From assembly GCA_937146725.1 (NCBI GenBank), contig CAKZRU010000182.1, positions 1-64,000 on the forward strand: 64,000 nt of DNA. Direction: 5' to 3'. The DNA comes from an uncultured Myxococcales bacterium (lineage in GTDB: Bacteria; Myxococcota_A; Bradymonadia; UBA7976; VGTA01). The translations under genes and the position numbers were made by a program. Shown one piece after another: positions 1 to 64,000 of this stretch (position 1 is its first letter; each line of letters begins with the position of its first letter). The notes under the pieces were generated by a model. That model saw nothing but the letters and a program-made list of their open reading frames with translations. It searched no databases and was not told the DNA's origin.

Positions 1-374
1 CAAGGCTAGAAAAAACCAAGGCCCAAATGAATTGTATAATCTTTATTTTACGAGATCTTTGAACGACTTTCATCTCCAAAGCCAGTTTTTCAATCTCAGA
101 TTTGTCAATAATTCTTGTGAGTTCCGCTGATATGATGTTAGTCTTCATGTTGGCCGTTTTTATGCGTTTAGGATTTTCTGTTTCACCCTTAAACTACCAT
201 AAAGATTGGCCATTTTTTAGTTTTCCTTCGCTTAAGCGAACACGTATGTAATTGAATTCATCATTTGTTTACTTTCTAGTTTTTAGGATTAATAATTTTT
301 TATGGAGGGATAGATATATTTAGGTCAGTTTTTAATATAATACCCTATGAGAAATATCATTGATAATATCCATC
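1..374. other. Non-coding AT-rich stretch
   Basis: No convincing coding region is seen on either strand. The only ordered element is a perfect 14-bp palindrome (TTCGCTTAAGCGAA) at 227-240, with no T-tract after it, so it is not an obvious terminator. The stretch lies beyond the 3' end of the minus-strand sulfotransferase fusion gene. It may hold signals for a gene left of the window, but I cannot assign any. Confidence 0.5.
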
Positions 375-2762
375 TTAACCCCCATACACTTTAGGGTAGC
401 CATAGCCTTCGGCAATTTCTCCACAGTAATGCCAAGCTGCATCATGGAGCTTTTTTTCCCAATCTCTTGGGTGAGGGAAATCACCACCGCGCTGAGCGTT
501 TAGCTTTTGTGAGAGGACTTGCTGGGCTTGCTGGGCTTGATACCCTTCTAGCTCTAAGAAGCTGAAGATGTCTTCGGCGAGTTTAGGCCCCTTGATTAAG
601 TCCTCAAACTTTACAATCATGACTCGATCTTGACCGATCTTTTCGATTGCTTGGTTGATGTGGCGGTAGGTTTCTGCCCATAGCCAACACACCTTTTCGA
701 AGGGGTGCATTTTAGGCCAGTTTAGTTTTTTAGCTTGCTTAGGAAGTGGTTTGAGTCGGCCATCATCCCAAGGGCCACCGGCGATATAATAGCCACGTCT
801 CATGCCCGAGCGGATAAACTCTCTTGGATCACGAACCAACACTAAGAACTTAGAGTTTGGGATGTCTTTGGCGATCTCAGCGGCAAAGGGAGTCATATTA
901 TGATCGGTTTCACCGTGGATTTTTCCCTGTTCCCATGCATGCGCTAAAATATGAGAACGACCACGCCAAAATGTATCTCCAACCGATATTATATTTTGAT
1001 AGGCATGAAGGGTTTCCATGATCATGTTGGGCTCTGGATGGTGCCATACAACAGCATTTTGAGCCATTTCCATAAGGTGAGCTAATGTCTGTGTTCCGGA
1101 ACGGCCGGTAGATAAAACAAAAAATGCTCGATGCTTAGACTGTTGATCTAACTGTTGACTTGAGACTTTAGTTTTAGCTGTACTTTGCGCTAACTGCTGC
1201 CAAACCTCACTGAAAACATTTTTAATTTTTTGCTCAAGACCCAACTTAAAAGGGCCGGCATGCAGATAAACCGCTTGGGAACTTTCGCCTTCATAGCCAC
1301 CTTCTTTAATCATCTGGTCAGAAGGAATATAGGCGATATTGCCATTAGTATAACTTAACACAAAGGCCAAAGGATCTAGTTCTGTATGACACCAACGAGC
1401 ATAGTCACTGACCGCTTCTCCATTAAAAGCATTGAGTTTCCACTGACCGATTTGCAGAAAGCCTAAGTTAAGTTCGAGCGTATCTTGCTTAAACTTTGGA
1501 TATTTAGCAAAGACTTGATCTCGTTCTTGATTGAGCTGATCAAGACTTGCTCTCTCCTGCTCTTTGCTTTTGATATGGTCTATGTTTAACTCAGCAATCA
1601 AGTTTGCTTGGGCTGATTGAATATAACCTGTGATTGGTTTGAGTGGCTGCGCAAGGGTTTGATTAACCGCAGTAATTAACGGAACTACAGCATCTTTTGC
1701 TTCTTGGATTGTATTTGGCCAACGACGTTCCTCGCCATCATTGATAGCGACTTTATGATCACCAGCCGCCCCTTGTAAAAACATCACGCCACTGAGATTT
1801 TGTTGTTGCTTAAGGGCATTACGTAATAAGCCGGGATAGGCACTGGAAATTACAGGGCATGCTCCATACTCTGTTGGGTGGCATCCATAATTCACCAATA
1901 TAAGGCTTTGTGAACTTTCTTGCCATGTCACCTTGGCGAGACCAAGCTGATTATAGGAAAGTTTAGGATCTTGGTTGGCTAAAACACCAGCAAGAAGCTG
2001 ACCATCTTTATGCACTCTACGAAATACACCAACCGACGCTTGCCCCTGTCCTAATTCTATACTTGCTGGCCTGAGTTGCTGTCTGAGTTTTGGGAGAGCT
2101 CTAATGATTTGATTCACCACAAACTCTGCATAAGCTTTAGAGTACTGGCCCAAAGAGGGTAGAGCTCTTTGTAAAGTAGGGGGGGCATAGTGGGTATGAC
2201 TTGCGTTGAGTAAAACGGCTGTATCTGGGATTTGCCATAGACCCGCATATTTCCGAATATCAGCAACAATCTTTGGATCGAAAGCAAAAAGATCAGCGCT
2301 GATCATTAAGGCCCTGCTTCCTTTAGCATCTTCAAGCATAAGCGCTTGAAGTTTGAGAGGACTCAAAACATCTTGTGCAATTCTTTTTTGTGCTGTGGCA
2401 TAGCCCTGTAATTCCACTCGGAAATCTTTAGGGGTAATATCAAGTTCAAGAAAGGCCGCTAAAAAGCTATGAGTTGAGTTTTGGCGAGTGCTTAGCAAAG
2501 TAAGGCGCTCTGCAAAGAGCTCGGCAGCCGGTTCTTCACCAATCAGCTCGGCTAGTTTGGTGATCGATTGAATACATTGTTCTTGATCGCCTTGTAACTC
2601 GGCTAAAACAGCTGACCAAGCAATGGCTTCAAAATGCTCAGGTACTAATGATTGAGCGATGGCTAAGCATTCAAGAGCTTCTGCTGGTTTTCCAAGTAGC
2701 CAGGCATCTTGACACTGAGCCAAAAGTTCAGAATAAAGTGAGTTTATGTTGTCGTCAGCCAC
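375..2762 (-). CDS. Neutral-ceramidase-like / sulfotransferase fusion protein
   Basis: This 795-residue protein has three parts. Residues 1 to about 95 are helical and TPR-like. Residues about 105-480 resemble the catalytic region of neutral ceramidases, with a SHTHYAPP motif near 190, a GCHPTEYG motif near 293 and GAAGD near 332, matching the family's His-rich zinc site. From about 548 to the end it is a P-loop sulfotransferase: STGRSGTQT near 555 would bind the 5'-phosphosulfate of PAPS, and VLVRDPREFIRSG near 640 the 3'-phosphate. There is no signal peptide, although ceramidases are usually exported, so a cytoplasmic role in sphingolipid-like or other amide-lipid chemistry is possible. The start is GTG, with AAGGG six bases upstream. 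I know of no standard family with this domain order. Each domain call is good; the joint function is inference. Confidence 0.8.
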   Translation of the reverse strand: MADDNINSLYSELLAQCQDAWLLGKPAEALECLAIAQSLVPEHFEAIAWSAVLAELQGDQEQCIQSITKLAELIGEEPAAELFAERLTLLSTRQNSTHSFLAAFLELDITPKDFRVELQGYATAQKRIAQDVLSPLKLQALMLEDAKGSRALMISADLFAFDPKIVADIRKYAGLWQIPDTAVLLNASHTHYAPPTLQRALPSLGQYSKAYAEFVVNQIIRALPKLRQQLRPASIELGQGQASVGVFRRVHKDGQLLAGVLANQDPKLSYNQLGLAKVTWQESSQSLILVNYGCHPTEYGACPVISSAYPGLLRNALKQQQNLSGVMFLQGAAGDHKVAINDGEERRWPNTIQEAKDAVVPLITAVNQTLAQPLKPITGYIQSAQANLIAELNIDHIKSKEQERASLDQLNQERDQVFAKYPKFKQDTLELNLGFLQIGQWKLNAFNGEAVSDYARWCHTELDPLAFVLSYTNGNIAYIPSDQMIKEGGYEGESSQAVYLHAGPFKLGLEQKIKNVFSEVWQQLAQSTAKTKVSSQQLDQQSKHRAFFVLSTGRSGTQTLAHLMEMAQNAVVWHHPEPNMIMETLHAYQNIISVGDTFWRGRSHILAHAWEQGKIHGETDHNMTPFAAEIAKDIPNSKFLVLVRDPREFIRSGMRRGYYIAGGPWDDGRLKPLPKQAKKLNWPKMHPFEKVCWLWAETYRHINQAIEKIGQDRVMIVKFEDLIKGPKLAEDIFSFLELEGYQAQQAQQVLSQKLNAQRGGDFPHPRDWEKKLHDAAWHYCGEIAEGYGYPKVYGG

Positions 2763-2846
2763 AAAATGCCCTTATCGATCAAAAGTCCCTAAACTAGCTC
2801 GTTTAAACCTAGTAGAGAGTAGAGCAAAACTCAAGTCTGTTGATCC

Positions 2847-3989
2847 TTAATTTCCGATCTGCATCCACTGTTCAATTTGCTGTTTGATCTTTTGTCCCCG
2901 GGCATCCCAAGTGAGCTCATCGGAACGCTCTTGGGCACCTTGGGCAAGGCGGGTACATAGCTCTGGTTGATCTCTTAATTTTCTGAGTTCTTCCACTAAC
3001 AAAGGAGAATTGTCAGTGCCGACTAACCAGGCGTTTTCATTATGATTTAAAACATCGGCGGTATCAGGGGAACGAGGCGCTACAATCGGGCGGCCACAGG
3101 CTAAATACTCAAAGATTTTCATGGGGAGTACTGTATTGCCGGTTTTAAGTGCAATCGATGAACTAGGAATCATTAGGACATCACAAGCGCTTAAAAGGGT
3201 GGGAACATAGCTAGGCTTTTGCCAAGGCAGTAAGGTCACATTAGGTAAGGCTTCGGCTCGGTCTAAGACCTCTTGGTCTTTGCCTCCTCCGGCAAGTAGC
3301 AAGTGAATATCCGGTGCAAGTTCAGCGACCTCAATAAGTGTTAAGATCCCTTTTTCAATATCTAGGCGACCGGTATATCCAATCACTAAGCGATCTTGGG
3401 GCAGACCTAATTCGGTTTTTGCCTCACTTTTTGGGGGCGCTTTTTGATAACTTTCCGGATGAAAACCATTGTGAGCCACCATAAGCTTGCTTGGCTCAAT
3501 GCCTACATCAACATAGGCCTGTCGAGCCAAAGCTGAGTGAAAAAAGCCTCCCAAGAGTAAGGGGTTTTTAAAAAGTGACTGGAATTGCCAGCGCATGAAC
3601 GCATATTGCTTGGGCCATGGGCGATAGGTGTCATATACCGCTTTAATTCCGGCTTGGAGAGCTTGGCGAATGGCTAAAATATTGCGTGAATAAACTAGGT
3701 CAAAACCTTCATCCTTAATGTGCTTCATCGCTTCACGACAATGGCTCCACTTGTGGATAAAGCGTGGAACAAGACTTGAGCGCTGAAGCTGTCTAATTTC
3801 GATTTGGCCACTCAAGCTATAATGTTCGAGGATCTCTTGGGTTGTTAAAGGGCGTTCATGCAGAGCTTGAGCACAAAAGATCGTCACTTGGATCCCTTGC
3901 CGACTTAAGGCGAGGGCTGTGTTTAAAACCTGCCAAGCATCAGCACCGGTCGAAGGGTAAAACCCATCATAGATATAAGCGAGTTTCAT
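2847..3989 (-). CDS. Glycosyltransferase, family GT4-like
   Basis: This 380-residue cytoplasmic or membrane-associated glycosyltransferase has the GT-B fold. The N-terminal half opens with a Gly-rich acceptor-side segment (GADAWQVLNTALALSRQG). The C-terminal half has the nucleotide-sugar domain: VIGYTGRLDIEKG near residue 203, then PMKIFEYLACGRPIVAP, which carries the Glu residues that bind the donor in GT4 enzymes. It overlaps the upstream FAD oxidase gene by 4 bp (ATGA-type overlap), so the two are translationally coupled. The neighbours (oxidase, epimerase) suggest synthesis or modification of a polysaccharide or glycolipid. Donor and acceptor cannot be read from the sequence. Confidence 0.88.
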   Translation of the reverse strand: MKLAYIYDGFYPSTGADAWQVLNTALALSRQGIQVTIFCAQALHERPLTTQEILEHYSLSGQIEIRQLQRSSLVPRFIHKWSHCREAMKHIKDEGFDLVYSRNILAIRQALQAGIKAVYDTYRPWPKQYAFMRWQFQSLFKNPLLLGGFFHSALARQAYVDVGIEPSKLMVAHNGFHPESYQKAPPKSEAKTELGLPQDRLVIGYTGRLDIEKGILTLIEVAELAPDIHLLLAGGGKDQEVLDRAEALPNVTLLPWQKPSYVPTLLSACDVLMIPSSSIALKTGNTVLPMKIFEYLACGRPIVAPRSPDTADVLNHNENAWLVGTDNSPLLVEELRKLRDQPELCTRLAQGAQERSDELTWDARGQKIKQQIEQWMQIGN

Positions 3990-5314
3990 GAATCTTCCTT
4001 TGACTGATTAGGCGTTAAACCAAGTTCTTGAGCAAATGAATTAAGGAACTTTCCCTGTGGATCCAAGCGATTTCGATAGGTCTTAAACTCGGACCACTGT
4101 GGATAAAGCTGATGGATTTCAGATAAAGGCTGAAAGCTACATTTACCCCAATGCTGTCGGGTTTGATAACGCATCAGTATTTTGGGGATCTTTTGCATCA
4201 GTGGGTTCTCGGGATAAATAAACAAAGAGACCCAAACCGCTGCCTGACCCTGAGAAGCAAATAAAGTTCCTCGTTCGGCGGCGGCCGGTCGTAAACCAAT
4301 GGGACGATCGGGATAGTAGCCGGTCTGAGCAAAAAGGGCCCGTAATTCTTGGATGAGAGCTTTAGCTTGGGTCAGGCTCACCGCAAACTCACCCTCGGGT
4401 GGCGTTCGATTTCTTGCTCTTTTTTTGAGAATCGCCTCAGCACTCCCATTGAGCGGGGCGATCATATGGTGATAAAGCCCACTGTATTGGCGGGGCTTAA
4501 GTAAGCGACTGGCCCAAAAAGCTAAGCGATTCGCCAAACGTCCTCGCCAAGTTTGACCCTCAAAGTCTCGGCCGGCATAAGCCAACTTTTTGGAAAGCCA
4601 ATCCAAGATCAGAGTGGGTGTATTAAAACGGGTTTCACGTTGCGGTAAAGCATGAGGATCAATGGTGTCTGAACGCTCTCCGGAATAATCCAAAACATAA
4701 TCTAGCGCGGGTAGCCAAATCGCCGCTTGGAACTCAGCACCTTGTGGATTTAAAAGGCGAGGTAAGTAATCATCGAACTTGAGAAGGTGACGTTTGAGAT
4801 CAATCGTAAAGCTTGGTTCACATTGTAAAACATACGATAAAGCGATACCGGTTAAGCCCAAGCTAGGTAGAAGATGTGGAAACTCCGGGTCTTCTTCTTG
4901 AAAGGTATGCACTTGCCCTTGACCATCAACGAGCGTTAAGGATTTGACCACCGAGGCCACTGAACCATGAAAATATGAACCTCCATGCGTACCGGTAGAA
5001 ATCGCTCCGCCTACTGTTTGGCCATGCCATTCTCCAATATTAGGAAGCGCAAGGTCTTTTTGGTCTAAAAAACTAAGAAGATCCTTGAGAATCACCCCTG
5101 CGCCGACCTCAACCTGATTATTTTCAAGGCGTTTTAAAGTTTGAAAGTGATCTAAATGAATCAAAGTGCCTTGGCTTTGAAAGCAAGGACTTTTAGAGGT
5201 TTGAGAGCCCACGGGTCTAAGCAGGTCTAGATGGGAAAGACCTTCTTTTAAAGTCAGCTTCTGTATATGTGCTTGGAGATCCTCATTATTGCTTGGGGTG
5301 TAATGCTGATTCAT
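3986..5314 (-). CDS. FAD-linked oxidoreductase, sugar-lactone oxidase (ALO/GLO) type
   Basis: This 442-residue protein has an N-terminal PCMH-type FAD-binding domain with the segment GQTVGGAISTGTHGGS (about 103-118), the hallmark of L-gulono/D-arabinono-lactone oxidases and relatives. The C-terminal ALO-type domain has a RQHWGKCSFQP segment and ends in YRNRLDPQGKFLNSF, the usual closing motif. Family members oxidise sugar lactones, alditols or, in DprE1, a lipid-linked ribose. The gene sits between an epimerase gene (13 bp away) and a glycosyltransferase gene (4-bp overlap), so a sugar or lipid-linked sugar substrate is likely. The exact substrate is unknown. Confidence 0.85.
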   Translation of the reverse strand: MNQHYTPSNNEDLQAHIQKLTLKEGLSHLDLLRPVGSQTSKSPCFQSQGTLIHLDHFQTLKRLENNQVEVGAGVILKDLLSFLDQKDLALPNIGEWHGQTVGGAISTGTHGGSYFHGSVASVVKSLTLVDGQGQVHTFQEEDPEFPHLLPSLGLTGIALSYVLQCEPSFTIDLKRHLLKFDDYLPRLLNPQGAEFQAAIWLPALDYVLDYSGERSDTIDPHALPQRETRFNTPTLILDWLSKKLAYAGRDFEGQTWRGRLANRLAFWASRLLKPRQYSGLYHHMIAPLNGSAEAILKKRARNRTPPEGEFAVSLTQAKALIQELRALFAQTGYYPDRPIGLRPAAAERGTLFASQGQAAVWVSLFIYPENPLMQKIPKILMRYQTRQHWGKCSFQPLSEIHQLYPQWSEFKTYRNRLDPQGKFLNSFAQELGLTPNQSKEDS

Positions 5315-5326
5315 CGCGAACTCATC

Positions 5327-6373
5327 TCACTTGTGCTTTGCATAAATTAAGTGCTGTGGCTCATACCCTAACAAGCGTTGAGTATGTTGATGAGGATAGT
5401 GAAACTTTGGTGTATAGCCTGTAGATCTAACCTCTCCTCGTAATGTCGCAACCCCATCAATCGTATAGCGAATAAGGGTATCAAGCACCCAAGGTAAGCG
5501 CCAGGTCCATACACCTAACCTTTGGGCAATATGCTTATGAAACAGACTTAATTCAATGGCTTCCGCTGCCAAATTAAAGACTTGGTTCTTAGCTTCAGCC
5601 TTGCTACCCATCAACATAAATCCCTGAACTAAGTCATCGATATGAATAAAGTTGAAGACAACTCGCCCAAAGCAAATATGATAACGGCTCACCAAGTTTT
5701 CGACTTGACTCCCCCATGGACGGCATCCCGGGCCATAAACATTCGTTGGTCTCACAATCACATAGTCCATATTATGCTGTTGAGCCGATGAGGGATTAGA
5801 TGAGGGATTGAGTGACGCACAAAGTGACTTGCACAGATGCTCACCTTCGAGCTTACTTCGGCTATAATGGTTAAGCTTAGGATGTAAATAGGGCTCAAGG
5901 GCCTCATCAAAAATATAATTTGAGCTTTTTGTACCACGATAGACCGAAATCGAACTCACATAAATAAAGCGCTTGACCTGTGCCGAATGAGCAACCTCAA
6001 TGATATGTCGAGTCCCCTCAATATTGACTTGGTCACTAAGTTTCGGGTCTTTTTTACCCATGAAAGCTGCGCAGTGAATGACTAAATCAGTATCAGTACA
6101 GAGTTTTTTTAAGGCCTTATGGTCATCAAGGTCACCTTGAATGAGATTGATGTCTGACCAAAAAGGATCATCAGCATATTTGGTAGTATTTCTGAGTAAG
6201 GCATTTACTGCAATCCCACAAGCATGATAGGCGCTGACTAATGCTTTACCAATAAAACCATTGGCCCCGGTGATGGCCACTCGCTTGATCTGAATAGGCT
6301 CTTTGGAGACTTGCTTGTTTGTAGATGTAGATGTCAACTCAGACACAGATGTAGATACGGAATCAGACACCAT
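5327..6373 (-). CDS. NAD-dependent epimerase/dehydratase (extended SDR)
   Basis: This 348-residue extended short-chain dehydrogenase has a Rossmann motif TGANGFIG at about 35-42 and the catalytic Tyr-x3-Lys as YSRSK near 170. IVRPTNVYGPG follows, as is typical of nucleotide-sugar epimerases and 3-beta-HSD-like enzymes. About 30 residues rich in Ser, Thr and Val precede the fold and look like a non-conserved extension. A good AAGGGAG ribosome-binding site precedes the ATG, so this start is favoured despite the odd N-terminus. It is the first gene of the tight minus-strand run epimerase-oxidase-glycosyltransferase. The substrate is probably an activated or lipid-linked sugar; this is inferred from context. 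Confidence 0.87.
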   Translation of the reverse strand: MVSDSVSTSVSELTSTSTNKQVSKEPIQIKRVAITGANGFIGKALVSAYHACGIAVNALLRNTTKYADDPFWSDINLIQGDLDDHKALKKLCTDTDLVIHCAAFMGKKDPKLSDQVNIEGTRHIIEVAHSAQVKRFIYVSSISVYRGTKSSNYIFDEALEPYLHPKLNHYSRSKLEGEHLCKSLCASLNPSSNPSSAQQHNMDYVIVRPTNVYGPGCRPWGSQVENLVSRYHICFGRVVFNFIHIDDLVQGFMLMGSKAEAKNQVFNLAAEAIELSLFHKHIAQRLGVWTWRLPWVLDTLIRYTIDGVATLRGEVRSTGYTPKFHYPHQHTQRLLGYEPQHLIYAKHK

Positions 6374-6564
6374 GAACTCCCTTAGGACAGCCGGCCATAA
6401 AGCCCGATGAAAACCTTATTAATCGCTCTGTTCTTAGCATAAGTTATAAAGTCTGCAAAGGTTTGACTCTATTCTTAGATTTGAAATCTTTTGCACATAT
6501 TGTTTATAGATGGACCTGATTCAACTTTCACTAAAGTAGACAGTGGCTAAAGTTGACTTGTTCT

Positions 6565-7875
6565 TTACAGGAATCGTGCTAATAAAAAGCCTACTGCGAC
6601 AAGAGCAATCACCAACAATAAAAGTGAAGCATAAAGAATCAGCACATTTTGTAAGCTGTGATTTAACCATTTATTAAGGCGAACAGTCATTTTTTTGGTG
6701 AAGGTACGCGGACAGACCACTTCAAACTCATCATTTAATGCGGCTTCAAAATATAGAAGCATTTCATGAGCCGAGGTATAGCGTTTAGTTAGATCTGGAG
6801 TGAGGGCCTTAATAATGGCTTGTGTATATTCAGAAGGCATATATCTTTGAGTTGGGTGAAAAACAAAATCCGGTATTTTAGGCTTATGACTTTGGAGTAA
6901 ATCCACTAATTCTTGTAAGGTTTGGGCTTTGGGTGCGGCTTGGCTTAGAGTCATGAGCTCATAGGCGACCGCACCAATCGAATAGAGATCGCTTTGTGGG
7001 CCAATGGGCTTTGCTTGTGCCTGTTCGGGTGACATATACAAAGGAGTGCCACATAAAATAGGGTTAGTTTGAGCAACATCAAAGTCTTCAGCAATGCCCC
7101 AATCCAATAAATACAGTTCACCTTGAGCACCGATCTTGATATTTTCAGGCTTAATATCTCGATGTAAAACTCGAGAGCCATGTGCCTGAATCATGACTCT
7201 TAGCAATTGAGTGATGAGCTGGGCTCTATACCGAAAGGTGTATTTGGCATGCGTTTTTGCATCTCCGGCTTGTAGCAAAGCAATGATATGTTCAAGGGAA
7301 TCTCCTTCAACCTGCTTCATCACAATATAAGGAGCGCCTTCATGAGTGCGTGAGGCCTGATATACCGGTGGCACACTTGGGTGTTCCAAGCGTCCAACAA
7401 AGCGTAATTCATTGTGACAAGCCAATAGGGCCTGCGTGCCTTCACCCTTAAATTGCTTTAAGGCAACATTACGATTTAGATCACGGTCATGAGCCCCAAA
7501 AACATCACCAAAGGCACCACTGCCAAGCTTAGATTGAACCTCAAAGCGCTCTAATGTTTGGTGAGTGTGAGTTTGATCAAGAGGTAAATCACTAAAAAGT
7601 GAAGGCCCAAAGGTTTTGGAAAGCAGAGTTTTTTGCTCAAGACTGTTTTGTTCATTTTCTTGATTGGATTCAAGATGGTGTTGAACATGAGCATCATTTT
7701 GAGTCCGGTGAACTTGTGCTTGTGCAACTGTCATATCCAAGTGATCTGCAAAGAGAGTGGCGGAAAAGTACTCATCTGACAGTTGCAGAACTGTTTGATC
7801 TAAATTGGAGTTCATTTCTTGTTCTGATTCATTCACTGTTGACTGAAAACCTGCGTTTGTATCTGCATGATCCAT
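6565..7875 (-). CDS. Membrane-anchored Ser/Thr protein kinase
   Basis: This 436-residue Hanks-type kinase has a Gly-rich loop LGSGAFGDVFG near residue 112, the ATP-anchoring Lys in VALKQF near 140 and a catalytic loop LHRDIKPENIKI near 235. The metal-binding motif is DWG rather than DFG, a variant also seen in other bacterial kinases. An activation-segment motif GTPLYMSPEQ follows. The first 100 residues are polar, Gln/His-rich and without a recognised domain. A single C-terminal transmembrane helix (about 411-432) anchors it with the kinase in the cytoplasm, and no extracellular sensor follows. It lies upstream of the epimerase gene with a 190-bp gap, so co-transcription is uncertain. All key catalytic residues are present. 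Confidence 0.92.
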   Translation of the reverse strand: MDHADTNAGFQSTVNESEQEMNSNLDQTVLQLSDEYFSATLFADHLDMTVAQAQVHRTQNDAHVQHHLESNQENEQNSLEQKTLLSKTFGPSLFSDLPLDQTHTHQTLERFEVQSKLGSGAFGDVFGAHDRDLNRNVALKQFKGEGTQALLACHNELRFVGRLEHPSVPPVYQASRTHEGAPYIVMKQVEGDSLEHIIALLQAGDAKTHAKYTFRYRAQLITQLLRVMIQAHGSRVLHRDIKPENIKIGAQGELYLLDWGIAEDFDVAQTNPILCGTPLYMSPEQAQAKPIGPQSDLYSIGAVAYELMTLSQAAPKAQTLQELVDLLQSHKPKIPDFVFHPTQRYMPSEYTQAIIKALTPDLTKRYTSAHEMLLYFEAALNDEFEVVCPRTFTKKMTVRLNKWLNHSLQNVLILYASLLLLVIALVAVGFLLARFL

Positions 7876-8053
7876 GATTAAAACCTGTCTTCTTGGGCCA
7901 AAACTTATCTGTTTAGATTAAGCTAGCTAGAACAAGATCAATGTCAAGACCATAAGTTTTTTATAAGCTTTGGTCAGAATCTTTCCTTTCAACTTTTAGC
8001 GATATGGTAATAACAGATTTTGTACATAGCTTAATCAAAGGTTGAAAAAATGT

Positions 8054-8082
8054 TTGACACTAAATATAACAATCGTTATACA
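8054..8082 (+). promoter_or_regulatory. Sigma-70-type promoter with overlapping palindrome
   Basis: TTGACA (8054-8059) and TATACA (8077-8082) are separated by exactly 17 bp, close to a consensus vegetative promoter. An inverted repeat, TATAAC (8065-8070) / GTTATA (8075-8080) with a 4-bp spacer, covers the spacer and runs into the -10 box. A protein bound there would block RNA polymerase. It lies about 60 bp upstream of the ferrochelatase-like gene. The promoter call is strong; the operator call is inference. Confidence 0.75.
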
Positions 8083-8142
8083 AAGATTGTTTTTAACTTA
8101 CATATCTTCAATTTAGCTTCATTTTTATGACAGGAACATCAA

Positions 8143-9375
8143 ATGGATCAGCACTTAAACATCCGTAATCTATCTTTCAACCAATTATCACTCAGCATGA
8201 TGCTGAAGCTCATTTTAACCCTATTGGTCGCTCAACTCTGCTTGGCCTGTGCAAATGATGGTGGCATTGGTGAATCATCAAGTTTATCCGGTTCTCGTAC
8301 GGCTTTATCGGGTACAGCTGGCAAGTCGGATGCCGACAAACAACCCATTGCTATTTTCTTAACCTCACATGGTGATATCGACCAATATGAAGAAATCGAA
8401 CCATATATCCGCAGTGCCTTTTTGAAGAATGTCGGCGTACCTTTGCCTAAGACTTTAAGAGAGCTATTACAAGATCCCGCATATTGGTTGAGCAAAGACC
8501 TTATTGAGGGTCAGTATGAGTTGATTGGGCCCACAAATTATCGAGCGAATGCTCAGTTGCAAATCGATGCACTACAAGCTGAGTTGGACCGAAAAGGCGT
8601 ACCCGCTAAGGTGTATATTGGATATAACTTTATGCCTCCATTTATTGAAGATACCGCAGCGCAAATGGAAGCCGATGGCGTAGAAGAAATCATCGTTTTT
8701 AATAAGGGCGCTCAGTATTCCTTAGCAACTTTAGGTGAGTCGATTGAAGAGCTAGAGCATTACCTAGAGAAACGACCCGAATGGGATGTTAAGGTCACTG
8801 CAGTAAGACAGTTTAGTGATGACCCTCGTTTTATCGACCTTTATGTCAAGACCTTGAAAGCTGAATTGGATGAATACTTCCCAAATGTACCAGACCAAGA
8901 TCGCTGTGTTCTGATTGCCTCGCATGGTCTGCCGACCCGTTTGATCAATATGGGGGACCCCGCTGTTGATCAAATGCTCAATACTTTTGAAGTCCTAAAA
9001 GAGCGTATTTCTGAATCACCTTTATATCACGGCTTTTTAAATGATGATTTCTTCCCAGGTGCCGAATGGGTCTCTCCAAGCGCGCCCGATACAGCACATG
9101 AAATGCGTTCAGTCTCTTGTCCAGCTGTGCTTATGGACGCACGTTTATCATTTACAACGCATCACCGAGCCACTCTTTATGATCTAGATATCGATGTTCG
9201 CTCAATCTTAGAAGAACCTGATTTACAGCCCAATGGTGAAGTTCATCCACTATACAACAGTCCTAAAGTTGTATTTGCCAATCAATGGGATGGTGATTTA
9301 GGCTTTGCACAACTATTAGCAAACCTCAGTGTAGAAGCACTTAAAGGACAGGGCGATTTAATCTTTGTTCAATAA
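8143..9375 (+). CDS. Exported ferrochelatase-fold protein (likely non-canonical)
   Basis: This 410-residue protein starts with a hydrophobic export signal ending in LCLAC (an imperfect lipobox) and a Ser/Gly-rich linker. The rest aligns by eye along its whole length with ferrochelatase (HemH): GPTNYRANAQ, then KVYIGYNFMPPFIED, GAQYSLATLGES, and the signature ASHGLPTRLINMGDPAVDQ, whose His (H261) matches the conserved metal-handling His. In the second active-site segment, FTTHHRATLYDLDID matches FTSDHIETLYELDIE of human ferrochelatase. The His of that motif is kept (H341), but the preceding Asp is His and the catalytic Glu is Ala (A343). Canonical ferrochelatases are cytoplasmic or membrane-associated, not exported. 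It may bind or sense porphyrin or metal outside the cytoplasm rather than make haem. AGGAA six bases before the ATG supports the start. Confidence 0.82.
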   Translation: MDQHLNIRNLSFNQLSLSMMLKLILTLLVAQLCLACANDGGIGESSSLSGSRTALSGTAGKSDADKQPIAIFLTSHGDIDQYEEIEPYIRSAFLKNVGVPLPKTLRELLQDPAYWLSKDLIEGQYELIGPTNYRANAQLQIDALQAELDRKGVPAKVYIGYNFMPPFIEDTAAQMEADGVEEIIVFNKGAQYSLATLGESIEELEHYLEKRPEWDVKVTAVRQFSDDPRFIDLYVKTLKAELDEYFPNVPDQDRCVLIASHGLPTRLINMGDPAVDQMLNTFEVLKERISESPLYHGFLNDDFFPGAEWVSPSAPDTAHEMRSVSCPAVLMDARLSFTTHHRATLYDLDIDVRSILEEPDLQPNGEVHPLYNSPKVVFANQWDGDLGFAQLLANLSVEALKGQGDLIFVQ

Positions 9376-9493
9376 GTCAGTTCTTTTCTGCAATTATTCG
9401 CTTCAATCATGTAGGATCTTTCTTTACTCAAGTTCATAATCACTTTACATTTATCGTCTAGATTAATTGAGTTTTAAATATTGAGTATTCAGC

Positions 9494-10348
9494 ATGTCAG
9501 ATTCCACAAAACTTGAGCCAAAAACACCAAGTATACCGGATAAACAAGAGTTTATAACCGATGCTGAAATTACTCAAGAATGGAAGCGAGAGCAGTTAAA
9601 ATCAGAGTCAAATCGGGACAGCAACGGTGAACCGACTCAAGAAGATGAGTGGTTGGCAGCGTCTTCTCAGCATGTCGAGTTTGCTCAAGATATCGAGTCT
9701 ACCCAAGAATGGTATCCGCCTTCAGATCGTCCTTTGGCACAAACGCCTGTGATAGAACCCAATGATGATTTAAGTGATTTAAAAACGATTGATTTGGCAC
9801 AGCTCAACTTAACATCTGCACTGAGCCTTACTGGGGATGTACTTACCATCACTACGCCACGGGTAAGTTGGCGGAGTAGGGACATCCTCTTTATCGTCCT
9901 TAGCTTGGGTACAATAGGTCTTTTATTAATTGGTCCCTTAAAGGTGGTATTTTGGCTAGATGCCGAGGTTGCAGTCCCTTTGTTTTTTGCCCTAACTATG
10001 CTTTTTTGGTTGATGATTATTGGAGTTTTTGTTGGTTTTTATCGCAAACAAACATTGGTCATTAATTCAGAACAACTGATTTATAGCACTTATCTACCAA
10101 GTCAGCTGGGTAAAATGCCGAACTTTACACTCTTTAAAAAAAACTATCCTTTAGATCAGCTTATTGAAGCTACCAATGATTTTTACACTGAAGATAGTTT
10201 TGTAAGTCACTGTTTGGTCTTAAAGATGCAAGGTGAGCAGCCAAATCTATTCTTTGCTCCTATGTTAGACTTAGAGGAAAGACAGCTTCTTGCCGAACAG
10301 ATTCATGCGCATCTTATTCGCTTACAAAAGAGTAAGTTCAGCTCTTAA
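9494..10348 (+). CDS. Membrane protein, two transmembrane helices, unknown function
   Basis: I do not recognise this 284-residue protein. Its first 125 residues are polar, acidic and rich in Glu, Asp, Ser and Thr, with repeated TQE/TQEW motifs, and are probably disordered. Two transmembrane helices follow (about 130-153 and 158-182), making a hairpin. About 100 residues with a mixed alpha/beta pattern close the protein, in the arrangement often seen in PH-like YdbT/YcxB-type membrane proteins, but the similarity is too weak to assign. It follows the ferrochelatase-like gene by 118 bp on the same strand, so co-expression is possible. Confidence 0.7.
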   Translation: MSDSTKLEPKTPSIPDKQEFITDAEITQEWKREQLKSESNRDSNGEPTQEDEWLAASSQHVEFAQDIESTQEWYPPSDRPLAQTPVIEPNDDLSDLKTIDLAQLNLTSALSLTGDVLTITTPRVSWRSRDILFIVLSLGTIGLLLIGPLKVVFWLDAEVAVPLFFALTMLFWLMIIGVFVGFYRKQTLVINSEQLIYSTYLPSQLGKMPNFTLFKKNYPLDQLIEATNDFYTEDSFVSHCLVLKMQGEQPNLFFAPMLDLEERQLLAEQIHAHLIRLQKSKFSS

Positions 10349-10366
10349 ATATTGAGCAGTATTATT

Positions 10367-10403
10367 AAAGCTGAATGTTGAAAGCTGAATGTTGAAAGCT
10401 GAA
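10367..10403. repeat. 14-bp direct tandem repeat, 2.6 copies
   Basis: The unit AAAGCTGAATGTTG occurs at 10367-10380 and 10381-10394, and the first nine bases appear again at 10395-10403. It fills the short gap between the convergent membrane-protein and AlkB-like genes. No function is evident; slipped-strand duplication is the simplest origin. Confidence 0.85.
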
Positions 10404-10423
10404 ATAAGTTCAAAATATGTTAT

Positions 10424-11089
10424 TTAATCTGCTGATCTAGAGGTGGCTGATCTAAAGGTGGGCCGGCGTTGCTGACGAGGATCTTCTTCTCGAGGTGCTC
10501 TCCACCCCGGTGCACCTCTTAAAACTCGATAGGTTAAGTTAATCCGAGGCTCAGAGATTTGAGGATTGGCCGGCAAAGCATGATACCAACGATGTTGGCA
10601 GGCACCGCCCATCACAAACAAACTACCTGACTGTAAATTAAAGCTTTTCTTTCGAGATTTATATTTATGCTTCAGAACAAAGCGCCTTGACACACCGAGT
10701 GACACACTCGCAATTAACGGCTCATAGCCAAGTTCGGGCTCATCATCTGCATGAAAGCCTACGCGATCTTTCCCATCACGATATAAATTAGCCACCACAT
10801 GATTAAAATTCAATCCACAAGCCTGTGATAACCGATCGCCCAAGTCAGCCAACACTGGATGCATGGCTTGAGGCTCTAAAACTTGTCCACTATACAGATA
10901 GGGTAGATCTCCGGCCCAAGTCATTAAGCGTGGCTGTTGTACAACTTTCCCCTTGGCCACAATGGATCTTTCTACCCAATTAAGCTCGGTAAACAGTGAG
11001 TCAAAGATGCTTTTAGCTTCTTCGGAATTGAGCCAATCAGCTTCATAAGTGACCCAAGAACCTTGGCCTAAATCTACTTTTTTTTGCAT
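10424..11089 (-). CDS. alkB: AlkB-like 2-oxoglutarate/Fe(II) dioxygenase
   Basis: This 221-residue protein matches the AlkB family of oxidative DNA/RNA demethylases, which remove alkyl groups from bases using Fe(II), O2 and 2-oxoglutarate. The iron-binding HxD is in VGFHADDEPELG near residue 101, and the distal His lies in CQHRWYHALP. The Arg that holds 2-oxoglutarate is in INLTYRVLRG. The wording around these motifs (HADDE, SLGVSRRF) is that of the ALKBH2/3-like subgroup common in bacteria rather than classic E. coli AlkB. Length fits the family. A short Arg-rich tail follows. It is probably a single gene, convergent with the upstream membrane-protein gene. Confidence 0.9.
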   Translation of the reverse strand: MQKKVDLGQGSWVTYEADWLNSEEAKSIFDSLFTELNWVERSIVAKGKVVQQPRLMTWAGDLPYLYSGQVLEPQAMHPVLADLGDRLSQACGLNFNHVVANLYRDGKDRVGFHADDEPELGYEPLIASVSLGVSRRFVLKHKYKSRKKSFNLQSGSLFVMGGACQHRWYHALPANPQISEPRINLTYRVLRGAPGWRAPREEDPRQQRRPTFRSATSRSAD

Positions 11090-11166
11090 GTAAAACCTCA
11101 GCCTTAAGCCTAGCTTTATTTGATAAATCTACTTAAATCTACTGTGAAAACTATATAAGTTTTAGC

Positions 11167-13080
11167 TTATTGCCCAGCCAACAATCTAAGCTCATTCAAT
11201 GATTGACAGCGTGCATTTCGAATGGGCTCAGAACTCAGCTCTGGCTCAATTTTCCACAACATGACCTGTCCGTCATCAATCGCCGGTTGATTCGAGGTTG
11301 AAAATGGAGAAGCTCTAAAACTAGGCCACTCAAGGTTTGTTGAGCTTGGGCTTCCTACTTTGGCAAAATTAAGCCATGCATCGCTCATAAAATCACTTAA
11401 ACGTTTATCATCCTCATTGGCAGTCGCTCCATAAAACTCTATATGGTGATTATTAAAAACAAAGGGAATCTCTAGGGCATGTGTGGCACCAAGCAAAGCG
11501 GGAACACCACTCATAATACTATGCATAAAGTGATAGACCCAAACTTGAGCACTATAATCCGAGTTCTGACCGTGTAGAGTCGACGCAAACTTTAGGGTAG
11601 GACAAACAAAGATGAGATCAGCTAATAAATTGTTATAGCTCTTGCGGGCTTCTTGATCAGTTTCGGCAGGATAAAGCTCGAAGATTTGGTCGGCAAGTAA
11701 ACCAAAGCCACCGGATAAAAAGTTTTCATAAAGTGCTAAGGAAATCGGCTGATTATAAGTAAATAAAGTCATTTCATCCGCATTAGAACCAATGATGATA
11801 TTTGGATGATCGCTGGTTGATTCTTGGAGGAGTTGATCAGCTCGGCCGGTGATTAAAACACCATCTTGACTTGGACCAAGTTCCACGAGTCCTAAAATAC
11901 TCTCTCCTCCTGCATCCATCGCCTCTAATAACTCATCGGATGACTTTTCTGCTAAGCAAAGATGTAAATCTGCACCACTCAACTCACCGCAATCCAAGGC
12001 ATTGAGAATATTAGCGGCAACCTGCTCAAGCTCATTATTAGGGTCATCATTGAGCGTTTTAAAGCCATTGCAACCGCCACCGCTTTCGATAATTGCTTGT
12101 TGAAACAAGCCTTGGCTTAATGGGGAAGCCAATAAAGCACAAATGGAAAAACCACCGGCAGATTCTCCAAAAACAGTGACTCGGCTAGGATCGCCACCAA
12201 GATCAGCAATGTGCTCTTGAACCCACTTAAGCGCATGGATTTGGTCTTGAATACCAAAGTTGCCCATTTCTTTTGCTTGCGTTAAAGCAAGATCTTCAGT
12301 GCCTTGAGTAGCAGTTGATTGTACTAAACGTTGAGTATTTAAAAAGCCTAATACACCTAATCGATAGTTAAAGGTGATGACAATGACATCACCACGACTA
12401 GCCAAGCGAGCGCCATCATATAAGGGGAAAGAACCAGCGCCTTGAATAAAACCACCTCCATGAATCCACAGCATGACCGCCTTTCCATTGGTATCAATTT
12501 GTGCTTCTTGCTTGGTCGTTTCCTGTTCGGTTTCTGGTTCATCAGCAAGTGCTTCATCAGCAAGTGGCAGCCAAATATTTAAGCTTAGACAATCCTCATC
12601 CATAGGATCCTCATCGGTGACTAAAGCTCCTTTTTGCGGACAAACTGGTCCAAACTCTTTTGCTTCTAAGATCTCATCCCAAGCAGCAAGCTCTTGTGGG
12701 GCCTTGAATCGTAATTGATCGATAGGTGCTTGGGCATAGGGCAGACCTTTAAAGCTGAGAACTTGACCATAAACAGTGTCTTCAATTTCTCCTTCGATCA
12801 CACCCAATGCAATCCTACGTTGGTTAGGGCTAAGCTCAGGTAAACTTTCTATTCCAGCCCCCATTTCTTCACCTGTTTCTCCACCCGTTTCTTGACCGGC
12901 TAAAGACATCATATCGCCTTGCTCAGAAGTATTAGCATCGGAGGTATCATCACAAGCAAACAAACTGATGCATACTAAGAATGCACAAAGTTGCTTTAGA
13001 TAAAGACGAGCATAAGATTGGTTAAACATATACATAGGCCTAAGCGTTCTATCTTCTTTTGTATTTGCATTAATGTTCAT
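11167..13080 (-). CDS. Carboxylesterase type B family lipoprotein
   Basis: This 637-residue secreted alpha/beta hydrolase has an N-terminal signal ending in LFAC (lipobox), a Gly/Glu-rich linker (GQETGGETGEEMGAG) and then the type-B carboxylesterase/cholinesterase fold. The nucleophile elbow is FGESAGG, with Ser near residue 303. The acid residue is probably Glu in GSNADEMTLF and the His is in GATHALEIPFVFN, which align with the Glu and His positions of cholinesterases. The oxyanion-hole motif LWIHGGGF is present. It would hydrolyse esters at the cell surface; the substrate is unknown. The first 15 or so residues before the hydrophobic segment are long for a signal, so a downstream Met may be the true start. 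Confidence 0.9.
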   Translation of the reverse strand: MNINANTKEDRTLRPMYMFNQSYARLYLKQLCAFLVCISLFACDDTSDANTSEQGDMMSLAGQETGGETGEEMGAGIESLPELSPNQRRIALGVIEGEIEDTVYGQVLSFKGLPYAQAPIDQLRFKAPQELAAWDEILEAKEFGPVCPQKGALVTDEDPMDEDCLSLNIWLPLADEALADEPETEQETTKQEAQIDTNGKAVMLWIHGGGFIQGAGSFPLYDGARLASRGDVIVITFNYRLGVLGFLNTQRLVQSTATQGTEDLALTQAKEMGNFGIQDQIHALKWVQEHIADLGGDPSRVTVFGESAGGFSICALLASPLSQGLFQQAIIESGGGCNGFKTLNDDPNNELEQVAANILNALDCGELSGADLHLCLAEKSSDELLEAMDAGGESILGLVELGPSQDGVLITGRADQLLQESTSDHPNIIIGSNADEMTLFTYNQPISLALYENFLSGGFGLLADQIFELYPAETDQEARKSYNNLLADLIFVCPTLKFASTLHGQNSDYSAQVWVYHFMHSIMSGVPALLGATHALEIPFVFNNHHIEFYGATANEDDKRLSDFMSDAWLNFAKVGSPSSTNLEWPSFRASPFSTSNQPAIDDGQVMLWKIEPELSSEPIRNARCQSLNELRLLAGQ

Positions 13081-13126
13081 AAGATTGAGTCCTGGTTGTG
13101 AGCGAATTGATTAGATAATGGTATCT

Positions 13127-13753
13127 TCAGCCATAAAGAGGGCCAAAAAGCTCCTGTTGAATCAAGTATAAGCGCGCATCAAACTCGAGCTGGTGATAGC
13201 TTGGCTCCATGTGTACGCATAGGCGATAAAAGGCTTGATTGTGATCTTTTTCTTTAAGGTGAGCAAGCTCATGGACCACGATCATTCGTAATAAAGGTTC
13301 AGGACACTGTTTGAACAAACTAGACACTCTTAATTCTCGGCGCGCTTTAAGACGACCACCATGCGCTAAAGAAATAAAGCTTTGTGTGCCCAAAGCATGG
13401 TGAACCAAATGGAGCTTATCATCAAAGCATACCTTATTAAGCCTTTCACTTGAGCGCATATATTTAGCTTTGATCTCGTTAGTATATGCTCTGAGTAATT
13501 TATTAGAATTGAACTCATGCGCTTCCGGATATTTGGCCAGCAAGTGTTTGTGAAGACTTTGTCCACCAAGTTTAAGCTTAATCTTATCCACGATTTCACT
13601 TGGATAATGAGCGATATAACGCAGAGCCTCAGCTTGCTTTTCTTCTGAGCTGAGTCCAAGCTTTGCTGAGGGAGTCTGAGGTGAATCCTTTTTTTTTGTG
13701 GCTTTTTGAGAGCCATGAAAAGAAGGCCAATAAGGGGTATGACGTGGGCTCAT
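13127..13753 (-). CDS. YgjP-like zinc metallopeptidase domain protein
   Basis: This 208-residue protein carries the DUF45/YgjP-type metallopeptidase signature VVHELAHLKEKDHNQAFY, with HELAH near residue 160 and a third candidate metal ligand His in KDHNQAF. No signal peptide or membrane helix is seen, so it is probably cytoplasmic. The first 40 residues are basic and poorly conserved. Family members sit near restriction or DNA-repair genes in some genomes, but nothing here supports that. It lies between two minus-strand genes for secreted proteins. Substrate unknown. Confidence 0.82.
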   Translation of the reverse strand: MSPRHTPYWPSFHGSQKATKKKDSPQTPSAKLGLSSEEKQAEALRYIAHYPSEIVDKIKLKLGGQSLHKHLLAKYPEAHEFNSNKLLRAYTNEIKAKYMRSSERLNKVCFDDKLHLVHHALGTQSFISLAHGGRLKARRELRVSSLFKQCPEPLLRMIVVHELAHLKEKDHNQAFYRLCVHMEPSYHQLEFDARLYLIQQELFGPLYG

Positions 13754-13813
13754 TGAGGATAAACTTTATAATGGGTGGCGATACTTTGTATAAAACATCA
13801 GCTTATGCTGATT

Positions 13814-14893
13814 TTAAGGACATGGCAAAGCATTCACCCATTGGTCTTCAGCCGGAACACCAATCTCAAGCAAGCTAAAGTGAATCGTTTGGCAATTTCT
13901 AGGGTCTCCACAGGGTTCTTGTCGTTCGACGTGTAGATGTGGACCGGTGGACCAACCGGTATGACCAGATAAGCCAATCACCTGCGCACGAGTCACTTGT
14001 TCTCCTTCATTCATATGAATTTCATTCAGATGTAAATAGGCTGTACGGGTTTGGTCTGAATGCTCCAAAATAATATAGTTGGCCGCATCTCTACATTCTC
14101 TTTCACCACCGTTATAGCAAGGGTCACCGGGTTCTGTGACTAAGTATGTTTTAAGGACTCGTCCCGGTGCCATTGCGGTGATTTCTGTGCCTGACCCTAG
14201 AGCAAAATCTAAGGCATATCTCGAGCGTCCACTGTGTGAGCCCTGAGTATCATTAAAACTTTGAGATATTATTGCACGAGTGTCACAGACAAGAGGTGGC
14301 GTGAAAAAGACTTCATCATCTATGGTCTCACTGACGTCAACACAGTCCAAGAAATACATACTGAGATAACCTGATAAGCCTTGGGCATCTACTCTTGCCC
14401 AACGTGAATCGCCATTGATCACTTCGCCTTCCACAATTTCTAAAATCGTGACCAGCGTACCCAAAGGCAAAAGCGCTAACTGCATTTGGTTGGTATTTGC
14501 TTGTGGGCGTAAGCGTAAGCCAAGTTCGGCATTTACTCTCATCTGCTCACATTGGCCTTCAGGAAGTAAGCTCATTTCACCGGCCATGACTTCACCGGCC
14601 ATGACTTCACCGGCCATGACTTCACCGGCCATGATTTCACCGGCCATGACTTCACCAGCCATGATTTCACCGGCCATGATTTCACCGGCCATGACTTCAC
14701 CGGCCATGACTTCACCGGCCATGACTTCATCGGCCATGACTTCACCGGCCATGACTTCACCGGCCATGACTTCACCCGCTATAAAATCGGGCTCATCTAG
14801 CTCTTGATCAACCACTGTTTCAACACAAGCAAATAAGTAAAAACAGAGTAAGAAACCATATATGCAAGCACGCCAATTATATAATCTATACAT
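13814..14893 (-). CDS. SH3-domain/M23 peptidase lipoprotein with AGEVM repeats
   Basis: This 359-residue lipoprotein has a signal sequence ending in LFAC. A low-complexity linker of about 14 five-residue units (AGEVM/AGEIM) follows. Next is a bacterial SH3-like domain (about 115-190), containing RLRPQANTNQ and GLSGYLSMYFLDC. The C-terminal M23/LytM-like domain has a zinc site His-x8-Asp (HSGRSRYALD) and GPHLHVE with the HxH pair. Conserved GRVLKTY, AYLHLNE and VIGLSGHTG segments are also present. M23 enzymes cut peptidoglycan cross-bridges or act as inactive regulators; here the metal ligands appear intact. The repetitive linker probably spans the periplasm. Repeat number could vary without breaking the frame because the unit is 15 bp. 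Confidence 0.88.
   Translation of the reverse strand: MYRLYNWRACIYGFLLCFYLFACVETVVDQELDEPDFIAGEVMAGEVMAGEVMADEVMAGEVMAGEVMAGEIMAGEIMAGEVMAGEIMAGEVMAGEVMAGEVMAGEMSLLPEGQCEQMRVNAELGLRLRPQANTNQMQLALLPLGTLVTILEIVEGEVINGDSRWARVDAQGLSGYLSMYFLDCVDVSETIDDEVFFTPPLVCDTRAIISQSFNDTQGSHSGRSRYALDFALGSGTEITAMAPGRVLKTYLVTEPGDPCYNGGERECRDAANYIILEHSDQTRTAYLHLNEIHMNEGEQVTRAQVIGLSGHTGWSTGPHLHVERQEPCGDPRNCQTIHFSLLEIGVPAEDQWVNALPCP
14573..14779. repeat. 15-bp coding tandem repeat, about 14 copies
   Basis: Near-identical 15-bp units (plus-strand consensus GGCCATGACTTCACC) run head to tail inside the M23 lipoprotein gene and encode AGEVM on the minus strand. Variants change Val to Ile (gattt for gactt) or Gly to Asp. 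Long open frames in all registers here are by-products of the repeat. Confidence 0.95.
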
Positions 14894-15104
14894 AAATAAA
14901 TACCTAATATTAAAGCTTAGATCACTGTTTAGGGAACTGAAATCTATCCGAGAAATCCTAACTAAACTTGCTGAGTTTTTACAATTTTAATCAGCGAATA
15001 GACATAAAGATTGCTACGAAATAAGGTCCCATAAAAGGCTAGGCTAGCTTTTTAAAATTATTTTTCTTAAGTTGTTAAAACAAAATTAGTTATATGGAGA
15101 TCCT

Positions 15105-18100
15105 ATGCCTGCTAAGCACATAAGCACGATGGTACTGATCAGTTGTTTCTTAATTATCTTAAGCTGTGAAATGCCCGTGATTCCAGACTTGGATGCTTCT
15201 CCTGAACTCACATTTACCGAGACAGATGCTTCTTTAGATATCGCCGGATCAGTAGGTGCGGGAGATCAAGCAGGAAATCAAGCCGGAGAAGAAGCAGGAA
15301 CAGATTTAAATCCAGCAGGGATTATGGCCGGCTTAATGGCTGGTGTAATGATTGCCGGAGATGAAGTGGGTATAAGCGATGCGAGTATATCAGGCATCAT
15401 TCCAGTCGATCCTCAAGCGTGTGGAGAAGTCATTTGTGACGCTAATGCTGTGTGCATCAGTGATGCAAATGGTCTTTCTTGTGAATGCGAACCTCGCTTT
15501 GAGGGCAGTGGAGAAAGTTGTACGGCTCAAGCCTGTCCAATAAATGCAAGTGGTGCTCCAATTTGCCAATGTGATGAGGGCTATGAAGGTGATTTGGCCT
15601 ATGATATTTCTACTCGGACTTGGCTAGGACAGTGTGCCTTAGTAAGCAACTGTGAGTTGATCACGATTCGTGAAGATCAATTTCTCAGCACTGAAGATGT
15701 TAACTTTGGTGAAATGATTTACCAACAGTGTGTGATTGATGAGCCAAGTCGTGAGCATTATCGGTTCTCACTGAGTGAAGGGCAGGTGTATGCTTATTAC
15801 TCAGCCAGTGGAACAAATAGTGCTTGTGCTAGCTTTAATGATCATAAAATCGATGTAGATTCTTGGGCCTTCAATGGTGGCGTGTTAAGCGATAATCATC
15901 TTTTTCATGTGAGCAATCTGATACATACCGAAGGTGAATGCACCTATGATGTATTGGCTGTGCAAATTGGTCCGGTCTTAGAAAGAGTATACTTAGCACC
16001 AAGTGGCCGAGCCTGTACTGAAGGACAGATCATGCCCATTAGCTGTGGTGAAGGAGCCTGTAGAGTTGATGGTGAAATGCGTTGTGAGCAGGGTGAATGG
16101 ATAGAGGATTGTACACCGGAAGCAGCCAATACGGATCCAGACAGTTGCGATGGACTCGATACCGACTGTGATGGGGCGGTGGATGAGGATTTTGAAAGCA
16201 ATGTAAGTACTTGTGGGATTGGTGCCTGTGTAAGCTCTGGTGTGGTGACCTGTAATCAAGGGCGTATTCTAGACTCTTGTGAGACTTTAGAAGCAGCACG
16301 CAATGATGCAAGCTGTGATGGACTTGATCAAGATTGTGATGGCAATATTGATGAAAACTACACCACTCAAGTGATTTCCTGTGGGATAGGAGTATGCCAA
16401 GCTCAGGGCGCTGTTCTTTGTCGTGATGGTAGAGAAATAACCGAATGCCAAGTTGGCTTGCTTCAAGGGAATGATGCCGACTGTGATGGTGTTGATCAAG
16501 ACTGTGATGGTCAGGCTGATGAGTCCTACCTTGGTCAAAATGTGAGCTGTGGGATCGGTGCTTGTCGCTATGAAGGCTCTTTACGTTGTCGCAATGGTGT
16601 TGTTGAGGAGTTATGTACACCTAATGAACCCGCTGAAAATGATACAAGCTGTGACGGAATTGATGACGATTGTGATAGTCGCATTGATGAGGATTATGAA
16701 AGTGAAGTGATCTTTTGTGGAGTCGGAGCTTGTTATACCTCGGGACGAACAAGCTGTGTGGAGGGTGAAATCCTTAACGAATGTACTGCGGGGGCTCCAA
16801 CGGGTACCGATACAGATTGTGATGGCCTTGATAATGATTGTGATGGACGCAGTGATGAGGGCTTTGTCAGTGTACCCATGCCATGTAGTGGAGCAGGCGT
16901 ATATGACTGTCCGGTGAGTGCGCCCTTAGTCTGTCAAAATGGTCAAGCGAACTTTGATTGTGAATTAGCATTGAATGGCCTCAGTGATGCAAGCTGTGAT
17001 GGCATAGATGATGACTGTGATGGCCAGCTTGATGAAAGCTATATTTCTGTCGAGGTAAGCTGTGGTCTAGGCGCTTGTACCGATACCTCTATGACCCGTT
17101 GCATTGACGGGGAAATAAGTGACCGTTGTTTAGAACGTTCGCCCACCGGTGATGATAGTGATTGCGATGGACGTGATGATGACTGTGATGGCAACATTGA
17201 TGAAAGCTTTGTCGCCCAAGCGTTTACTTGTGGTTTAGGTACTTGTGCAAATACAGGCATTTCAAGCTGTGTAGAGGGAACTTATACAATCGATTGTACA
17301 ACACAAGCTGTGCAAAATCCCAATGAAAGCAGCTGCGATGGTCTTGATAATGACTGTGATGGACGCATAGATGAAGGGTATAGCTCTGAACGTACAAGTT
17401 GTGGTAACGGCGTATGTATTACAGTGGGTAGCAGTAGCTGTACCGACGGAATCGAAGCGCATAACTGTGTGCCCTTGCTTCCTACTGGTAACGATGCCGA
17501 CTGTGACGGAATTGATCAAGATTGCGATGCCATTTCTGACGAGTCCTACCCACCCGTCGTCGATGAATGTGGAACAGGCGTGTGTTATAATACGGCTAAT
17601 TCATCATGCGTGGATGGTGTGGTGCAAAATAACTGTGTTCCTCTTCCACAGCAAGGTAATGACAGCTTATGTGATGGGATTGACCAAGATTGCGATGGAC
17701 GGATTGATGAAGCCTATGTATCTGTGGCAACGAGCTGTACCTATGGTTCAGTATGCGTACAACCGGGGATGACTGCTTGCGTGAACGGAAGCATCCAAGA
17801 TGTTTGTGATCCACCTGCTTTTTATACCGGCTCAGATAATAGCTGTAACAATCAAGATAACGACTGTGATGGTCGTTTGGATGAAGGCTTTGTAGGAGGT
17901 GTCTATTATTGCGGTAATGGAGCCTGTCAAGGAAGTGGCTTCCGCTCTTGTGTGAATGGCCAAGAAGGCGGAGGAAACTGCTCACCTAATCCGAACAATG
18001 CAAGTAGTGATAATAACTGCAATGGCAGCGATGACGACTGCGATGGGCGGACCGATGAGCATTATGGCACACGTAACACCACTTGTGGACGTGGTGTTTG

Positions 18101-18845
18101 CGCCCGAGATGGAACAAAAACCTGTTCAAATGGTAGTTTAAATTATAACTGTTCTCCCGGTAGTCCAACCGGTCCGGATAATACTCAAGATGGTCGTGAT
18201 AATGACTGTGATGGACGGGTTGATGAAGATGCAATTCCGCCAGAAACAAACTGTAATGGCCTTGATGATGATAATGACGGCAGTGTGGATGAGGGATATG
18301 GCGTGCAGAATAGTACCTGTGGTAATGGAGCCTGTGCTAGCACCGGTGTAAAAACTTGTGTTAATGGCAGTGTACAAGATACCTGTTCACCCAATGTTGG
18401 TAATGATAACGACTGTGATCAACGTGATGAAGACTGTGATGGTCGTTTTGATGAGCACTATAATGGAGGCTCAACAAGTTGTGGTACCGGTGCTTGTGCC
18501 CGAAATGGCTCACGAATTTGTGTCAATGGCTCAGTCACCGACTCTTGTGTTGAAGGTAATCCAAGCAATGATAACAACAATAACGGAGTGGATGACGATT
18601 GTGATGGACGAACCGATGAACATTATGTTGTGTCAACTCCGGTAGGCACTAAGTTAGTTCGCTGCGATTTCACTGGAGGGCTTTGGTATACCACCCAGCA
18701 ACATAGCTCTGGAACAATCTTCTGGAGTGCAGGTCTTGAATGTTATCGCTCAGCCGGTACCATGTATGACACTGATCTTGCCGGCTATGTATTTATTGAT
18801 GGTAATGAGGATATTTCTGGCAACTGTACAAATGTCTGTCGCTAA
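15105..18845 (+). CDS. Large Cys-rich lipoprotein with 16 MopE-like repeats
   Basis: This 1246-residue exported protein begins with a hydrophobic signal ending in LSC. A Gly/Ala-rich linker ([20 protein letters not shown]) and an EGF-like Cys-rich segment (about 105-180) follow. From about 345 on there are 16 copies of a roughly 55-residue unit. Each has an acidic core of the form SCDGxDxDCDGxxDE, as in the putative metal-binding motif of MopE-type proteins, and a CGxGxC...C spacer. Copies 11-16 have drifted, some losing Cys residues. The cores look like calcium- or metal-binding loops, and Cys pairs suggest disulfides. The last 60 residues form a non-repeated cap. A surface adhesin, metal-binding or structural role is plausible but not shown. 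GGAG precedes the ATG. Its stop overlaps the stop of the convergent DUF4215 gene by 4 bp. Confidence 0.88.
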
Positions 18846-21800
18846 TGGGTAACCGAAAAACGTCGGTAGACTAAACTGACCAAAAGAATCATCAGTAGAC
18901 TCAACAGTGACTGATGGTTTGAAGACTGATCGCAGTTGGCAACGCCATAACTACCACCTGCAAACCTTTGGCTGTACATACTGTTGCACTCACTGGGTTC
19001 TCCGTTACATTCAAAGCCTTCCTCGACTTGGCAAGTTTGACTGCAGCCATCACCATCGACTAAGTTTCCATCGTCACAGGCTTCATTGCGTGTCAAGCCA
19101 TCACCACAGATACTATTGCATTGCATAGCGTCTGTTTCTGCTTCTGCTTCTGCTTCCGGATAAGTACATTGGTAGCCAACTTCAAGCTCACAAAGCTCAG
19201 AACAGCCATCATTGGACTCTGCATTACCATCATCGCAGGTTTCTGCCCCCAAAAGTAAGCCATCTCCACATACAGATGCGCATTGTGACGGCTCACCCTC
19301 ACACAGCCAGCCGGTTTCGATTCGGCAAGCCCGAGAGCAGCCATCGCCATCGATTAAATTCCCATCGTCACAGGCTTCTTGAGCATTTTTGATGCCATCT
19401 CCACAAACGGTATTACAGCGTGTGCCGGTTTCATCGCAAGACCAACCGGTTTCGATTTCACATAGTGCAGAACAACCGTCGCCATCAGCTAAGTTTCCAT
19501 CATCACAGGCTTCCATATCTGCTTTGACTCCATCTCCACAGCGACTTGTACAGCTTGAAGGCAGGCCTTCACATACCCAACCATTTTCGATTTGGCACAG
19601 TGAATTACAGCCATCATTATTGGTGCGATTTCCATCATCACAGGCTTCGTTTCCGGTAATCAAACCGTCACCACAGCGTGAGTCACAAACCGAGGGTTCA
19701 CCATTACAATGCCAACCTTCTTCAAGCTCACAAAGGGCCGAGCAGCCATCTCCATCATCAAGATTATTGTCATCACAGCTCTCATTACCTCTGACTTGAC
19801 CATCACCACAAATACTTTGGCAGCTAGAGGGGCTCATATCACAGAACCAGCCGATTTCTAGTTGACAGTTTGCATTACAGCCATCGCCATCAACTAGGTT
19901 TCCATCATCACACTGTTCAGCCCCTAAGATTTCTCCATCACCACAAACCGCTTGGCAACTTGTTCGTAAAGGACAGGCCCAACCAATTTCAATTTCGCAT
20001 TGGGCCGAGCAGCCATCTCCATCAAATTGATTGCCGTCATCACAAGATTCTTGGCCACGAATCCGACCATCACCACAGTCAGCTGTACATGCAGAAGGAT
20101 CAGCTTCATCGCATAACCAGCCCGTTTCGATTTCACATTCCTTAGTACAGCCATCACCATCGTTGAGATTTCCATCATCACAGGCTTCTTGGTCGATCAC
20201 AAAGCCATCTCCACAAATGCTTGAACAGCCTATAAACTCTGCACATAACCAACCAAACTCAACATTACACAAGGCATTACAGCCATCGCCATCAATGAGA
20301 TTCCCATCATCACAGCTTTCTGCACCTTTAAGCAGACCATCACCACAGATACTGTCACAAATAGATACGTTATCGGCATTATCAGTTTGGCAAAGCCACC
20401 CATCTTCGGTACGACAGCTTGCATCACAGCCATCACCCTCTAGTACATTACCATCATCACAGCTTTCCTCAGCTCTGAGTAAACCATCGCCACAAATCGA
20501 GTCACAACTTGACTGTAAAGAACCATTATCCTCTTGGCAGAACCAGCCCGCCTCAATCTGGCAGCTTGCATCACAGCCATCGCCTTCGGCTAAGTTTCCA
20601 TCATCACAAGCCTCGTCAGCAAGTCGATTGCCATCACCGCAAATGGGATTGCAGCTCGAAATAAAGCCTTGGCAGGCCCAGCCACTTTCAATTTGGCAGA
20701 GCTCTGAGCAGCCGTCTCCGGTATTGGTGTTCCCATCATCGCAGGCTTCATTGCCAATAATATGTGCATCACCACAGATTGCATCACAGCTGGATGGCTC
20801 ACCTTGGCAGGCCCAATAGTTTTCAATGCGACAAAAAGCCGAGCAGCCATCCCCATCAACTTGATTGCCATCATCACACTGCTCATTACCAACGATTAAG
20901 CCATCACCACAGGTTTCTTGGCAAAAAGAAGGTTCGCCCTCACAAGACCAGCCGAGTTCAACTTCGCAGTTTGCATTACAGCCATCTCCATTGACCTCAT
21001 CCCCATCATCACAGCTTTCTGGAGCGGTTAAACGACTATCAGCACACAGCTCAAGTGTATCAAAGTCACCATCACCATCCGAATCGATGAGAATTAAGCC
21101 TTGTCCTCCTTCATCAGCATCAGCAGCACGCCACAAGCCATCATCATCACTGTCTTGATCTTCGGGACCGGTTGGGTCTACTTGCCCATCTTGATTTTGA
21201 TCAATACCACCGGCTTCGATCAGGTCAAAGTGGCCATCATTATCAGAATCTAAATCATATAAGTTGAGGGCACCATCTTCATCTTCATCACAGTTTGGTG
21301 CAATAAAGTCGGTGATCTCAGGATCCTGATCATTGACATCCACTAGGGCAGAGACACCATCATTATCAGCGTCTACAAGCGTAGAGGCGTCGGGTCCAAA
21401 GCATTCAACCAAGTCGGTGATTCCATCATTATCACTATCAATATCAAGGTGATTGGCAACACCATCACCATCAAAGTCAAAGCTTGGGTCGAGGGTATCA
21501 CAAAAACCATCGGTAGGCGCAATATCGGCACAGTCTTGTATAAAGGCATCCTCATAATCTGCAACGCCATTTTGATTTGAGTCTACTGATAAATCTACGC
21601 CACCTAATTCATCAATATCCGAAATCCCATCATTATCACTATCGGGGTCGTTGACATCGGCCACCTCATCATCATCTAAGTCGGCCACTAATTCGGTAAA
21701 GGCTGAGATCGCAGTCGGTAGGCCATAGTGAACAATACACCCTGACATGGTGACTCCCTGTGGATCAAAGCCAACAGACGCGGCCTCATCGTTTGGGTTA

Positions 21801-22813
21801 TTGATCACACCAACATAAGGTTGTGGATTTCCTGAGTTATAGCATCCCACATAAATCTTTCCATCGACCGCAAGAGAAAGACCGCCCCCATAACCACAGC
21901 TGGTCATATAACCAATTTCAGTACGAGCATTGCTTTGCTCAAGATCATATTGGTAAATCGTGGGAGAGGGTCGATAAAACTCTATGTAAAGCTTTGAATC
22001 ATCGGGAGATAAAGCAGCACCATAGACGCTGACGCCACCACCCACTGTTGAAACAGAGGGCGCAGGGGCTGCTAAAGGCGTTTGAGCGCTCGGCTCTCCG
22101 GTAGCATTATTAAAAGTCCATAAGTTTAAACCACCACCAGCGATGACCAAGGTACGAGAGTCTGAGCTAAAAACAATTTGGCCTAAGCCATTAGGAACAG
22201 GACTATTATTATCTTGAGGATACACACTTGGGCCACTCAATCCGTCCGGACTTAATAAGAACACTAATAAGTTGTTGGCTATGCCATCAGCGGTAACTAC
22301 CCAAAAGTCACGGCCATTTCGATGTGGAGTTGCGCCAATCGTTTCACCGGATGAACCTGTACTCGAGGCCACCTGAGTTGCCCCAACTTGGACACCTGAG
22401 CCACTCATATCAAACAGCGAGTATTGCATGCTTCCGGTAAGGCGTGGCTGGGTAAAAATATAATAATGATCAGCCTGTCCAGGCGCAGGCACAATAATCG
22501 CTGATTGAGCCGCCGATGGATCACCTCCTAAGTTTTGAGAAGAAATCACTTGGTCAAACCGATTCCAAGCTGTGCGTCCATCACTATAAAGAATAAGCTC
22601 ACCACTCACCGGATCGCTAAAAGTTGCTACACCCTCAAAGGTATCAATACGAGCGTTTGTTCCGGTACTGATCTGATTATTTGCATCCCAAGACAGAGTA
22701 CAGCCGGAGCCAAAAATCCAATTACTATGGCTTCTTGATTGTGCATATGCATTGGAAGTCATACTTAAAACTATAGTTAAGCAGATTTGAAAAAGATAAG
22801 GATGATTAATCAA
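18842..22813 (-). CDS. Giant Cys-rich surface protein: propeller-like, TSP3, 15 DUF4215 repeats, C-terminal tag
   Basis: This 1323-residue protein has a signal peptide ending in NAYA. Residues about 25-370 look like a WD/beta-propeller (recurring Gly-Ser-Asp turns). Next comes a thrombospondin-type-3-like calcium-binding stretch ([22 protein letters not shown] and similar, about 375-590). Fifteen tandem DUF4215-type units of about 43 residues follow, each with a core CGDG...E.CDDGN...GDGC...C...GW.C. The C-terminus is NCDQ (Cys 1294), a hydrophobic helix and YRRF, resembling a MYXO-CTERM-type sorting tag with a single Cys. The protein is probably a cell-surface or secreted structural or adhesive protein. 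The repeats are well conserved, suggesting recent expansion. Function otherwise unknown. Confidence 0.88.
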
Positions 22814-22965
22814 TTTATGTCTCTTTGAATTGGGAGGTAGCTAAACTATCATAAAATAATTATATTTTTAAGATTAGCTCAGTATAGTTTTTAGTTTGAT
22901 ATACTTTTTAAAAGCGATGTTGATCGTAATTAGAGGGGCTTATAAGAATGAGTTTTAAAGCGCGC

Positions 22966-25185
22966 TTAAGGTTCACTTAAAGCCAAACTGATACGACCTC
23001 TTTGATGATCAATATGTTGAATACAAACTTCTACGGTTTGACCGACTTTAAGTATGTTGTATGGGTTAACACGTTGTCCGCCACCCACTTTTGAACGCAT
23101 GCTCGATATGTGAACAAGGCCATCTCTTTTAACACCAAGGTCAATAAAGGCACCAAAATCAACAACATTTCTTACTTTACCCTGCAGGATCATGCCACTT
23201 TCAAGTTCCAATAAAGAAAGCGCCTTAGAACGCAATAATGGAGGAGGAAGCTCTTCTCGAGGGTCTCGGCCGGATTGCAAAAGGGCATCTAGTCGATCTT
23301 GAAGAGTTAAACGACCAACTTTATATTGTTCGGCAAGGCTTTGAACGCTTGCCTTTTCAGCTTGTAAATATTTGGCGAGTTCTTTTCCGGGACGTTGTAA
23401 TTTGAATTGCTTAAGCAAATCGGTGACAAAGCGATAGCCTTCTGGGTGTACAGCGGTTTCATCCAAGGGGTTATCTCCACCATAGATTCTTAAAAAACCA
23501 GCACATTGCTCAAAGGTTTTAGCCCCAAGCCCTTTGACTTTGAGCAGAGCTTTACGATTGGAAAAGGCACCATTTTGCTGCCGATGCTCGACAATTCTTT
23601 GAGCTAAACTAGGTCCTAAGCCGGCAATGTGACTTAAAAGTTGAGTTGAGGCTGTATTTAAGTCGGCTCCCACGCTTGAAACCGCATCAATAATAACACC
23701 GGCCAAGCGCTCTTTAAGCACAGTCTCGCTTAAGTCATGCTGATACATCCCCACACCTACGCTTTGTGGATCGATTTTGATAAGTTCTGCCAAGGGGTCT
23801 TGTAAGCGTCTGGCGATACTCACAGCACCGCGTTCGCTAACATCGAGCTTGGGTAATTCTTGCCGAGCTAGTTCAGAGGCAGAATATACGCTCGCACCCG
23901 CCTCATCAACCACAGTATATTGTGCGGATTGACGACATATGCCCAAGGCTTCAACCACTACCTTTTCGGCCTCATGACTTCCTGTTCCATTTCCAATGGC
24001 AATCGCTTTGACTAAATATTGGTCAATCAATTTGGCGATGATATGCGGTGCTTCTTGCTTTCGTTGATCGTGTGTATAACAAAGGCTTACCTTTAGTAAA
24101 GCACCTTGCTCATCAATAATGGCGAGCTTACAGCCGGTGCGTAAACCAGGATCTAGGCCCAAAATCCTGTGCTTTAGCAAGGGCGGAGAGAGTAAAAGCG
24201 ATTTAAGGTTCTGCGAAAATACATTCGCACTTCGTTCTTCGGCCTCTTTAAGTGAGTCATTCCACAAAGCTCGCGCCACGCTTGGTAATAAGCGTTGTTC
24301 ATAAGCTTGGGTCATCGCTTGAGTCAATAGATCAAGATAAGCATGACGAGGCTGTCGACCCAAACTTGGGCATAAGGCTTTTAAAAGCCAAGCTCGTAAT
24401 CGTTCATCATCAGCTTGGAATTTTAAGCTGAGGATACCAGCCTTTTCCCCACGGCGAATCGCCAATGTTTGATGCGCTTTTAAATAGCGTAGTTTGTTAG
24501 AAAACCCATAATAGTCAACATATAAACTTTCGGGCTCAACACCTCTTTTACGCTTGGTATGGATCTCCAAATGGATCTTAAGAATATCCATACAGCGACT
24601 ACGCGCTTCGGGCATAGAAGCTAAGCGATCGGCCAATAATTCGATCAGACCAGCTTTAACTGCCTTAAGCGTTGGATAAGCTTTACTGATTAAGCCTTGA
24701 GCTTTTTTTTGCCAATCTTGCTGATGAATCACCAGCTCAATCAGGACAGCTAAACCAGCGTTGCGAGCTTGATCAGCCTTGGTGATACGCTTGCTTTTAT
24801 AGGGTGCATATAGTTCTTCAAGCAAGGATAAGGATTGTGCTGTTTTGATTGCTTCAAAAACGCTATTGGGTACCGGATGCCCTTCTTGCAGTCTTTCTTG
24901 CAAGCGCTTGATCATACTTGTGCGGCGAGTTTCCAAGGCTTCAAGACTCTTTAAAGCAAGATCGATCGCTCTTAACTGTACCTCATCTAGACCTTCTGTA
25001 CGCTCTTTTCGATAGCGAGCAATAAAAGGAATTGTGGCCCCCTCTGCAAAGAGTTGAGCACAGGTTTGGATCTGCTTATTCCTTGGTAAAACAGTGCTAG
25101 ATGTTTGCTCAAGCTGCTTACTAACAAAGTCTTGTACAAATAGGATTTGAGTGTCGGTTAAACGAGATTGAGAGTCAGTCATCAT
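22966..25185 (-). CDS. tex: Tex-family RNA-binding protein, S1 domain
   Basis: This 739-residue protein matches Tex over its whole length. It has an N-terminal helical Tex_N domain with FIARYRKERTEGLDEVQLR, and a YqgF/RNase-H-like domain with ILGLDPGLRTGCKLA near residue 340. Helix-hairpin-helix motifs include IAGLGPSLAQRIV and VKGLGAKTFEQCAGFLRI, and the C-terminal S1 domain starts GMILQGKVRNVVDFGAF. Tex is a cytoplasmic nucleic-acid-binding factor tied to transcription and gene expression under stress. Size and domain order are standard. The gene start has two adjacent Met codons; the choice is immaterial. It is followed upstream (7 bp) by the VWA gene on the same strand, so the two may be co-transcribed. 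Confidence 0.95.
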   Translation of the reverse strand: MMTDSQSRLTDTQILFVQDFVSKQLEQTSSTVLPRNKQIQTCAQLFAEGATIPFIARYRKERTEGLDEVQLRAIDLALKSLEALETRRTSMIKRLQERLQEGHPVPNSVFEAIKTAQSLSLLEELYAPYKSKRITKADQARNAGLAVLIELVIHQQDWQKKAQGLISKAYPTLKAVKAGLIELLADRLASMPEARSRCMDILKIHLEIHTKRKRGVEPESLYVDYYGFSNKLRYLKAHQTLAIRRGEKAGILSLKFQADDERLRAWLLKALCPSLGRQPRHAYLDLLTQAMTQAYEQRLLPSVARALWNDSLKEAEERSANVFSQNLKSLLLSPPLLKHRILGLDPGLRTGCKLAIIDEQGALLKVSLCYTHDQRKQEAPHIIAKLIDQYLVKAIAIGNGTGSHEAEKVVVEALGICRQSAQYTVVDEAGASVYSASELARQELPKLDVSERGAVSIARRLQDPLAELIKIDPQSVGVGMYQHDLSETVLKERLAGVIIDAVSSVGADLNTASTQLLSHIAGLGPSLAQRIVEHRQQNGAFSNRKALLKVKGLGAKTFEQCAGFLRIYGGDNPLDETAVHPEGYRFVTDLLKQFKLQRPGKELAKYLQAEKASVQSLAEQYKVGRLTLQDRLDALLQSGRDPREELPPPLLRSKALSLLELESGMILQGKVRNVVDFGAFIDLGVKRDGLVHISSMRSKVGGGQRVNPYNILKVGQTVEVCIQHIDHQRGRISLALSEP

Positions 25186-25192
25186 TACTTTT

Positions 25193-26353
25193 TTACTTAC
25201 CTTGACTAAGTTTTAGAAAGCGTGGGCGAGTCAGGGCCAACAAGCATAACAACAAGGCAAAATAGGAATATGAATGGTGTTGTTCACAGCTACTTCCGCT
25301 CCCTGTAACACTATCGCTATTGATTTCTGTGGTATCAGGCATTGTTTGGGTGACTGGCGGAGTAAAACTTCCACTTCCACTATTTGTTTCTGTACCTTCG
25401 TTATTCATCATAGTTTCGGCAATACATTGATCTCCACGGCATATATACCCATTATCACAAATTCGGTTGCAAGCGGGTGGTTCACAAAGTCGGTTTACAC
25501 AGCTTTCACCTTCGCCACAATCTAGATCGTTATTACAGGGGCAGTCATTGCTGTAGGCATCACAAGCGCTTTCACAGGTAATCCCTTCGTCAATATAGCC
25601 ATCACAATCATTGTCTAAGCGATCACAGATTTCAGTGGTCGCACTGTCGATAATAGCTTGTAAAGTCTCAGCAAGCTGACTTTGATCACTCACGAGTCTT
25701 TCTTGTTCGGTGCCTCCTACTCGAGCCATTTCTCGTAAGGTACTTCGTTTAACAAGTGAGCCAAAGCCAATGACATATGTTTTAAAGCCTTCGTTTGCAG
25801 CTCTTTGCGCTGAAGCGATTGGGGCGCTATCTTCTAGGGCTTCTGGCGCACAGGTTTCAATCCCATCGGTGAGCAAAATCATATAGCCACGACGCTGAGG
25901 AGTTTGTATCTGAGCTAATTCTGCATGACCAATACGAATTGCCTCTGATAAAGGCGTTAAAGCCTCATCACTTGGAGCAGAGGTCGTATAGATTTCATTT
26001 AGGTTAATCCCGTCCGTTTCACCAACTGGAATGGCTAAAGTGCCCTCAGTGACTCCACAGGATCCCGAATTAGGGAAAGTCATTAAGCCAAAGGAAAGAG
26101 TATCAAAATAGGGCACAAATACCTCTGAAATCGCCTGAGTTGCCTGCCCCCATTTATTATCATCAAGCATGGAGCCAGAGCGATCGAGAAGCAGTAAGAC
26201 ATTGGGCGATTCGCACTGACTTTCTTCGGGAGGAATCTCTCCCCCAAACTCTTCCGCTTGCGCCCAAAGTTCCTGATTTAAACAGAGTAAGCTTAAAATA
26301 ATCAGTACTAAACAGCGAGTGTAAGAACTCAGATTAATTAAAAAATATCGCAT
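25193..26353 (-). CDS. Secreted VWA-domain protein with MopE-like motif and C-terminal tag
   Basis: About 386 residues. A signal peptide (ending near WAQA) precedes a von Willebrand factor A domain whose metal site reads LLLDRSGSM (DxSxS). A Cys-rich part follows with one MopE-like core (ICDRLDNDCDGYIDEG) and EGF-like Cys pairs. After a Ser/Thr-rich linker the protein ends with SSCEQ, a hydrophobic segment and RPRF, like the C-termini of the DUF4215 and DUF2330 proteins in this window. VWA domains mediate protein binding at the surface. Start: three Met codons are possible; GAGGAG lies seven bases before the ATG at 26353, which I chose over those up to 15 bp upstream. Confidence 0.87.
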   Translation of the reverse strand: MRYFLINLSSYTRCLVLIILSLLCLNQELWAQAEEFGGEIPPEESQCESPNVLLLLDRSGSMLDDNKWGQATQAISEVFVPYFDTLSFGLMTFPNSGSCGVTEGTLAIPVGETDGINLNEIYTTSAPSDEALTPLSEAIRIGHAELAQIQTPQRRGYMILLTDGIETCAPEALEDSAPIASAQRAANEGFKTYVIGFGSLVKRSTLREMARVGGTEQERLVSDQSQLAETLQAIIDSATTEICDRLDNDCDGYIDEGITCESACDAYSNDCPCNNDLDCGEGESCVNRLCEPPACNRICDNGYICRGDQCIAETMMNNEGTETNSGSGSFTPPVTQTMPDTTEINSDSVTGSGSSCEQHHSYSYFALLLCLLALTRPRFLKLSQGK

Positions 26354-26420
26354 AATCATGCTCCTCAAAGGGATCAGACTACGCTAGAGTATTAAGGGTA
26401 AGTCAAGAAGATGAGCTTAC

Positions 26421-28685
26421 TTAAAAACGAGCGTAGTAGAAGATGGCTTTGGTTTTGGATTTAGGTTTTACTGTTTTTGAGAGCTCGCTTTTACCGGGTG
26501 CTTTAAACGTTAAATTAATTTCTCCCCGGTGGTTTAAGGGTAGCTTGCCTTTGTAGGGCAACTTACCTCGAAGCTTGCCCAAGACCCAAAGTTCGGTATT
26601 CGCCGAATTAGACCGTAAATTAACCTGATGATGTTCGGCTTGGGCCTCTAAGTCGATCTTGAGACTTTGGGTTAAGTCATCGAGCTTAATGACGCGTTCC
26701 CAAGTGGGCAGTTCTGGATGTCTCACCACAAGTTTTTGTCCATCTGATAAAGCTAGGTTTTGTTGAGCCTGTCCGGGAATCGGGGCTTGGATACCAATTT
26801 GAACACTTGTATCTTGAAAGGGATCAATGGTGACTTGAATGGGGGTAGCCGTAGGCCCTTGTAGAACAAACCAAGCTCCACCACCGATTACAGCAAGTAG
26901 AACGACTGCAACAAGTGCTTTAACTAACCCCTTTTTAGACTGCTTTTGCTGTGAGCGTTGAATTGCCACCCGATCACTAATAAATGGGCTTCGTTGAGGA
27001 ATTGGCGTTGGTTCATGCGCCGAAAATGCTGGCGCGGAACGTACCGGCTCATTAAGTGGAGTTGTCATCCGGTCATTAATAGAAGCCGGAGGCGGGGTGG
27101 GCTCATCGTGTATATGCGGTGTTTTAGCGGTAGATGAATGAAAGCTTGCTGGAGATTGAGAAACGAGTGGCGAACTGCTTTCCGATGATTGAGCAAAGGG
27201 TGAACTCTTAGCATTAAGCAAAGATTGGGCAGAAGGCGTTTGAAGAGGTGAAGCTTGGCCTTGGCTTAAAGAATGCGCCAAAATCTGATCTAGGTTTTCT
27301 TCGATCACCGAGACTTCACTCTCATCATGATCATCAAAAGACTCTTCAAAAAGTTCCTCTAAATGTTGCTCGTCTAGCGACTCATCTCGTTTGAGGTCGG
27401 CCGGCGAAGCATAGGGGGTATGAGCTTTAGGATACAGAGGTTGATTAAGGCCTTGAAACATATCGGCGCTGACCTGCCGAGTAGCCGGTTGTTCATGCTC
27501 ATCACTTAAGTTACTTGGCGGAGTAGTATCCGAGGCGGTATGCTCATTTGCTTGTGACCAAGAGGCATGTTGGCTAAGAGGGCCGGTTGGGTCTTCGTGG
27601 TCTACCTCAACTTGAGCTTGTAATTGCTGTGATGTGTATTGATTTAACATTTCAATCGCATCGGCAGAAATTAAAGAGGTTGAGTCCATATCCTCTTGCT
27701 GATCAGCAATATTTTGGTACATCTGCTCCATTAGATAGGCATCTTGAGCCTTCTCATGAGCAATAAAGGTCGAGAATTCTTGACTCATCCATGTTTTGAG
27801 CGTGTTGTGATGCGTCATCGGCGCTTCTTGTTGCAGGTAATAATGCAAGGCTTGAGCAAAATCTCCAGCCGATTGGAAGCGGTGTTGCGGATCTGGCTGT
27901 AAAGCTAAAAGAATAATTTGGTCAAGTTGGGGTGGAATCCACTCATTGATGCTACTTGGTGGAATGACTCGGGCCTCTCTGACCATTTCCAAAGTTTCAA
28001 TATCGCTATCACCCATAAACAGGCGTTGATTAGTCAGTAACTCGTAAAAAACCGTACCCAAGGCAAAAATATCGGTACGATGATCGATCGGTAAGCCCTT
28101 AACTTGTTCGGGGGCCATGTAGCCAAACTTACCTTTTAATACACCGGCTCTAGTATGTTCTTGAGTGCGCACTTTTGCTTTGGCAATACCAAAGTCGATC
28201 AGCTTGACCTCGCCATCATAGGAAATCAGAATGTTTTGTGGTGAAACATCGCGATGAATGATTTCTAGATGCTGTCCATTATGATCACAAAGGCGATGAG
28301 CATAGTCTAAGGCTGACGCCACATTCATAATTACAAAGGCTGCTAAGGCGGGAGGGAAAAACATACCTCTTTCTCGTAAATGATGCCTTAAATACAGCAA
28401 GTCTCGTCCGGAAACATATTCCATTGAGATATAGTATTCACCCTCTTCTTCACCCTGCTCAATAATCTGAGCAATATTAGGGTGAACCAAGCGTCCGGCC
28501 GTATGTGCTTCGGTAATGAACATATCGATAAAAGAACGGTCTTGCGCCAAGTGTGGCAGTATTCTTTTAATCGCCGCAAAAGCCGGTTGCTCATTATCAT
28601 AATAGCAGGCTTTAAAAACCTCAGCCATGCCACCAACATTTATACGATGAATTAGCGTGTATAAGCCAAAAGGTTGAGGTTGCAC
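26421..28685 (-). CDS. Ser/Thr protein kinase with transmembrane helix and PEGA-like C-terminus
   Basis: About 754 residues. The kinase domain (about 10-285) has INVGGMAEVFKA (Gly loop), AAIKRI (ATP Lys), IHRDVSPQNILI (catalytic loop) and LIDFGIAKAK (DFG), so it should be active. The HRDVSPQN wording is typical of myxobacterial-type kinases. A long acidic, Ser/Pro-rich linker leads to one transmembrane helix (VKALVAVVLLAVIGGGAWFVL, near 620). The outer part has PEGA-like beta repeats (LRGKLPYKGKLPL, then EINLTFKAPGKS). Signals are probably sensed outside and passed inward, but the ligand is unknown. Start: AAGGA lies seven bases before the GTG at 28685; an ATG six bases upstream and a TTG at 28715 lack good spacing. 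Confidence 0.9.
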   Translation of the reverse strand: MQPQPFGLYTLIHRINVGGMAEVFKACYYDNEQPAFAAIKRILPHLAQDRSFIDMFITEAHTAGRLVHPNIAQIIEQGEEEGEYYISMEYVSGRDLLYLRHHLRERGMFFPPALAAFVIMNVASALDYAHRLCDHNGQHLEIIHRDVSPQNILISYDGEVKLIDFGIAKAKVRTQEHTRAGVLKGKFGYMAPEQVKGLPIDHRTDIFALGTVFYELLTNQRLFMGDSDIETLEMVREARVIPPSSINEWIPPQLDQIILLALQPDPQHRFQSAGDFAQALHYYLQQEAPMTHHNTLKTWMSQEFSTFIAHEKAQDAYLMEQMYQNIADQQEDMDSTSLISADAIEMLNQYTSQQLQAQVEVDHEDPTGPLSQHASWSQANEHTASDTTPPSNLSDEHEQPATRQVSADMFQGLNQPLYPKAHTPYASPADLKRDESLDEQHLEELFEESFDDHDESEVSVIEENLDQILAHSLSQGQASPLQTPSAQSLLNAKSSPFAQSSESSSPLVSQSPASFHSSTAKTPHIHDEPTPPPASINDRMTTPLNEPVRSAPAFSAHEPTPIPQRSPFISDRVAIQRSQQKQSKKGLVKALVAVVLLAVIGGGAWFVLQGPTATPIQVTIDPFQDTSVQIGIQAPIPGQAQQNLALSDGQKLVVRHPELPTWERVIKLDDLTQSLKIDLEAQAEHHQVNLRSNSANTELWVLGKLRGKLPYKGKLPLNHRGEINLTFKAPGKSELSKTVKPKSKTKAIFYYARF

Positions 28686-29045
28686 GCGCATGTCCTTAAA
28701 GAAATGAAGGGGCAATAGATAAAAATGTGAACACGTTAAAAAATCTTAGCGAAACTTTTCTTAAATCTAAAGCCTAAGATCATTGAGCTTTGGACTTTAT
28801 ACTAAGACTTATCCTTTTTAACCGATCAGAGTGGTGATTACAAGCGAGCTCACTTGTGAAAGCATAAAGTTACAAATTATGATTTTGGTTTGTAAGTGTC
28901 CCTCTTTAGGCTTGTGTATCATTGATGATTAAGTCGCTTTATGATTGAGTCATTTTATGTTTGAGTAACTTTATGATTAATACTGCTTGATCAATTACAT
29001 TTAACATAAAATATCAAGCCATTGATAACCAAAGGGATCGTCAAC
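28686..29045. other. Divergent intergenic region with 16-bp imperfect tandem repeat
   Basis: This AT-rich gap separates the divergent kinase gene and unknown gene. It must hold both promoters, but I see no clear -35/-10 pair. Three imperfect 16-bp units, TTTATG[A/T]TT[G/A]A followed by variable bases, lie at 28938-28953, 28954-28969 and 28970-28985. Their position 60-110 bp upstream of the plus-strand start would suit regulator binding, but no family is recognised. Confidence 0.5.
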
Positions 29046-30704
29046 GTGAATCATGCCTCTTCAACGCCTCTTGATACAGAAGCAAAAAGATACCTTCGGC
29101 ATCATGCCTTATTGGAGTCGGCTCGTCAGCAAGCTCACACTTATTTAAATCAAGTCTGGCTTCAGCTCAATCGCATCCTATCCCGAGAGTTAGAGGGTGA
29201 GCTTAAGCAAAGTAATTGGCTTGAGTTAATCGCTCCCCAAGAAGATCGTTTGCTCGGATTAAGATGGAGATCAAGTAGCTTACAAGGTGGGATTATTTTA
29301 GAGGTGGCCGATGTGAGGCATTGGACTCAAGTCAGTGGGGATCATATCGTGTATACACTATCGTCGCCCAGTGCTTCTACTAGAGCTCTCCTTGCCCAAC
29401 GTTGTTCAGATTTGGCTTTAGAGCAGACTTTTAGTAAGGCCAATACGGCGATTTCTCTCATTCGTTATGGGGCTGAAAGTTCAAGAGTTTTTTCCCTTGC
29501 CACGCCCTTACACATGAGTGATCCAAGACAAGAAGCCCAAGCGGTTTTAGAAGCTATGGCTTATCTATGGGAGCTCATTGAAAGCGATAGTGAGCTTGCC
29601 CAAGCGCAGCAAAGTGCACATGAGCCTCAGTATTCAGAAGCCCCTCGTTATGCAAGTGCAGCACCACCCATCACGCCCACAGAGCGAGTACGGCCCGAAA
29701 AAAGAGAACGCTCAGCACCACAGCGAAGCCTACCACGAGCAACCGATTCAGCGGCTCCAAGTCCGGCAGCCTTTCCGCCTACACTTCAACCACAGCCCTC
29801 ACTTGCGCCAGAGGAGTTTAAGCAAGAATTAACACCTAATCATCCACCTCAAATCGATATTGAAAATGCGACTCTTGATGAAGTGGAGCAAGCCTTTGCG
29901 GGGATGAATAAGGAAGAAATGATTAAGGCGATTCAAGCACAGGTGAGACAGCGTCCTGGTCGTTTGATCCGCGGTGGAGAGAAAAAAGCAACTCCGGTTT
30001 TATCAGAACCACCACGCTTTGTGCCTCGTTCTTTAAAGTCCGAAGAAGCAGAACGAGTATTGGCAAGATCAGATCTTACTGAACAGCATTCAGAGGGTCG
30101 AGTGTATGAGCCAAATCAGAGTGTAGAAGCGATCGACTTAAGTCAGGTCAAAACGCCGGTGGCCGAAGCGAGTTTAAGCCAAGCTTCTATGCTTGAGCAA
30201 ACCTTATTGGCCAAGGACCAAGCTGGTCAAGCGAGTCAACCAAGTCAAGCGAGTCAACCAAGTTATATTAAAGCGCTTAGTAGTGATGAAATACCGATTG
30301 ACCCAAGCAGTGTGATCATTAAGGCGCCACCGGCTCAAGAAATACAAGAGCTGTCTTTAGGTGCCGATTCTGAAATACAAGGAGTACAAGGGGTAAATGA
30401 ACCCGAGCTAATGCTGAGCTCAGATGATTTAAGAGCCGGTATAGGTCATGAAGCAGAGGATGAATCATCTAACGCTAAGTTAATTGATGCCAAGGAGCTG
30501 AATCCTAAAGTATTGGGTACAATGTTAGAAAGAGTTGGGCTTCCACCTTGGCGGGTAAACTCTTATGATGAGGGGAGAGGGCAGATCTTATGGCTCAATA
30601 ATGGTGCCCATATCGACTATAATCCTGCCGGAGAGGTAATCTTGGGCGGCGAAAATCAAGATGAAACCCGGATTAGACTCAGTCAAATGGGCATCGTGGT
30701 ATAA
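29046..30704 (+). CDS. Unrecognised protein with low-complexity centre
   Basis: I do not recognise this protein (552 residues from the GTG start). Residues 1-180 look globular, with alpha and beta segments and several Trp and Leu residues. The middle (about 190-480) is rich in Pro, Ala, Gln, Ser and Glu and probably disordered, including short duplications such as QASQPSQASQPS. A small globular C-terminal piece (about 490-552), with GLPPWRVNSYDEGRG and HIDYNPAGEVILGG, may be a second fold. There is no signal peptide or membrane helix. Start: AAAGGG lies nine bases before the GTG at 29046; a TTG 24 bp upstream lacks such a site. It is divergent from the kinase gene. Confidence 0.72.
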   Translation: MNHASSTPLDTEAKRYLRHHALLESARQQAHTYLNQVWLQLNRILSRELEGELKQSNWLELIAPQEDRLLGLRWRSSSLQGGIILEVADVRHWTQVSGDHIVYTLSSPSASTRALLAQRCSDLALEQTFSKANTAISLIRYGAESSRVFSLATPLHMSDPRQEAQAVLEAMAYLWELIESDSELAQAQQSAHEPQYSEAPRYASAAPPITPTERVRPEKRERSAPQRSLPRATDSAAPSPAAFPPTLQPQPSLAPEEFKQELTPNHPPQIDIENATLDEVEQAFAGMNKEEMIKAIQAQVRQRPGRLIRGGEKKATPVLSEPPRFVPRSLKSEEAERVLARSDLTEQHSEGRVYEPNQSVEAIDLSQVKTPVAEASLSQASMLEQTLLAKDQAGQASQPSQASQPSYIKALSSDEIPIDPSSVIIKAPPAQEIQELSLGADSEIQGVQGVNEPELMLSSDDLRAGIGHEAEDESSNAKLIDAKELNPKVLGTMLERVGLPPWRVNSYDEGRGQILWLNNGAHIDYNPAGEVILGGENQDETRIRLSQMGIVV

Positions 30705-30737
30705 GGCCTAAATAAGCCAACATAAGTCAACATAAGC

Positions 30738-30754
30738 TTAATCCTATGGATTAA
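30738..30754. terminator. Small hairpin between convergent genes
   Basis: TTAATCC TAT GGATTAA forms a perfect 7-bp stem between the plus-strand unknown gene and the minus-strand outer-membrane-like gene, overlapping the latter's stop codon. There is no long T-tract on either side, so it is only a weak candidate for a bidirectional terminator. Confidence 0.35.
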
Positions 30755-31518
30755 AAGCCTAAAAGTTGCAGGCCTAAAAGCACTTGATAATGGTTAAACC
30801 ACTTGCCCTTTTCTTTAATCTCTACGATGAGTGGATTATCTTCGAGTTCGGCTTCGGTAGGTTCTCGATACTCATAAGCAAGATAATCATAAAGATGTGA
30901 CCAACCAAACTCGATATATAATTCGGCAAGATCACTCATCACCCAACGAACTCTTGTACCAAGGTATGAACCAAGGGTAACTTGACTGACTTCGCCTTCT
31001 TCAACATCAAACATAATGCCATTTAAGCCACCCAAGGCGACTAAGCCCCAGCTTTGGCCTTCCAACACATGAAGCGCAAGCATAGGGCGCAGGTGTATAT
31101 CGATGGCATCATCATAGTCACCAAGTTCAAAGGTTCGTCCAAAACCTAAGCTTGTACTTAAGCTTAGTTCTAAACGTTTAACCCAATGATCATCGAGTCC
31201 ACTGCCTAGCCTTGAGCCGAGCGATAAGCCAAATAAGGGAAAAGTGCCCACATCCAAGCTACTAATTCTCGGCGAAAGATAACTAGCGGCCGAACCAAAG
31301 GAAAGGCCTAAAAAGCTAGCCACTCTAAAACCACTAGCCCCTTGAGTCCACTCGACAGTTCGTTCACGTTTGGGCGTGATCGGTCTTTGATCGATTAGTG
31401 GATTAAAGTCAAAGGGAGGTGCTTCAATGCTGGTTTGTGCCCAAGTAGGGCTGGCGCTCATCAATAATAAAAAAGAAAGAATGACTTTGGTCATATTGAT
31501 GAGCAGCAAGCGAAGCAT
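30751..31518 (-). CDS. Probable outer-membrane beta-barrel or periplasmic protein
   Basis: This 255-residue protein has a signal peptide ending in SPTWA. The mature part has alternating hydrophobic/polar strands, many Gly and aromatic residues and a C-terminal hydrophobic-aromatic end (QVLLGLQLLGF), as in outer-membrane barrels. Repeated segments such as SLGFGRTFELGDY and VTLGSYLGTRVRWV fit beta strands joined by turns. No named family is recognised. It lies 23 bp downstream of EF-G on the same strand, so read-through from fusA is possible but functionally odd. A Met eight residues into the signal could also be the start. Confidence 0.68.
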   Translation of the reverse strand: MLRLLLINMTKVILSFLLLMSASPTWAQTSIEAPPFDFNPLIDQRPITPKRERTVEWTQGASGFRVASFLGLSFGSAASYLSPRISSLDVGTFPLFGLSLGSRLGSGLDDHWVKRLELSLSTSLGFGRTFELGDYDDAIDIHLRPMLALHVLEGQSWGLVALGGLNGIMFDVEEGEVSQVTLGSYLGTRVRWVMSDLAELYIEFGWSHLYDYLAYEYREPTEAELEDNPLIVEIKEKGKWFNHYQVLLGLQLLGF

Positions 31519-31541
31519 TAAGGATTGACTAAGAACTTGAC

Positions 31542-33614
31542 TTAGCGATCCTTGTACTTCTCACGAAGATCTTCTGCAACACTTGAAGGAACTTGTGCAT
31601 ATTTAGCAAATTCCATTGAGAATTCACCCTTACCTTGTGTGCCTGAACGAAGAACGTTTGAGTACGCAAACATCTCAGCCAAAGGTACATCAGCTTCGAT
31701 ACGGCAGAAACCATCTTCTTCAGTAGTGTTGGTGATGATGCCACGACGTTGGTTCAATGAACCGATCATAGTTCCTTGGAACTCAACAGGACCTTCAACA
31801 CTTACCGCCATGATCGGCTCAAGAATTGCAGGCTTAGCACTCTCATAAGCGCTACGGAAAGCGCCAGAAGCCGCAGATTGGAACGCCATGTCTGATGAGT
31901 CAACCGGGTGTTGCTTACCATCGTTGATGACAAACTTAACGTTTACAACGGGGAAGCCGATTAGACGACCCTTGCCCATTTGTGAACGGAAGCCCTTTTC
32001 ACAAGAAGGGATATACTCTTTTGGAATCACACCACCAACGATTTTTGATTCAAATGCGAATTCTGCCTCTTCACAAGGCTCCATCCAACCTGCAACACGA
32101 CCAAACTGACCTGAACCACCAGTTTGCTTCTTGTGGGTGTAATCAAAGTCGGTACGGCGAGTAATGGTCTCACGATAAGCAACCTGAGGTGCACCGGTTT
32201 CAACTTCAGCGTTATACTCACGCTTCATGCGCTCGATATACACCTCAAGGTGAAGCTCACCCATACCTTGGATGATGGTCTCGCCACTTTCTTCGTCAAC
32301 ATAGCAACGGAAGGTGGGGTCCTCACGAGTAAAGCGACCAAGCGCCTTACCCATATTAACTTGAGCTTTGTTGTCAACAGGCTTAATCATAAGATTAATA
32401 ACCGGCTCAGGAATGTGCATTGAGGTCATCGCTAGGCTGTTTTTACCGTCAGTGAAGGTATCGCCAGATGCACATTCAACACCAAAGAGAGCTACGATAT
32501 CACCAGCATCTGCTGCATCGATATCTTCCATGTCATTTGAGTGCATGCGCACTAAGCGACCAACCTTAACCTTTCGGTTGTTACGAAGGTTGTGGATGAA
32601 CTCGCCCTTGGTCAAGGTACCACGATAGATACGAACATAAGTCAACTGGCCATAGCGACCATCTTCAAGTTTGAAAGCAAGACAAACAAGTGACTCATCT
32701 TTGTCAGAGCTAAGAACAACTTCTTGCTCGTCATTCTCTTGATCAAGCGCAACGTTTTCAACATCAGTTGGGCAAGGTAGATAGTATGTCACGCCGTCAA
32801 GCAGTGCTTGAACACCAACATTCTTATAAGCACTACCACAGAATACTGGAGTAAGCTCTAGTGAAAGAGTGGCTTGGCGAATCGCATTTTTGAGCATATC
32901 TACAGGGATTTCTTCACCCTCTAGGAAAAGCATTGCGATGTCATCATCGAACATTGAGATTGCATCGATGAGCTTCTCACGATACTCGGCTGCTTGATCA
33001 ACAAGATCGGCAGGAATCTCAGTCTCACGGATATCATTTCCGTTCTCACCCTCAAAGTAGCGAGCTTGCATGGTCACCAAGTCCACGTGACCAACATGCT
33101 TGTCCTCAAGTCCGATAGGGATCTGAATCATGACAGCGTTGTGCTTGAGCTTGTCACGAAGTTGCTCGCAGACCTTAAATGGGTTTGCACCAGAGCGGTC
33201 ACACTTGTTAACAAAGGCAACACGAGGTACATTATAGCGTTTCATTTGGCGGTCAACAGTGATTGACTGACTTTGAACACCCGCTACTGAGCACAGAACA
33301 AGAATGGCACCATCAAGAACACGTAGAGCACGCTCTACCTCAACGGTAAAGTCAACGTGGCCCGGGGTGTCGATGATGTTTACATGGTGATCTTTCCATT
33401 CGCAGTAGGTTGCTGCCGATTGGATGGTAATACCGCGCTCTTTTTCGAGCTCCATAGAGTCCATCTTTGCGCCAACGCCATCTTTACCACGAACTTCGTG
33501 GATTGCGTGAATACGATTGGTGTAGAAAAGAATGCGCTCAGTTAGAGTAGTCTTACCTGAGTCGATGTGCGCGCTGATTCCGATATTACGGACGCGATTT
33601 AGATCAGTGATCAT
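31542..33614 (-). CDS. fusA: Elongation factor G, mitochondrial EFG1-like (spd) subtype
   Basis: This 690-residue ribosomal translocase GTPase has G1 AHIDSGKTT near residue 16, G2/switch region [12 protein letters not shown]3 DTPGHVDF and G4 NKCDRSG, and domain order II-V is complete. The wording differs from standard bacterial [16 protein letters not shown] for AHIDAGKTTTTER, and [20 protein letters not shown], which is nearly that of mitochondrial EF-G1. That matches the subfamily known from spirochaetes, planctomycetes and delta-proteobacteria (spdEFG1). Start: GGAGATCCCT precedes the ATG at 33614; the frame continues 29 residues upstream but that extension is not EF-G. It is not flanked by rpsL, rpsG or tuf, unlike the str operon copy in most bacteria. 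Confidence 0.95.
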
Positions 33615-33673
33615 AGGGATCTCCTGTCGAACTGTATGTGAAAACACTATAGAGAATCTTTGAAAGTTGGCGC

Positions 33674-33701
33674 AGTGTACGAAAAAATGGAGAAAACTCA
33701 A
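33674..33701 (-). promoter_or_regulatory. Putative sigma-70 promoter for fusA
   Basis: Read on the minus strand, TTGAGT (33696-33701) and TACACT (33674-33679) are 16 bp apart, about 60 bp upstream of the EF-G start codon. Both hexamers keep the key positions (TTG, TA...T). No other candidate closer to the gene is better. Not experimentally shown. Confidence 0.5.
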
Positions 33702-33895
33702 CAGATTTCTACATCTTAATCCATGTAATTGCAGATAAACTCTTAAGATCTACAATTTGTATCGTCTTTGAAAAGGCTGAATCACCACCAAAAAAACGTT
33801 TTGCTCACCTGGTGACTGATTCTCGTTAAAGCTAATGTTTTTAGTTATTTAGGTTTGATTCGGCTTAGCTTGATGCTTATTATCGAACCTAGGAC

Positions 33896-34546
33896 TTATT
33901 TGGTCTTTATAGATGAATCTGCTTGAGGAAGGTTAAGATTTAACTTTTGTCTTCTCAGCCATTCTTTTCGGTTGGGCTCAAGGATTTGTAAAGATTGACT
34001 TAGATTATCCTTTATGGATTGCAAAGGCTTTTCAAAACTTACGATGACCCATCGAAGCCCTTCTTTGCGTAAAGAAATAGGATTGTCAGAGCGAGTTAAT
34101 ATAGTCATTTCTTGTTCTTCGGGACTTCCGGATAGGACACGTCTAATACTCACTCCTTGTTCCACTGTACCCTGATCTTGTGATTGAGCCCATTTGAGCT
34201 TTTCACCCACCAAAAGTTCCCACAGACGAGTTTCATTACTTGGTAATTTTAGTTGACTTAACAGTGGCCCCAAAGCTTCTTGGCGTGCCCAAAGTTTTGC
34301 TTTTGGGCTTGGATAAGCTTTGATCCCTTCGTCAATCTTTTGTATGGATTTTAGAATATCATTTAATAATTCACTTGTTTTAGCACTGAGTGAGGCCTTG
34401 GTTAAGGCTTGATCACCTTGTTCTAAAGCCAAGCCAAAGAGTTTAAGGGCCCCCTCTGGGGTTTGTGGGTCTCGAGTGTCTTGACAGGCAAAAATAAATA
34501 GCAAAGAGAGTAAAAATAGTGGAAGTTTTTTAGCGAAGCGATACAT
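33896..34546 (-). CDS. Small lipoprotein of unknown function
   Basis: This 216-residue lipoprotein has a signal ending in FIFAC, so the mature N-terminus would be a lipidated Cys. The mature part is helical near the start (PEGALKLFGLALEQGDQALTKASLSAKTSELLNDIL), then mixed, with LRWVIVSFEK in a C-terminal beta segment, and ends in a basic helix. This layout (helix pair, then beta sheet) recalls DUF4878/NTF2-like lipoproteins, but I cannot assign it. A divergent gene 162 bp away encodes a shorter lipoprotein with a similar start. Function unknown. Confidence 0.7.
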   Translation of the reverse strand: MYRFAKKLPLFLLSLLFIFACQDTRDPQTPEGALKLFGLALEQGDQALTKASLSAKTSELLNDILKSIQKIDEGIKAYPSPKAKLWARQEALGPLLSQLKLPSNETRLWELLVGEKLKWAQSQDQGTVEQGVSIRRVLSGSPEEQEMTILTRSDNPISLRKEGLRWVIVSFEKPLQSIKDNLSQSLQILEPNRKEWLRRQKLNLNLPQADSSIKTK

Positions 34547-34708
34547 AAAGAGTAATCCTTATTATTAAAGTGATGACAGCCACTTGACTCACGACTATTA
34601 TTTGATGATCTAAATCAAAGCATTGACGAATTGATTGAGCCGTTCTCTTTGTGTCTCTATCAGATGCAAGACCGAAGCTCAATTCAAGTCTAAACTTGGA
34701 AGCAAATT

Positions 34709-35149
34709 GTGAAACATTTATCAAGTAAATCACTCATTCTCTTCGTATATATTTTTTTAGTCTCCTGTGCTCCACCACGTGAAGACCCAGCAGTAAATGC
34801 TTATCGAACGGCGATCTCTTATTTAAGTATGGGGAAAAGCAATTCTTTGTGGAATATACTTGCGAAAGAAAGTAAAAAGCGTTTGAACAAGAGTCTTAAT
34901 CGTGAACTCGAAGATGACTCTGCGCCAGCACAGTTCGAATTAGAATTGGATTGGGCGTTTGAATCTCCTTTTGCAGGTCAAGCTACTCTTTACACCGACT
35001 CTCAAAAGGGATTGAGCGATAAGCATCGGTTAATACATACAGTTTACGCTTCTCAGTCTTGGCTAATCCCTATAGTCTTAGAAGAGGGCACTTGGCGAGT
35101 GGACTTACTCAATGCTCGTCTTTTATCACCCAATCATATTCTTCCTTAG
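34709..35149 (+). CDS. Small lipoprotein, possible relative of divergent neighbour
   Basis: This 146-residue lipoprotein has a signal ending in LVSC. The mature part contains NAYRTAISYLSMGKSNSLWNILAKESKKRLNKSL-type helices followed by beta-rich sequence ending in WRVDLLN. The pattern parallels the divergently encoded 216-residue lipoprotein (small helix pair, then EGTWRVDL against EGLRWVIV). The start is GTG; GGAAG lies about eight bases upstream. The next gene (pseudokinase) begins 11 bp after its stop, so they are probably one operon. Confidence 0.7.
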   Translation: MKHLSSKSLILFVYIFLVSCAPPREDPAVNAYRTAISYLSMGKSNSLWNILAKESKKRLNKSLNRELEDDSAPAQFELELDWAFESPFAGQATLYTDSQKGLSDKHRLIHTVYASQSWLIPIVLEEGTWRVDLLNARLLSPNHILP

Positions 35150-35160
35150 AGGTACTAGAG

Positions 35161-37800
35161 TTGACTTATACATCATCTAATCAAGCGAGCAATGAATCAG
35201 CCTCAGCGATATTATCATCCGGTGCAATGATCGGAGGACGTTTTGAAGTTCAACAGGTGATCCGACGTGATTTTGCAGGTGTTGTTTACAGTGCTAGAGA
35301 TGAGCAAAGCCAACGTGATGTAGAGTGTTTAATCATTAATCTTTCTAATGAGGACACTCAAAAATTGTTAGAGTTAAGAGCTCACATCCATGATGTCAAA
35401 CAGCTAAAACTCAAGAGCTTTGCATCGACTTATGGGATTGGTAAGCAGGGCATAGATGGTTATTTAGTACGTCAAAAAATTGAAGGACGACCCTTAACAG
35501 ATCATTTAAATCATCGCTCACAGAGCCATCGTCCTTTTAAGCAAAGAGGCCTTTGTTCTTTACTGATCGAAATGATTCAAGCGCTTGAGGCCCTCAAGGC
35601 TCAAGAAATAGATATTAGTGAACATGGCTTACTAAGACCAAATATTATTATGATACAAAATCAGAGTAAGCCCCGCGTGCGTTTGACCGATATGGGGCTA
35701 GGCTCACTCAGGCAATATTTGGTAAAAAACAAAGAAGTAGATCCTTGGACAAGAGGCTGTATTCCAGAGTTAAGAGGGGAAGCAGTACCAATGTATCCAG
35801 ATCTTTATGCAATGGGAGCATTGTTGTTTCAAATGACTCAGCTAAGACCCTTTACCAAGGGCTGGTTACGTGAGTTGTCGGTTTCGCCAACCTTTTCTCA
35901 GCTTCCAGATTTAATTGAAGCCTGTACCGCAACCGATCCTTTAATTACCTTACAAGACTTAAAGAGTGAGCTTAAATATGCGGCCCAATCTCAAGTTGAA
36001 AGTGGTGGGTTAACTAAGGATCTGTCCCAGCTACAAGAACGCTTACAAAAGATCATTCATTACGAGACAAGCACCAGTCAGGATGAGCCTAACCCAATTG
36101 AACAAGGCTTGTTATCTGAGTCTGATATGCTGTCTGAGTCGGGTATAAAAGAAGAGGAAGTCGCATTAAACCAAATGCCTCCCACTGTCGAAATCCCATT
36201 GGCACAAGTTGATCATGAAATACTCGCAGCTGAACCAAGCGTGAGCGTGATTTTTGATCAGTTGCCATCAGAGCAAGAGGCCTTCGCAAGTGATATAGAG
36301 TCTCCAATCTTTTTGACTCCTATGCCAACAAGCGCTTATCAGCCAAGTTCTTCAGATAAAGCTGTCTCCATTACAGATTTACCTGAAAGAGAAAGTAAGA
36401 ACTTGCAGGCACCTGCGGATTTCTCAGCAGAGGCTGAGGAGGAACCTTTGGTTTATTTTGAGCAAGATATACTTGCAAAAGAAGCATTGGCTCAACAGGC
36501 ATCCGACGCAGAAGGTGGAGAGTCTGAGCTTGCGGTTGATATGTCTGCTATGAATGAGATGTTGACCGAGTTTAACCAAACTAAAAGTCCACAAACCGAG
36601 TCTAACGTACAAGGGTCTTCCCAAGAAGAGTTGCAAGCATCTGTAAAAGAAGTTCCGGTTAAAACGAGCTTAGTGAACGAAGGTCAAGATCGCCAATTTG
36701 AGAGTCGAATTGAAACCTTACATGGGATTGACTTGGAAGAACTTGATGAGGAACGAGCTTTATTTCAACAGTCTTTGGCCCAAAATGAAGATGGTCGGCT
36801 GGTTAATACACCTCAAATCCCCGCTACACCACCGGTGCCGGTTATGCCACCAATGGCAGAACCGGTGGCTTCTCCTTTGTATGCCACTGCGGATGATCCT
36901 GATATGTTGGCCTTTTTACCCTCAACTCCTGAGCCTAGCTTACCTTATGATGATGATTTAAGTGGGCAGCGATGGATTGTGGTACGGGCTGGAATTGACT
37001 ATGGTCCTTATACTCTCGATGAGCTTTCTCACCAGCTGTTTAGAGAAGAAATCAATTTAGAAACCGAGATTTGTGATATTGAAACCGATCAGCGAGCTGC
37101 TTTAGGTGAGTTTAGCTCCTTGGATCATGTTCTTAATCAATGGGCCAAAGAGCGCTTGGAACGAAAGCGACAACGAGTGATTCAAGAACAAAAAGCGAAG
37201 TTGCGCCGGCGAATTGTTCTGATTGCCGGCCTCGCTTTGGTAGTCACACTCAGTTTTGCTGGAGTGAGCTACGGTCCACAAATTAGAGCGGCAATGCTTC
37301 CGGTACCTGCCAATGTACAACTTGAACAATGGGTGCCACAAGTACCCACGATGGAAGCCCTGGAATACTTAAAGGAAAGCAAGGCTAAGCTAAGAGAGAA
37401 AGCCCGAATAAAACGTGCTAAAAAAGCCAGATTGGAAACATTAAGAGATGCGAAAGCAATGGCTAAAGAAGCTCGTGAGGCGGCGGAAGCAAGCACTGTT
37501 GACTTTAATAAAAGAGGAAGCAAGAAATCTCGTTTCTCAAGACAGGCCTTTGATAAAACTCTATCCACAAGATCTTCTCGTTTAATGAAATGTATTGAAG
37601 CCGAAGCAAGAAGATCACCCAATAAAGAGGTTCTAAAAGTGACCATGACAGTTCAGCAGACAGGTCGCTTCTTAAATGCTAGACTTGCCAATGGAAGTGG
37701 CCCCGGAGTGAAATGCGTTTTTAGAGCGATTCAAGGTCTAAAGATGGAACCTTTCTCTGGTGGAGATAAGACGATTACTCTGCCTTATAAAGTAAAATAA
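35161..37800 (+). CDS. Membrane pseudokinase with GYF-like and AgmX/TonB-like C-terminal domains
   Basis: 879 residues from a TTG start. The N-terminal 270 residues follow the kinase fold: IGGRFEVQQVIRRDFAGVVYSARD is a Gly-loop-like strand, but the ATP Lys is absent (VECLIINL), the catalytic HRD is replaced (SEHGLLRPNIIMI) and DFG is DMG. It should not be an active kinase. A long acidic linker follows. A GYF_2-like domain (RWIVVRAGIDYGPYTLDEL, about 635-700) precedes a transmembrane helix (VLIAGLALVVTLSFAGVSYG). Coiled, Ala/Lys/Arg-rich sequence then leads to a C-terminal AgmX/PglI/TonB-type domain (LMKCIEAEARR...LPYKVK). Such C-termini occur in motility and envelope complexes. Start: AGAGG eight bases upstream supports TTG at 35161; a longer frame overlaps the previous gene. 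Confidence 0.82.
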   Translation: MTYTSSNQASNESASAILSSGAMIGGRFEVQQVIRRDFAGVVYSARDEQSQRDVECLIINLSNEDTQKLLELRAHIHDVKQLKLKSFASTYGIGKQGIDGYLVRQKIEGRPLTDHLNHRSQSHRPFKQRGLCSLLIEMIQALEALKAQEIDISEHGLLRPNIIMIQNQSKPRVRLTDMGLGSLRQYLVKNKEVDPWTRGCIPELRGEAVPMYPDLYAMGALLFQMTQLRPFTKGWLRELSVSPTFSQLPDLIEACTATDPLITLQDLKSELKYAAQSQVESGGLTKDLSQLQERLQKIIHYETSTSQDEPNPIEQGLLSESDMLSESGIKEEEVALNQMPPTVEIPLAQVDHEILAAEPSVSVIFDQLPSEQEAFASDIESPIFLTPMPTSAYQPSSSDKAVSITDLPERESKNLQAPADFSAEAEEEPLVYFEQDILAKEALAQQASDAEGGESELAVDMSAMNEMLTEFNQTKSPQTESNVQGSSQEELQASVKEVPVKTSLVNEGQDRQFESRIETLHGIDLEELDEERALFQQSLAQNEDGRLVNTPQIPATPPVPVMPPMAEPVASPLYATADDPDMLAFLPSTPEPSLPYDDDLSGQRWIVVRAGIDYGPYTLDELSHQLFREEINLETEICDIETDQRAALGEFSSLDHVLNQWAKERLERKRQRVIQEQKAKLRRRIVLIAGLALVVTLSFAGVSYGPQIRAAMLPVPANVQLEQWVPQVPTMEALEYLKESKAKLREKARIKRAKKARLETLRDAKAMAKEAREAAEASTVDFNKRGSKKSRFSRQAFDKTLSTRSSRLMKCIEAEARRSPNKEVLKVTMTVQQTGRFLNARLANGSGPGVKCVFRAIQGLKMEPFSGGDKTITLPYKVK

Positions 37801-37859
37801 TAAAGGTTTTGGGAATGCATTTGTCAATCCGAATTAGAAAGCAGTGAAAGATCACAATT

Positions 37860-39254
37860 ATGCAAAAACTTGAGTTATCTCATTCAATTCATCACTTTAT
37901 CCCTAAATTGAACATCTTATTCTCTATATTACTCTTACTCAGTCTAGGTATTTATGCCTGTGATGATGAAGGAAATACAAATGGGAATGCGGTTGCCGGT
38001 AATGCAATGACGGGGGGTGAGAGTACTGCCGGCTTAGCTGATATGAATGGTGGTGAAAGTACGGCCGGTAATGGTATTGCATCATGCATGAGCGATAATG
38101 ACTGTCCAGCAGGTACTTTGTGTGATGCGAGTGAGCAGTCTTGTCGAAGCGCTTGTAATTTGGATCAAGATTGTAGTCCCAGCGAGGCATGTGTCGAAAA
38201 CTTTTGTACTGCAATCGCATTATGTGAAGGAGGCGTTGGTGGAACATGCTTAGAGGGAAGCTTATGCGATTGTAATGGGCGTTGCTTACCTCAAAGTGGT
38301 AATCCCTGCCAAAATGATTTGCAGTGTCAAGTGAGTGAATATTGCGATGCTTGTAAGGGACAGTGCCAAGAGCGAGTAAAGCCTTGTCAACCTTGCGCAG
38401 ATAGCTCTAGTTGTGAACGTCGTGATGATATTTGCTCTCCGGTGGGAGATCGAGGAAGCAATGTGTGCTTAAGAGCATGTGTAGGACAGGGGACTTGTGA
38501 TAATTTAGGGCCCGGATACCAATGCCAAACAGTAGGCACACAAGGTGACTTTTGCGTACCAGAGTCAGGTGAGTGCACGGCTCTAACAGAGTGTACACGG
38601 GATGCAGAATGCGATGCGGGTCTTTTCTGTAATGAACGCTCTCAATGTCAGATCGGCTGTGTAGATGATACTTCTTGCTCGGATGGGCTGGTATGTCAGG
38701 GTCTACGTTGTGCGCCATTGTGTACGGCAGACTCAGACTGTAGTGCAGAGGGTGCGGTCTGTAATGAGGAGGGGCGCTGTCAAATACCGGGAGGTTGCCA
38801 AAGTAGCCGAGATTGTTTAGAGCCAGAAACATACTGTAATCTTGATAACTTGACCTGTGTATCCGGCTGTCAAGTAGATGATGATTGCCTTGATGCAAGC
38901 AAAGAATGTATTGCTGGTCGCTGTCGGCCTCGTGGCTGTTCTCGTAACTATCAATGTAGCTTTGGTCAGGTATGCGACTTAGAAACAAATATGTGTGTGA
39001 TGGCAGAAGGTAGACACTGTGAAGCCGGGTGTGATCCTATGAATGCAGAAACTTCCTGTGGAGATGGTGGTCAACGTTGCTTATCTTTACAAGATGAAGA
39101 TGAAAATCCTTTGGGGGATTTTTGCTTTGAGCCCTGTCAAGCAGAGCCTAATCCTTGCCCTCAAGGCTATTCATGTGAAACTCTAGAAGACCCTAATGCG
39201 GGCGAACTTAAATTATGTATTCGGCGTTGTGATATGACTCCGGTGACTCAGTAA
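37860..39254 (+). CDS. Cys-rich EGF-like lipoprotein
   Basis: This 464-residue lipoprotein has a signal ending in IYAC and a Gly-rich linker with a duplicated GGESTAG. From about 78 on there are many short Cys-rich units of the type CxxDxDCxxxxxCxxxxCxxxC (for example SDNDCPAGTLCDASEQSC), like Dickkopf/EGF-type repeats of myxobacterial surface proteins. No catalytic motif is seen. It lies 60 bp after the pseudokinase gene and 5 bp before the PilR-like regulator gene, on the same strand. A surface-adhesion or matrix role is plausible but unproven. Confidence 0.8.
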   Translation: MQKLELSHSIHHFIPKLNILFSILLLLSLGIYACDDEGNTNGNAVAGNAMTGGESTAGLADMNGGESTAGNGIASCMSDNDCPAGTLCDASEQSCRSACNLDQDCSPSEACVENFCTAIALCEGGVGGTCLEGSLCDCNGRCLPQSGNPCQNDLQCQVSEYCDACKGQCQERVKPCQPCADSSSCERRDDICSPVGDRGSNVCLRACVGQGTCDNLGPGYQCQTVGTQGDFCVPESGECTALTECTRDAECDAGLFCNERSQCQIGCVDDTSCSDGLVCQGLRCAPLCTADSDCSAEGAVCNEEGRCQIPGGCQSSRDCLEPETYCNLDNLTCVSGCQVDDDCLDASKECIAGRCRPRGCSRNYQCSFGQVCDLETNMCVMAEGRHCEAGCDPMNAETSCGDGGQRCLSLQDEDENPLGDFCFEPCQAEPNPCPQGYSCETLEDPNAGELKLCIRRCDMTPVTQ

Positions 39255-39268
39255 GCGACTTGAAGCAA

Positions 39269-40828
39269 ATGACTTTAAAACGCGCTGAAAAGCCCAAAGT
39301 TCTTGTTGCTGATGATGAGCTTTCCCTACGGGAAGTTCTCAGCATCTTTTTGGAACAAGAAGGCTTTGAAGTTCATATTGCCATCAATGCTGATGAAGCA
39401 TGTCAACTAATCTCCCAAATTGACTTTTCATTGGTGCTGTCCGACTTACGCATGCCACGAGGGGGTGGCATGAAGGTACTTGAGTATCTGCAAAAGCAAA
39501 ATCATGATGCTTTGATTATCATGATGACCGCCTATGCCAGTCCCGAAACAGCAGTGGAAGCGATGAAGCTAGGTGCTCATGATTATATGGTGAAGCCCTT
39601 TCAACTCGAATCATTGCGAGTGACTTTAAACCGAGCCTTAGAACATTATGATCTGAAACAAGAAAATCGTCAGCTCAAAGAAACAATTAAAGAACGAGAG
39701 CGCTTTGAAGGTTTGATTGGACGTTCGGCTTCTATGCGTCATATCTTCACCTTAATTGAAAGGGTTGCACCCGCCAAAACACCGGTGCTTATTATGGGAG
39801 AAAGTGGTACGGGGAAAGAAATGGTGGCCCAAGCGATACATAAGCAAAGCAATCGTGCTTCTGGGCCCTTTATCGCACTCAACTGCGCCGCCTTGCCAGA
39901 ACATCTGCTAGAAAGCACCTTATTTGGGCATCGTAAAGGCTCATTCACCGGTGCGTTAGAGCATCGACAAGGGCTTTTTCAAGCCGCACATCAAGGCACC
40001 TTGTTTTTGGATGAGATTGGGGAAATGCCTTTAGCGATGCAGGCCAAAGTCTTAAGAGCTTTACAAGAGCAAAAGGTGATGGCAGTGGGCAGTCTTGAAG
40101 AAGAAGAAATTAATCTTAGGATTCTTGCAGCAACCAATCGCCCTTTACTTGAAGATGTCAGTGCGGGTCGGTTTAGGGAAGATCTGTATTACCGTCTTAA
40201 TGTCATTCCCATTCATCTTCCTCCTTTGCGAGAACGCCCCTCAGACATTCCCTTACTCATAGATCATTTTATTAAGTATTATGCTTTGGAATTTGGAAAA
40301 GTGGTGAAGCGGGTAAATCCGATGGTGATGAGTGCTTTAACCCAATCCTCCTTTCCCGGAAATGTCCGAGAGTTAAAAAATCTTGTAGAAAGAGCAGTGA
40401 CTTTAGCAACCAGTGAAGAATTAAGCGCTAAAGATTTTTTGTGGGAGAGTACCACAAACTTTATCATGAAGATTGCTGATCCGAATGAATCTCAAAGTCA
40501 GTCTTTTCAAGAATCGCAATCGAATCACAGTCAGATAACATCTGATACCTTTGCTCATCAAGACTCAGTTCTCAATCAAGACTCAAAAGAGTTAACAGAT
40601 AATCTTTCAGCCCTAGCCCTACTGATCCAAGAGCTAGATGATCAATATGGAGTGTCAACTGAGAACAGTACATGGTCGATGGAACGCTGTCTCGAAGATC
40701 TAGAAAAAGGGCTGATTAAAGAAGCTTTGGATCGCTGTTCGGGTAATCGTACAGAAACGGCAAAGTATTTAGGATTGACCTTTAGATCATTACGTTATCG
40801 ACTTAAGAAGCTTAATATTGATCATTAG
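39269..40828 (+). CDS. pilR: Sigma-54-dependent response regulator, PilR-like
   Basis: About 519 residues of the NtrC family. It has a receiver domain with phospho-acceptor Asp in VLSDLRMPRGG near 58, and an AAA+ domain with Walker A GESGTGKE and Walker B LFLDEIGEM. The sigma-54 contact loop reads GSFTGA instead of the usual GAFTGA. A C-terminal Fis-type helix-turn-helix (CSGNRTETAKYLGLTFRSLRYRL) closes the protein. It activates RNA polymerase at sigma-54 promoters when phosphorylated. A clear sigma-54 promoter and three palindromes lie just downstream, ahead of two type IV pilin genes, so pilin control as in PilR is likely. No sensor kinase (PilS) is adjacent. Start: the ATG at 39269 or a TTG nine bases upstream; the site between them is weak. 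Confidence 0.88.
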   Translation: MTLKRAEKPKVLVADDELSLREVLSIFLEQEGFEVHIAINADEACQLISQIDFSLVLSDLRMPRGGGMKVLEYLQKQNHDALIIMMTAYASPETAVEAMKLGAHDYMVKPFQLESLRVTLNRALEHYDLKQENRQLKETIKERERFEGLIGRSASMRHIFTLIERVAPAKTPVLIMGESGTGKEMVAQAIHKQSNRASGPFIALNCAALPEHLLESTLFGHRKGSFTGALEHRQGLFQAAHQGTLFLDEIGEMPLAMQAKVLRALQEQKVMAVGSLEEEEINLRILAATNRPLLEDVSAGRFREDLYYRLNVIPIHLPPLRERPSDIPLLIDHFIKYYALEFGKVVKRVNPMVMSALTQSSFPGNVRELKNLVERAVTLATSEELSAKDFLWESTTNFIMKIADPNESQSQSFQESQSNHSQITSDTFAHQDSVLNQDSKELTDNLSALALLIQELDDQYGVSTENSTWSMERCLEDLEKGLIKEALDRCSGNRTETAKYLGLTFRSLRYRLKKLNIDH

Positions 40829-40873
40829 GTTTGAGGGTAGAGGTTGGAAAAAGAGAAAACTACATTAACTGAC

Positions 40874-40951
40874 TGACAAAATTTGTCACTTTTGGTGTTC
40901 TCTAACCTGACAAAAATTGTCACCTAGATATTGATCTGACAATTTTTGTCT
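40874..40951. promoter_or_regulatory. Three TGACAA-type palindromes, candidate PilR binding sites
   Basis: TGACAAAATTTGTCA (40874-40888), TGACAAAAATTGTCA (40908-40922) and TGACAATTTTTGTCT (40937-40951) share one dyad, TGACAA-N3-TTGTCA. The starts are 34 and 29 bp apart, about three helical turns, so bound dimers would lie on nearly the same face. Upstream activating sites of NtrC-like regulators have this form. That PilR binds here is inference. Confidence 0.72.
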
Positions 40952-41093
40952 CAATGATGAGAAGTGAGAGGCTTTATTCTTGAGCCACAGAATCATACTA
41001 AAGAGTGGTGCTGATCATTTTAAAAAGCTTAAGAGCCCTTAATTATTATGAAAATCCACTTTAAGTTAACATCAGCACACGTTTTTGTTATAA

Positions 41094-41110
41094 TTGGCAC
41101 AGTATTTGTT
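41094..41110 (+). promoter_or_regulatory. Sigma-54 promoter for pilin gene
   Basis: TTGGCACAGTATTTGTT matches the -24/-12 pattern TGGCAC-N5-TTGCW with the exact spacing between the GG and the -12 G; only the -12 C is replaced by T. Predicted transcription begins about 12 bp later, giving a leader of about 35 nt before the first pilin gene. Confidence 0.82.
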
Positions 41111-41157
41111 AATAGTTATTAAGGTTTTATAACTTATTTGTATTCATAGGTATGCCA

Positions 41158-41706
41158 ATGCGCGTTCTCAAAAAAACTTCACCAAGCAATCAGGCTTTTG
41201 TTGGCCAATCTCAAAAAGGGATGACCTTGATTGAGATGATGGTTGTGGTTGTGATCTTGTCTATCTTGACGACCTTGGGTGTGACCGGATACAAAAAGCT
41301 TGTGTATCAAGCTCGCAATGCAGAGGCTTATCAATTTTTAGGCGCGATTCGTGCTGCTCAAAATACTTATTATCAAGCTTTTGGACAGTATGCGGGTACT
41401 GATAATTGGGCCGAATGGCCTCTTGGGCCTTTTGCAGTGGAAAGCCGTGCAGATTGGGGTGAGATTGCTCAAGACCCCGTTTGGCAAACCTTAGGTGTAA
41501 GACCAGAAGGTCCGGTTTGGTTCAAATATAGAGTCAGAGCGAGCGATGATCCCGCTCGTGCTCCGGCAAATATCTTTCGCCCCCGTCCTAGTGGTCCATG
41601 GTTTCAAGCGCAAGCTCGAGGTGACTTTAATGGAGATGGGACAACCTCTCTGTTTGAAATTACCTCCATCCGTAGCGAGGTATATACCTCTAATCTCAAT
41701 GAATAA
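41158..41706 (+). CDS. Type IV prepilin-like protein 1
   Basis: About 182 residues. A short basic leader ends in Gly and is followed by MTLIEMMVVVVILSIL, the prepilin-peptidase site (G|MTLIE, with Glu5) and hydrophobic helix of type IV pilins and pseudopilins. The helix continues as QARNAEAYQFLGAIRAAQNTYY. The C-terminal part holds GDFNGDGTTSLFEI, a calcium-binding-loop-like motif. It is the first gene behind the sigma-54 promoter. Start: ATGs at 41152 and 41158; an AGG sits seven bases before the second, which I chose. It could be the major pilin, a minor pilin or a pseudopilin. Confidence 0.87.
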   Translation: MRVLKKTSPSNQAFVGQSQKGMTLIEMMVVVVILSILTTLGVTGYKKLVYQARNAEAYQFLGAIRAAQNTYYQAFGQYAGTDNWAEWPLGPFAVESRADWGEIAQDPVWQTLGVRPEGPVWFKYRVRASDDPARAPANIFRPRPSGPWFQAQARGDFNGDGTTSLFEITSIRSEVYTSNLNE

Positions 41707-41856
41707 GTCGAGCAGACTTGTCCATTTCTTTCATTTAATTAGTTTAATTGGAAAGCAAAGTGTTAAAAAAGTTTAAGATTTAACTCTTGTTTACAGTCAA
41801 AACTCATGCAATCTTTTTTTATCCCCAAGCCCACACGCCATCAGAGGAGTATATCG

Positions 41857-42399
41857 ATGCGTAATCAAAATAAAGGCTTTACCTTGATCGAGCTGATGAT
41901 CGTTGTCACCATCATCGGCATTCTTGCAGTTGTTGCTGGTCCTGAGCTCATGAAGTATCAAATTCGTGCGAAGACTGCCGAAGCAACTCAAAATGTTTCT
42001 AAAGTTGCAGATGGTGCACGTGCTTACTATCTCGCTGAAATGACCAACCGCCAGGGTGCACTTATTCCAAAGCAGTTCCCAACTTCTTTTGGTCCTACTC
42101 CAGCAAACTTTGCTTGTGCTAATAATGCACCTCTTAAGCATGACCCAACTCAGTTTAATGACGCACAAACCTTTGGTAATGCAACTTGGCAGAGTCTTCA
42201 ATTCTCAGTGTCGAAGCCCTTCCTTTTCCGCTATCAATTTGCAACTCAAGGTACCGGTCAGGCAGCTTTCTTTACCGCTCGTGCCGAGGGTGATCTAGAC
42301 TGTGATGGTCTATCATCTCTTTATGAGCAAACCGGTCTTGTTGACAATAATAACCAAGTTGTTATCAACCAATTGTTCCGTCGCGATCCCCTTGAGTAG
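41857..42399 (+). CDS. pilA: Type IV pilin (PilA-like)
   Basis: 180 residues. The leader MRNQNKG is followed by FTLIELMIVVTIIGILAV, a classic N-methyl-Phe pilin sequence with cleavage after Gly7 and Glu at +5. The globular head contains a Cys pair spaced for a disulfide (FACANN and DLDCDG). The latter lies in GDLDCDGLSSLYEQ, the same position as the calcium-loop-like GDFNGDG motif of the previous pilin. AGAGGAG lies just before the ATG at 41857 and favours it over a 17-residue upstream extension in frame. It is probably in one transcript with the previous pilin and is closed by the terminator at 42521. Confidence 0.9.
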   Translation: MRNQNKGFTLIELMIVVTIIGILAVVAGPELMKYQIRAKTAEATQNVSKVADGARAYYLAEMTNRQGALIPKQFPTSFGPTPANFACANNAPLKHDPTQFNDAQTFGNATWQSLQFSVSKPFLFRYQFATQGTGQAAFFTARAEGDLDCDGLSSLYEQTGLVDNNNQVVINQLFRRDPLE

Positions 42400-42520
42400 G
42401 ATCAGCACGTAAACAATACATAGATCAAGCTAAGAGGCTAAGGTTCAATAAATCTTGCTGCTCTTACTTGATAGATGACCAGAGCTTTGGGGGAATAATC
42501 CCAAGGGTCTAAAAATGAAA

Positions 42521-42556
42521 TAAGGCTTTTAGCAACGCTAAGAGCCTTAGTTTTTT
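42521..42556 (+). terminator. Rho-independent terminator after pilin genes
   Basis: A 13-bp stem (TAAGGCTTTTAGC / GCTAAGAGCCTTA, one G-U pair) with a 3-nt loop is followed by G and six T residues. Stem strength and T-tract are textbook. Confidence 0.88.
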
Positions 42557-42614
42557 GAAAACTTCTCATGAAAGTCGCTTGACAGTATTGGGCTTAATGT
42601 TTAGCTTCTCAATA

Positions 42615-42636
42615 ACTGAATGAATAGTCATTCAGT
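42615..42636. promoter_or_regulatory. FadR-type operator (perfect palindrome)
   Basis: ACTGAATGA-ATAG-TCATTCAGT has perfect 9-bp arms. The core TGAATGAATAGTCATTCA fits the known operator of Bacillus subtilis FadR (YsiA), TGAATGA-N4-TCATTCA. It sits at the predicted transcription start of the TetR gene itself, so autorepression is likely. Confidence 0.82.
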
Positions 42637-42738
42637 TTTTACTTTACTTGATCATTCGTAAATAACAGTAGCGCTCGCGCTTTGGTTCAAAGTACGAGTC
42701 AATGGAGCTGTTTATCTATTCATACATGATGAGGATTC

Positions 42739-43389
42739 ATGGGTACATCTAAGTCGAATGTAAGCTCGACCCTCCCAGAAAAAAGTCAGCGAGAAAAGCC
42801 ACAGCGAGGTGAGCGACGCTCAGCCATTTTGGAAGCGGCCATTGATACCTTTGCTGAAAGAGGCTTTCATCATGCGCGTGTCAGTGATGTTGCTCGTCAA
42901 GCAGGCGTTGCTGATGGGACAATCTATCTGTATTTCAAAAGCAAGGATGATCTGCTAATCTCTTTGTTTGAAGAAAAGATGGAAGTAATCGTCGATACCT
43001 TTCGCTTGGAAGTAAACCGCTTTGACAGTGCTCAAGAGCGAATCAAATGCTTTATCCAACTTCATCTCAAAATGGTTGCTGAGCGGCCTGCTTTAGCCGA
43101 GGTGATGACTGTTGAACTTAGACAGAGTGCTAAGTTTATGCGCGAATACAAAGCACCACAGTTTGGAGCTTACTTAGGGCTTTTGGGCGATATCATTTCC
43201 TATGGTCAAGAGCGAGGCGAAATTAATCAAAGTTTTGATCCTTTATTAACTCGCCGAATCATTTTTGGGGCATTAGATGAATTGAGCTTGTATTGGGTAA
43301 GTAGCAAGCGACCTCAGCACTCCTTAGAGCGTCTAAGTGATGAATTATGGGCGTTATGTGCCCAAGGTTGCTTTGGCTCGAGTACCTGA
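42739..43389 (+). CDS. fadR: TetR-family regulator, FadR (YsiA)-like
   Basis: 216 residues. The N-terminal helix-turn-helix reads RVSDVARQAGVADGTIYLYFKSKDDLLISLF, very close to B. subtilis FadR, and the C-terminal ligand domain keeps RRIIFGALDELSLYW where that protein has a similar IFGTIDE segment. B. subtilis FadR represses fatty-acid beta-oxidation genes, including etfAB, and is released by long-chain acyl-CoA. Here the next genes are etfBA, and a matching operator precedes this gene. The first 25 residues are basic and Ser-rich. No second operator is visible before etfB, so etfBA control may come through read-through or another site. Note that E. coli FadR is an unrelated GntR protein. Confidence 0.85.
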   Translation: MGTSKSNVSSTLPEKSQREKPQRGERRSAILEAAIDTFAERGFHHARVSDVARQAGVADGTIYLYFKSKDDLLISLFEEKMEVIVDTFRLEVNRFDSAQERIKCFIQLHLKMVAERPALAEVMTVELRQSAKFMREYKAPQFGAYLGLLGDIISYGQERGEINQSFDPLLTRRIIFGALDELSLYWVSSKRPQHSLERLSDELWALCAQGCFGSST

Positions 43390-43509
43390 TTAAATTCCCT
43401 GATCAGTCCGCCCAAGCTTTAATGATAATTAATCTATTTCTATTCACAACATATACAAAATACACAGCAGTATATTGACAGTTAACCGATCATCCATTGA
43501 GGAGATTAT

Positions 43510-44271
43510 ATGAAGATTTTGGTCACTGCAAAACGAGTCACAGATTGGGACTCAAAAGTACTTCCTACCAGCGATGGTACAGGCATCAACTTTGATAATG
43601 TTGATTTTAAGATGAATCCTTTTTGTGAAATTGCGGTTGAAGAAGCAATTCGCATTGCTGATGCATCCGATGATGATTGCGAGATCGTCGTTGTTGCCAT
43701 CGGTGATGATGAAGCGACTCAACAAGTCCGCCAAGCCCTAGCAATGGGTGCAAACAAAGGGATTTTGATCGAATGTGAAGAATCTGAGCTTGATTCAGAC
43801 TATGTTGCCAAGCTTCTTGTTAAAGTCTGTGAAGAAGAAGAAATTGACTTGGTTCTTTTGGGTAAGCAGGCGGTTGATGGCGACAGCAATCAGGTGGGCC
43901 AGTTGATGGCTGAGTACTTGGGTTGGCCACAAGCAACTTTTGCTTATAAGGTCGAGCCACAGGGCAATGGTGAAATGACAGTACAACGCGAAGTTGATGG
44001 TGGTGTTGAAACCGTATCACTTAGCTTACCCGCAGTCATCACCACTGATTTACGTCTTAACGAGCCTCGCTATGCCACTCTACCCAATATTATGAAGGCT
44101 AAACGTAAGCCTTTTGACACTATGGAACCCGATGATCTTGATGTTGAACTCGGGGAACCAAAGGTAGAAGTGATTGGCTATAGCCTTCCTTCTGAGCGTC
44201 AAGCTGGCCAAATGGTCGCTAGCGTTGAAGAACTTATGGAAAAGCTTGCCAACGAAGCTAAGGTCATCTGA
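43510..44271 (+). CDS. etfB: Electron transfer flavoprotein subunit beta
   Basis: 253 residues. It begins MKILVTAKRVTDWDSKV and has IVVVAIGDDEATQQVRQALAMGANKGI and LGKQAVDGDSNQVGQLMAEYLGWPQATF, all standard EtfB. The conserved recognition region LRLNEPRYATLPNIMKAKRKP is present. EtfB binds AMP and pairs with EtfA to carry electrons from acyl-CoA dehydrogenases to the respiratory chain. GAGGAG lies before the ATG. The gene is 48 bp upstream of etfA and probably co-transcribed. Confidence 0.97.
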   Translation: MKILVTAKRVTDWDSKVLPTSDGTGINFDNVDFKMNPFCEIAVEEAIRIADASDDDCEIVVVAIGDDEATQQVRQALAMGANKGILIECEESELDSDYVAKLLVKVCEEEEIDLVLLGKQAVDGDSNQVGQLMAEYLGWPQATFAYKVEPQGNGEMTVQREVDGGVETVSLSLPAVITTDLRLNEPRYATLPNIMKAKRKPFDTMEPDDLDVELGEPKVEVIGYSLPSERQAGQMVASVEELMEKLANEAKVI

Positions 44272-44319
44272 GCTACAGGGTTCAGTCAAACATACTAAAT
44301 CAATTAAGAAGGTATTATT

Positions 44320-45294
44320 ATGAGTAAGATTATTGTCCTTGCTGAGCACTCAGAGGGTAGCGTTGTTAAAGCCTCTCTCAATGCGATTACAGCAGCAAAG
44401 CAACTTGCAGAAAAAGTAGGCGGTGGTTTTGATATTGCTGTCGTTGGCCATGGTATTAGTTCCGTCGCTTCAGCACTGACGACCTATGGTGCAGGTACAG
44501 TATATCAAGTTGAGGATGCTGCTTTTGAAGGGTATACAGCCCAAGCTTATGCACAAGGGTTCCACAAGGCGGTTGAAGCATCCGGAGCAAGCTTTGTTGT
44601 TGTTGCATCTACCGCTAAGGGTAAAGACTGCACGCCTCGTGTTGCCGCTCGTCTTGATGCGGGTATGGCCAGCGATGTTATTGGGATTGAAGGAGATGCA
44701 TCCGGTTTAATCTATGTGCGTCCAATGTGGGCCGGTAACATCATTGGTCGAGTGAAGATCAATACCGATGTTCAAGTCCTTACCGTTCGTACAACTGAGT
44801 TTGATGCTGCCGAGAGTACTGGTGGTGCAAGTGCAGTAGAGAGTATTTCAGCAGGTATCGATGCAAGTAGCATTCGTATGCGCTATGTTGGGATCGATGC
44901 GGTTAAGTCTGATCGTCCGGCCCTCACTGATGCCGATGCGGTTGTTTCTGGTGGTCGCGGTCTTAAAGAGGGTGAAAACTTTGATAAGATCGTTGCTCCT
45001 CTTGCGGATGAACTCAATGCGGCCATCGGTGCAAGTCGTGCGGTTGTCGACTTGGGTTGGGTACCAAACGACTGGCAGGTCGGTCAAACCGGTAAAGTGG
45101 TTGCACCAAACCTTTACATTGCTGTTGGGATTAGTGGTGCCATTCAGCACTTGGCCGGTATGAAGGGCTCAAAGACAATTGTTGCGATCAATAAAGATCC
45201 GGAAGCGCCTATTTTCCAGGTTGCTGACTATGGTCTTGTGGCTGATCTCTTTGACGTAGTGCCTCAGATTACCGCTAAGCTTAAGGAGCGCTAA
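44320..45294 (+). CDS. etfA: Electron transfer flavoprotein subunit alpha
   Basis: 324 residues. The C-terminal FAD domain has [53 protein letters not shown] and [20 protein letters not shown], diagnostic for EtfA. It forms the FAD-containing heterodimer with EtfB. The stop is immediately followed by the GTG start of the redoxin gene, so all three are probably one operon. Confidence 0.97.
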
Positions 45295-45864
45295 GTGGCG
45301 CGTACGCCTTCCACAATGCAAGATCTCGGCACGCTGATGCCAAGTTTTGAGCTTCCTGATACAGAGGGAACTCTGTTTAGCACTGAGCGTGATTTGAGTG
45401 GACAAGGAACTTTGGTGATTTTTATGTGTAATCACTGTCCCTTTGTGATTCATTTACGCGAGGTTTTGGCTACATTTGGCAATGAGATGCAAGATCGCGG
45501 ATTAAGCGTGGTTGCCATTTCTTCCAACGATGTGGAAAACTATCCTATGGATGGTCCCAAAGAAATGAAGCTTGAACGCCAAAAAGCGGGCTATCTATTT
45601 CCGTATTTATATGATGAAAGCCAAGAGGTTGCGCGCGCCTTTACTGCGGCCTGTACGCCTGACTTTTTCTTATATGATGCTCAAAACCGTCTTGTTTATC
45701 GTGGACAGTTTGATGATAGTCGGCCCGGTAATCAAATCCCGGTAAGCGGAGACTCTTTAAGGGCTGCCTGCGAGTCTTTATTAAGTACAGGTTCAGTGGA
45801 TGAAGCGATTGAACAACGCCCTAGTTTAGGGTGTAATATCAAGTGGCGTGATTCATTGAGTTAA
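45295..45864 (+). CDS. Thioredoxin-fold protein, peroxiredoxin-like (PRX-like1 type)
   Basis: 189 residues. The thioredoxin/AhpC-TSA fold has the motif FMCNHCPFVI, where CNHC gives a CxxC-type redox pair near residues 45-48. AISSNDVENYPMDGPKEM and FDDSRPGNQIPVSG follow, as in the PRX_like1 group often annotated as thioredoxin family protein. It is cytoplasmic, with no signal. The GTG start directly abuts the etfA stop, indicating translational coupling. It may protect or regenerate thiols in the same metabolic setting; no substrate can be named. Confidence 0.88.
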   Translation: MARTPSTMQDLGTLMPSFELPDTEGTLFSTERDLSGQGTLVIFMCNHCPFVIHLREVLATFGNEMQDRGLSVVAISSNDVENYPMDGPKEMKLERQKAGYLFPYLYDESQEVARAFTAACTPDFFLYDAQNRLVYRGQFDDSRPGNQIPVSGDSLRAACESLLSTGSVDEAIEQRPSLGCNIKWRDSLS

Positions 45865-45882
45865 GACGTAGGTTTAGATTAT

Positions 45883-45905
45883 GCAGGTAAGCACATCTTA
45901 CTTGC
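45883..45905 (+). terminator. Hairpin downstream of etfBA-redoxin operon
   Basis: GCAGGTAAG/CTTACTTGC forms a 9-bp stem with one G-U pair and a 5-nt loop, 18 bp after the stop. No T-tract follows, so it may be a transcript-end stabiliser rather than an intrinsic terminator. Confidence 0.4.
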
Positions 45906-46100
45906 TGAATCTTACTGACTTGTAGGATCAGATTTGAGATCTTACTTGTACTATGCAAGCGACTCTGTTCCACTCGGCCATCATTATATTTATTAATTTT
46001 ACTGTAACACTTAGCTAGATCGTATCGTTATAGGTCGAATCGTTTGTTATTTAGCCTGTGTAACGATGACAGCTCCCATCAATGATTAAATGGATATTAC

Positions 46101-47573
46101 ATGTCTTATTATCAACCCTCTCCACAAAGAATTAAATTACAAGCTATCCCTAAGACTTGGGCAGGATATGAGCACTTAGTGGTCGTCGGTCAATATGACT
46201 CGATCCAAAGCTTTATTGAAACAAGTTCTCTCGATCTTACTCCAGCGTGGTCTTCGATTAAAAAGCCTGAAGCCGGAGAGCTTGTATCAAGCTTCTGTCA
46301 GCATGAGGGACAGAGCATTAAAGTCACTTTGGCTGTGATCACAAGTAAATGTTCAAGAATGAACCACCCAGAGCGACCAGATCTTGTCACCAAGCAGATC
46401 CGTAGTGCAGCTAAAGCAAGCGAGCGAACCGCTCTTCTTTTGTGTCCAAGCGATACAGAGCATCATGACCCATTAGTGATTGCTGCCTGTCGGGCCTTTC
46501 CAAGATATTCTCGAAAAAGTAGTGAACAAAAGCGTTCTTTGGTAGATCTATCCATCTATGGATTAAGCGATGAGCAGCAGATAGAGCGCTTGAATGCTCT
46601 GATTGATGGGGTAAGTCATGCCGCCGAATGGGTAGATGCACCACCGGCAGAGTTTCATGTTCCAGAGTTTATTGAGGCCGCTCGAGAAATCGCAGTACGC
46701 TATAATGTTGACATTGACATTTTTGAGGGTGAGCAACTCTTACATATGGGCGCAGGTGGACTTTGGGGGGTTGGTATGGCCGCCAAGCATCCACCAGCTT
46801 TGGTTGTTCTTAGAGGCCCTAAAAGTTCAGCTGATGCCCCCAATATGGTATGGGTTGGCAAGGGGGTTGTCTATGATACCGGTGGGCTATCATTAAAGCC
46901 CAAAGGCACCATGAATGGCATGAAGATGGATATGGGGGGAGCAGCAGGCGTTTTAGCCGCCTTTGAAGTGGCCGCAGCTCATGGAGTTGCACAAGATTTG
47001 TGTGCCGTTCTGTGTTTGGCTGAAAATGCCATTGGCCCAGAAGCCTTACGCAATGATGATATTATCACATTATATTCGGGTAAAACTGTAGAAATTAACA
47101 ATACAGATGCCGAGGGACGACTCATTCTTGGTGATGGTGTGGCCTATGCCCATCAGCATCTTTCACCCGTGGTCATTGTTGACATGGCCACTTTGACCGG
47201 TGCTCAACTCGTTGCGACCGGCAGAAGCTTTGGTGCTTTGGTGTGCAATGATGCTGAACTAGAGGAAGCAGCAGTTGAAGCCGGTATGCATAGCGGTGAT
47301 TTAGTTCACCCATTACCCTACTGTCCGGAATTCTTCCAAGCCGAATTTAAAAGTGCCGTTGCTGATATGAAAAACTCTGTGAAAGATCGAATGAATGCCC
47401 AAAGCTCTTGCGCTGGGCACTTTGTCGAGTCCCACTTAGGAGATTATGCTGGCAAATGGTTGCATGTTGATATCGCAGGTCCAGCGTTTATCCAAGATCG
47501 GGGCACCGGCTTTGGAGTAGGCTTGCTGTCTAGCTTAGCTTACGCTTGGCAAAGGGGTGAACTCGAAGGATAA
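46101..47573 (+). CDS. M17 leucyl aminopeptidase family
   Basis: 490 residues. The catalytic domain carries GKGVVYDTGGLSLKPKGTM with the metal-binding Lys and Asp, then MKMDMGGAAGV and the M17 signature NTDAEGRL at 334-341. M17 enzymes are cytoplasmic hexamers with two metal ions that remove N-terminal residues. The wording (YDTGGLSLK, MNGMKMDMGGAA) is nearer the NPEPL1-like branch than E. coli PepA. The N-terminal 170 residues are the less conserved domain. It is a single gene, divergent in role from rpoC downstream (212 bp). Substrate range unknown. Confidence 0.92.
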   Translation: MSYYQPSPQRIKLQAIPKTWAGYEHLVVVGQYDSIQSFIETSSLDLTPAWSSIKKPEAGELVSSFCQHEGQSIKVTLAVITSKCSRMNHPERPDLVTKQIRSAAKASERTALLLCPSDTEHHDPLVIAACRAFPRYSRKSSEQKRSLVDLSIYGLSDEQQIERLNALIDGVSHAAEWVDAPPAEFHVPEFIEAAREIAVRYNVDIDIFEGEQLLHMGAGGLWGVGMAAKHPPALVVLRGPKSSADAPNMVWVGKGVVYDTGGLSLKPKGTMNGMKMDMGGAAGVLAAFEVAAAHGVAQDLCAVLCLAENAIGPEALRNDDIITLYSGKTVEINNTDAEGRLILGDGVAYAHQHLSPVVIVDMATLTGAQLVATGRSFGALVCNDAELEEAAVEAGMHSGDLVHPLPYCPEFFQAEFKSAVADMKNSVKDRMNAQSSCAGHFVESHLGDYAGKWLHVDIAGPAFIQDRGTGFGVGLLSSLAYAWQRGELEG

Positions 47574-47639
47574 TCGCTATCATTCATGATGATCAAGAAG
47601 GCTTGTAACACAAATCCTTCTAAACTTTGAAAATATTGC

Positions 47640-47668
47640 TTGGCAAGTTTCATTATCTAGAGTATATG
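47640..47668 (+). promoter_or_regulatory. Putative sigma-70 promoter of rpoC
   Basis: TTGGCA (47640-47645) and TATATG (47663-47668) are 17 bp apart. Transcription would begin about 110 nt before the rpoC start codon. This own promoter fits rpoC being apart from rpoB. Confidence 0.6.
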
Positions 47669-47785
47669 ACATCTTCCCTTAGTATAACTTAGCCTGTGAA
47701 TAATGGGTAGGGGCGACTTTTGCCTTTTGAAAAGTAAGCTAAGAAAAAACAACTAGATAACCTATTTAGGTGCGATGGAGCTGGC

Positions 47786-50700
47786 ATGAACACGATCTTC
47801 GATATTCTCCCCGATCCGCAACAAGATAATTCAAATTTTGGTGCTTTACGAGTGTCCCTCGCGAATCCAGATTTGATTCGAACATCAGTGAAAGAGGGCG
47901 GTTGGTCATGGGGCGAGATTCGAAAGCCTGAGACGATTAACTACCGTACATTCAAGCCTGAGCCTGAGGGCTTGTTTTGTGCAAAGATCTTTGGACCGAC
48001 TAAGGATTATGAATGCCTATGTGGTCGCTATAAAAAATTAAAGTTTCGTCGTCAGACTTGCGACCGATGTAAGGTAGAAGTCATTTCTTCTAAGGTACGT
48101 CGTCAACGTTTAGGACATATTGATCTGGCCGCTCCAGTGGCACATATTTGGTTTCTAAAGAGCTTACCAAGCCGTATTGGTAACCTGCTTGACATGACTC
48201 TTAAAGATGTTGAAGAAGTTTTATATAGCTTAAAGTTCATCATCACTCATACAGAAGAACAACGCCTAAAAGAGTTCCATGATATTCTTGGCGTAGATGA
48301 GCTAGATAAAATCTTTAACTATTTCTCAGAGAATGCCGAGCCATTTACTCCGGTCATTCCTGAGGTTGGTCTGACGATCGATGAGCGCGCAAAAAAGCAA
48401 TTAAGTGATCAATATCACTATGCAGCGGATGAGTTTTATCACTATATCATCGAACATATTGAGGTTTTTGAGCGAGCGATCGAGCTTGCGCGCCAAGATT
48501 TAAATATTCTTGGTGGTGAAGGAAATGCACAAAAACTTCGCTATCTAATTGAAAATCAAACCAAGAGCGGTGACAAGAAAAGCCGTATTGACCATGATCT
48601 TCGTAAAACGATCGATGCATGGGTCAGCAGCCTAAAAACAGAAGTTCGCGACGAAAAATTACGTGATAAACTAGCTGTTATTTCTTGGGAAGGTGAAGTT
48701 GATGAGAAGGGTGAAGCACAGCTATTTGCTTTTGAGCCAGTAGCCGGTGATGATCTGAAAAACCTTCCACAAAAAGGAACCGAGCCTAATCGCCATTTAA
48801 GCGAAGCTGAAGATCTACTTAGACTGCATGTCAGAGATGCCGGACAAATGGTATCCGATGTCACTCTTGATCAGTATTTAACCGGTAAAAGCACAAAGCG
48901 TAAAGCTAAAAGCGTTGTTTTACCTTTGACTTACCACGATCAAGATGGTCGTCGTTCAGGTGTAGCACTTTACTTACAAGTGCCTAAAGAGCTTGCTGAT
49001 GTAAAAGATCTAAATAAAGTAGGGGAAATCTTTAAGCTTACTTTAGAGCATCTTTACGGTGATTTAGACCGTCACCTCAACTCACGTGTTGAAAGTGCAC
49101 TTCACACTAAGATGAGTGTTCAAGTTGACACTCATTTGGCTAAAGAGGTTGAAGGCTTTACAAATAGTCTGAGTGGACTCAAAAAAGACGAGCTTTCTAA
49201 GATTGCAATTTGCTGCTTTAAACTCATTCCGCATAACTTTGTATCTGTTTTAGTTAAACGACAGGTGAGTGATGAAGAAGGCACTCGAGATGTTTTTGTT
49301 TCCGTAGCAGGAGATGAAGTCTCGACAGCAGAGATTGAGCAAGAGCAAATCCGTACACTCGTTCTTCAGGGCTCAGCTAAGCTTAGTGATAACGCTTTAC
49401 CAACCCAAGCCTTGGTGATTCCAATTAATCCAGAGGCACAAACCGAAGATAATGATGTAGACGATTACTATTTATATCTGCAGTCATTAGCGGTTAATCC
49501 AAAAGACGTTAAGCATGTTCGAGAAATTTTCAATTTTGCGATTGAAAAGCTGACTCGTTCATCGATTAGCAGTTATAATGCTGGTATTGTTCATTTCGAG
49601 AACCTTCATGCCTTTGAAATGACCGAGCCAAAACCAGTTGAATACAGCTATGTTGAAGGTGAGGCGATTCCTGTCGCTCATGTGCAAGAAAAAGGCTTTG
49701 TTTCAACCGGAAAGTTTGTTGTTTCTGAAAATGGCTGTATTGCCCAAGTGATCAGCAGCGATGGGGCCGAAGATCACGAGCTTAAGTTCGGTGATACCTT
49801 ACGCGCGATCGAAGGCCAAGAGGTTGATTACAACCAACTTCTTGCTGAATGGGAATGGCCTCCTTTCCAAACTCCAATCCTAAGCCGTTCGGAAGGTATT
49901 ATTGTATTCCGTGGCATGGGAACCGAAGACCAAACCCTTGATGGTCAAGGCAAAGGTGCTCGCGTTTCAAGTAGTGAAAGTAGTAAAAATAAAGCGGTCA
50001 CACCAGCGATTGAAATTTATGAAGCGAGTTACTCCGCGATTAAGGGTGGAGAAGGCTTTAAGGTTTCTCCTGGCCGTAAACTATTAGAAACAATCGATCT
50101 GCCAAAGGGTTCTATCTTAGACTTCAATGAGGGAGAGCTTGTTGGTAAAGGCCAAGCTCTTGCTTTTGTTGAATCGGCACAAGATAAAACCGGTAAACTA
50201 TCTGAGCGTAAAGTTGCTGACCAACTTTCGCTTAAACTTTCAGAGCAACTTGCTAATGCACCATATTTCAAGGTCGTTAGCAATAAGGTGGTTAAAACCA
50301 GTAATGCCTTCCGCGATGCATTTGGATTTGAAGCAGAGGAAAAAGGCATTGCCTTTGATAAGTTCCTCGGTACTGAAGCAAGTACAATTGTTAAAGAGCG
50401 TCTTGGCGACAAGAGCGGTGGTGTTAAACGCCAAGTCTGCTTAATTGAGAATTGGAGCAAGGGCGCTCAATATCTTAAGAGTACACAACTTGTTACATTA
50501 CTTGGTCTTGTATCTGGTGATGAGACAACTTACTTTGTTCTAAAGTCAAACGATCTAAGCAGTGACTTGGCGGGTGTAATTGAGCGAGTAAGCGATGTTG
50601 TTTCTCGTCTACCAGCGGAAATTGATGCCTTAGAGCAAGAAGGTATCGCTGATGATGTAGAAAGCTTTGCTCGTCTCTTTAATGATTTTGATCAAGAGCT

Positions 50701-53700
50701 GATTGAGCGAGTTTCTCGCTTACTTAACCAAACTCAAGCTGAGAGTGTTTGGCAAGAGCAGATTAAGATGTTGCACACCGCAGCTCGCTTTAATCTTTTC
50801 TTACAAAATTATTCAGGCTTGGGAATTGATGCAGACCATTTCTTCACCGCTGAAATGGGGGCAGAAGCGATTCGTAAGCGCTTGCGTACCTTGGACATGT
50901 ATAGCTTGTATACAACCCTCCAAGAGCGTATTCCAAGCGAAGCCTTACAAGTTATGGATAAGGCTTTTGAGCATGCTTACTTCTTTGAGATGGTCGACAG
51001 TGAAGGCTTTGAAGCTCTCGAGGTTAAGCTTCCAGAAGATCTGACCTTACCAGCCGTTGGAGAAACATGGCCTGAGCTTGATTATAAGCGTCTTTGTGAT
51101 GCGGTTAAGGACTATGATGTTCCTGCACAGTACCGACCTTTATTCCGAGTACTTCCTGTAAAACCAAAAGCAGACAGCTACTTACTCCATAATATTTCTC
51201 CGGAACTTGCCAAGAGTAACTCTTTTACCTTAGGTCAGGAATTGACTAAAGAGCAGTTTGAAGAAGTATCAAAGCGTGCCTTCATTGACGGCCAAAGTGA
51301 TGTATATGTCGTCAAGCAGATTTCACCACGTTTAAGTCAAAAAGAGGGTGTTGAAGTAGGTCAAGAAATCAACTACCAAAAATACCTAACCCTCAATGAG
51401 ACCGCTATGGATGAAGGTGGTGTATTTGAGGCTCAAGTTGCCTTTGAAGCCGAAGATATGGAACAGGGCGCACTACGCTTCCAAAAGGTTTTACATACCT
51501 TGCCTGTTTCAGGTCTAGCCCGTCTAAGTCGTTCAATTCGTCACTCAAGCCAAGTGTCTTCTGACTTACAGCTTCGCAAGAATAGTGAAGCCTTAATCGA
51601 TATGGTACGCTGGCTTGATACTCTTGATAAACTCAAGGCTTTTGAAAGCACCGAGTTGCATAGCAAGAGTGAACTTGAGCATCTTGATGAACTTCGTTGT
51701 GCTTACTTCCAAAAGAGCGATCCACGCGAACTCACTGATGCACATTGCCAATCACGCGAGTGGTTCTTGCTTACGGTGATTTCACAGTTCTTACGCATGG
51801 AAATGACAAGCGCGAGTGACTCTCGTAAAAAGAAGTACATCAAGCGTCTTAAAGTTGTAGATGCGATCCGCAATAGTCAGTTCGAATCTGATATGGTAAG
51901 CCAAGATGACAATCGTCGTGATTGGTTTGGGAATAAGCCTGAATGGATGATTCTTGAGGCAATTCCGGTGATTCCACCAGATTTGAGACCTTTGGTTCCT
52001 CTTGAGGGTGGTCGCTTTGCAACAAGTGACCTAAACGACCTTTATCGTCGCGTGATTAACCGCAATAATCGTCTACGTCGTCTAACCGAAGAACTACAGG
52101 CACCAGAGCTACTTTTACACAATGAAAAGCGTATGCTCCAAGAAGCGGTTGATGCTCTCTTTGACAATGGTCGCCGTGGTAAGCCTATGTCGGGCCCAAG
52201 CAAGCGTCCATTCAAGTCTTTGAGTGCCATGATCAAGGGTAAGCAAGGCCGTTTCCGCCAGAATCTTCTTGGTAAGCGTGTTGACTACTCAGGTCGTTCG
52301 GTCATCGTGGTTGGTCCAGAGCTTCGTTTACAGCAATGTGGTCTACCTAAGAAGATGGCTCTTGAACTCTTTAAGCCCTTTATTCTTGGTAAGCTTACCC
52401 TTAACGGTTATGCGCCAACAATTAAGTCAGCTAAAAAGATGATTGAAGACCGTAATGAGAAGGTATGGGATATTCTTGCTGAGGTGATCCAAGAGCACCC
52501 AGTCATGCTTAACCGTGCGCCGACTCTGCACCGTTTGGGTATTCAAGCCTTTGAGCCTAAATTGGTTGAGGGTAAGGCGATCCAGTTGCATCCTCTCGTT
52601 TGTACCGCCTTTAATGCGGACTTTGACGGTGACCAAATGGCGGTGCACTTGCCATTGTCGATCGAAGCTCAAATCGAGGCTCGCGTTTTGATGATGAGTA
52701 GTAATAACATCTTGAGTCCGGCAAATGGTAAGCCGATTATTGTACCTTCACAGGACATTGTACTCGGTTGCTATTACATGACTCGTGAGCGCTACTTTGC
52801 CAAGGGTGAGGGTCGTGTATTCTCCTCTCCAAACGAGGCTTTGATCGCTTTAGAAGCGGGTGCTGTGCATCTACAAGCTAAGGTTCGCTGCCGTATTGAT
52901 CATGAAGTTGTCGATACCACTGTTGGTCGCTTATTGATGGCAGAGCGTGTTTTACCTCGTTATGAAGATGGCATCACCCCACAAGGCGAGCAAAAGCGTT
53001 ATCAACTTGACTTTGGCCTAGTCAATAAGGCCATGGGCAAGAAGGAACTAGCCGCTCTTGTTGATGCTGCTTATCGAACATGTACAGCCAAGCAAACTGT
53101 ACTGATTGCCGATGCAATCAAGGACTTGGGTTATGCGCAAGCGACTTTGGCTGGTGTTTCAATTGCGGTTGTTGACCTAAATATCTCTGACAAAAAGCGC
53201 AAGCTTGTTGAAGATGGATATAAAGAGGTTGCTGACTTCCAAGAGCAAGCTCGTGAAGGTATGATCTCTCAAAAAGAGCGCTACAATAAGGTCATCGATA
53301 AATGGACTCAAATCACTGAAAGTGTTGCTGCTTCTATGCTTGAAGCAATCAAGCAAGAAGAGTTCACGGGGGCTGATGGTGAAAAGAAAGTTGGACAGAG
53401 CTTCAACTCGGTTCACATCATGGCCGACTCTGGTGCGCGTGGTGGTCCTGCTCAGATTCGTCAGCTTGCTGGTATGCGTGGTTTGATGGCTAAGCCTTCT
53501 GGTGAAATCATCGAAACCCCAATTACTGCAAACTTCCGTGAAGGTTTATCGGTACTTGAGTACTTTATTTCCGCACACGGTGCCCGTAAGGGTCTTGCTG
53601 ACACGGCACTTAAGACTGCGAACTCAGGTTACTTGACTCGTCGTCTAGTGGATGTTGCCCAAGATGCAATCATCACCGAATATGACTGTCAAGCTCAAGA

Positions 53701-55597
53701 GAACAAAGTTGGTGCTTTGCTCAATCCTATCGAGATGCGTGCAATCGTAGATGGTAGTGATGTAATTGAGAAGCTCAGTGATCGTGTTCTTGGTCGTGTA
53801 CTTGCCGAAGAGGTTTTCGATGAGGTAAGTGGTCAATTCCTAATCGAGGCAAACACTCTTATTGGTGAGCATGAAGCTGAGATTATTGATACAAATGCAG
53901 TAAACTCAGTCTTTATTCGTTCTCCGCTAACCTGTGAGACTCGCCGCGGGATCTGCGTACTTTGCTATGGTCGTGACCTTGCTAGAGGTCGCGCAGCTAA
54001 CCTTGGTGAAGCGGTTGGTGTTATTGCCGCTCAATCAATCGGTGAGCCGGGTACACAGTTGACAATGCGTACTTTCCACATCGGTGGTGCAGCGTCACAG
54101 CAAGCTCGTAAGAACAATATCGTGATTCGTATTGATACCGGTAAGATCAAGCTTGATAACGTGAACTTGATTACGCCAACAACTCCACCTGAGTTCAGCA
54201 TTGTAGGTAATCAAACAATCGTTTCATACAGTGGTAAGGGCGAGCCTAAGTTTAGTGCTCAAAGCCACAAGGTTGTGCTTAATCGTAATGCACGATTGAT
54301 CATCACTGATGAGTCAGGTACCGAAAAAGAGAATCACCCACTTGGTGAAGGTTACAACCTTGAAGTTGCCGATGGTGATACCGTACACAAGTCGCAGCGC
54401 GTTGCCCATTGGGACCCCTTCTCTAAGCCGATCTTTAGTGCGGTTGAAGGTGTTGTTGTCTTTGAGAACATTAGTCTTGAAGAAGGCACTCTTAAGGAAG
54501 AGCGCGAAAGTGCAGATGTTGTTGTACGACGTATTGGTGCGCCAATCCGTAGCAACAAGGCACGTTCAATCAAGGGTAAGAAGAGCGCTAAGAATGCGAC
54601 AAAAGCTGTTGCAAAGAATCCTCGTATCAAGATTTGCACCCCAGAGTTTAAGCTGGTGAATGATCAATGGATTGTTACCGCAGGTGAAGTGATTAAGTTC
54701 AAGGCGGCTGATGGTTTAGAGCGTGAGGCAACTTATGACCTACCAACTGGTGCCAAGCTAGAGGTTGATCACGGTGGTCTTGTAGGTGCGGGCATGCCGA
54801 TTGCGAAGACCGATATCGAAGTCGCTAAGACTAAGGACATTACCGGTGGTCTACCACGTGTTGCTGAGTTGTTTGAGGCTCGTGCTAAGGACAAGTCAGC
54901 TGTACTCGCTCAAATCGAAGGTCGTATTGAGGCAATCACAGGTGATACCGCTAAGCGTACGGTCATTATTAGTTCTGATGATGAGGATAGTGAGCCAGTA
55001 TCACACCTAATCAAGGGCCAAGCGATCGTTGTTCGCGAGGGTGACTATGTCTATCCTGGTGATCCGCTTTCTGATGGTCCAATCAGCCCACATGAGATTC
55101 TAAAGGTAAAGAATGAGCGTGCGGTTGCTGAATATCTAGTTCATGAGATCCAGCAAGTTTATCGCCTGCAGGGTGTACGTATCAATGATAAGCATATCGA
55201 GGTGATTGTTCGTCAGATGCTGAGACGTGTTCGTATTAAGGAAGTGGGCGATACTCAATTCCTTCCTGATGAGCAGGTTGAAAAGTGGATTCTTGACGAG
55301 GAAAATGCTCGTGCTGAAGAAGAAGGTAAGAAGCCGGCGGTTGCTGAGCCTCTACTCCTTGGTATCACTAAGGCAGCTTTGGCAACAGAGTCATTTATCT
55401 CTGCCTCTTCTTTCCAAGAGACCACCAAGGTACTGACCGCGGCGGCACTCAAGGGCAAGATTGACTTCCTCAATGGACTCAAAGAGAACGTGATCATGGG
55501 TCGCTTGATCCCTGCCGGTACAGGTCTTAAGGGCTATCAGTCTTTGACACCTGACTTAGTTCTTCCAGAGCCTGTTGAAGAGCCCACAGAAGTCTAA
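47786..55597 (+). CDS. rpoC: RNA polymerase beta-prime subunit with giant N-terminal insertion
   Basis: 2603 residues, against about 1400 usual. Residues 1-155 are standard beta-prime, with a four-Cys zinc finger (C77, C79, C92, C95). From G1382 (GNKPEWMIL) on the sequence is again highly conserved, including the catalytic NADFDGD at 1610-1616, a second zinc-site Cys group ([11 protein letters not shown]), the bridge-helix/trigger-loop region and an SI3-like insertion near 2130-2245. Between them lies foreign sequence: about 156-1020, then a short conserved island (MGAEAI at 1024-1029), then about 1046-1340, followed by the usual basic coiled-coil segment near 1347. The catalytic motif sits about 1150 residues later than in E. 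coli. The frame is open throughout, with the same look as its surroundings. GGAG precedes the ATG. It is not next to rpoB; an aminopeptidase gene lies upstream. Confidence 0.97.
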
Positions 55598-55633
55598 GAC
55601 TGAGTCCTATTAGGATTTACTGTCTATCGGCGT

Positions 55634-55682
55634 CAAGAAAGAAGCTTTAAAGAACCTATAAGTCCCTTAAGTTTCTTTCTTG
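55634..55682 (+). terminator. Stable hairpin downstream of rpoC
   Basis: CAAGAAAGAAGCTT pairs with a matching AAGTTTCTTTCTTG arm (14-bp stem with one G-U pair) across a loop of about 21 nt. No T-tract follows. It may end or stabilise the rpoC transcript. Confidence 0.5.
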
Positions 55683-55789
55683 CTCATTCAGTGCTATTCG
55701 AGTATATAGCACATCGATTAATCGAAATTATGTTTTTGAAGAGTCGCTCATCCTTGAGCGCTCACTTTACAAACCAGTATTATGCACCC

Positions 55790-55815
55790 CACTACAGCGA
55801 GCCTTCGTTGTGGTG
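55790..55815 (+). promoter_or_regulatory. Leader hairpin just upstream of rpmB
   Basis: CACTACAGCGA / TCGTTGTGGTG forms an 11-bp RNA stem (two G-U pairs) with a GCCU tetraloop, ending four bases before the rpmB ribosome-binding site (AGGAG). Structures here in ribosomal-protein leaders can control translation. No known rpmB leader class is recognised, so function is inference. Confidence 0.4.
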
Positions 55816-55831
55816 TTTTAGGAGAGCAACA

Positions 55832-56113
55832 ATGTCAAAGTGTGAACTCACCGGCAAAGGCCCTATCGTTAAAAACTTGGTCAGCCACTCAAACGTGAAA
55901 ACAAAGAAGTGGATGAAACCTAATATCCAAAAGCGTCGTCTCTTTAGCGAGGCTCTTGACTGTTTCGTAACTCTTCGTATTGCGAACAGCACCGTACGTA
56001 CTATTGACCATGTCGGTGGCTTCGATCGTTTCATCATCCGTCAACCAAGTAACCTACTTTCAAAGCGAGCTCTACAAGTTAAAGGTCGTGTAAGTAAGGT
56101 AGTGAAGGGCTAA
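55832..56113 (+). CDS. rpmB: Ribosomal protein bL28, long form
   Basis: 93 residues. It begins MSKCELTGKGP, then VSHSNVKTKKWMKPNIQKRRLFSEALDC, with VRTIDHVGGFDRF and a C-terminal SKRALQVKGRV. This wording and length match the alpha-proteobacterial/mitochondrial long form (CELTGKG...VSHSN.KT...LFSEAL) more than the short 60-78-residue form. There is no CxxC zinc motif. It belongs to the large ribosomal subunit. AGGAG lies before the ATG at 55832; a longer frame upstream is not L28. The next gene starts one base after the stop. Confidence 0.93.
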   Translation: MSKCELTGKGPIVKNLVSHSNVKTKKWMKPNIQKRRLFSEALDCFVTLRIANSTVRTIDHVGGFDRFIIRQPSNLLSKRALQVKGRVSKVVKG

Positions 56114-56114
56114 A

Positions 56115-56990
56115 ATGACCCCAGTATTGCTCGCGATCATCGGGACTGTATGTGCCACTTATGCATCGTTGGGCGCAGCGCTTAAAAGCACTGGTAATAC
56201 TCGGCGTTTAGCTCATTTAAGCTTAAGCTTACCCTTTGTGGCTTTGGCCTCATGGGTTTATCGGAGCTCAAGCTCAAGTCTAGGTCTTTTAGGTTATGCT
56301 CAACAGCAAAGAGACTTGCTGAGCCTGACTCTACAGTATGATCAACCTGAAAAGGGTTTGGCTGTATTAGAGACTCCTTTGTACTTGGCTCATCCATATC
56401 AAGAGACCATACTTGGAGCGCTTGTTGTTTTAGCAACAGTGACCTTGGTGAGCGTTTTGGTACAAAAAACGTCTAAACTTAAAGGTCTCATGGCTCTGTT
56501 ATCTGGAGCATGGATTACCCTTTGGCTTGTATGGTTTGGAACGCACCAAAGCATACCTTGGAGTAGCCATAATGGTGAAAGTGCCACTCGAGAGTTTTTA
56601 AAACTTAGTCAGTTTGATTGGCAACGAGTGACTCAATTTACGGTACCCGAGCCATGGTATTACAGCAGTCAGTTGCTACCTTTGATCGCTTTATCCTTAG
56701 TCAGTGCCTTCTATTTACTTTATTCAAGCTTGAATCAAAGCAATCAGGAAGCGAGCACTAAACAGCAAGGGGGTTGGCATCAATATGTGTTCAATATTGG
56801 TGCTATTTTGTGTGTGGCAGCAACTTTGTGGTCTAGCTTGACCCTTGGCTTTAGTGGCTCAAGCTCCGAACTCAGTTTATGGATAAGTACTTTGCTTGTG
56901 GGTAGCGCAGGCGCAACGTGCTTACCAAATATCCAGCGGGGAACTGTCGCGATGCTTGCTTCACTCGCGCTCGTCTCGACACTCCTTTAA
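56115..56990 (+). CDS. Polytopic membrane protein, unknown function
   Basis: 291 residues, about seven predicted transmembrane helices. Segments such as AIIGTVCATYASLGAALKSTG, ILGALVVLATVTLVSVLV, LMALLSGAWITLWLVWF and LLPLIALSLVSAFYLLYS are membrane-spanning. It recalls the N-terminal part of CcmF/CcsA-type cytochrome c biogenesis proteins in overall layout, but the WWD haem-handling motif is absent, so I do not assign it. The start lies one base after the rpmB stop (translational coupling), and the gene is followed by engB. Confidence 0.75.
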   Translation: MTPVLLAIIGTVCATYASLGAALKSTGNTRRLAHLSLSLPFVALASWVYRSSSSSLGLLGYAQQQRDLLSLTLQYDQPEKGLAVLETPLYLAHPYQETILGALVVLATVTLVSVLVQKTSKLKGLMALLSGAWITLWLVWFGTHQSIPWSSHNGESATREFLKLSQFDWQRVTQFTVPEPWYYSSQLLPLIALSLVSAFYLLYSSLNQSNQEASTKQQGGWHQYVFNIGAILCVAATLWSSLTLGFSGSSSELSLWISTLLVGSAGATCLPNIQRGTVAMLASLALVSTLL

Positions 56991-57010
56991 AGCATATCAA
57001 AGGAGGGCTT

Positions 57011-57685
57011 ATGTCGCCCAAGTCGAGATCGACAGAGTCTTTAGTCAAGAGTGCTACTTTTATTAAAAGTGCCGTGTGGCCCAAAGCCTATCCAGACCCC
57101 GAAAATTATCCCGAAATCGCAGTGGCAGGTCGTTCTAATGTAGGGAAGTCTAGCTTGATTAATAAGCTCACGGCCCGTAAGCAACTCGCTCGAGTTAGTA
57201 ATACGCCGGGCCGAACTCAACTTCTTAATTTCTTTATGATTAATGAGCAGTTCACCCTTTGTGACTTACCCGGTTTTGGCTATGCGAAAGTACCCTTGAG
57301 TGTTAAAAAGCAATGGGGACAAATGATGGAGCTTTATTTAACGCAAAGAGAGCCGTTGCGAGCCTTATTAATCTTAATGGATATTCGGCGTACGCCGGGT
57401 GAGTGGGAACGCGACTTAGTCACCTTAGGCAGCGCCTGTGGTTGGGGCGTGATTCCGGTCGTCACTAAGGCTGATAAGTTAAGTCGTAGTCAGCAAAAGC
57501 CGGCCATTCAAAAGATTGCCAAAAGCATTGGCTTAAACTCTAAGCAAGTGATTCCTTGTTCATCGCTTAATGGCAGTGGGATTGTTGATGTCTGGAAAGC
57601 CATGCAAGCGTATGTGGACACTCCTTTTGTGCCTTTGGGCGATTTAGAAGCTGAGGCTATGTCGTATGATGAGGGTGATTTTTAA
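57011..57685 (+). CDS. engB: Ribosome-biogenesis GTPase EngB (YihA/YsxC)
   Basis: 224 residues. G1 is AGRSNVGKSS (40-47 region), then TPGRTQLLNFF (G2), DLPGFGYAKV (G3) and VVTKADKL (G4), all standard EngB. It helps large-subunit maturation. AAAGGAGGGCTT lies just before the ATG at 57011; an upstream in-frame Met would extend into the previous gene's end and is not supported. It is probably in one operon with rpmB and hemJ. Confidence 0.96.
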   Translation: MSPKSRSTESLVKSATFIKSAVWPKAYPDPENYPEIAVAGRSNVGKSSLINKLTARKQLARVSNTPGRTQLLNFFMINEQFTLCDLPGFGYAKVPLSVKKQWGQMMELYLTQREPLRALLILMDIRRTPGEWERDLVTLGSACGWGVIPVVTKADKLSRSQQKPAIQKIAKSIGLNSKQVIPCSSLNGSGIVDVWKAMQAYVDTPFVPLGDLEAEAMSYDEGDF

Positions 57686-57721
57686 CCATTAGACAGAAAT
57701 CGATCAATAAGGGCACAACTC

Positions 57722-58273
57722 ATGGCTTACCTTTGGCTTAAAACCTTTCATATTGTTGGCGTTGTGATTTGGTTTGCCGGACTTTTTTATTTGGTTCGGC
57801 TGTTTGTTTATCATCGGGAAGCGGCGGATAAGTTACCCGAAGAAAAACGCATACTGAGTGAGCAACTCTCTATTATGGAATTTCGCTTACTTAATATTAT
57901 TACCACACCGGGTATGGTTTTGACTTTGGGCACTGCAGCAGGCCTTTTGTATGTCAGCCCACAGTGGCTAGAGCAAGGATGGTTACATGCTAAGATCACC
58001 CTGGTTGCAAGCTTGGTCGGCTATCACTTTTTATGTATGAAAGTGATGAAAAGTCTACAGGCCGGCGAACTCAAATGGAGTCCAAAAGCCTTACGGGCCC
58101 TAAATGAGTTTCCTACTTTGATTTTAATCTCGGTAGTGATGCTAGTGGTCTTTAAAACCCAATTTCCAACCAGCGCGAATGTTTGGCTCAATGTAGGCCT
58201 AGTTTTATCCTTTATTATTTCGATTCAACTCTATGCCAAAAAACGTCGTCGAGATGCAGATAAGCTGAAATAG
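57722..58273 (+). CDS. hemJ: HemJ-type protoporphyrinogen IX oxidase
   Basis: 183 residues with four predicted transmembrane helices. The N-terminus MAYLWLKTFHIVGVVIWFAGLFYLVRLFVYH carries the conserved His (H10), and SIMEFRLLNIITTPGMVLTL, WLHAKITLVASLVGYH and LNEFPTLIL are the usual family segments. HemJ oxidises protoporphyrinogen IX to protoporphyrin IX in the penultimate step of haem synthesis at the inner membrane. It is 36 bp after engB on the same strand. A ferrochelatase-fold protein in the window lacks the catalytic Glu, so it is not an obvious partner. Confidence 0.93.
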   Translation: MAYLWLKTFHIVGVVIWFAGLFYLVRLFVYHREAADKLPEEKRILSEQLSIMEFRLLNIITTPGMVLTLGTAAGLLYVSPQWLEQGWLHAKITLVASLVGYHFLCMKVMKSLQAGELKWSPKALRALNEFPTLILISVVMLVVFKTQFPTSANVWLNVGLVLSFIISIQLYAKKRRRDADKLK

Positions 58274-58374
58274 CCTAGTGATCAGTTAAAACTAAGCTCT
58301 TATTATTAACGCTATGCTTGATTCCTCTAAGTGAGTACTCTTGTTAAACTCAATACATTTAACAGGAGAGATCA

Positions 58375-59331
58375 ATGAAACGTAGAACAGTCATTAAGGG
58401 CTTAGGCACTTTACCTTTATTAGCTTTGGTTGCTTGTGAGGAAGAGCAAGCTAACGCAGAGAATAATGAAGCAGGCGTACAAGCCGGTGCAGAAGCCGGC
58501 GTACATGCCGGTGCAGAAGCCGGTGCAGAAGCAGGCGTACAATCCGGTGCAGAAGCAGGTGCAGAAGCAGGCGCAGAAGCAGGTGCTGAAGCAGGTGCAG
58601 AAGCAGGCGCAGAAGCAGGCGTACAAGCAGGCGCAGAACCTGAAAGTGTTTGGGCGGTTGGTAAAACGGATTTAATCGAGGTAGCTTATCCAAGGGATGA
58701 TATCTTTGATCTAGCAGACAGTTGTGAGCTCGCTTTATCGGCTTCTACGACTAAAGGTCCTTGTTATTTTAATGATGAAACCGGTGAAGATATTTCTTTG
58801 GGACTCACCGGCCTACCCATGCAACTTTGTTTAAAGCTTGTTGATACAGAGTGTCAGCCCTTGGGTAATCATACCATTGAAGTTTGGCACTGTGATATTC
58901 ACGGTGTGTATTCAGGTGATACGAGCCAAAGTAATAATCCCGGTAATTTTGCTACATCCTTTTGTACCGGTGATGAAGAAAGCGCAATACAAAGCACTTG
59001 GTATAGAGGTCAGTTGCTGACTGACGAACAAGGCCGAGTCAACTTTAAAACTCATTTCCCTGGCTGGTATCCAGGCCGAACGATTCACATACACTTTGCG
59101 GTTAGTGATGCAGAGGGGAATTCACGACTTGTTTCACAGTTTTGCTTCACTGATGAATTAGCGGATGAAATCTGTAGCACACATCCTTTATATAGCGACA
59201 GAGGCGTACAAGATACATCTTTGAGTCGTGATGGCGTTTTTCCAAGAGCCAACCAAGAGCCTTTTATCTTTAATACGCAAAGAAACAGTGATGGGAGCTT
59301 ATTGGCTTATCAGACCATCAAGGTATCTTAG
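58375..59331 (+). CDS. Intradiol-dioxygenase-like lipoprotein
   Basis: 318 residues. The N-terminus has a twin-Arg (KRRTVIKG) and a signal ending in LVAC, so Tat export and lipidation are both possible. A linker of AGAEAG/AGVQ repeats follows. The main domain matches the intradiol ring-cleavage dioxygenase fold, with STTKGPCYFNDETGEDI and the Fe(III) ligands Y179 (HGVYSG), Y232 (GWYPGR), H238 and H240 (RTIHIHF) all present. Classic members split catechols or protocatechuate in the cytoplasm; an exported version is a known but little-studied branch. Substrate unknown. AGGAG lies before the ATG. The gene follows hemJ by about 100 bp and is convergent with the DUF2330 gene. Confidence 0.87.
   Translation: MKRRTVIKGLGTLPLLALVACEEEQANAENNEAGVQAGAEAGVHAGAEAGAEAGVQSGAEAGAEAGAEAGAEAGAEAGAEAGVQAGAEPESVWAVGKTDLIEVAYPRDDIFDLADSCELALSASTTKGPCYFNDETGEDISLGLTGLPMQLCLKLVDTECQPLGNHTIEVWHCDIHGVYSGDTSQSNNPGNFATSFCTGDEESAIQSTWYRGQLLTDEQGRVNFKTHFPGWYPGRTIHIHFAVSDAEGNSRLVSQFCFTDELADEICSTHPLYSDRGVQDTSLSRDGVFPRANQEPFIFNTQRNSDGSLLAYQTIKVS
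58465..58650. repeat. Short coding tandem repeat (GCAGAAGCAGG-type)
   Basis: Imperfect 12- to 18-bp units encoding AGAEAG, AGVQAG or AGVHAG run through the lipoprotein's linker. Mixed GCAGAAGCAGGT, GCCGGTGCAGAA and GTACAAGCCGGT forms suggest repeat expansion with later drift. Confidence 0.9.
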
Positions 59332-59354
59332 TTAAAAACTTAAATCCTTAAGGT

Positions 59355-61124
59355 TTAACTTTCCTTACTCGCATGGATGCTTTTTTGGCGAAGAAATAGA
59401 GAAAAGATAAAGAGGAGCATTAAGCTGAGTGCTGTAGATAACCATGAAGACTGCGTTGAGCTTAAACTCTGATCACAGCCAAAAGCATTGCTAGAGTCTA
59501 CAACTTTGCGCTTGTAGATTTGTACTAAGGTGTCTCTTTGATTCGTAATAATCTCCGGTTGTCCGCTACTCATAGGGCGTGAAATCACGGCGGCCCCAAT
59601 GGTGTCCAATCCGCGACTTGTTTCACCATTTTGACGAGCGATTTCCTCTCGTTCTTCGGACAGATCAATTTCTAGTCCATCGGGTGTAACAATATATTCG
59701 CCATCACCATTACAATTCAAAAAGAGTTGAGCCACCCGATCCTTAGCCACATCTTCAAGATCAGGATTAAAGTCAAAGCTTGGATCAAGATTCATTTCGC
59801 TAGGATTGAGTGTGGTGTATAAGCGGGTTAAATATGGATTGAGTTCAAATAGACGCTGAATAGACTGACCACCATCATTATAAGTTCTTAAAGCTTGAGC
59901 AATGGCCGCACCATCAACATCAAAAGGCTCACCATTTTCATCATAAATCAAAGAATTTATCCTATCTTGTACCGGTTCGCCCTCTGGCTCTATAAGACTC
60001 AACTCGTTACTCGCATAGGCAATGAGTCTTAAATTATCAGCACGGCTTAAGGGTAAAGCGCTCAAAAGAACTTGGCGAAGGTCGGCTGAGGTTCCATTCA
60101 TGAGTAAGCGTTCCAAAGTCGTAAACATCTGCTCACTATCTCTTACACCTTCCATGGCCAAAACTAAGGCACTTGAGATAAGCGGAGCAATTTCAGTGGC
60201 CGGAAAGTTATGAGCCCCCGCAAAGTCAGTAACAAAGGCATGGCCATCTTCGCTTTCATCAATGGCATGACTGACTAATTCCGCATAGTGTTGGGTAGGA
60301 TTAAACCAATTTAGGGCGGCTAGATTAAGTTCTACAAGTTGGTAGTTGCTAGGAATACCGCGATAAGGCCCAAGTAAATGAACGATAACACCCATATCAG
60401 GGTCGGCAGCAACCGCAGTAGGACGCAGGGGAATACTTGCGATATTACCTGTATAAGAAAGTGCAACCGGTTGAATATCTCCGCTTTCTCGTCCAGAAGC
60501 GAGCTTAATCGCTAAGAACTCATAGTCTTCTAGATAAGGGCTTAAACTTTCTTCAGCATTGGGTGGTATTTGGTACTCATTTGCTTCTAGCCATTCAATC
60601 AAAGCTTCAACACTGGTGGCATTTAGGGTGACTTGATCATAGGGACCAACTTGGTTTTGAGAGGTGACTTGTACGGAAGGGTCACCTGAGTCTCTTACGC
60701 TTTCTTCGGCCTGTGCAAATACTAAGCCAGCATCATCTTGAGGCGCACAATATTCGGCAGTAACTCTGTTTAGCCTAAAGGTGGGTTGATAGCGGTTATC
60801 GAGCTGACTAAACAAAGCCGGACGGGAGAGGCCAAACTGAGTCCCCGCGGGTACGGGTAAAAGCCAGCCAAAGTCGTCAGGTGGGCCTTGGTAGGTGAGC
60901 TGTACATGCATATGCATGGTGCCGGCGTCACGATCGGGAGCAAATAAAATCCGCTCAGCGACTTGGTTGACCGGCTGGTTATTATCGCAAAACAAGCCAC
61001 CACAGGCCCAAGCGTTTTGAGCGGGTAAAAAGCTGAGACCGCTCAAAAGCAAAGTGACAAATAGAATGACATATTTAGAGAGTTGTAATGGTATGTTATT
61101 AGTTCTTTGGGTCATCTTGATCAT
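59355..61124 (-). CDS. DUF2330 protein with C-terminal sorting-type tag
   Basis: 589 residues. A signal peptide ends near NAWA, and the mature start is CGGLFCDNNQP, the usual beginning of DUF2330 proteins. FGWLLPVPAGTQFGLS and a long mixed fold follow. The C-terminus has a Cys in FGCDQS (Cys 550), a hydrophobic helix and RQK, like the DUF4215 and VWA proteins. DUF2330 proteins are secreted or surface proteins of unknown function found in Myxococcota and some other groups. Convergent with the dioxygenase-like gene. Confidence 0.9.
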   Translation of the reverse strand: MIKMTQRTNNIPLQLSKYVILFVTLLLSGLSFLPAQNAWACGGLFCDNNQPVNQVAERILFAPDRDAGTMHMHVQLTYQGPPDDFGWLLPVPAGTQFGLSRPALFSQLDNRYQPTFRLNRVTAEYCAPQDDAGLVFAQAEESVRDSGDPSVQVTSQNQVGPYDQVTLNATSVEALIEWLEANEYQIPPNAEESLSPYLEDYEFLAIKLASGRESGDIQPVALSYTGNIASIPLRPTAVAADPDMGVIVHLLGPYRGIPSNYQLVELNLAALNWFNPTQHYAELVSHAIDESEDGHAFVTDFAGAHNFPATEIAPLISSALVLAMEGVRDSEQMFTTLERLLMNGTSADLRQVLLSALPLSRADNLRLIAYASNELSLIEPEGEPVQDRINSLIYDENGEPFDVDGAAIAQALRTYNDGGQSIQRLFELNPYLTRLYTTLNPSEMNLDPSFDFNPDLEDVAKDRVAQLFLNCNGDGEYIVTPDGLEIDLSEEREEIARQNGETSRGLDTIGAAVISRPMSSGQPEIITNQRDTLVQIYKRKVVDSSNAFGCDQSLSSTQSSWLSTALSLMLLFIFSLFLRQKSIHASKES

Positions 61125-61258
61125 CTTATCTTTGAATGATTTATGAATATTAAAAGCACCCTTTTATTTCATGCAAATTTCATTCTAAAAACAAGAGTTT
61201 ACCTTATGATCTTTTCGCAAGAATCCAGATTAGTGATTAAACGGTATTATTGATTCTA

Positions 61259-63796
61259 TTATTTGGGCTCAAGCAGCAACCAACGGGGATCATCGGTAGC
61301 AATACTCTGTTCAGCACTTGGTGGCCAGATGAGCTCCCCTTTTTGCTCACTGTGATGACCAACTCTATCTTTGACACTGAGTGTGTATTGGTGCTTACCG
61401 GCTTTCAAGGCTTGACTTGGTTTCCAAACTAAGCGGGACCAACTGCGCTGAACTTCAATTAAGGCTTCTTCACCATCGATATAAAGTTTGACCTTGCTGA
61501 GGCCTGAAGATTCATCAGTCATCGGAATAAGCAAGCGAGGGCCAATATGTGGACGTAAGTCCCAAAGAGGTTGACCAATGCTAGGAGGCGTTTGATCTTG
61601 GGCAATCGTAAAGGTGGCTAAATGTGTACTACTGGCGCTTAAGGTTTTATCTTCCCAAGCGCTTGTGACCCACCAACTTTGCTCACCATCTACCAAATAG
61701 GCCCCCAAGTTTTTACGGGGTAAGCGAGGGCGTTTCAACTTAACCTCATTGGCTTTTTGCATAGGAAGCCAAGCTTGAGCAAAGGTTTGATTGCGAGCTA
61801 TTTCTTGTTTCTTCGTACTTTTCGGAAGCCTTGCAACAGCGGTAACATAAGGTTTAAAAACACTGTTTTCACCCACTTCCACTTCAAGTGCATCAGCTTT
61901 AAAATAAGCTTCATTTTTAACTTCATGAAGTCTAAGTCTGTACCAATAAATAGATTTTAGGCCTCTATCCTCAGGTGAAGAACCGCGGGGAGATTCGGTT
62001 TCACTTTCATGTTCACTTTCATGTTCTATGCGTGCTTGAGTGATCTGTTCAGGCTCAAGTAAGCCTCGTAAGCCAATCAATATTTCGACAGAGCGATCAA
62101 TCTTTTCATCTTTGTGATCTGCTTTATTTTTTGACTTTGCTTTAGTGAGTTTCTTGAGCTTTTTCTTGATTCTTTGCTTGAGTTTTTTGGCCTCTTGTTC
62201 AGCAAGTACTTTGCTTTCCTTATCGAAATTTAAGCGATTAAAATGCAAGTTAATGTAGTTCCCATTCCTGGTGTGGGAAAGCGAAAGCATATGTCTTGAT
62301 GCTCTTTTACCATTGAGTCTTAAATCGACTTCTAAAGGAATCTCCTCATCACAAGCCTTAGGTAGTTTAAAACTTAGGCCATAAGGTCGCCAGCTGACTT
62401 CTAAAGCATTGGGGATTTCGGGTTGCCATAAAGGCACAATCGGTTTTCGCTTAGGTAAGCGTTTACGTTTAAGACGACAGGCTGTGGGCATTGGCTGAGC
62501 ATTCTCGATCGAGCTCTCGCTTAGGGTGGTTTTGGCGTTTTCTTGAGACTCAGTTTTGGGTGTTTGCTGAGCGGTTTGACGATGCTTGGGATTTACCACC
62601 TTAAGGGTAAACACTTGCGTGCTTGTATTTCCCGCGGCATCAATCGCCTCGACCTTTGCCTTGTGCATACCTGCTTTGAGACGTTTTAGAGGTCGAGTAG
62701 AGCCTTTTTTTAGCACTCTTAAACGAGGGCCATATCGATATAAACGATGCACTAGATGACGTTCTGGTCCCCGACGGGCGATGTCATAATCAAGCTCTGT
62801 GGAACGCTTATCCGCATAGGAGGTCATATCATATTGTAAGTGATGAAGCAGTTTATCATCGACAAAAAGCTTAATTTGATGAGGAGTGAGTTCTCTTAGA
62901 CTTCCATCAATTCTGTCTTCGACTTCCAAAGAAAGTCCAACATTCCCCCAGATTTCAATCATGGGCTCTTGAGTATTTGTTTCTGCTTGGCGAATGTTTG
63001 TTTGATTTGGAGTTTCTTTAACTGCTTGTTCAGCTTTCTTTTCGGCAGGTGCTTTGGAACTTGTAAAAAGTGAGCTCGCCAAAGGTTGGGGATAGTTTGG
63101 ACGAGGTTGAAACTCATAGCGTTTGGGAAGAAGCGCGCCTTCAATGCGAGCTTTTTCATCCAAAGGGTCTGCATATAAAGCAATTAAAGTAGGGGCCTGA
63201 TGATCGGGCAGATTAAGTCCATGAGTCAGTGGGTTTAATGGTGCATTTTTATAGCGAAGTTCAAAGTGTAGATGACATAAATCAGTACCACTTGTACCCG
63301 ACCAACCAAGCACTTCACCCGCCTTAAACTCGATGTGCTCGCGAGGCCTAATCTTTTGGCTAAAGCTTTTCTTTCTTTTTTGCTTTTGATCGATGAGCTT
63401 TTGAATACTAGGTACAAAGGCTGAAAGATGGGCATAAAGAGTGGTAAAACCTCCCTTATGCTTTAAATATATAGCCCGACCATACCCACCACTTCCTTGC
63501 TTAATGATTGAGAGCGTTCCATCGGCGGCAGCAATGACAGGTGTACCCTCAAAAGCATATAGATCAATGCCGGAATGGTGGTGATTAATCCGGTAAGTAC
63601 CAAAGCTTGAGCTGACCGAGGGAGGACTTTGCAAGGGATAAAGCATATTAAGCTTAGGGATTGTCTTAGCGCTTGTAGACTGACAAGTAAGACTTAGATG
63701 ACCAAGTATAAAGCACAGCATAAGGCACAAGGTAGATAAGATTCTTAAGGTTCGGACACTTGGCTTACAAAAGATAGATTGTTTAAAGATAAGCAT
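61259..63796 (-). CDS. Large M23-family peptidase
   Basis: 845 residues. After a hydrophobic signal, the M23/LytM-like domain (about 55-185) has HHHSGIDLYAF with the HxxxD zinc pair, and CHLHFELRY with the HxH pair; VLGWSGTSGTDL lies between. So the metal site seems intact. The remaining 650 residues are beta-rich with a Lys-rich segment (about 515-560) and no family I recognise, and have repeated Ig-like features such as VEAIDAAGNTSTQVFTLKV and LTVKDRVGHHSEQ-type turns. It probably cleaves peptidoglycan or another extracellular peptide substrate. The C-terminal extension may bind or position it. The start lacks a strong ribosome-binding site. Confidence 0.88.
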   Translation of the reverse strand: MLIFKQSIFCKPSVRTLRILSTLCLMLCFILGHLSLTCQSTSAKTIPKLNMLYPLQSPPSVSSSFGTYRINHHHSGIDLYAFEGTPVIAAADGTLSIIKQGSGGYGRAIYLKHKGGFTTLYAHLSAFVPSIQKLIDQKQKRKKSFSQKIRPREHIEFKAGEVLGWSGTSGTDLCHLHFELRYKNAPLNPLTHGLNLPDHQAPTLIALYADPLDEKARIEGALLPKRYEFQPRPNYPQPLASSLFTSSKAPAEKKAEQAVKETPNQTNIRQAETNTQEPMIEIWGNVGLSLEVEDRIDGSLRELTPHQIKLFVDDKLLHHLQYDMTSYADKRSTELDYDIARRGPERHLVHRLYRYGPRLRVLKKGSTRPLKRLKAGMHKAKVEAIDAAGNTSTQVFTLKVVNPKHRQTAQQTPKTESQENAKTTLSESSIENAQPMPTACRLKRKRLPKRKPIVPLWQPEIPNALEVSWRPYGLSFKLPKACDEEIPLEVDLRLNGKRASRHMLSLSHTRNGNYINLHFNRLNFDKESKVLAEQEAKKLKQRIKKKLKKLTKAKSKNKADHKDEKIDRSVEILIGLRGLLEPEQITQARIEHESEHESETESPRGSSPEDRGLKSIYWYRLRLHEVKNEAYFKADALEVEVGENSVFKPYVTAVARLPKSTKKQEIARNQTFAQAWLPMQKANEVKLKRPRLPRKNLGAYLVDGEQSWWVTSAWEDKTLSASSTHLATFTIAQDQTPPSIGQPLWDLRPHIGPRLLIPMTDESSGLSKVKLYIDGEEALIEVQRSWSRLVWKPSQALKAGKHQYTLSVKDRVGHHSEQKGELIWPPSAEQSIATDDPRWLLLEPK

Positions 63797-64000
63797 AAAG
63801 CTCTGATCATGATCCCTTCGGTCAATAGCGAATTAAAAGTGTTCTGCTTAGTATTGAGAGTAAAACTTGGGGTAGATTCAAGCTAAATAAGCTTAAAACC
63901 TCATAAATAAATTAGAAAACTAAGCAGGTTTGCATGATCTAAGACCTTGACAAAGCGTAGATAATGACATAATGACAGCCACATAAGTCAATCGACACAA
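63797..64000. other. Non-coding end of window
   Basis: AT-rich sequence upstream of the minus-strand M23 gene. It must hold that gene's promoter, but I see no confident -35/-10 pair. No gene or RNA is visible. Confidence 0.45.

Follow-up and report, generated by a model that had tools for sequence, protein, structure and literature searches.

An enzyme that joins a deacetylase to a sulfotransferase in one chain has been described in animals: in NDST1, a noncatalytic N-terminal domain is followed by the deacetylase and then by the sulfotransferase, and the deacetylase folds as a (β/α)7 barrel whose metal site is His-His-Asp (PMC10864358). Expression of animal NDSTs in bacteria is a recognized bottleneck of heparin biosynthesis, and artificial fusions are being built (PMC13353177). 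In cultured bacteria, N-sulfated glycosaminoglycan-like polymers (75 to 80% N-sulfated) have been measured with their enzymes unknown, and prokaryotes are stated to have no known sulfotransferases that act on glycosaminoglycans (PMC7356697). A survey of the open-access literature yielded no description of the domain pair reported below, of a bacterial NDST, or of enzymes for sulfated flagellin glycans.

The window analyzed here, a stretch of 64,000 nucleotides from an uncultured Myxococcales bacterium, encodes a protein of 795 aa (positions 375 to 2762, minus strand) that unites a TPR-like front, a ceramidase-type zinc amidase, and a PAPS sulfotransferase. It resembles NDST in having, in one chain and in identical order, a helper domain, an amidase or deacetylase, and a PAPS sulfotransferase and, if our proposal for it is right, in removing an N-acyl group before sulfation. 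However, its deacylase has the neutral-ceramidase fold with a His/His/Glu/Tyr site instead of the (β/α)7 barrel and His-His-Asp site of NDST, and NDST is a Golgi membrane protein, whereas the fusion is predicted to be cytosolic, with a TPR-like front. Because the barrel of the NDST deacetylase is unrelated to this fold, the fusion is not a member of the NDST family; by analogy, it may work like one, and the resemblance would then be convergent.

The two catalytic parts have described relatives of their own. The amidase shares with neutral ceramidases (2zws and 4wgk; PF04734) its fold and the positions of the HTH motif, the Glu, and the Tyr. Those enzymes are secreted or membrane anchored and end in an Ig-like domain, whereas in the fusion the sulfotransferase occupies the place of the C-terminal domain, the GDVSPN motif is replaced by a GDxK-type sequence, and the gene lies in a glycan setting. 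Further, neither a signal peptide nor a hydrophobic stretch was found at the N terminus of the window protein, unlike in known neutral ceramidases and in L018, a lipoprotein-type paralogue encoded in the same genome. The sulfotransferase part has the fold and the PAPS-binding motifs (5'-PSB loop and 3'-PB motif) of tyrosylprotein sulfotransferases and the Sulfotransfer_3 family (PF13469) but differs from these in being joined to an amidase and in carrying WHHP and HGETD motifs, which are conserved in all eight fused members.

Architecture and predicted active sites

The gene, which starts with GTG, is a single uninterrupted open reading frame 795 codons long. Its helical TPR-like front (residues 1 to 93; positions 2484 to 2762) comprises five helices in the AlphaFold model, the confidence of which is moderate for the window protein (pLDDT of 76 and 75). 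This front is shorter than that of the relatives (~140 residues), and its TPR_16 match in Pfam is subthreshold, whereas the relatives give strong TPR matches. The amidase domain (residues 95 to 525; positions 1188 to 2480) is connected to the sulfotransferase domain (residues 545 to 795; positions 378 to 1130) by a linker modeled with low confidence (residues 526 to 544; positions 1131 to 1187; pLDDT of <50 around residues 530 to 539), through which the frame is unbroken. The original prediction had placed a ceramidase-type zinc amidase and a PAPS sulfotransferase in one polypeptide with a TPR-like front and no signal peptide; the intact frame, the profile matches, and the predicted folds bear this out, and all of the motifs that it cited are present, namely, SHTHYAPP (residues 188 to 195), GCHPTEYG (293 to 300), GAAGD (331 to 335), STGRSGTQT (551 to 559), and VLVRDPREF (641 to 649). 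An assembly or frame error near residue 540, or an origin from parts that are separate genes in relatives, can be ruled out, because full-length relatives in seven other genomes (35 to 41% identity) carry the same fusion and the frame is intact across the junction. No NCBIfam model for this domain fusion was found.

Used alone as a Foldseek query, the model of the amidase domain confidently matched neutral ceramidases and nothing else: the Pseudomonas aeruginosa enzyme (2zws; E = 3.6e-20; TM score of 0.67 by query length) and the human enzyme (4wgk; E = 1.3e-17), with TM scores of 0.67 to 0.68 over both. Profile comparison also recovered 2zws (E = 2.5e-9), and Ceramidase_alk (PF04734) was matched in five of six orthologues in Pfam searches (best E = 1.3e-7); the window protein itself, a divergent member, gave no ceramidase-domain match in Pfam. 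Sequence identity to 2zws and 4wgk is only 11 to 15%.

Within this domain, H189-T190-H191 (positions 2190 to 2198) includes a predicted zinc ligand, H189, and, by alignment, the counterpart of the catalytic His196 of human neutral ceramidase, H191. The HTH motif aligns with AATHTHSGP of 2zws and is invariant across an alignment of 18 proteins that comprises fused, stand-alone, and secreted members. The other predicted zinc ligands are H295 of GCHPT (positions 1878 to 1880), kept in all fused members; E449 (positions 1416 to 1418), which falls on the Glu of the 2zws PAEF motif in the alignment and is conserved in every fused and every stand-alone protein; and Y490 of GGYE (positions 1293 to 1295), a zinc ligand or active-site Tyr that is invariant and aligned with YEGG of 2zws. 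R248-R249 (positions 2016 to 2021), retained in all eight sulfotransferase-fused members, is a candidate counterpart of Arg257, in a register that is not exact. Assigned by alignment, with the same reservation for the Arg, the HTH, RR, CHP, GE, and GGYE elements are retained by every fused member and by nearly every stand-alone one. Human neutral ceramidase uses His196, Arg257, Tyr579, and Tyr591, with Ser354 holding Arg257 in place (PMC6952831). Counterparts of the His, one Tyr, and the Arg pair are kept in the window protein; that of the Ser is not kept, and it is variable in stand-alone members also. Likewise, the ceramidase motif GDVSPN is not matched, as the window protein has GDHKVA and its relatives have GDIKQG-like sequences, and this motif too varies among stand-alone members. 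The replacement of SPN suggests that catalysis may differ from that of ceramidases.

The sulfotransferase domain matched Sulfotransfer_3 above the Pfam cutoff (E = 1.2e-10) and PF00685 (E = 1.1e-6). Its best fold matches are tyrosylprotein sulfotransferases (Foldseek E of about 4e-7), and NDST1 is also among the matches (E = 1.4e-3). The 5'-phosphosulfate-binding loop STGRSGTQT (residues 551 to 559; positions 1086 to 1112) is invariant in the six members from the window's order and conforms to S[TA]GR[SC]GT in all eight fused proteins, in which the Arg and Ser of the 3'-phosphate-binding motif R644-x7-S652 (RDPREFIRS; positions 807 to 833) are also invariant. Both catalytic sites of the fusion thus appear, from their conserved residues, to be intact. 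The host can make PAPS, as its genome encodes an APS kinase (E = 1.5e-68) within a frame of 648 aa.

Phyletic distribution and the Desulfamplus relatives

Five of the full-length relatives are three-part proteins from other genomes of the window's order (39 to 41% identical over their full length), in which 6 of the 16 genomes searched are carriers, with the window's genome counted. The other two, L024 and L025, are from Desulfobacterales and carry the full fusion. When 84,980 named species genomes were scanned with short exact peptides, a search to be read as nonexhaustive, ten loci were returned, namely, the five fusions from the order, L024 and L025, and three from Desulfamplus; the fusion family looks rare. 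With the window protein counted, the fusion is known in eight proteins, and the two lineages that hold them are distant from each other. A sister genome of the same genus is without the fusion gene. A phage origin was considered and rejected, as viral contigs yielded no relative of the fusion.

In a quick tree, the window protein is the most divergent member. Within the phylum, Ceramidase_alk proteins also occur in stand-alone form (L043 to L046). These make up a separate branch and have the same catalytic residues in about 440 aa with no obvious signal peptide, but they lack a sulfotransferase domain and have GDLNP instead of the GDxK of the fusion. Lipoprotein-type ceramidase-family paralogues with a GDMSP motif are also present in the window's genus (L018, positions 6777 to 8927, minus strand, on contig C3 of the window's genome, G000; and L019, positions 7779 to 9959, minus strand, on contig C9 of genome G001), and these are placed far from the fusion branch. 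Across 237 genomes of the phylum, high-scoring sulfotransferase domains of this type were found only in the fusions, the free relatives being much weaker (best E of 1.9e-44 versus 1e-136 or better).

Of eleven proteins with this type of amidase, eight are fused to a sulfotransferase, and in these, as in the stand-alone proteins of the wider family, all of the predicted zinc-binding and catalytic residues are present. The remaining three, the Desulfamplus proteins L027 to L029, have no sulfotransferase domain, and a search of the Desulfamplus genomes for a relative of it found none. In these proteins, the Glu ligand is lost in all three (A, G, and G, respectively), and in L028 and L029 the ligand His corresponding to H295 is replaced by Gln and the Arg pair is gone. 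Because the Desulfamplus clade is nested among the Desulfobacterales fusions in the quick tree (support of 0.999 for the whole clade and 0.67 for the inner node), their state is probably the outcome of one loss of the sulfotransferase with decay of the zinc site, rather than ancestral. This decay counts as one evolutionary event, not many. Since the loss of the one activity was accompanied by decay of the site of the other, it suggests that the amidase and sulfotransferase work as a unit.

Gene neighborhoods

The contig ends 374 bases past the fusion gene, and the neighborhood in the window is thus its upstream side. There, the fusion appears to be the last gene of an operon, all on the minus strand, that begins with an NAD-dependent sugar epimerase/dehydratase of the SDR type (positions 5327 to 6373; PF01370, E = 1e-33), followed by an FAD-dependent sugar-lactone/DprE1-like oxidase (positions 3986 to 5314; PF04030, E = 9.7e-22; TIGR01679 at 124 bits, below its cutoff), whose gene overlaps by 4 bases the start of a family 4 glycosyltransferase (GT4; positions 2847 to 3989; PF00534, E = 5e-23), itself 84 bases upstream of the fusion. 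Farther along the window, a ferrochelatase-family protein (positions 8143 to 9375, plus strand; PF00762, E = 1.4e-41) has an N terminus resembling a lipoprotein signal (LLTLLVAQLCLACANDG), and judging from this it is apparently located outside the cytoplasm.

Glycan gene sets surround the fusions of L021, L022, and L026 and comprise rmlA and rmlB, one gene for a sugar C-methyltransferase, two for DegT aminotransferases, and one for a dTDP-sugar isomerase; in L021 and L026 these are joined by a TPR-glycosyltransferase 2 (TPR-GT2), a methyltransferase of the CmcI type, and a second sulfotransferase. The latter is different from that of the fusion and lies within its glycan cluster (L021, positions 5728 to 6663, plus strand, and L026; HIGANKTGSTSLQ; PF13469, E = 5.8e-9). 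The GT2 that is a separate protein in L021 has its counterpart in L024 (39% identity; E = 1.6e-79) fused to the C terminus of the amidase-sulfotransferase, the gene for which adjoins nucleotidyltransferase and dehydratase genes and shares its contig with a flagellin gene. The fusion of L025 bears a C-terminal GSCFA domain and is adjacent to a GT41 gene. L029, from Desulfamplus magnetovallimortis, is a GT2-TPR-amidase with a further C-terminal part that is glycosyltransferase-like by eye, and it lies close to a gene of the MptE-like family, which includes the Maf flagellin glycosyltransferases. Glycan neighbors are fewer in L020 (one DegT-like and one TPR gene) and in L023 (sugar epimerase, glycosyltransferase, and formyltransferase). 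The stand-alone ceramidase-type L046 is found in a gene set with a β-N-acetylglucosaminidase and a DegT aminotransferase. A divergent crotonase/naphthoate synthase-like gene, 84 to 95% identical among its copies, is conserved upstream of the fusion in L020, L021, L023, and L026 and was not found in the window.

The visible neighbors are thus mostly genes for glycosyltransferases and nucleotide-sugar enzymes, which suggests a role in modifying a sugar coat rather than a lipid. Because no counterparts of the window's GT4 and FAD oxidase were found at the relatives' loci, what the carriers have in common is the type of pathway and not one particular sugar pathway. A shared branched-sugar pathway was likewise rejected as the general partner, as a search of the window's genome found neither the C-methyltransferase nor the TPR-GT2 that accompany the fusion in L021. 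As to the possible link to the adjacent glycosyltransferase and oxidase in the original prediction, the glycosyltransferase would fit a role in glycan synthesis, but neither neighbor is common to the relatives' loci.

Flagellin was considered as an acceptor. All carriers have flagellin genes, but so do nearly all noncarriers (18 of 20 genomes), so that the presence of such genes does not discriminate. The window's genome has 25 Flagellin_N matches spread over many contigs (e.g., C164, C12, C9, and C60), several of them in frames of 1,300 to 1,870 aa, and the sister genome has 20.

Proposed function and alternative readings

Our favored reading, put forward tentatively as quite possible, is that the fusion acts on glycans in the cytoplasm as a bifunctional N-deacylase/sulfotransferase. 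In a growing glycan destined for the surface or linked to a protein, its zinc amidase would take the N-acyl group off an amino sugar, and the sulfotransferase would then move sulfate from PAPS onto the deacylated product. The freed amine would be the simplest sulfate acceptor, with N-sulfation resembling that by animal NDST on heparosan, and the TPR front might dock the enzyme to a glycosyltransferase or to the acceptor protein. A more specific version, which we regard as somewhat doubtful, is that of an independently evolved bacterial N-deacylase/N-sulfotransferase in which the ceramidase fold was recruited for amino sugars and N-sulfated surface or flagellar glycans are made via one cytosolic enzyme. 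Speaking against a glycan deacylase, the DegT aminotransferases of some clusters could supply free amino sugars without one. To our knowledge, the neutral-ceramidase amidase fold has been characterized on ceramides only; if our reading is true, it would be extended from lipids to glycans, and the fusion, as a natural deacylase-sulfotransferase from bacteria, would offer a direct candidate both for the bacterial N-sulfation enzymes and for use in heparin biosynthesis.

The ranking of tyrosylprotein sulfotransferases, and not NDST, as the top fold matches bears on an alternative in which the two domains serve different positions of the same glycan, with the amidase de-N-acylating one residue and the sulfotransferase O-sulfating another site of that glycan or a tyrosine of a protein. 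The predicted cytosolic location and the TPR front would fit a protein acceptor, and flagellin, GT41, and MptE-like genes lie near the Desulfobacterales loci. However, a fold match alone does not distinguish between acceptors, and the zinc-site decay alongside loss of the sulfotransferase suggests that the two steps are interdependent; we consider this alternative unlikely.

The neutral-ceramidase fold of the amidase speaks for the original prediction of a hydrolysis and sulfation route on an N-acyl amino lipid, which would here be ceramide-like. The fusion is real, its sites are apparently intact, its parts behave as an evolutionary unit, and the two-step hydrolysis and sulfation scheme is plausible, but the lipid substrate is not supported. 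The predicted cytosolic location, the glycan gene sets, and the fusion of relatives to glycosyltransferases all run counter to it. Moreover, no sphingolipid pathway is evident in the window's genome, where a curated serine palmitoyltransferase model does not reach its cutoff (best score of 295 of 500 bits), which weakens a sphingolipid route; the cutoff is reached in one of nine carrier genomes tested and missed in the other eight, and related enzymes match the model below it in all 14 control genomes. As the window's genome is 92% complete, this absence is not proof, and the search bears on sphingolipids; a different N-acyl amino lipid, for example an ornithine lipid, would escape it. A lipid substrate is, in our judgment, improbable.

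Neutral ceramidases also catalyze the reverse N-acylation, and the clusters contain aminotransferases that produce free amino sugars; the amidase might then act in synthesis or acyl transfer, making an N-acyl amino sugar for the sulfotransferase. Without an activated acyl donor, synthesis would be unfavorable in the cytosol, and the hydrolytic residues are all retained, which makes this direction highly improbable. Least probable of all is that the amidase is a noncatalytic or glycan-binding module and the sulfotransferase alone matters, for although Desulfamplus retains the fold after decay of its zinc site and the window member is the most divergent, every predicted ligand is kept in all eight sulfotransferase-fused members.

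The Desulfamplus amidases themselves have been retained despite the loss of zinc ligands and sulfotransferase; they are fused to TPR elements, with a GT2 and the further C-terminal part also present in L029, and in this genus the amidase domain has possibly turned into a binding module.
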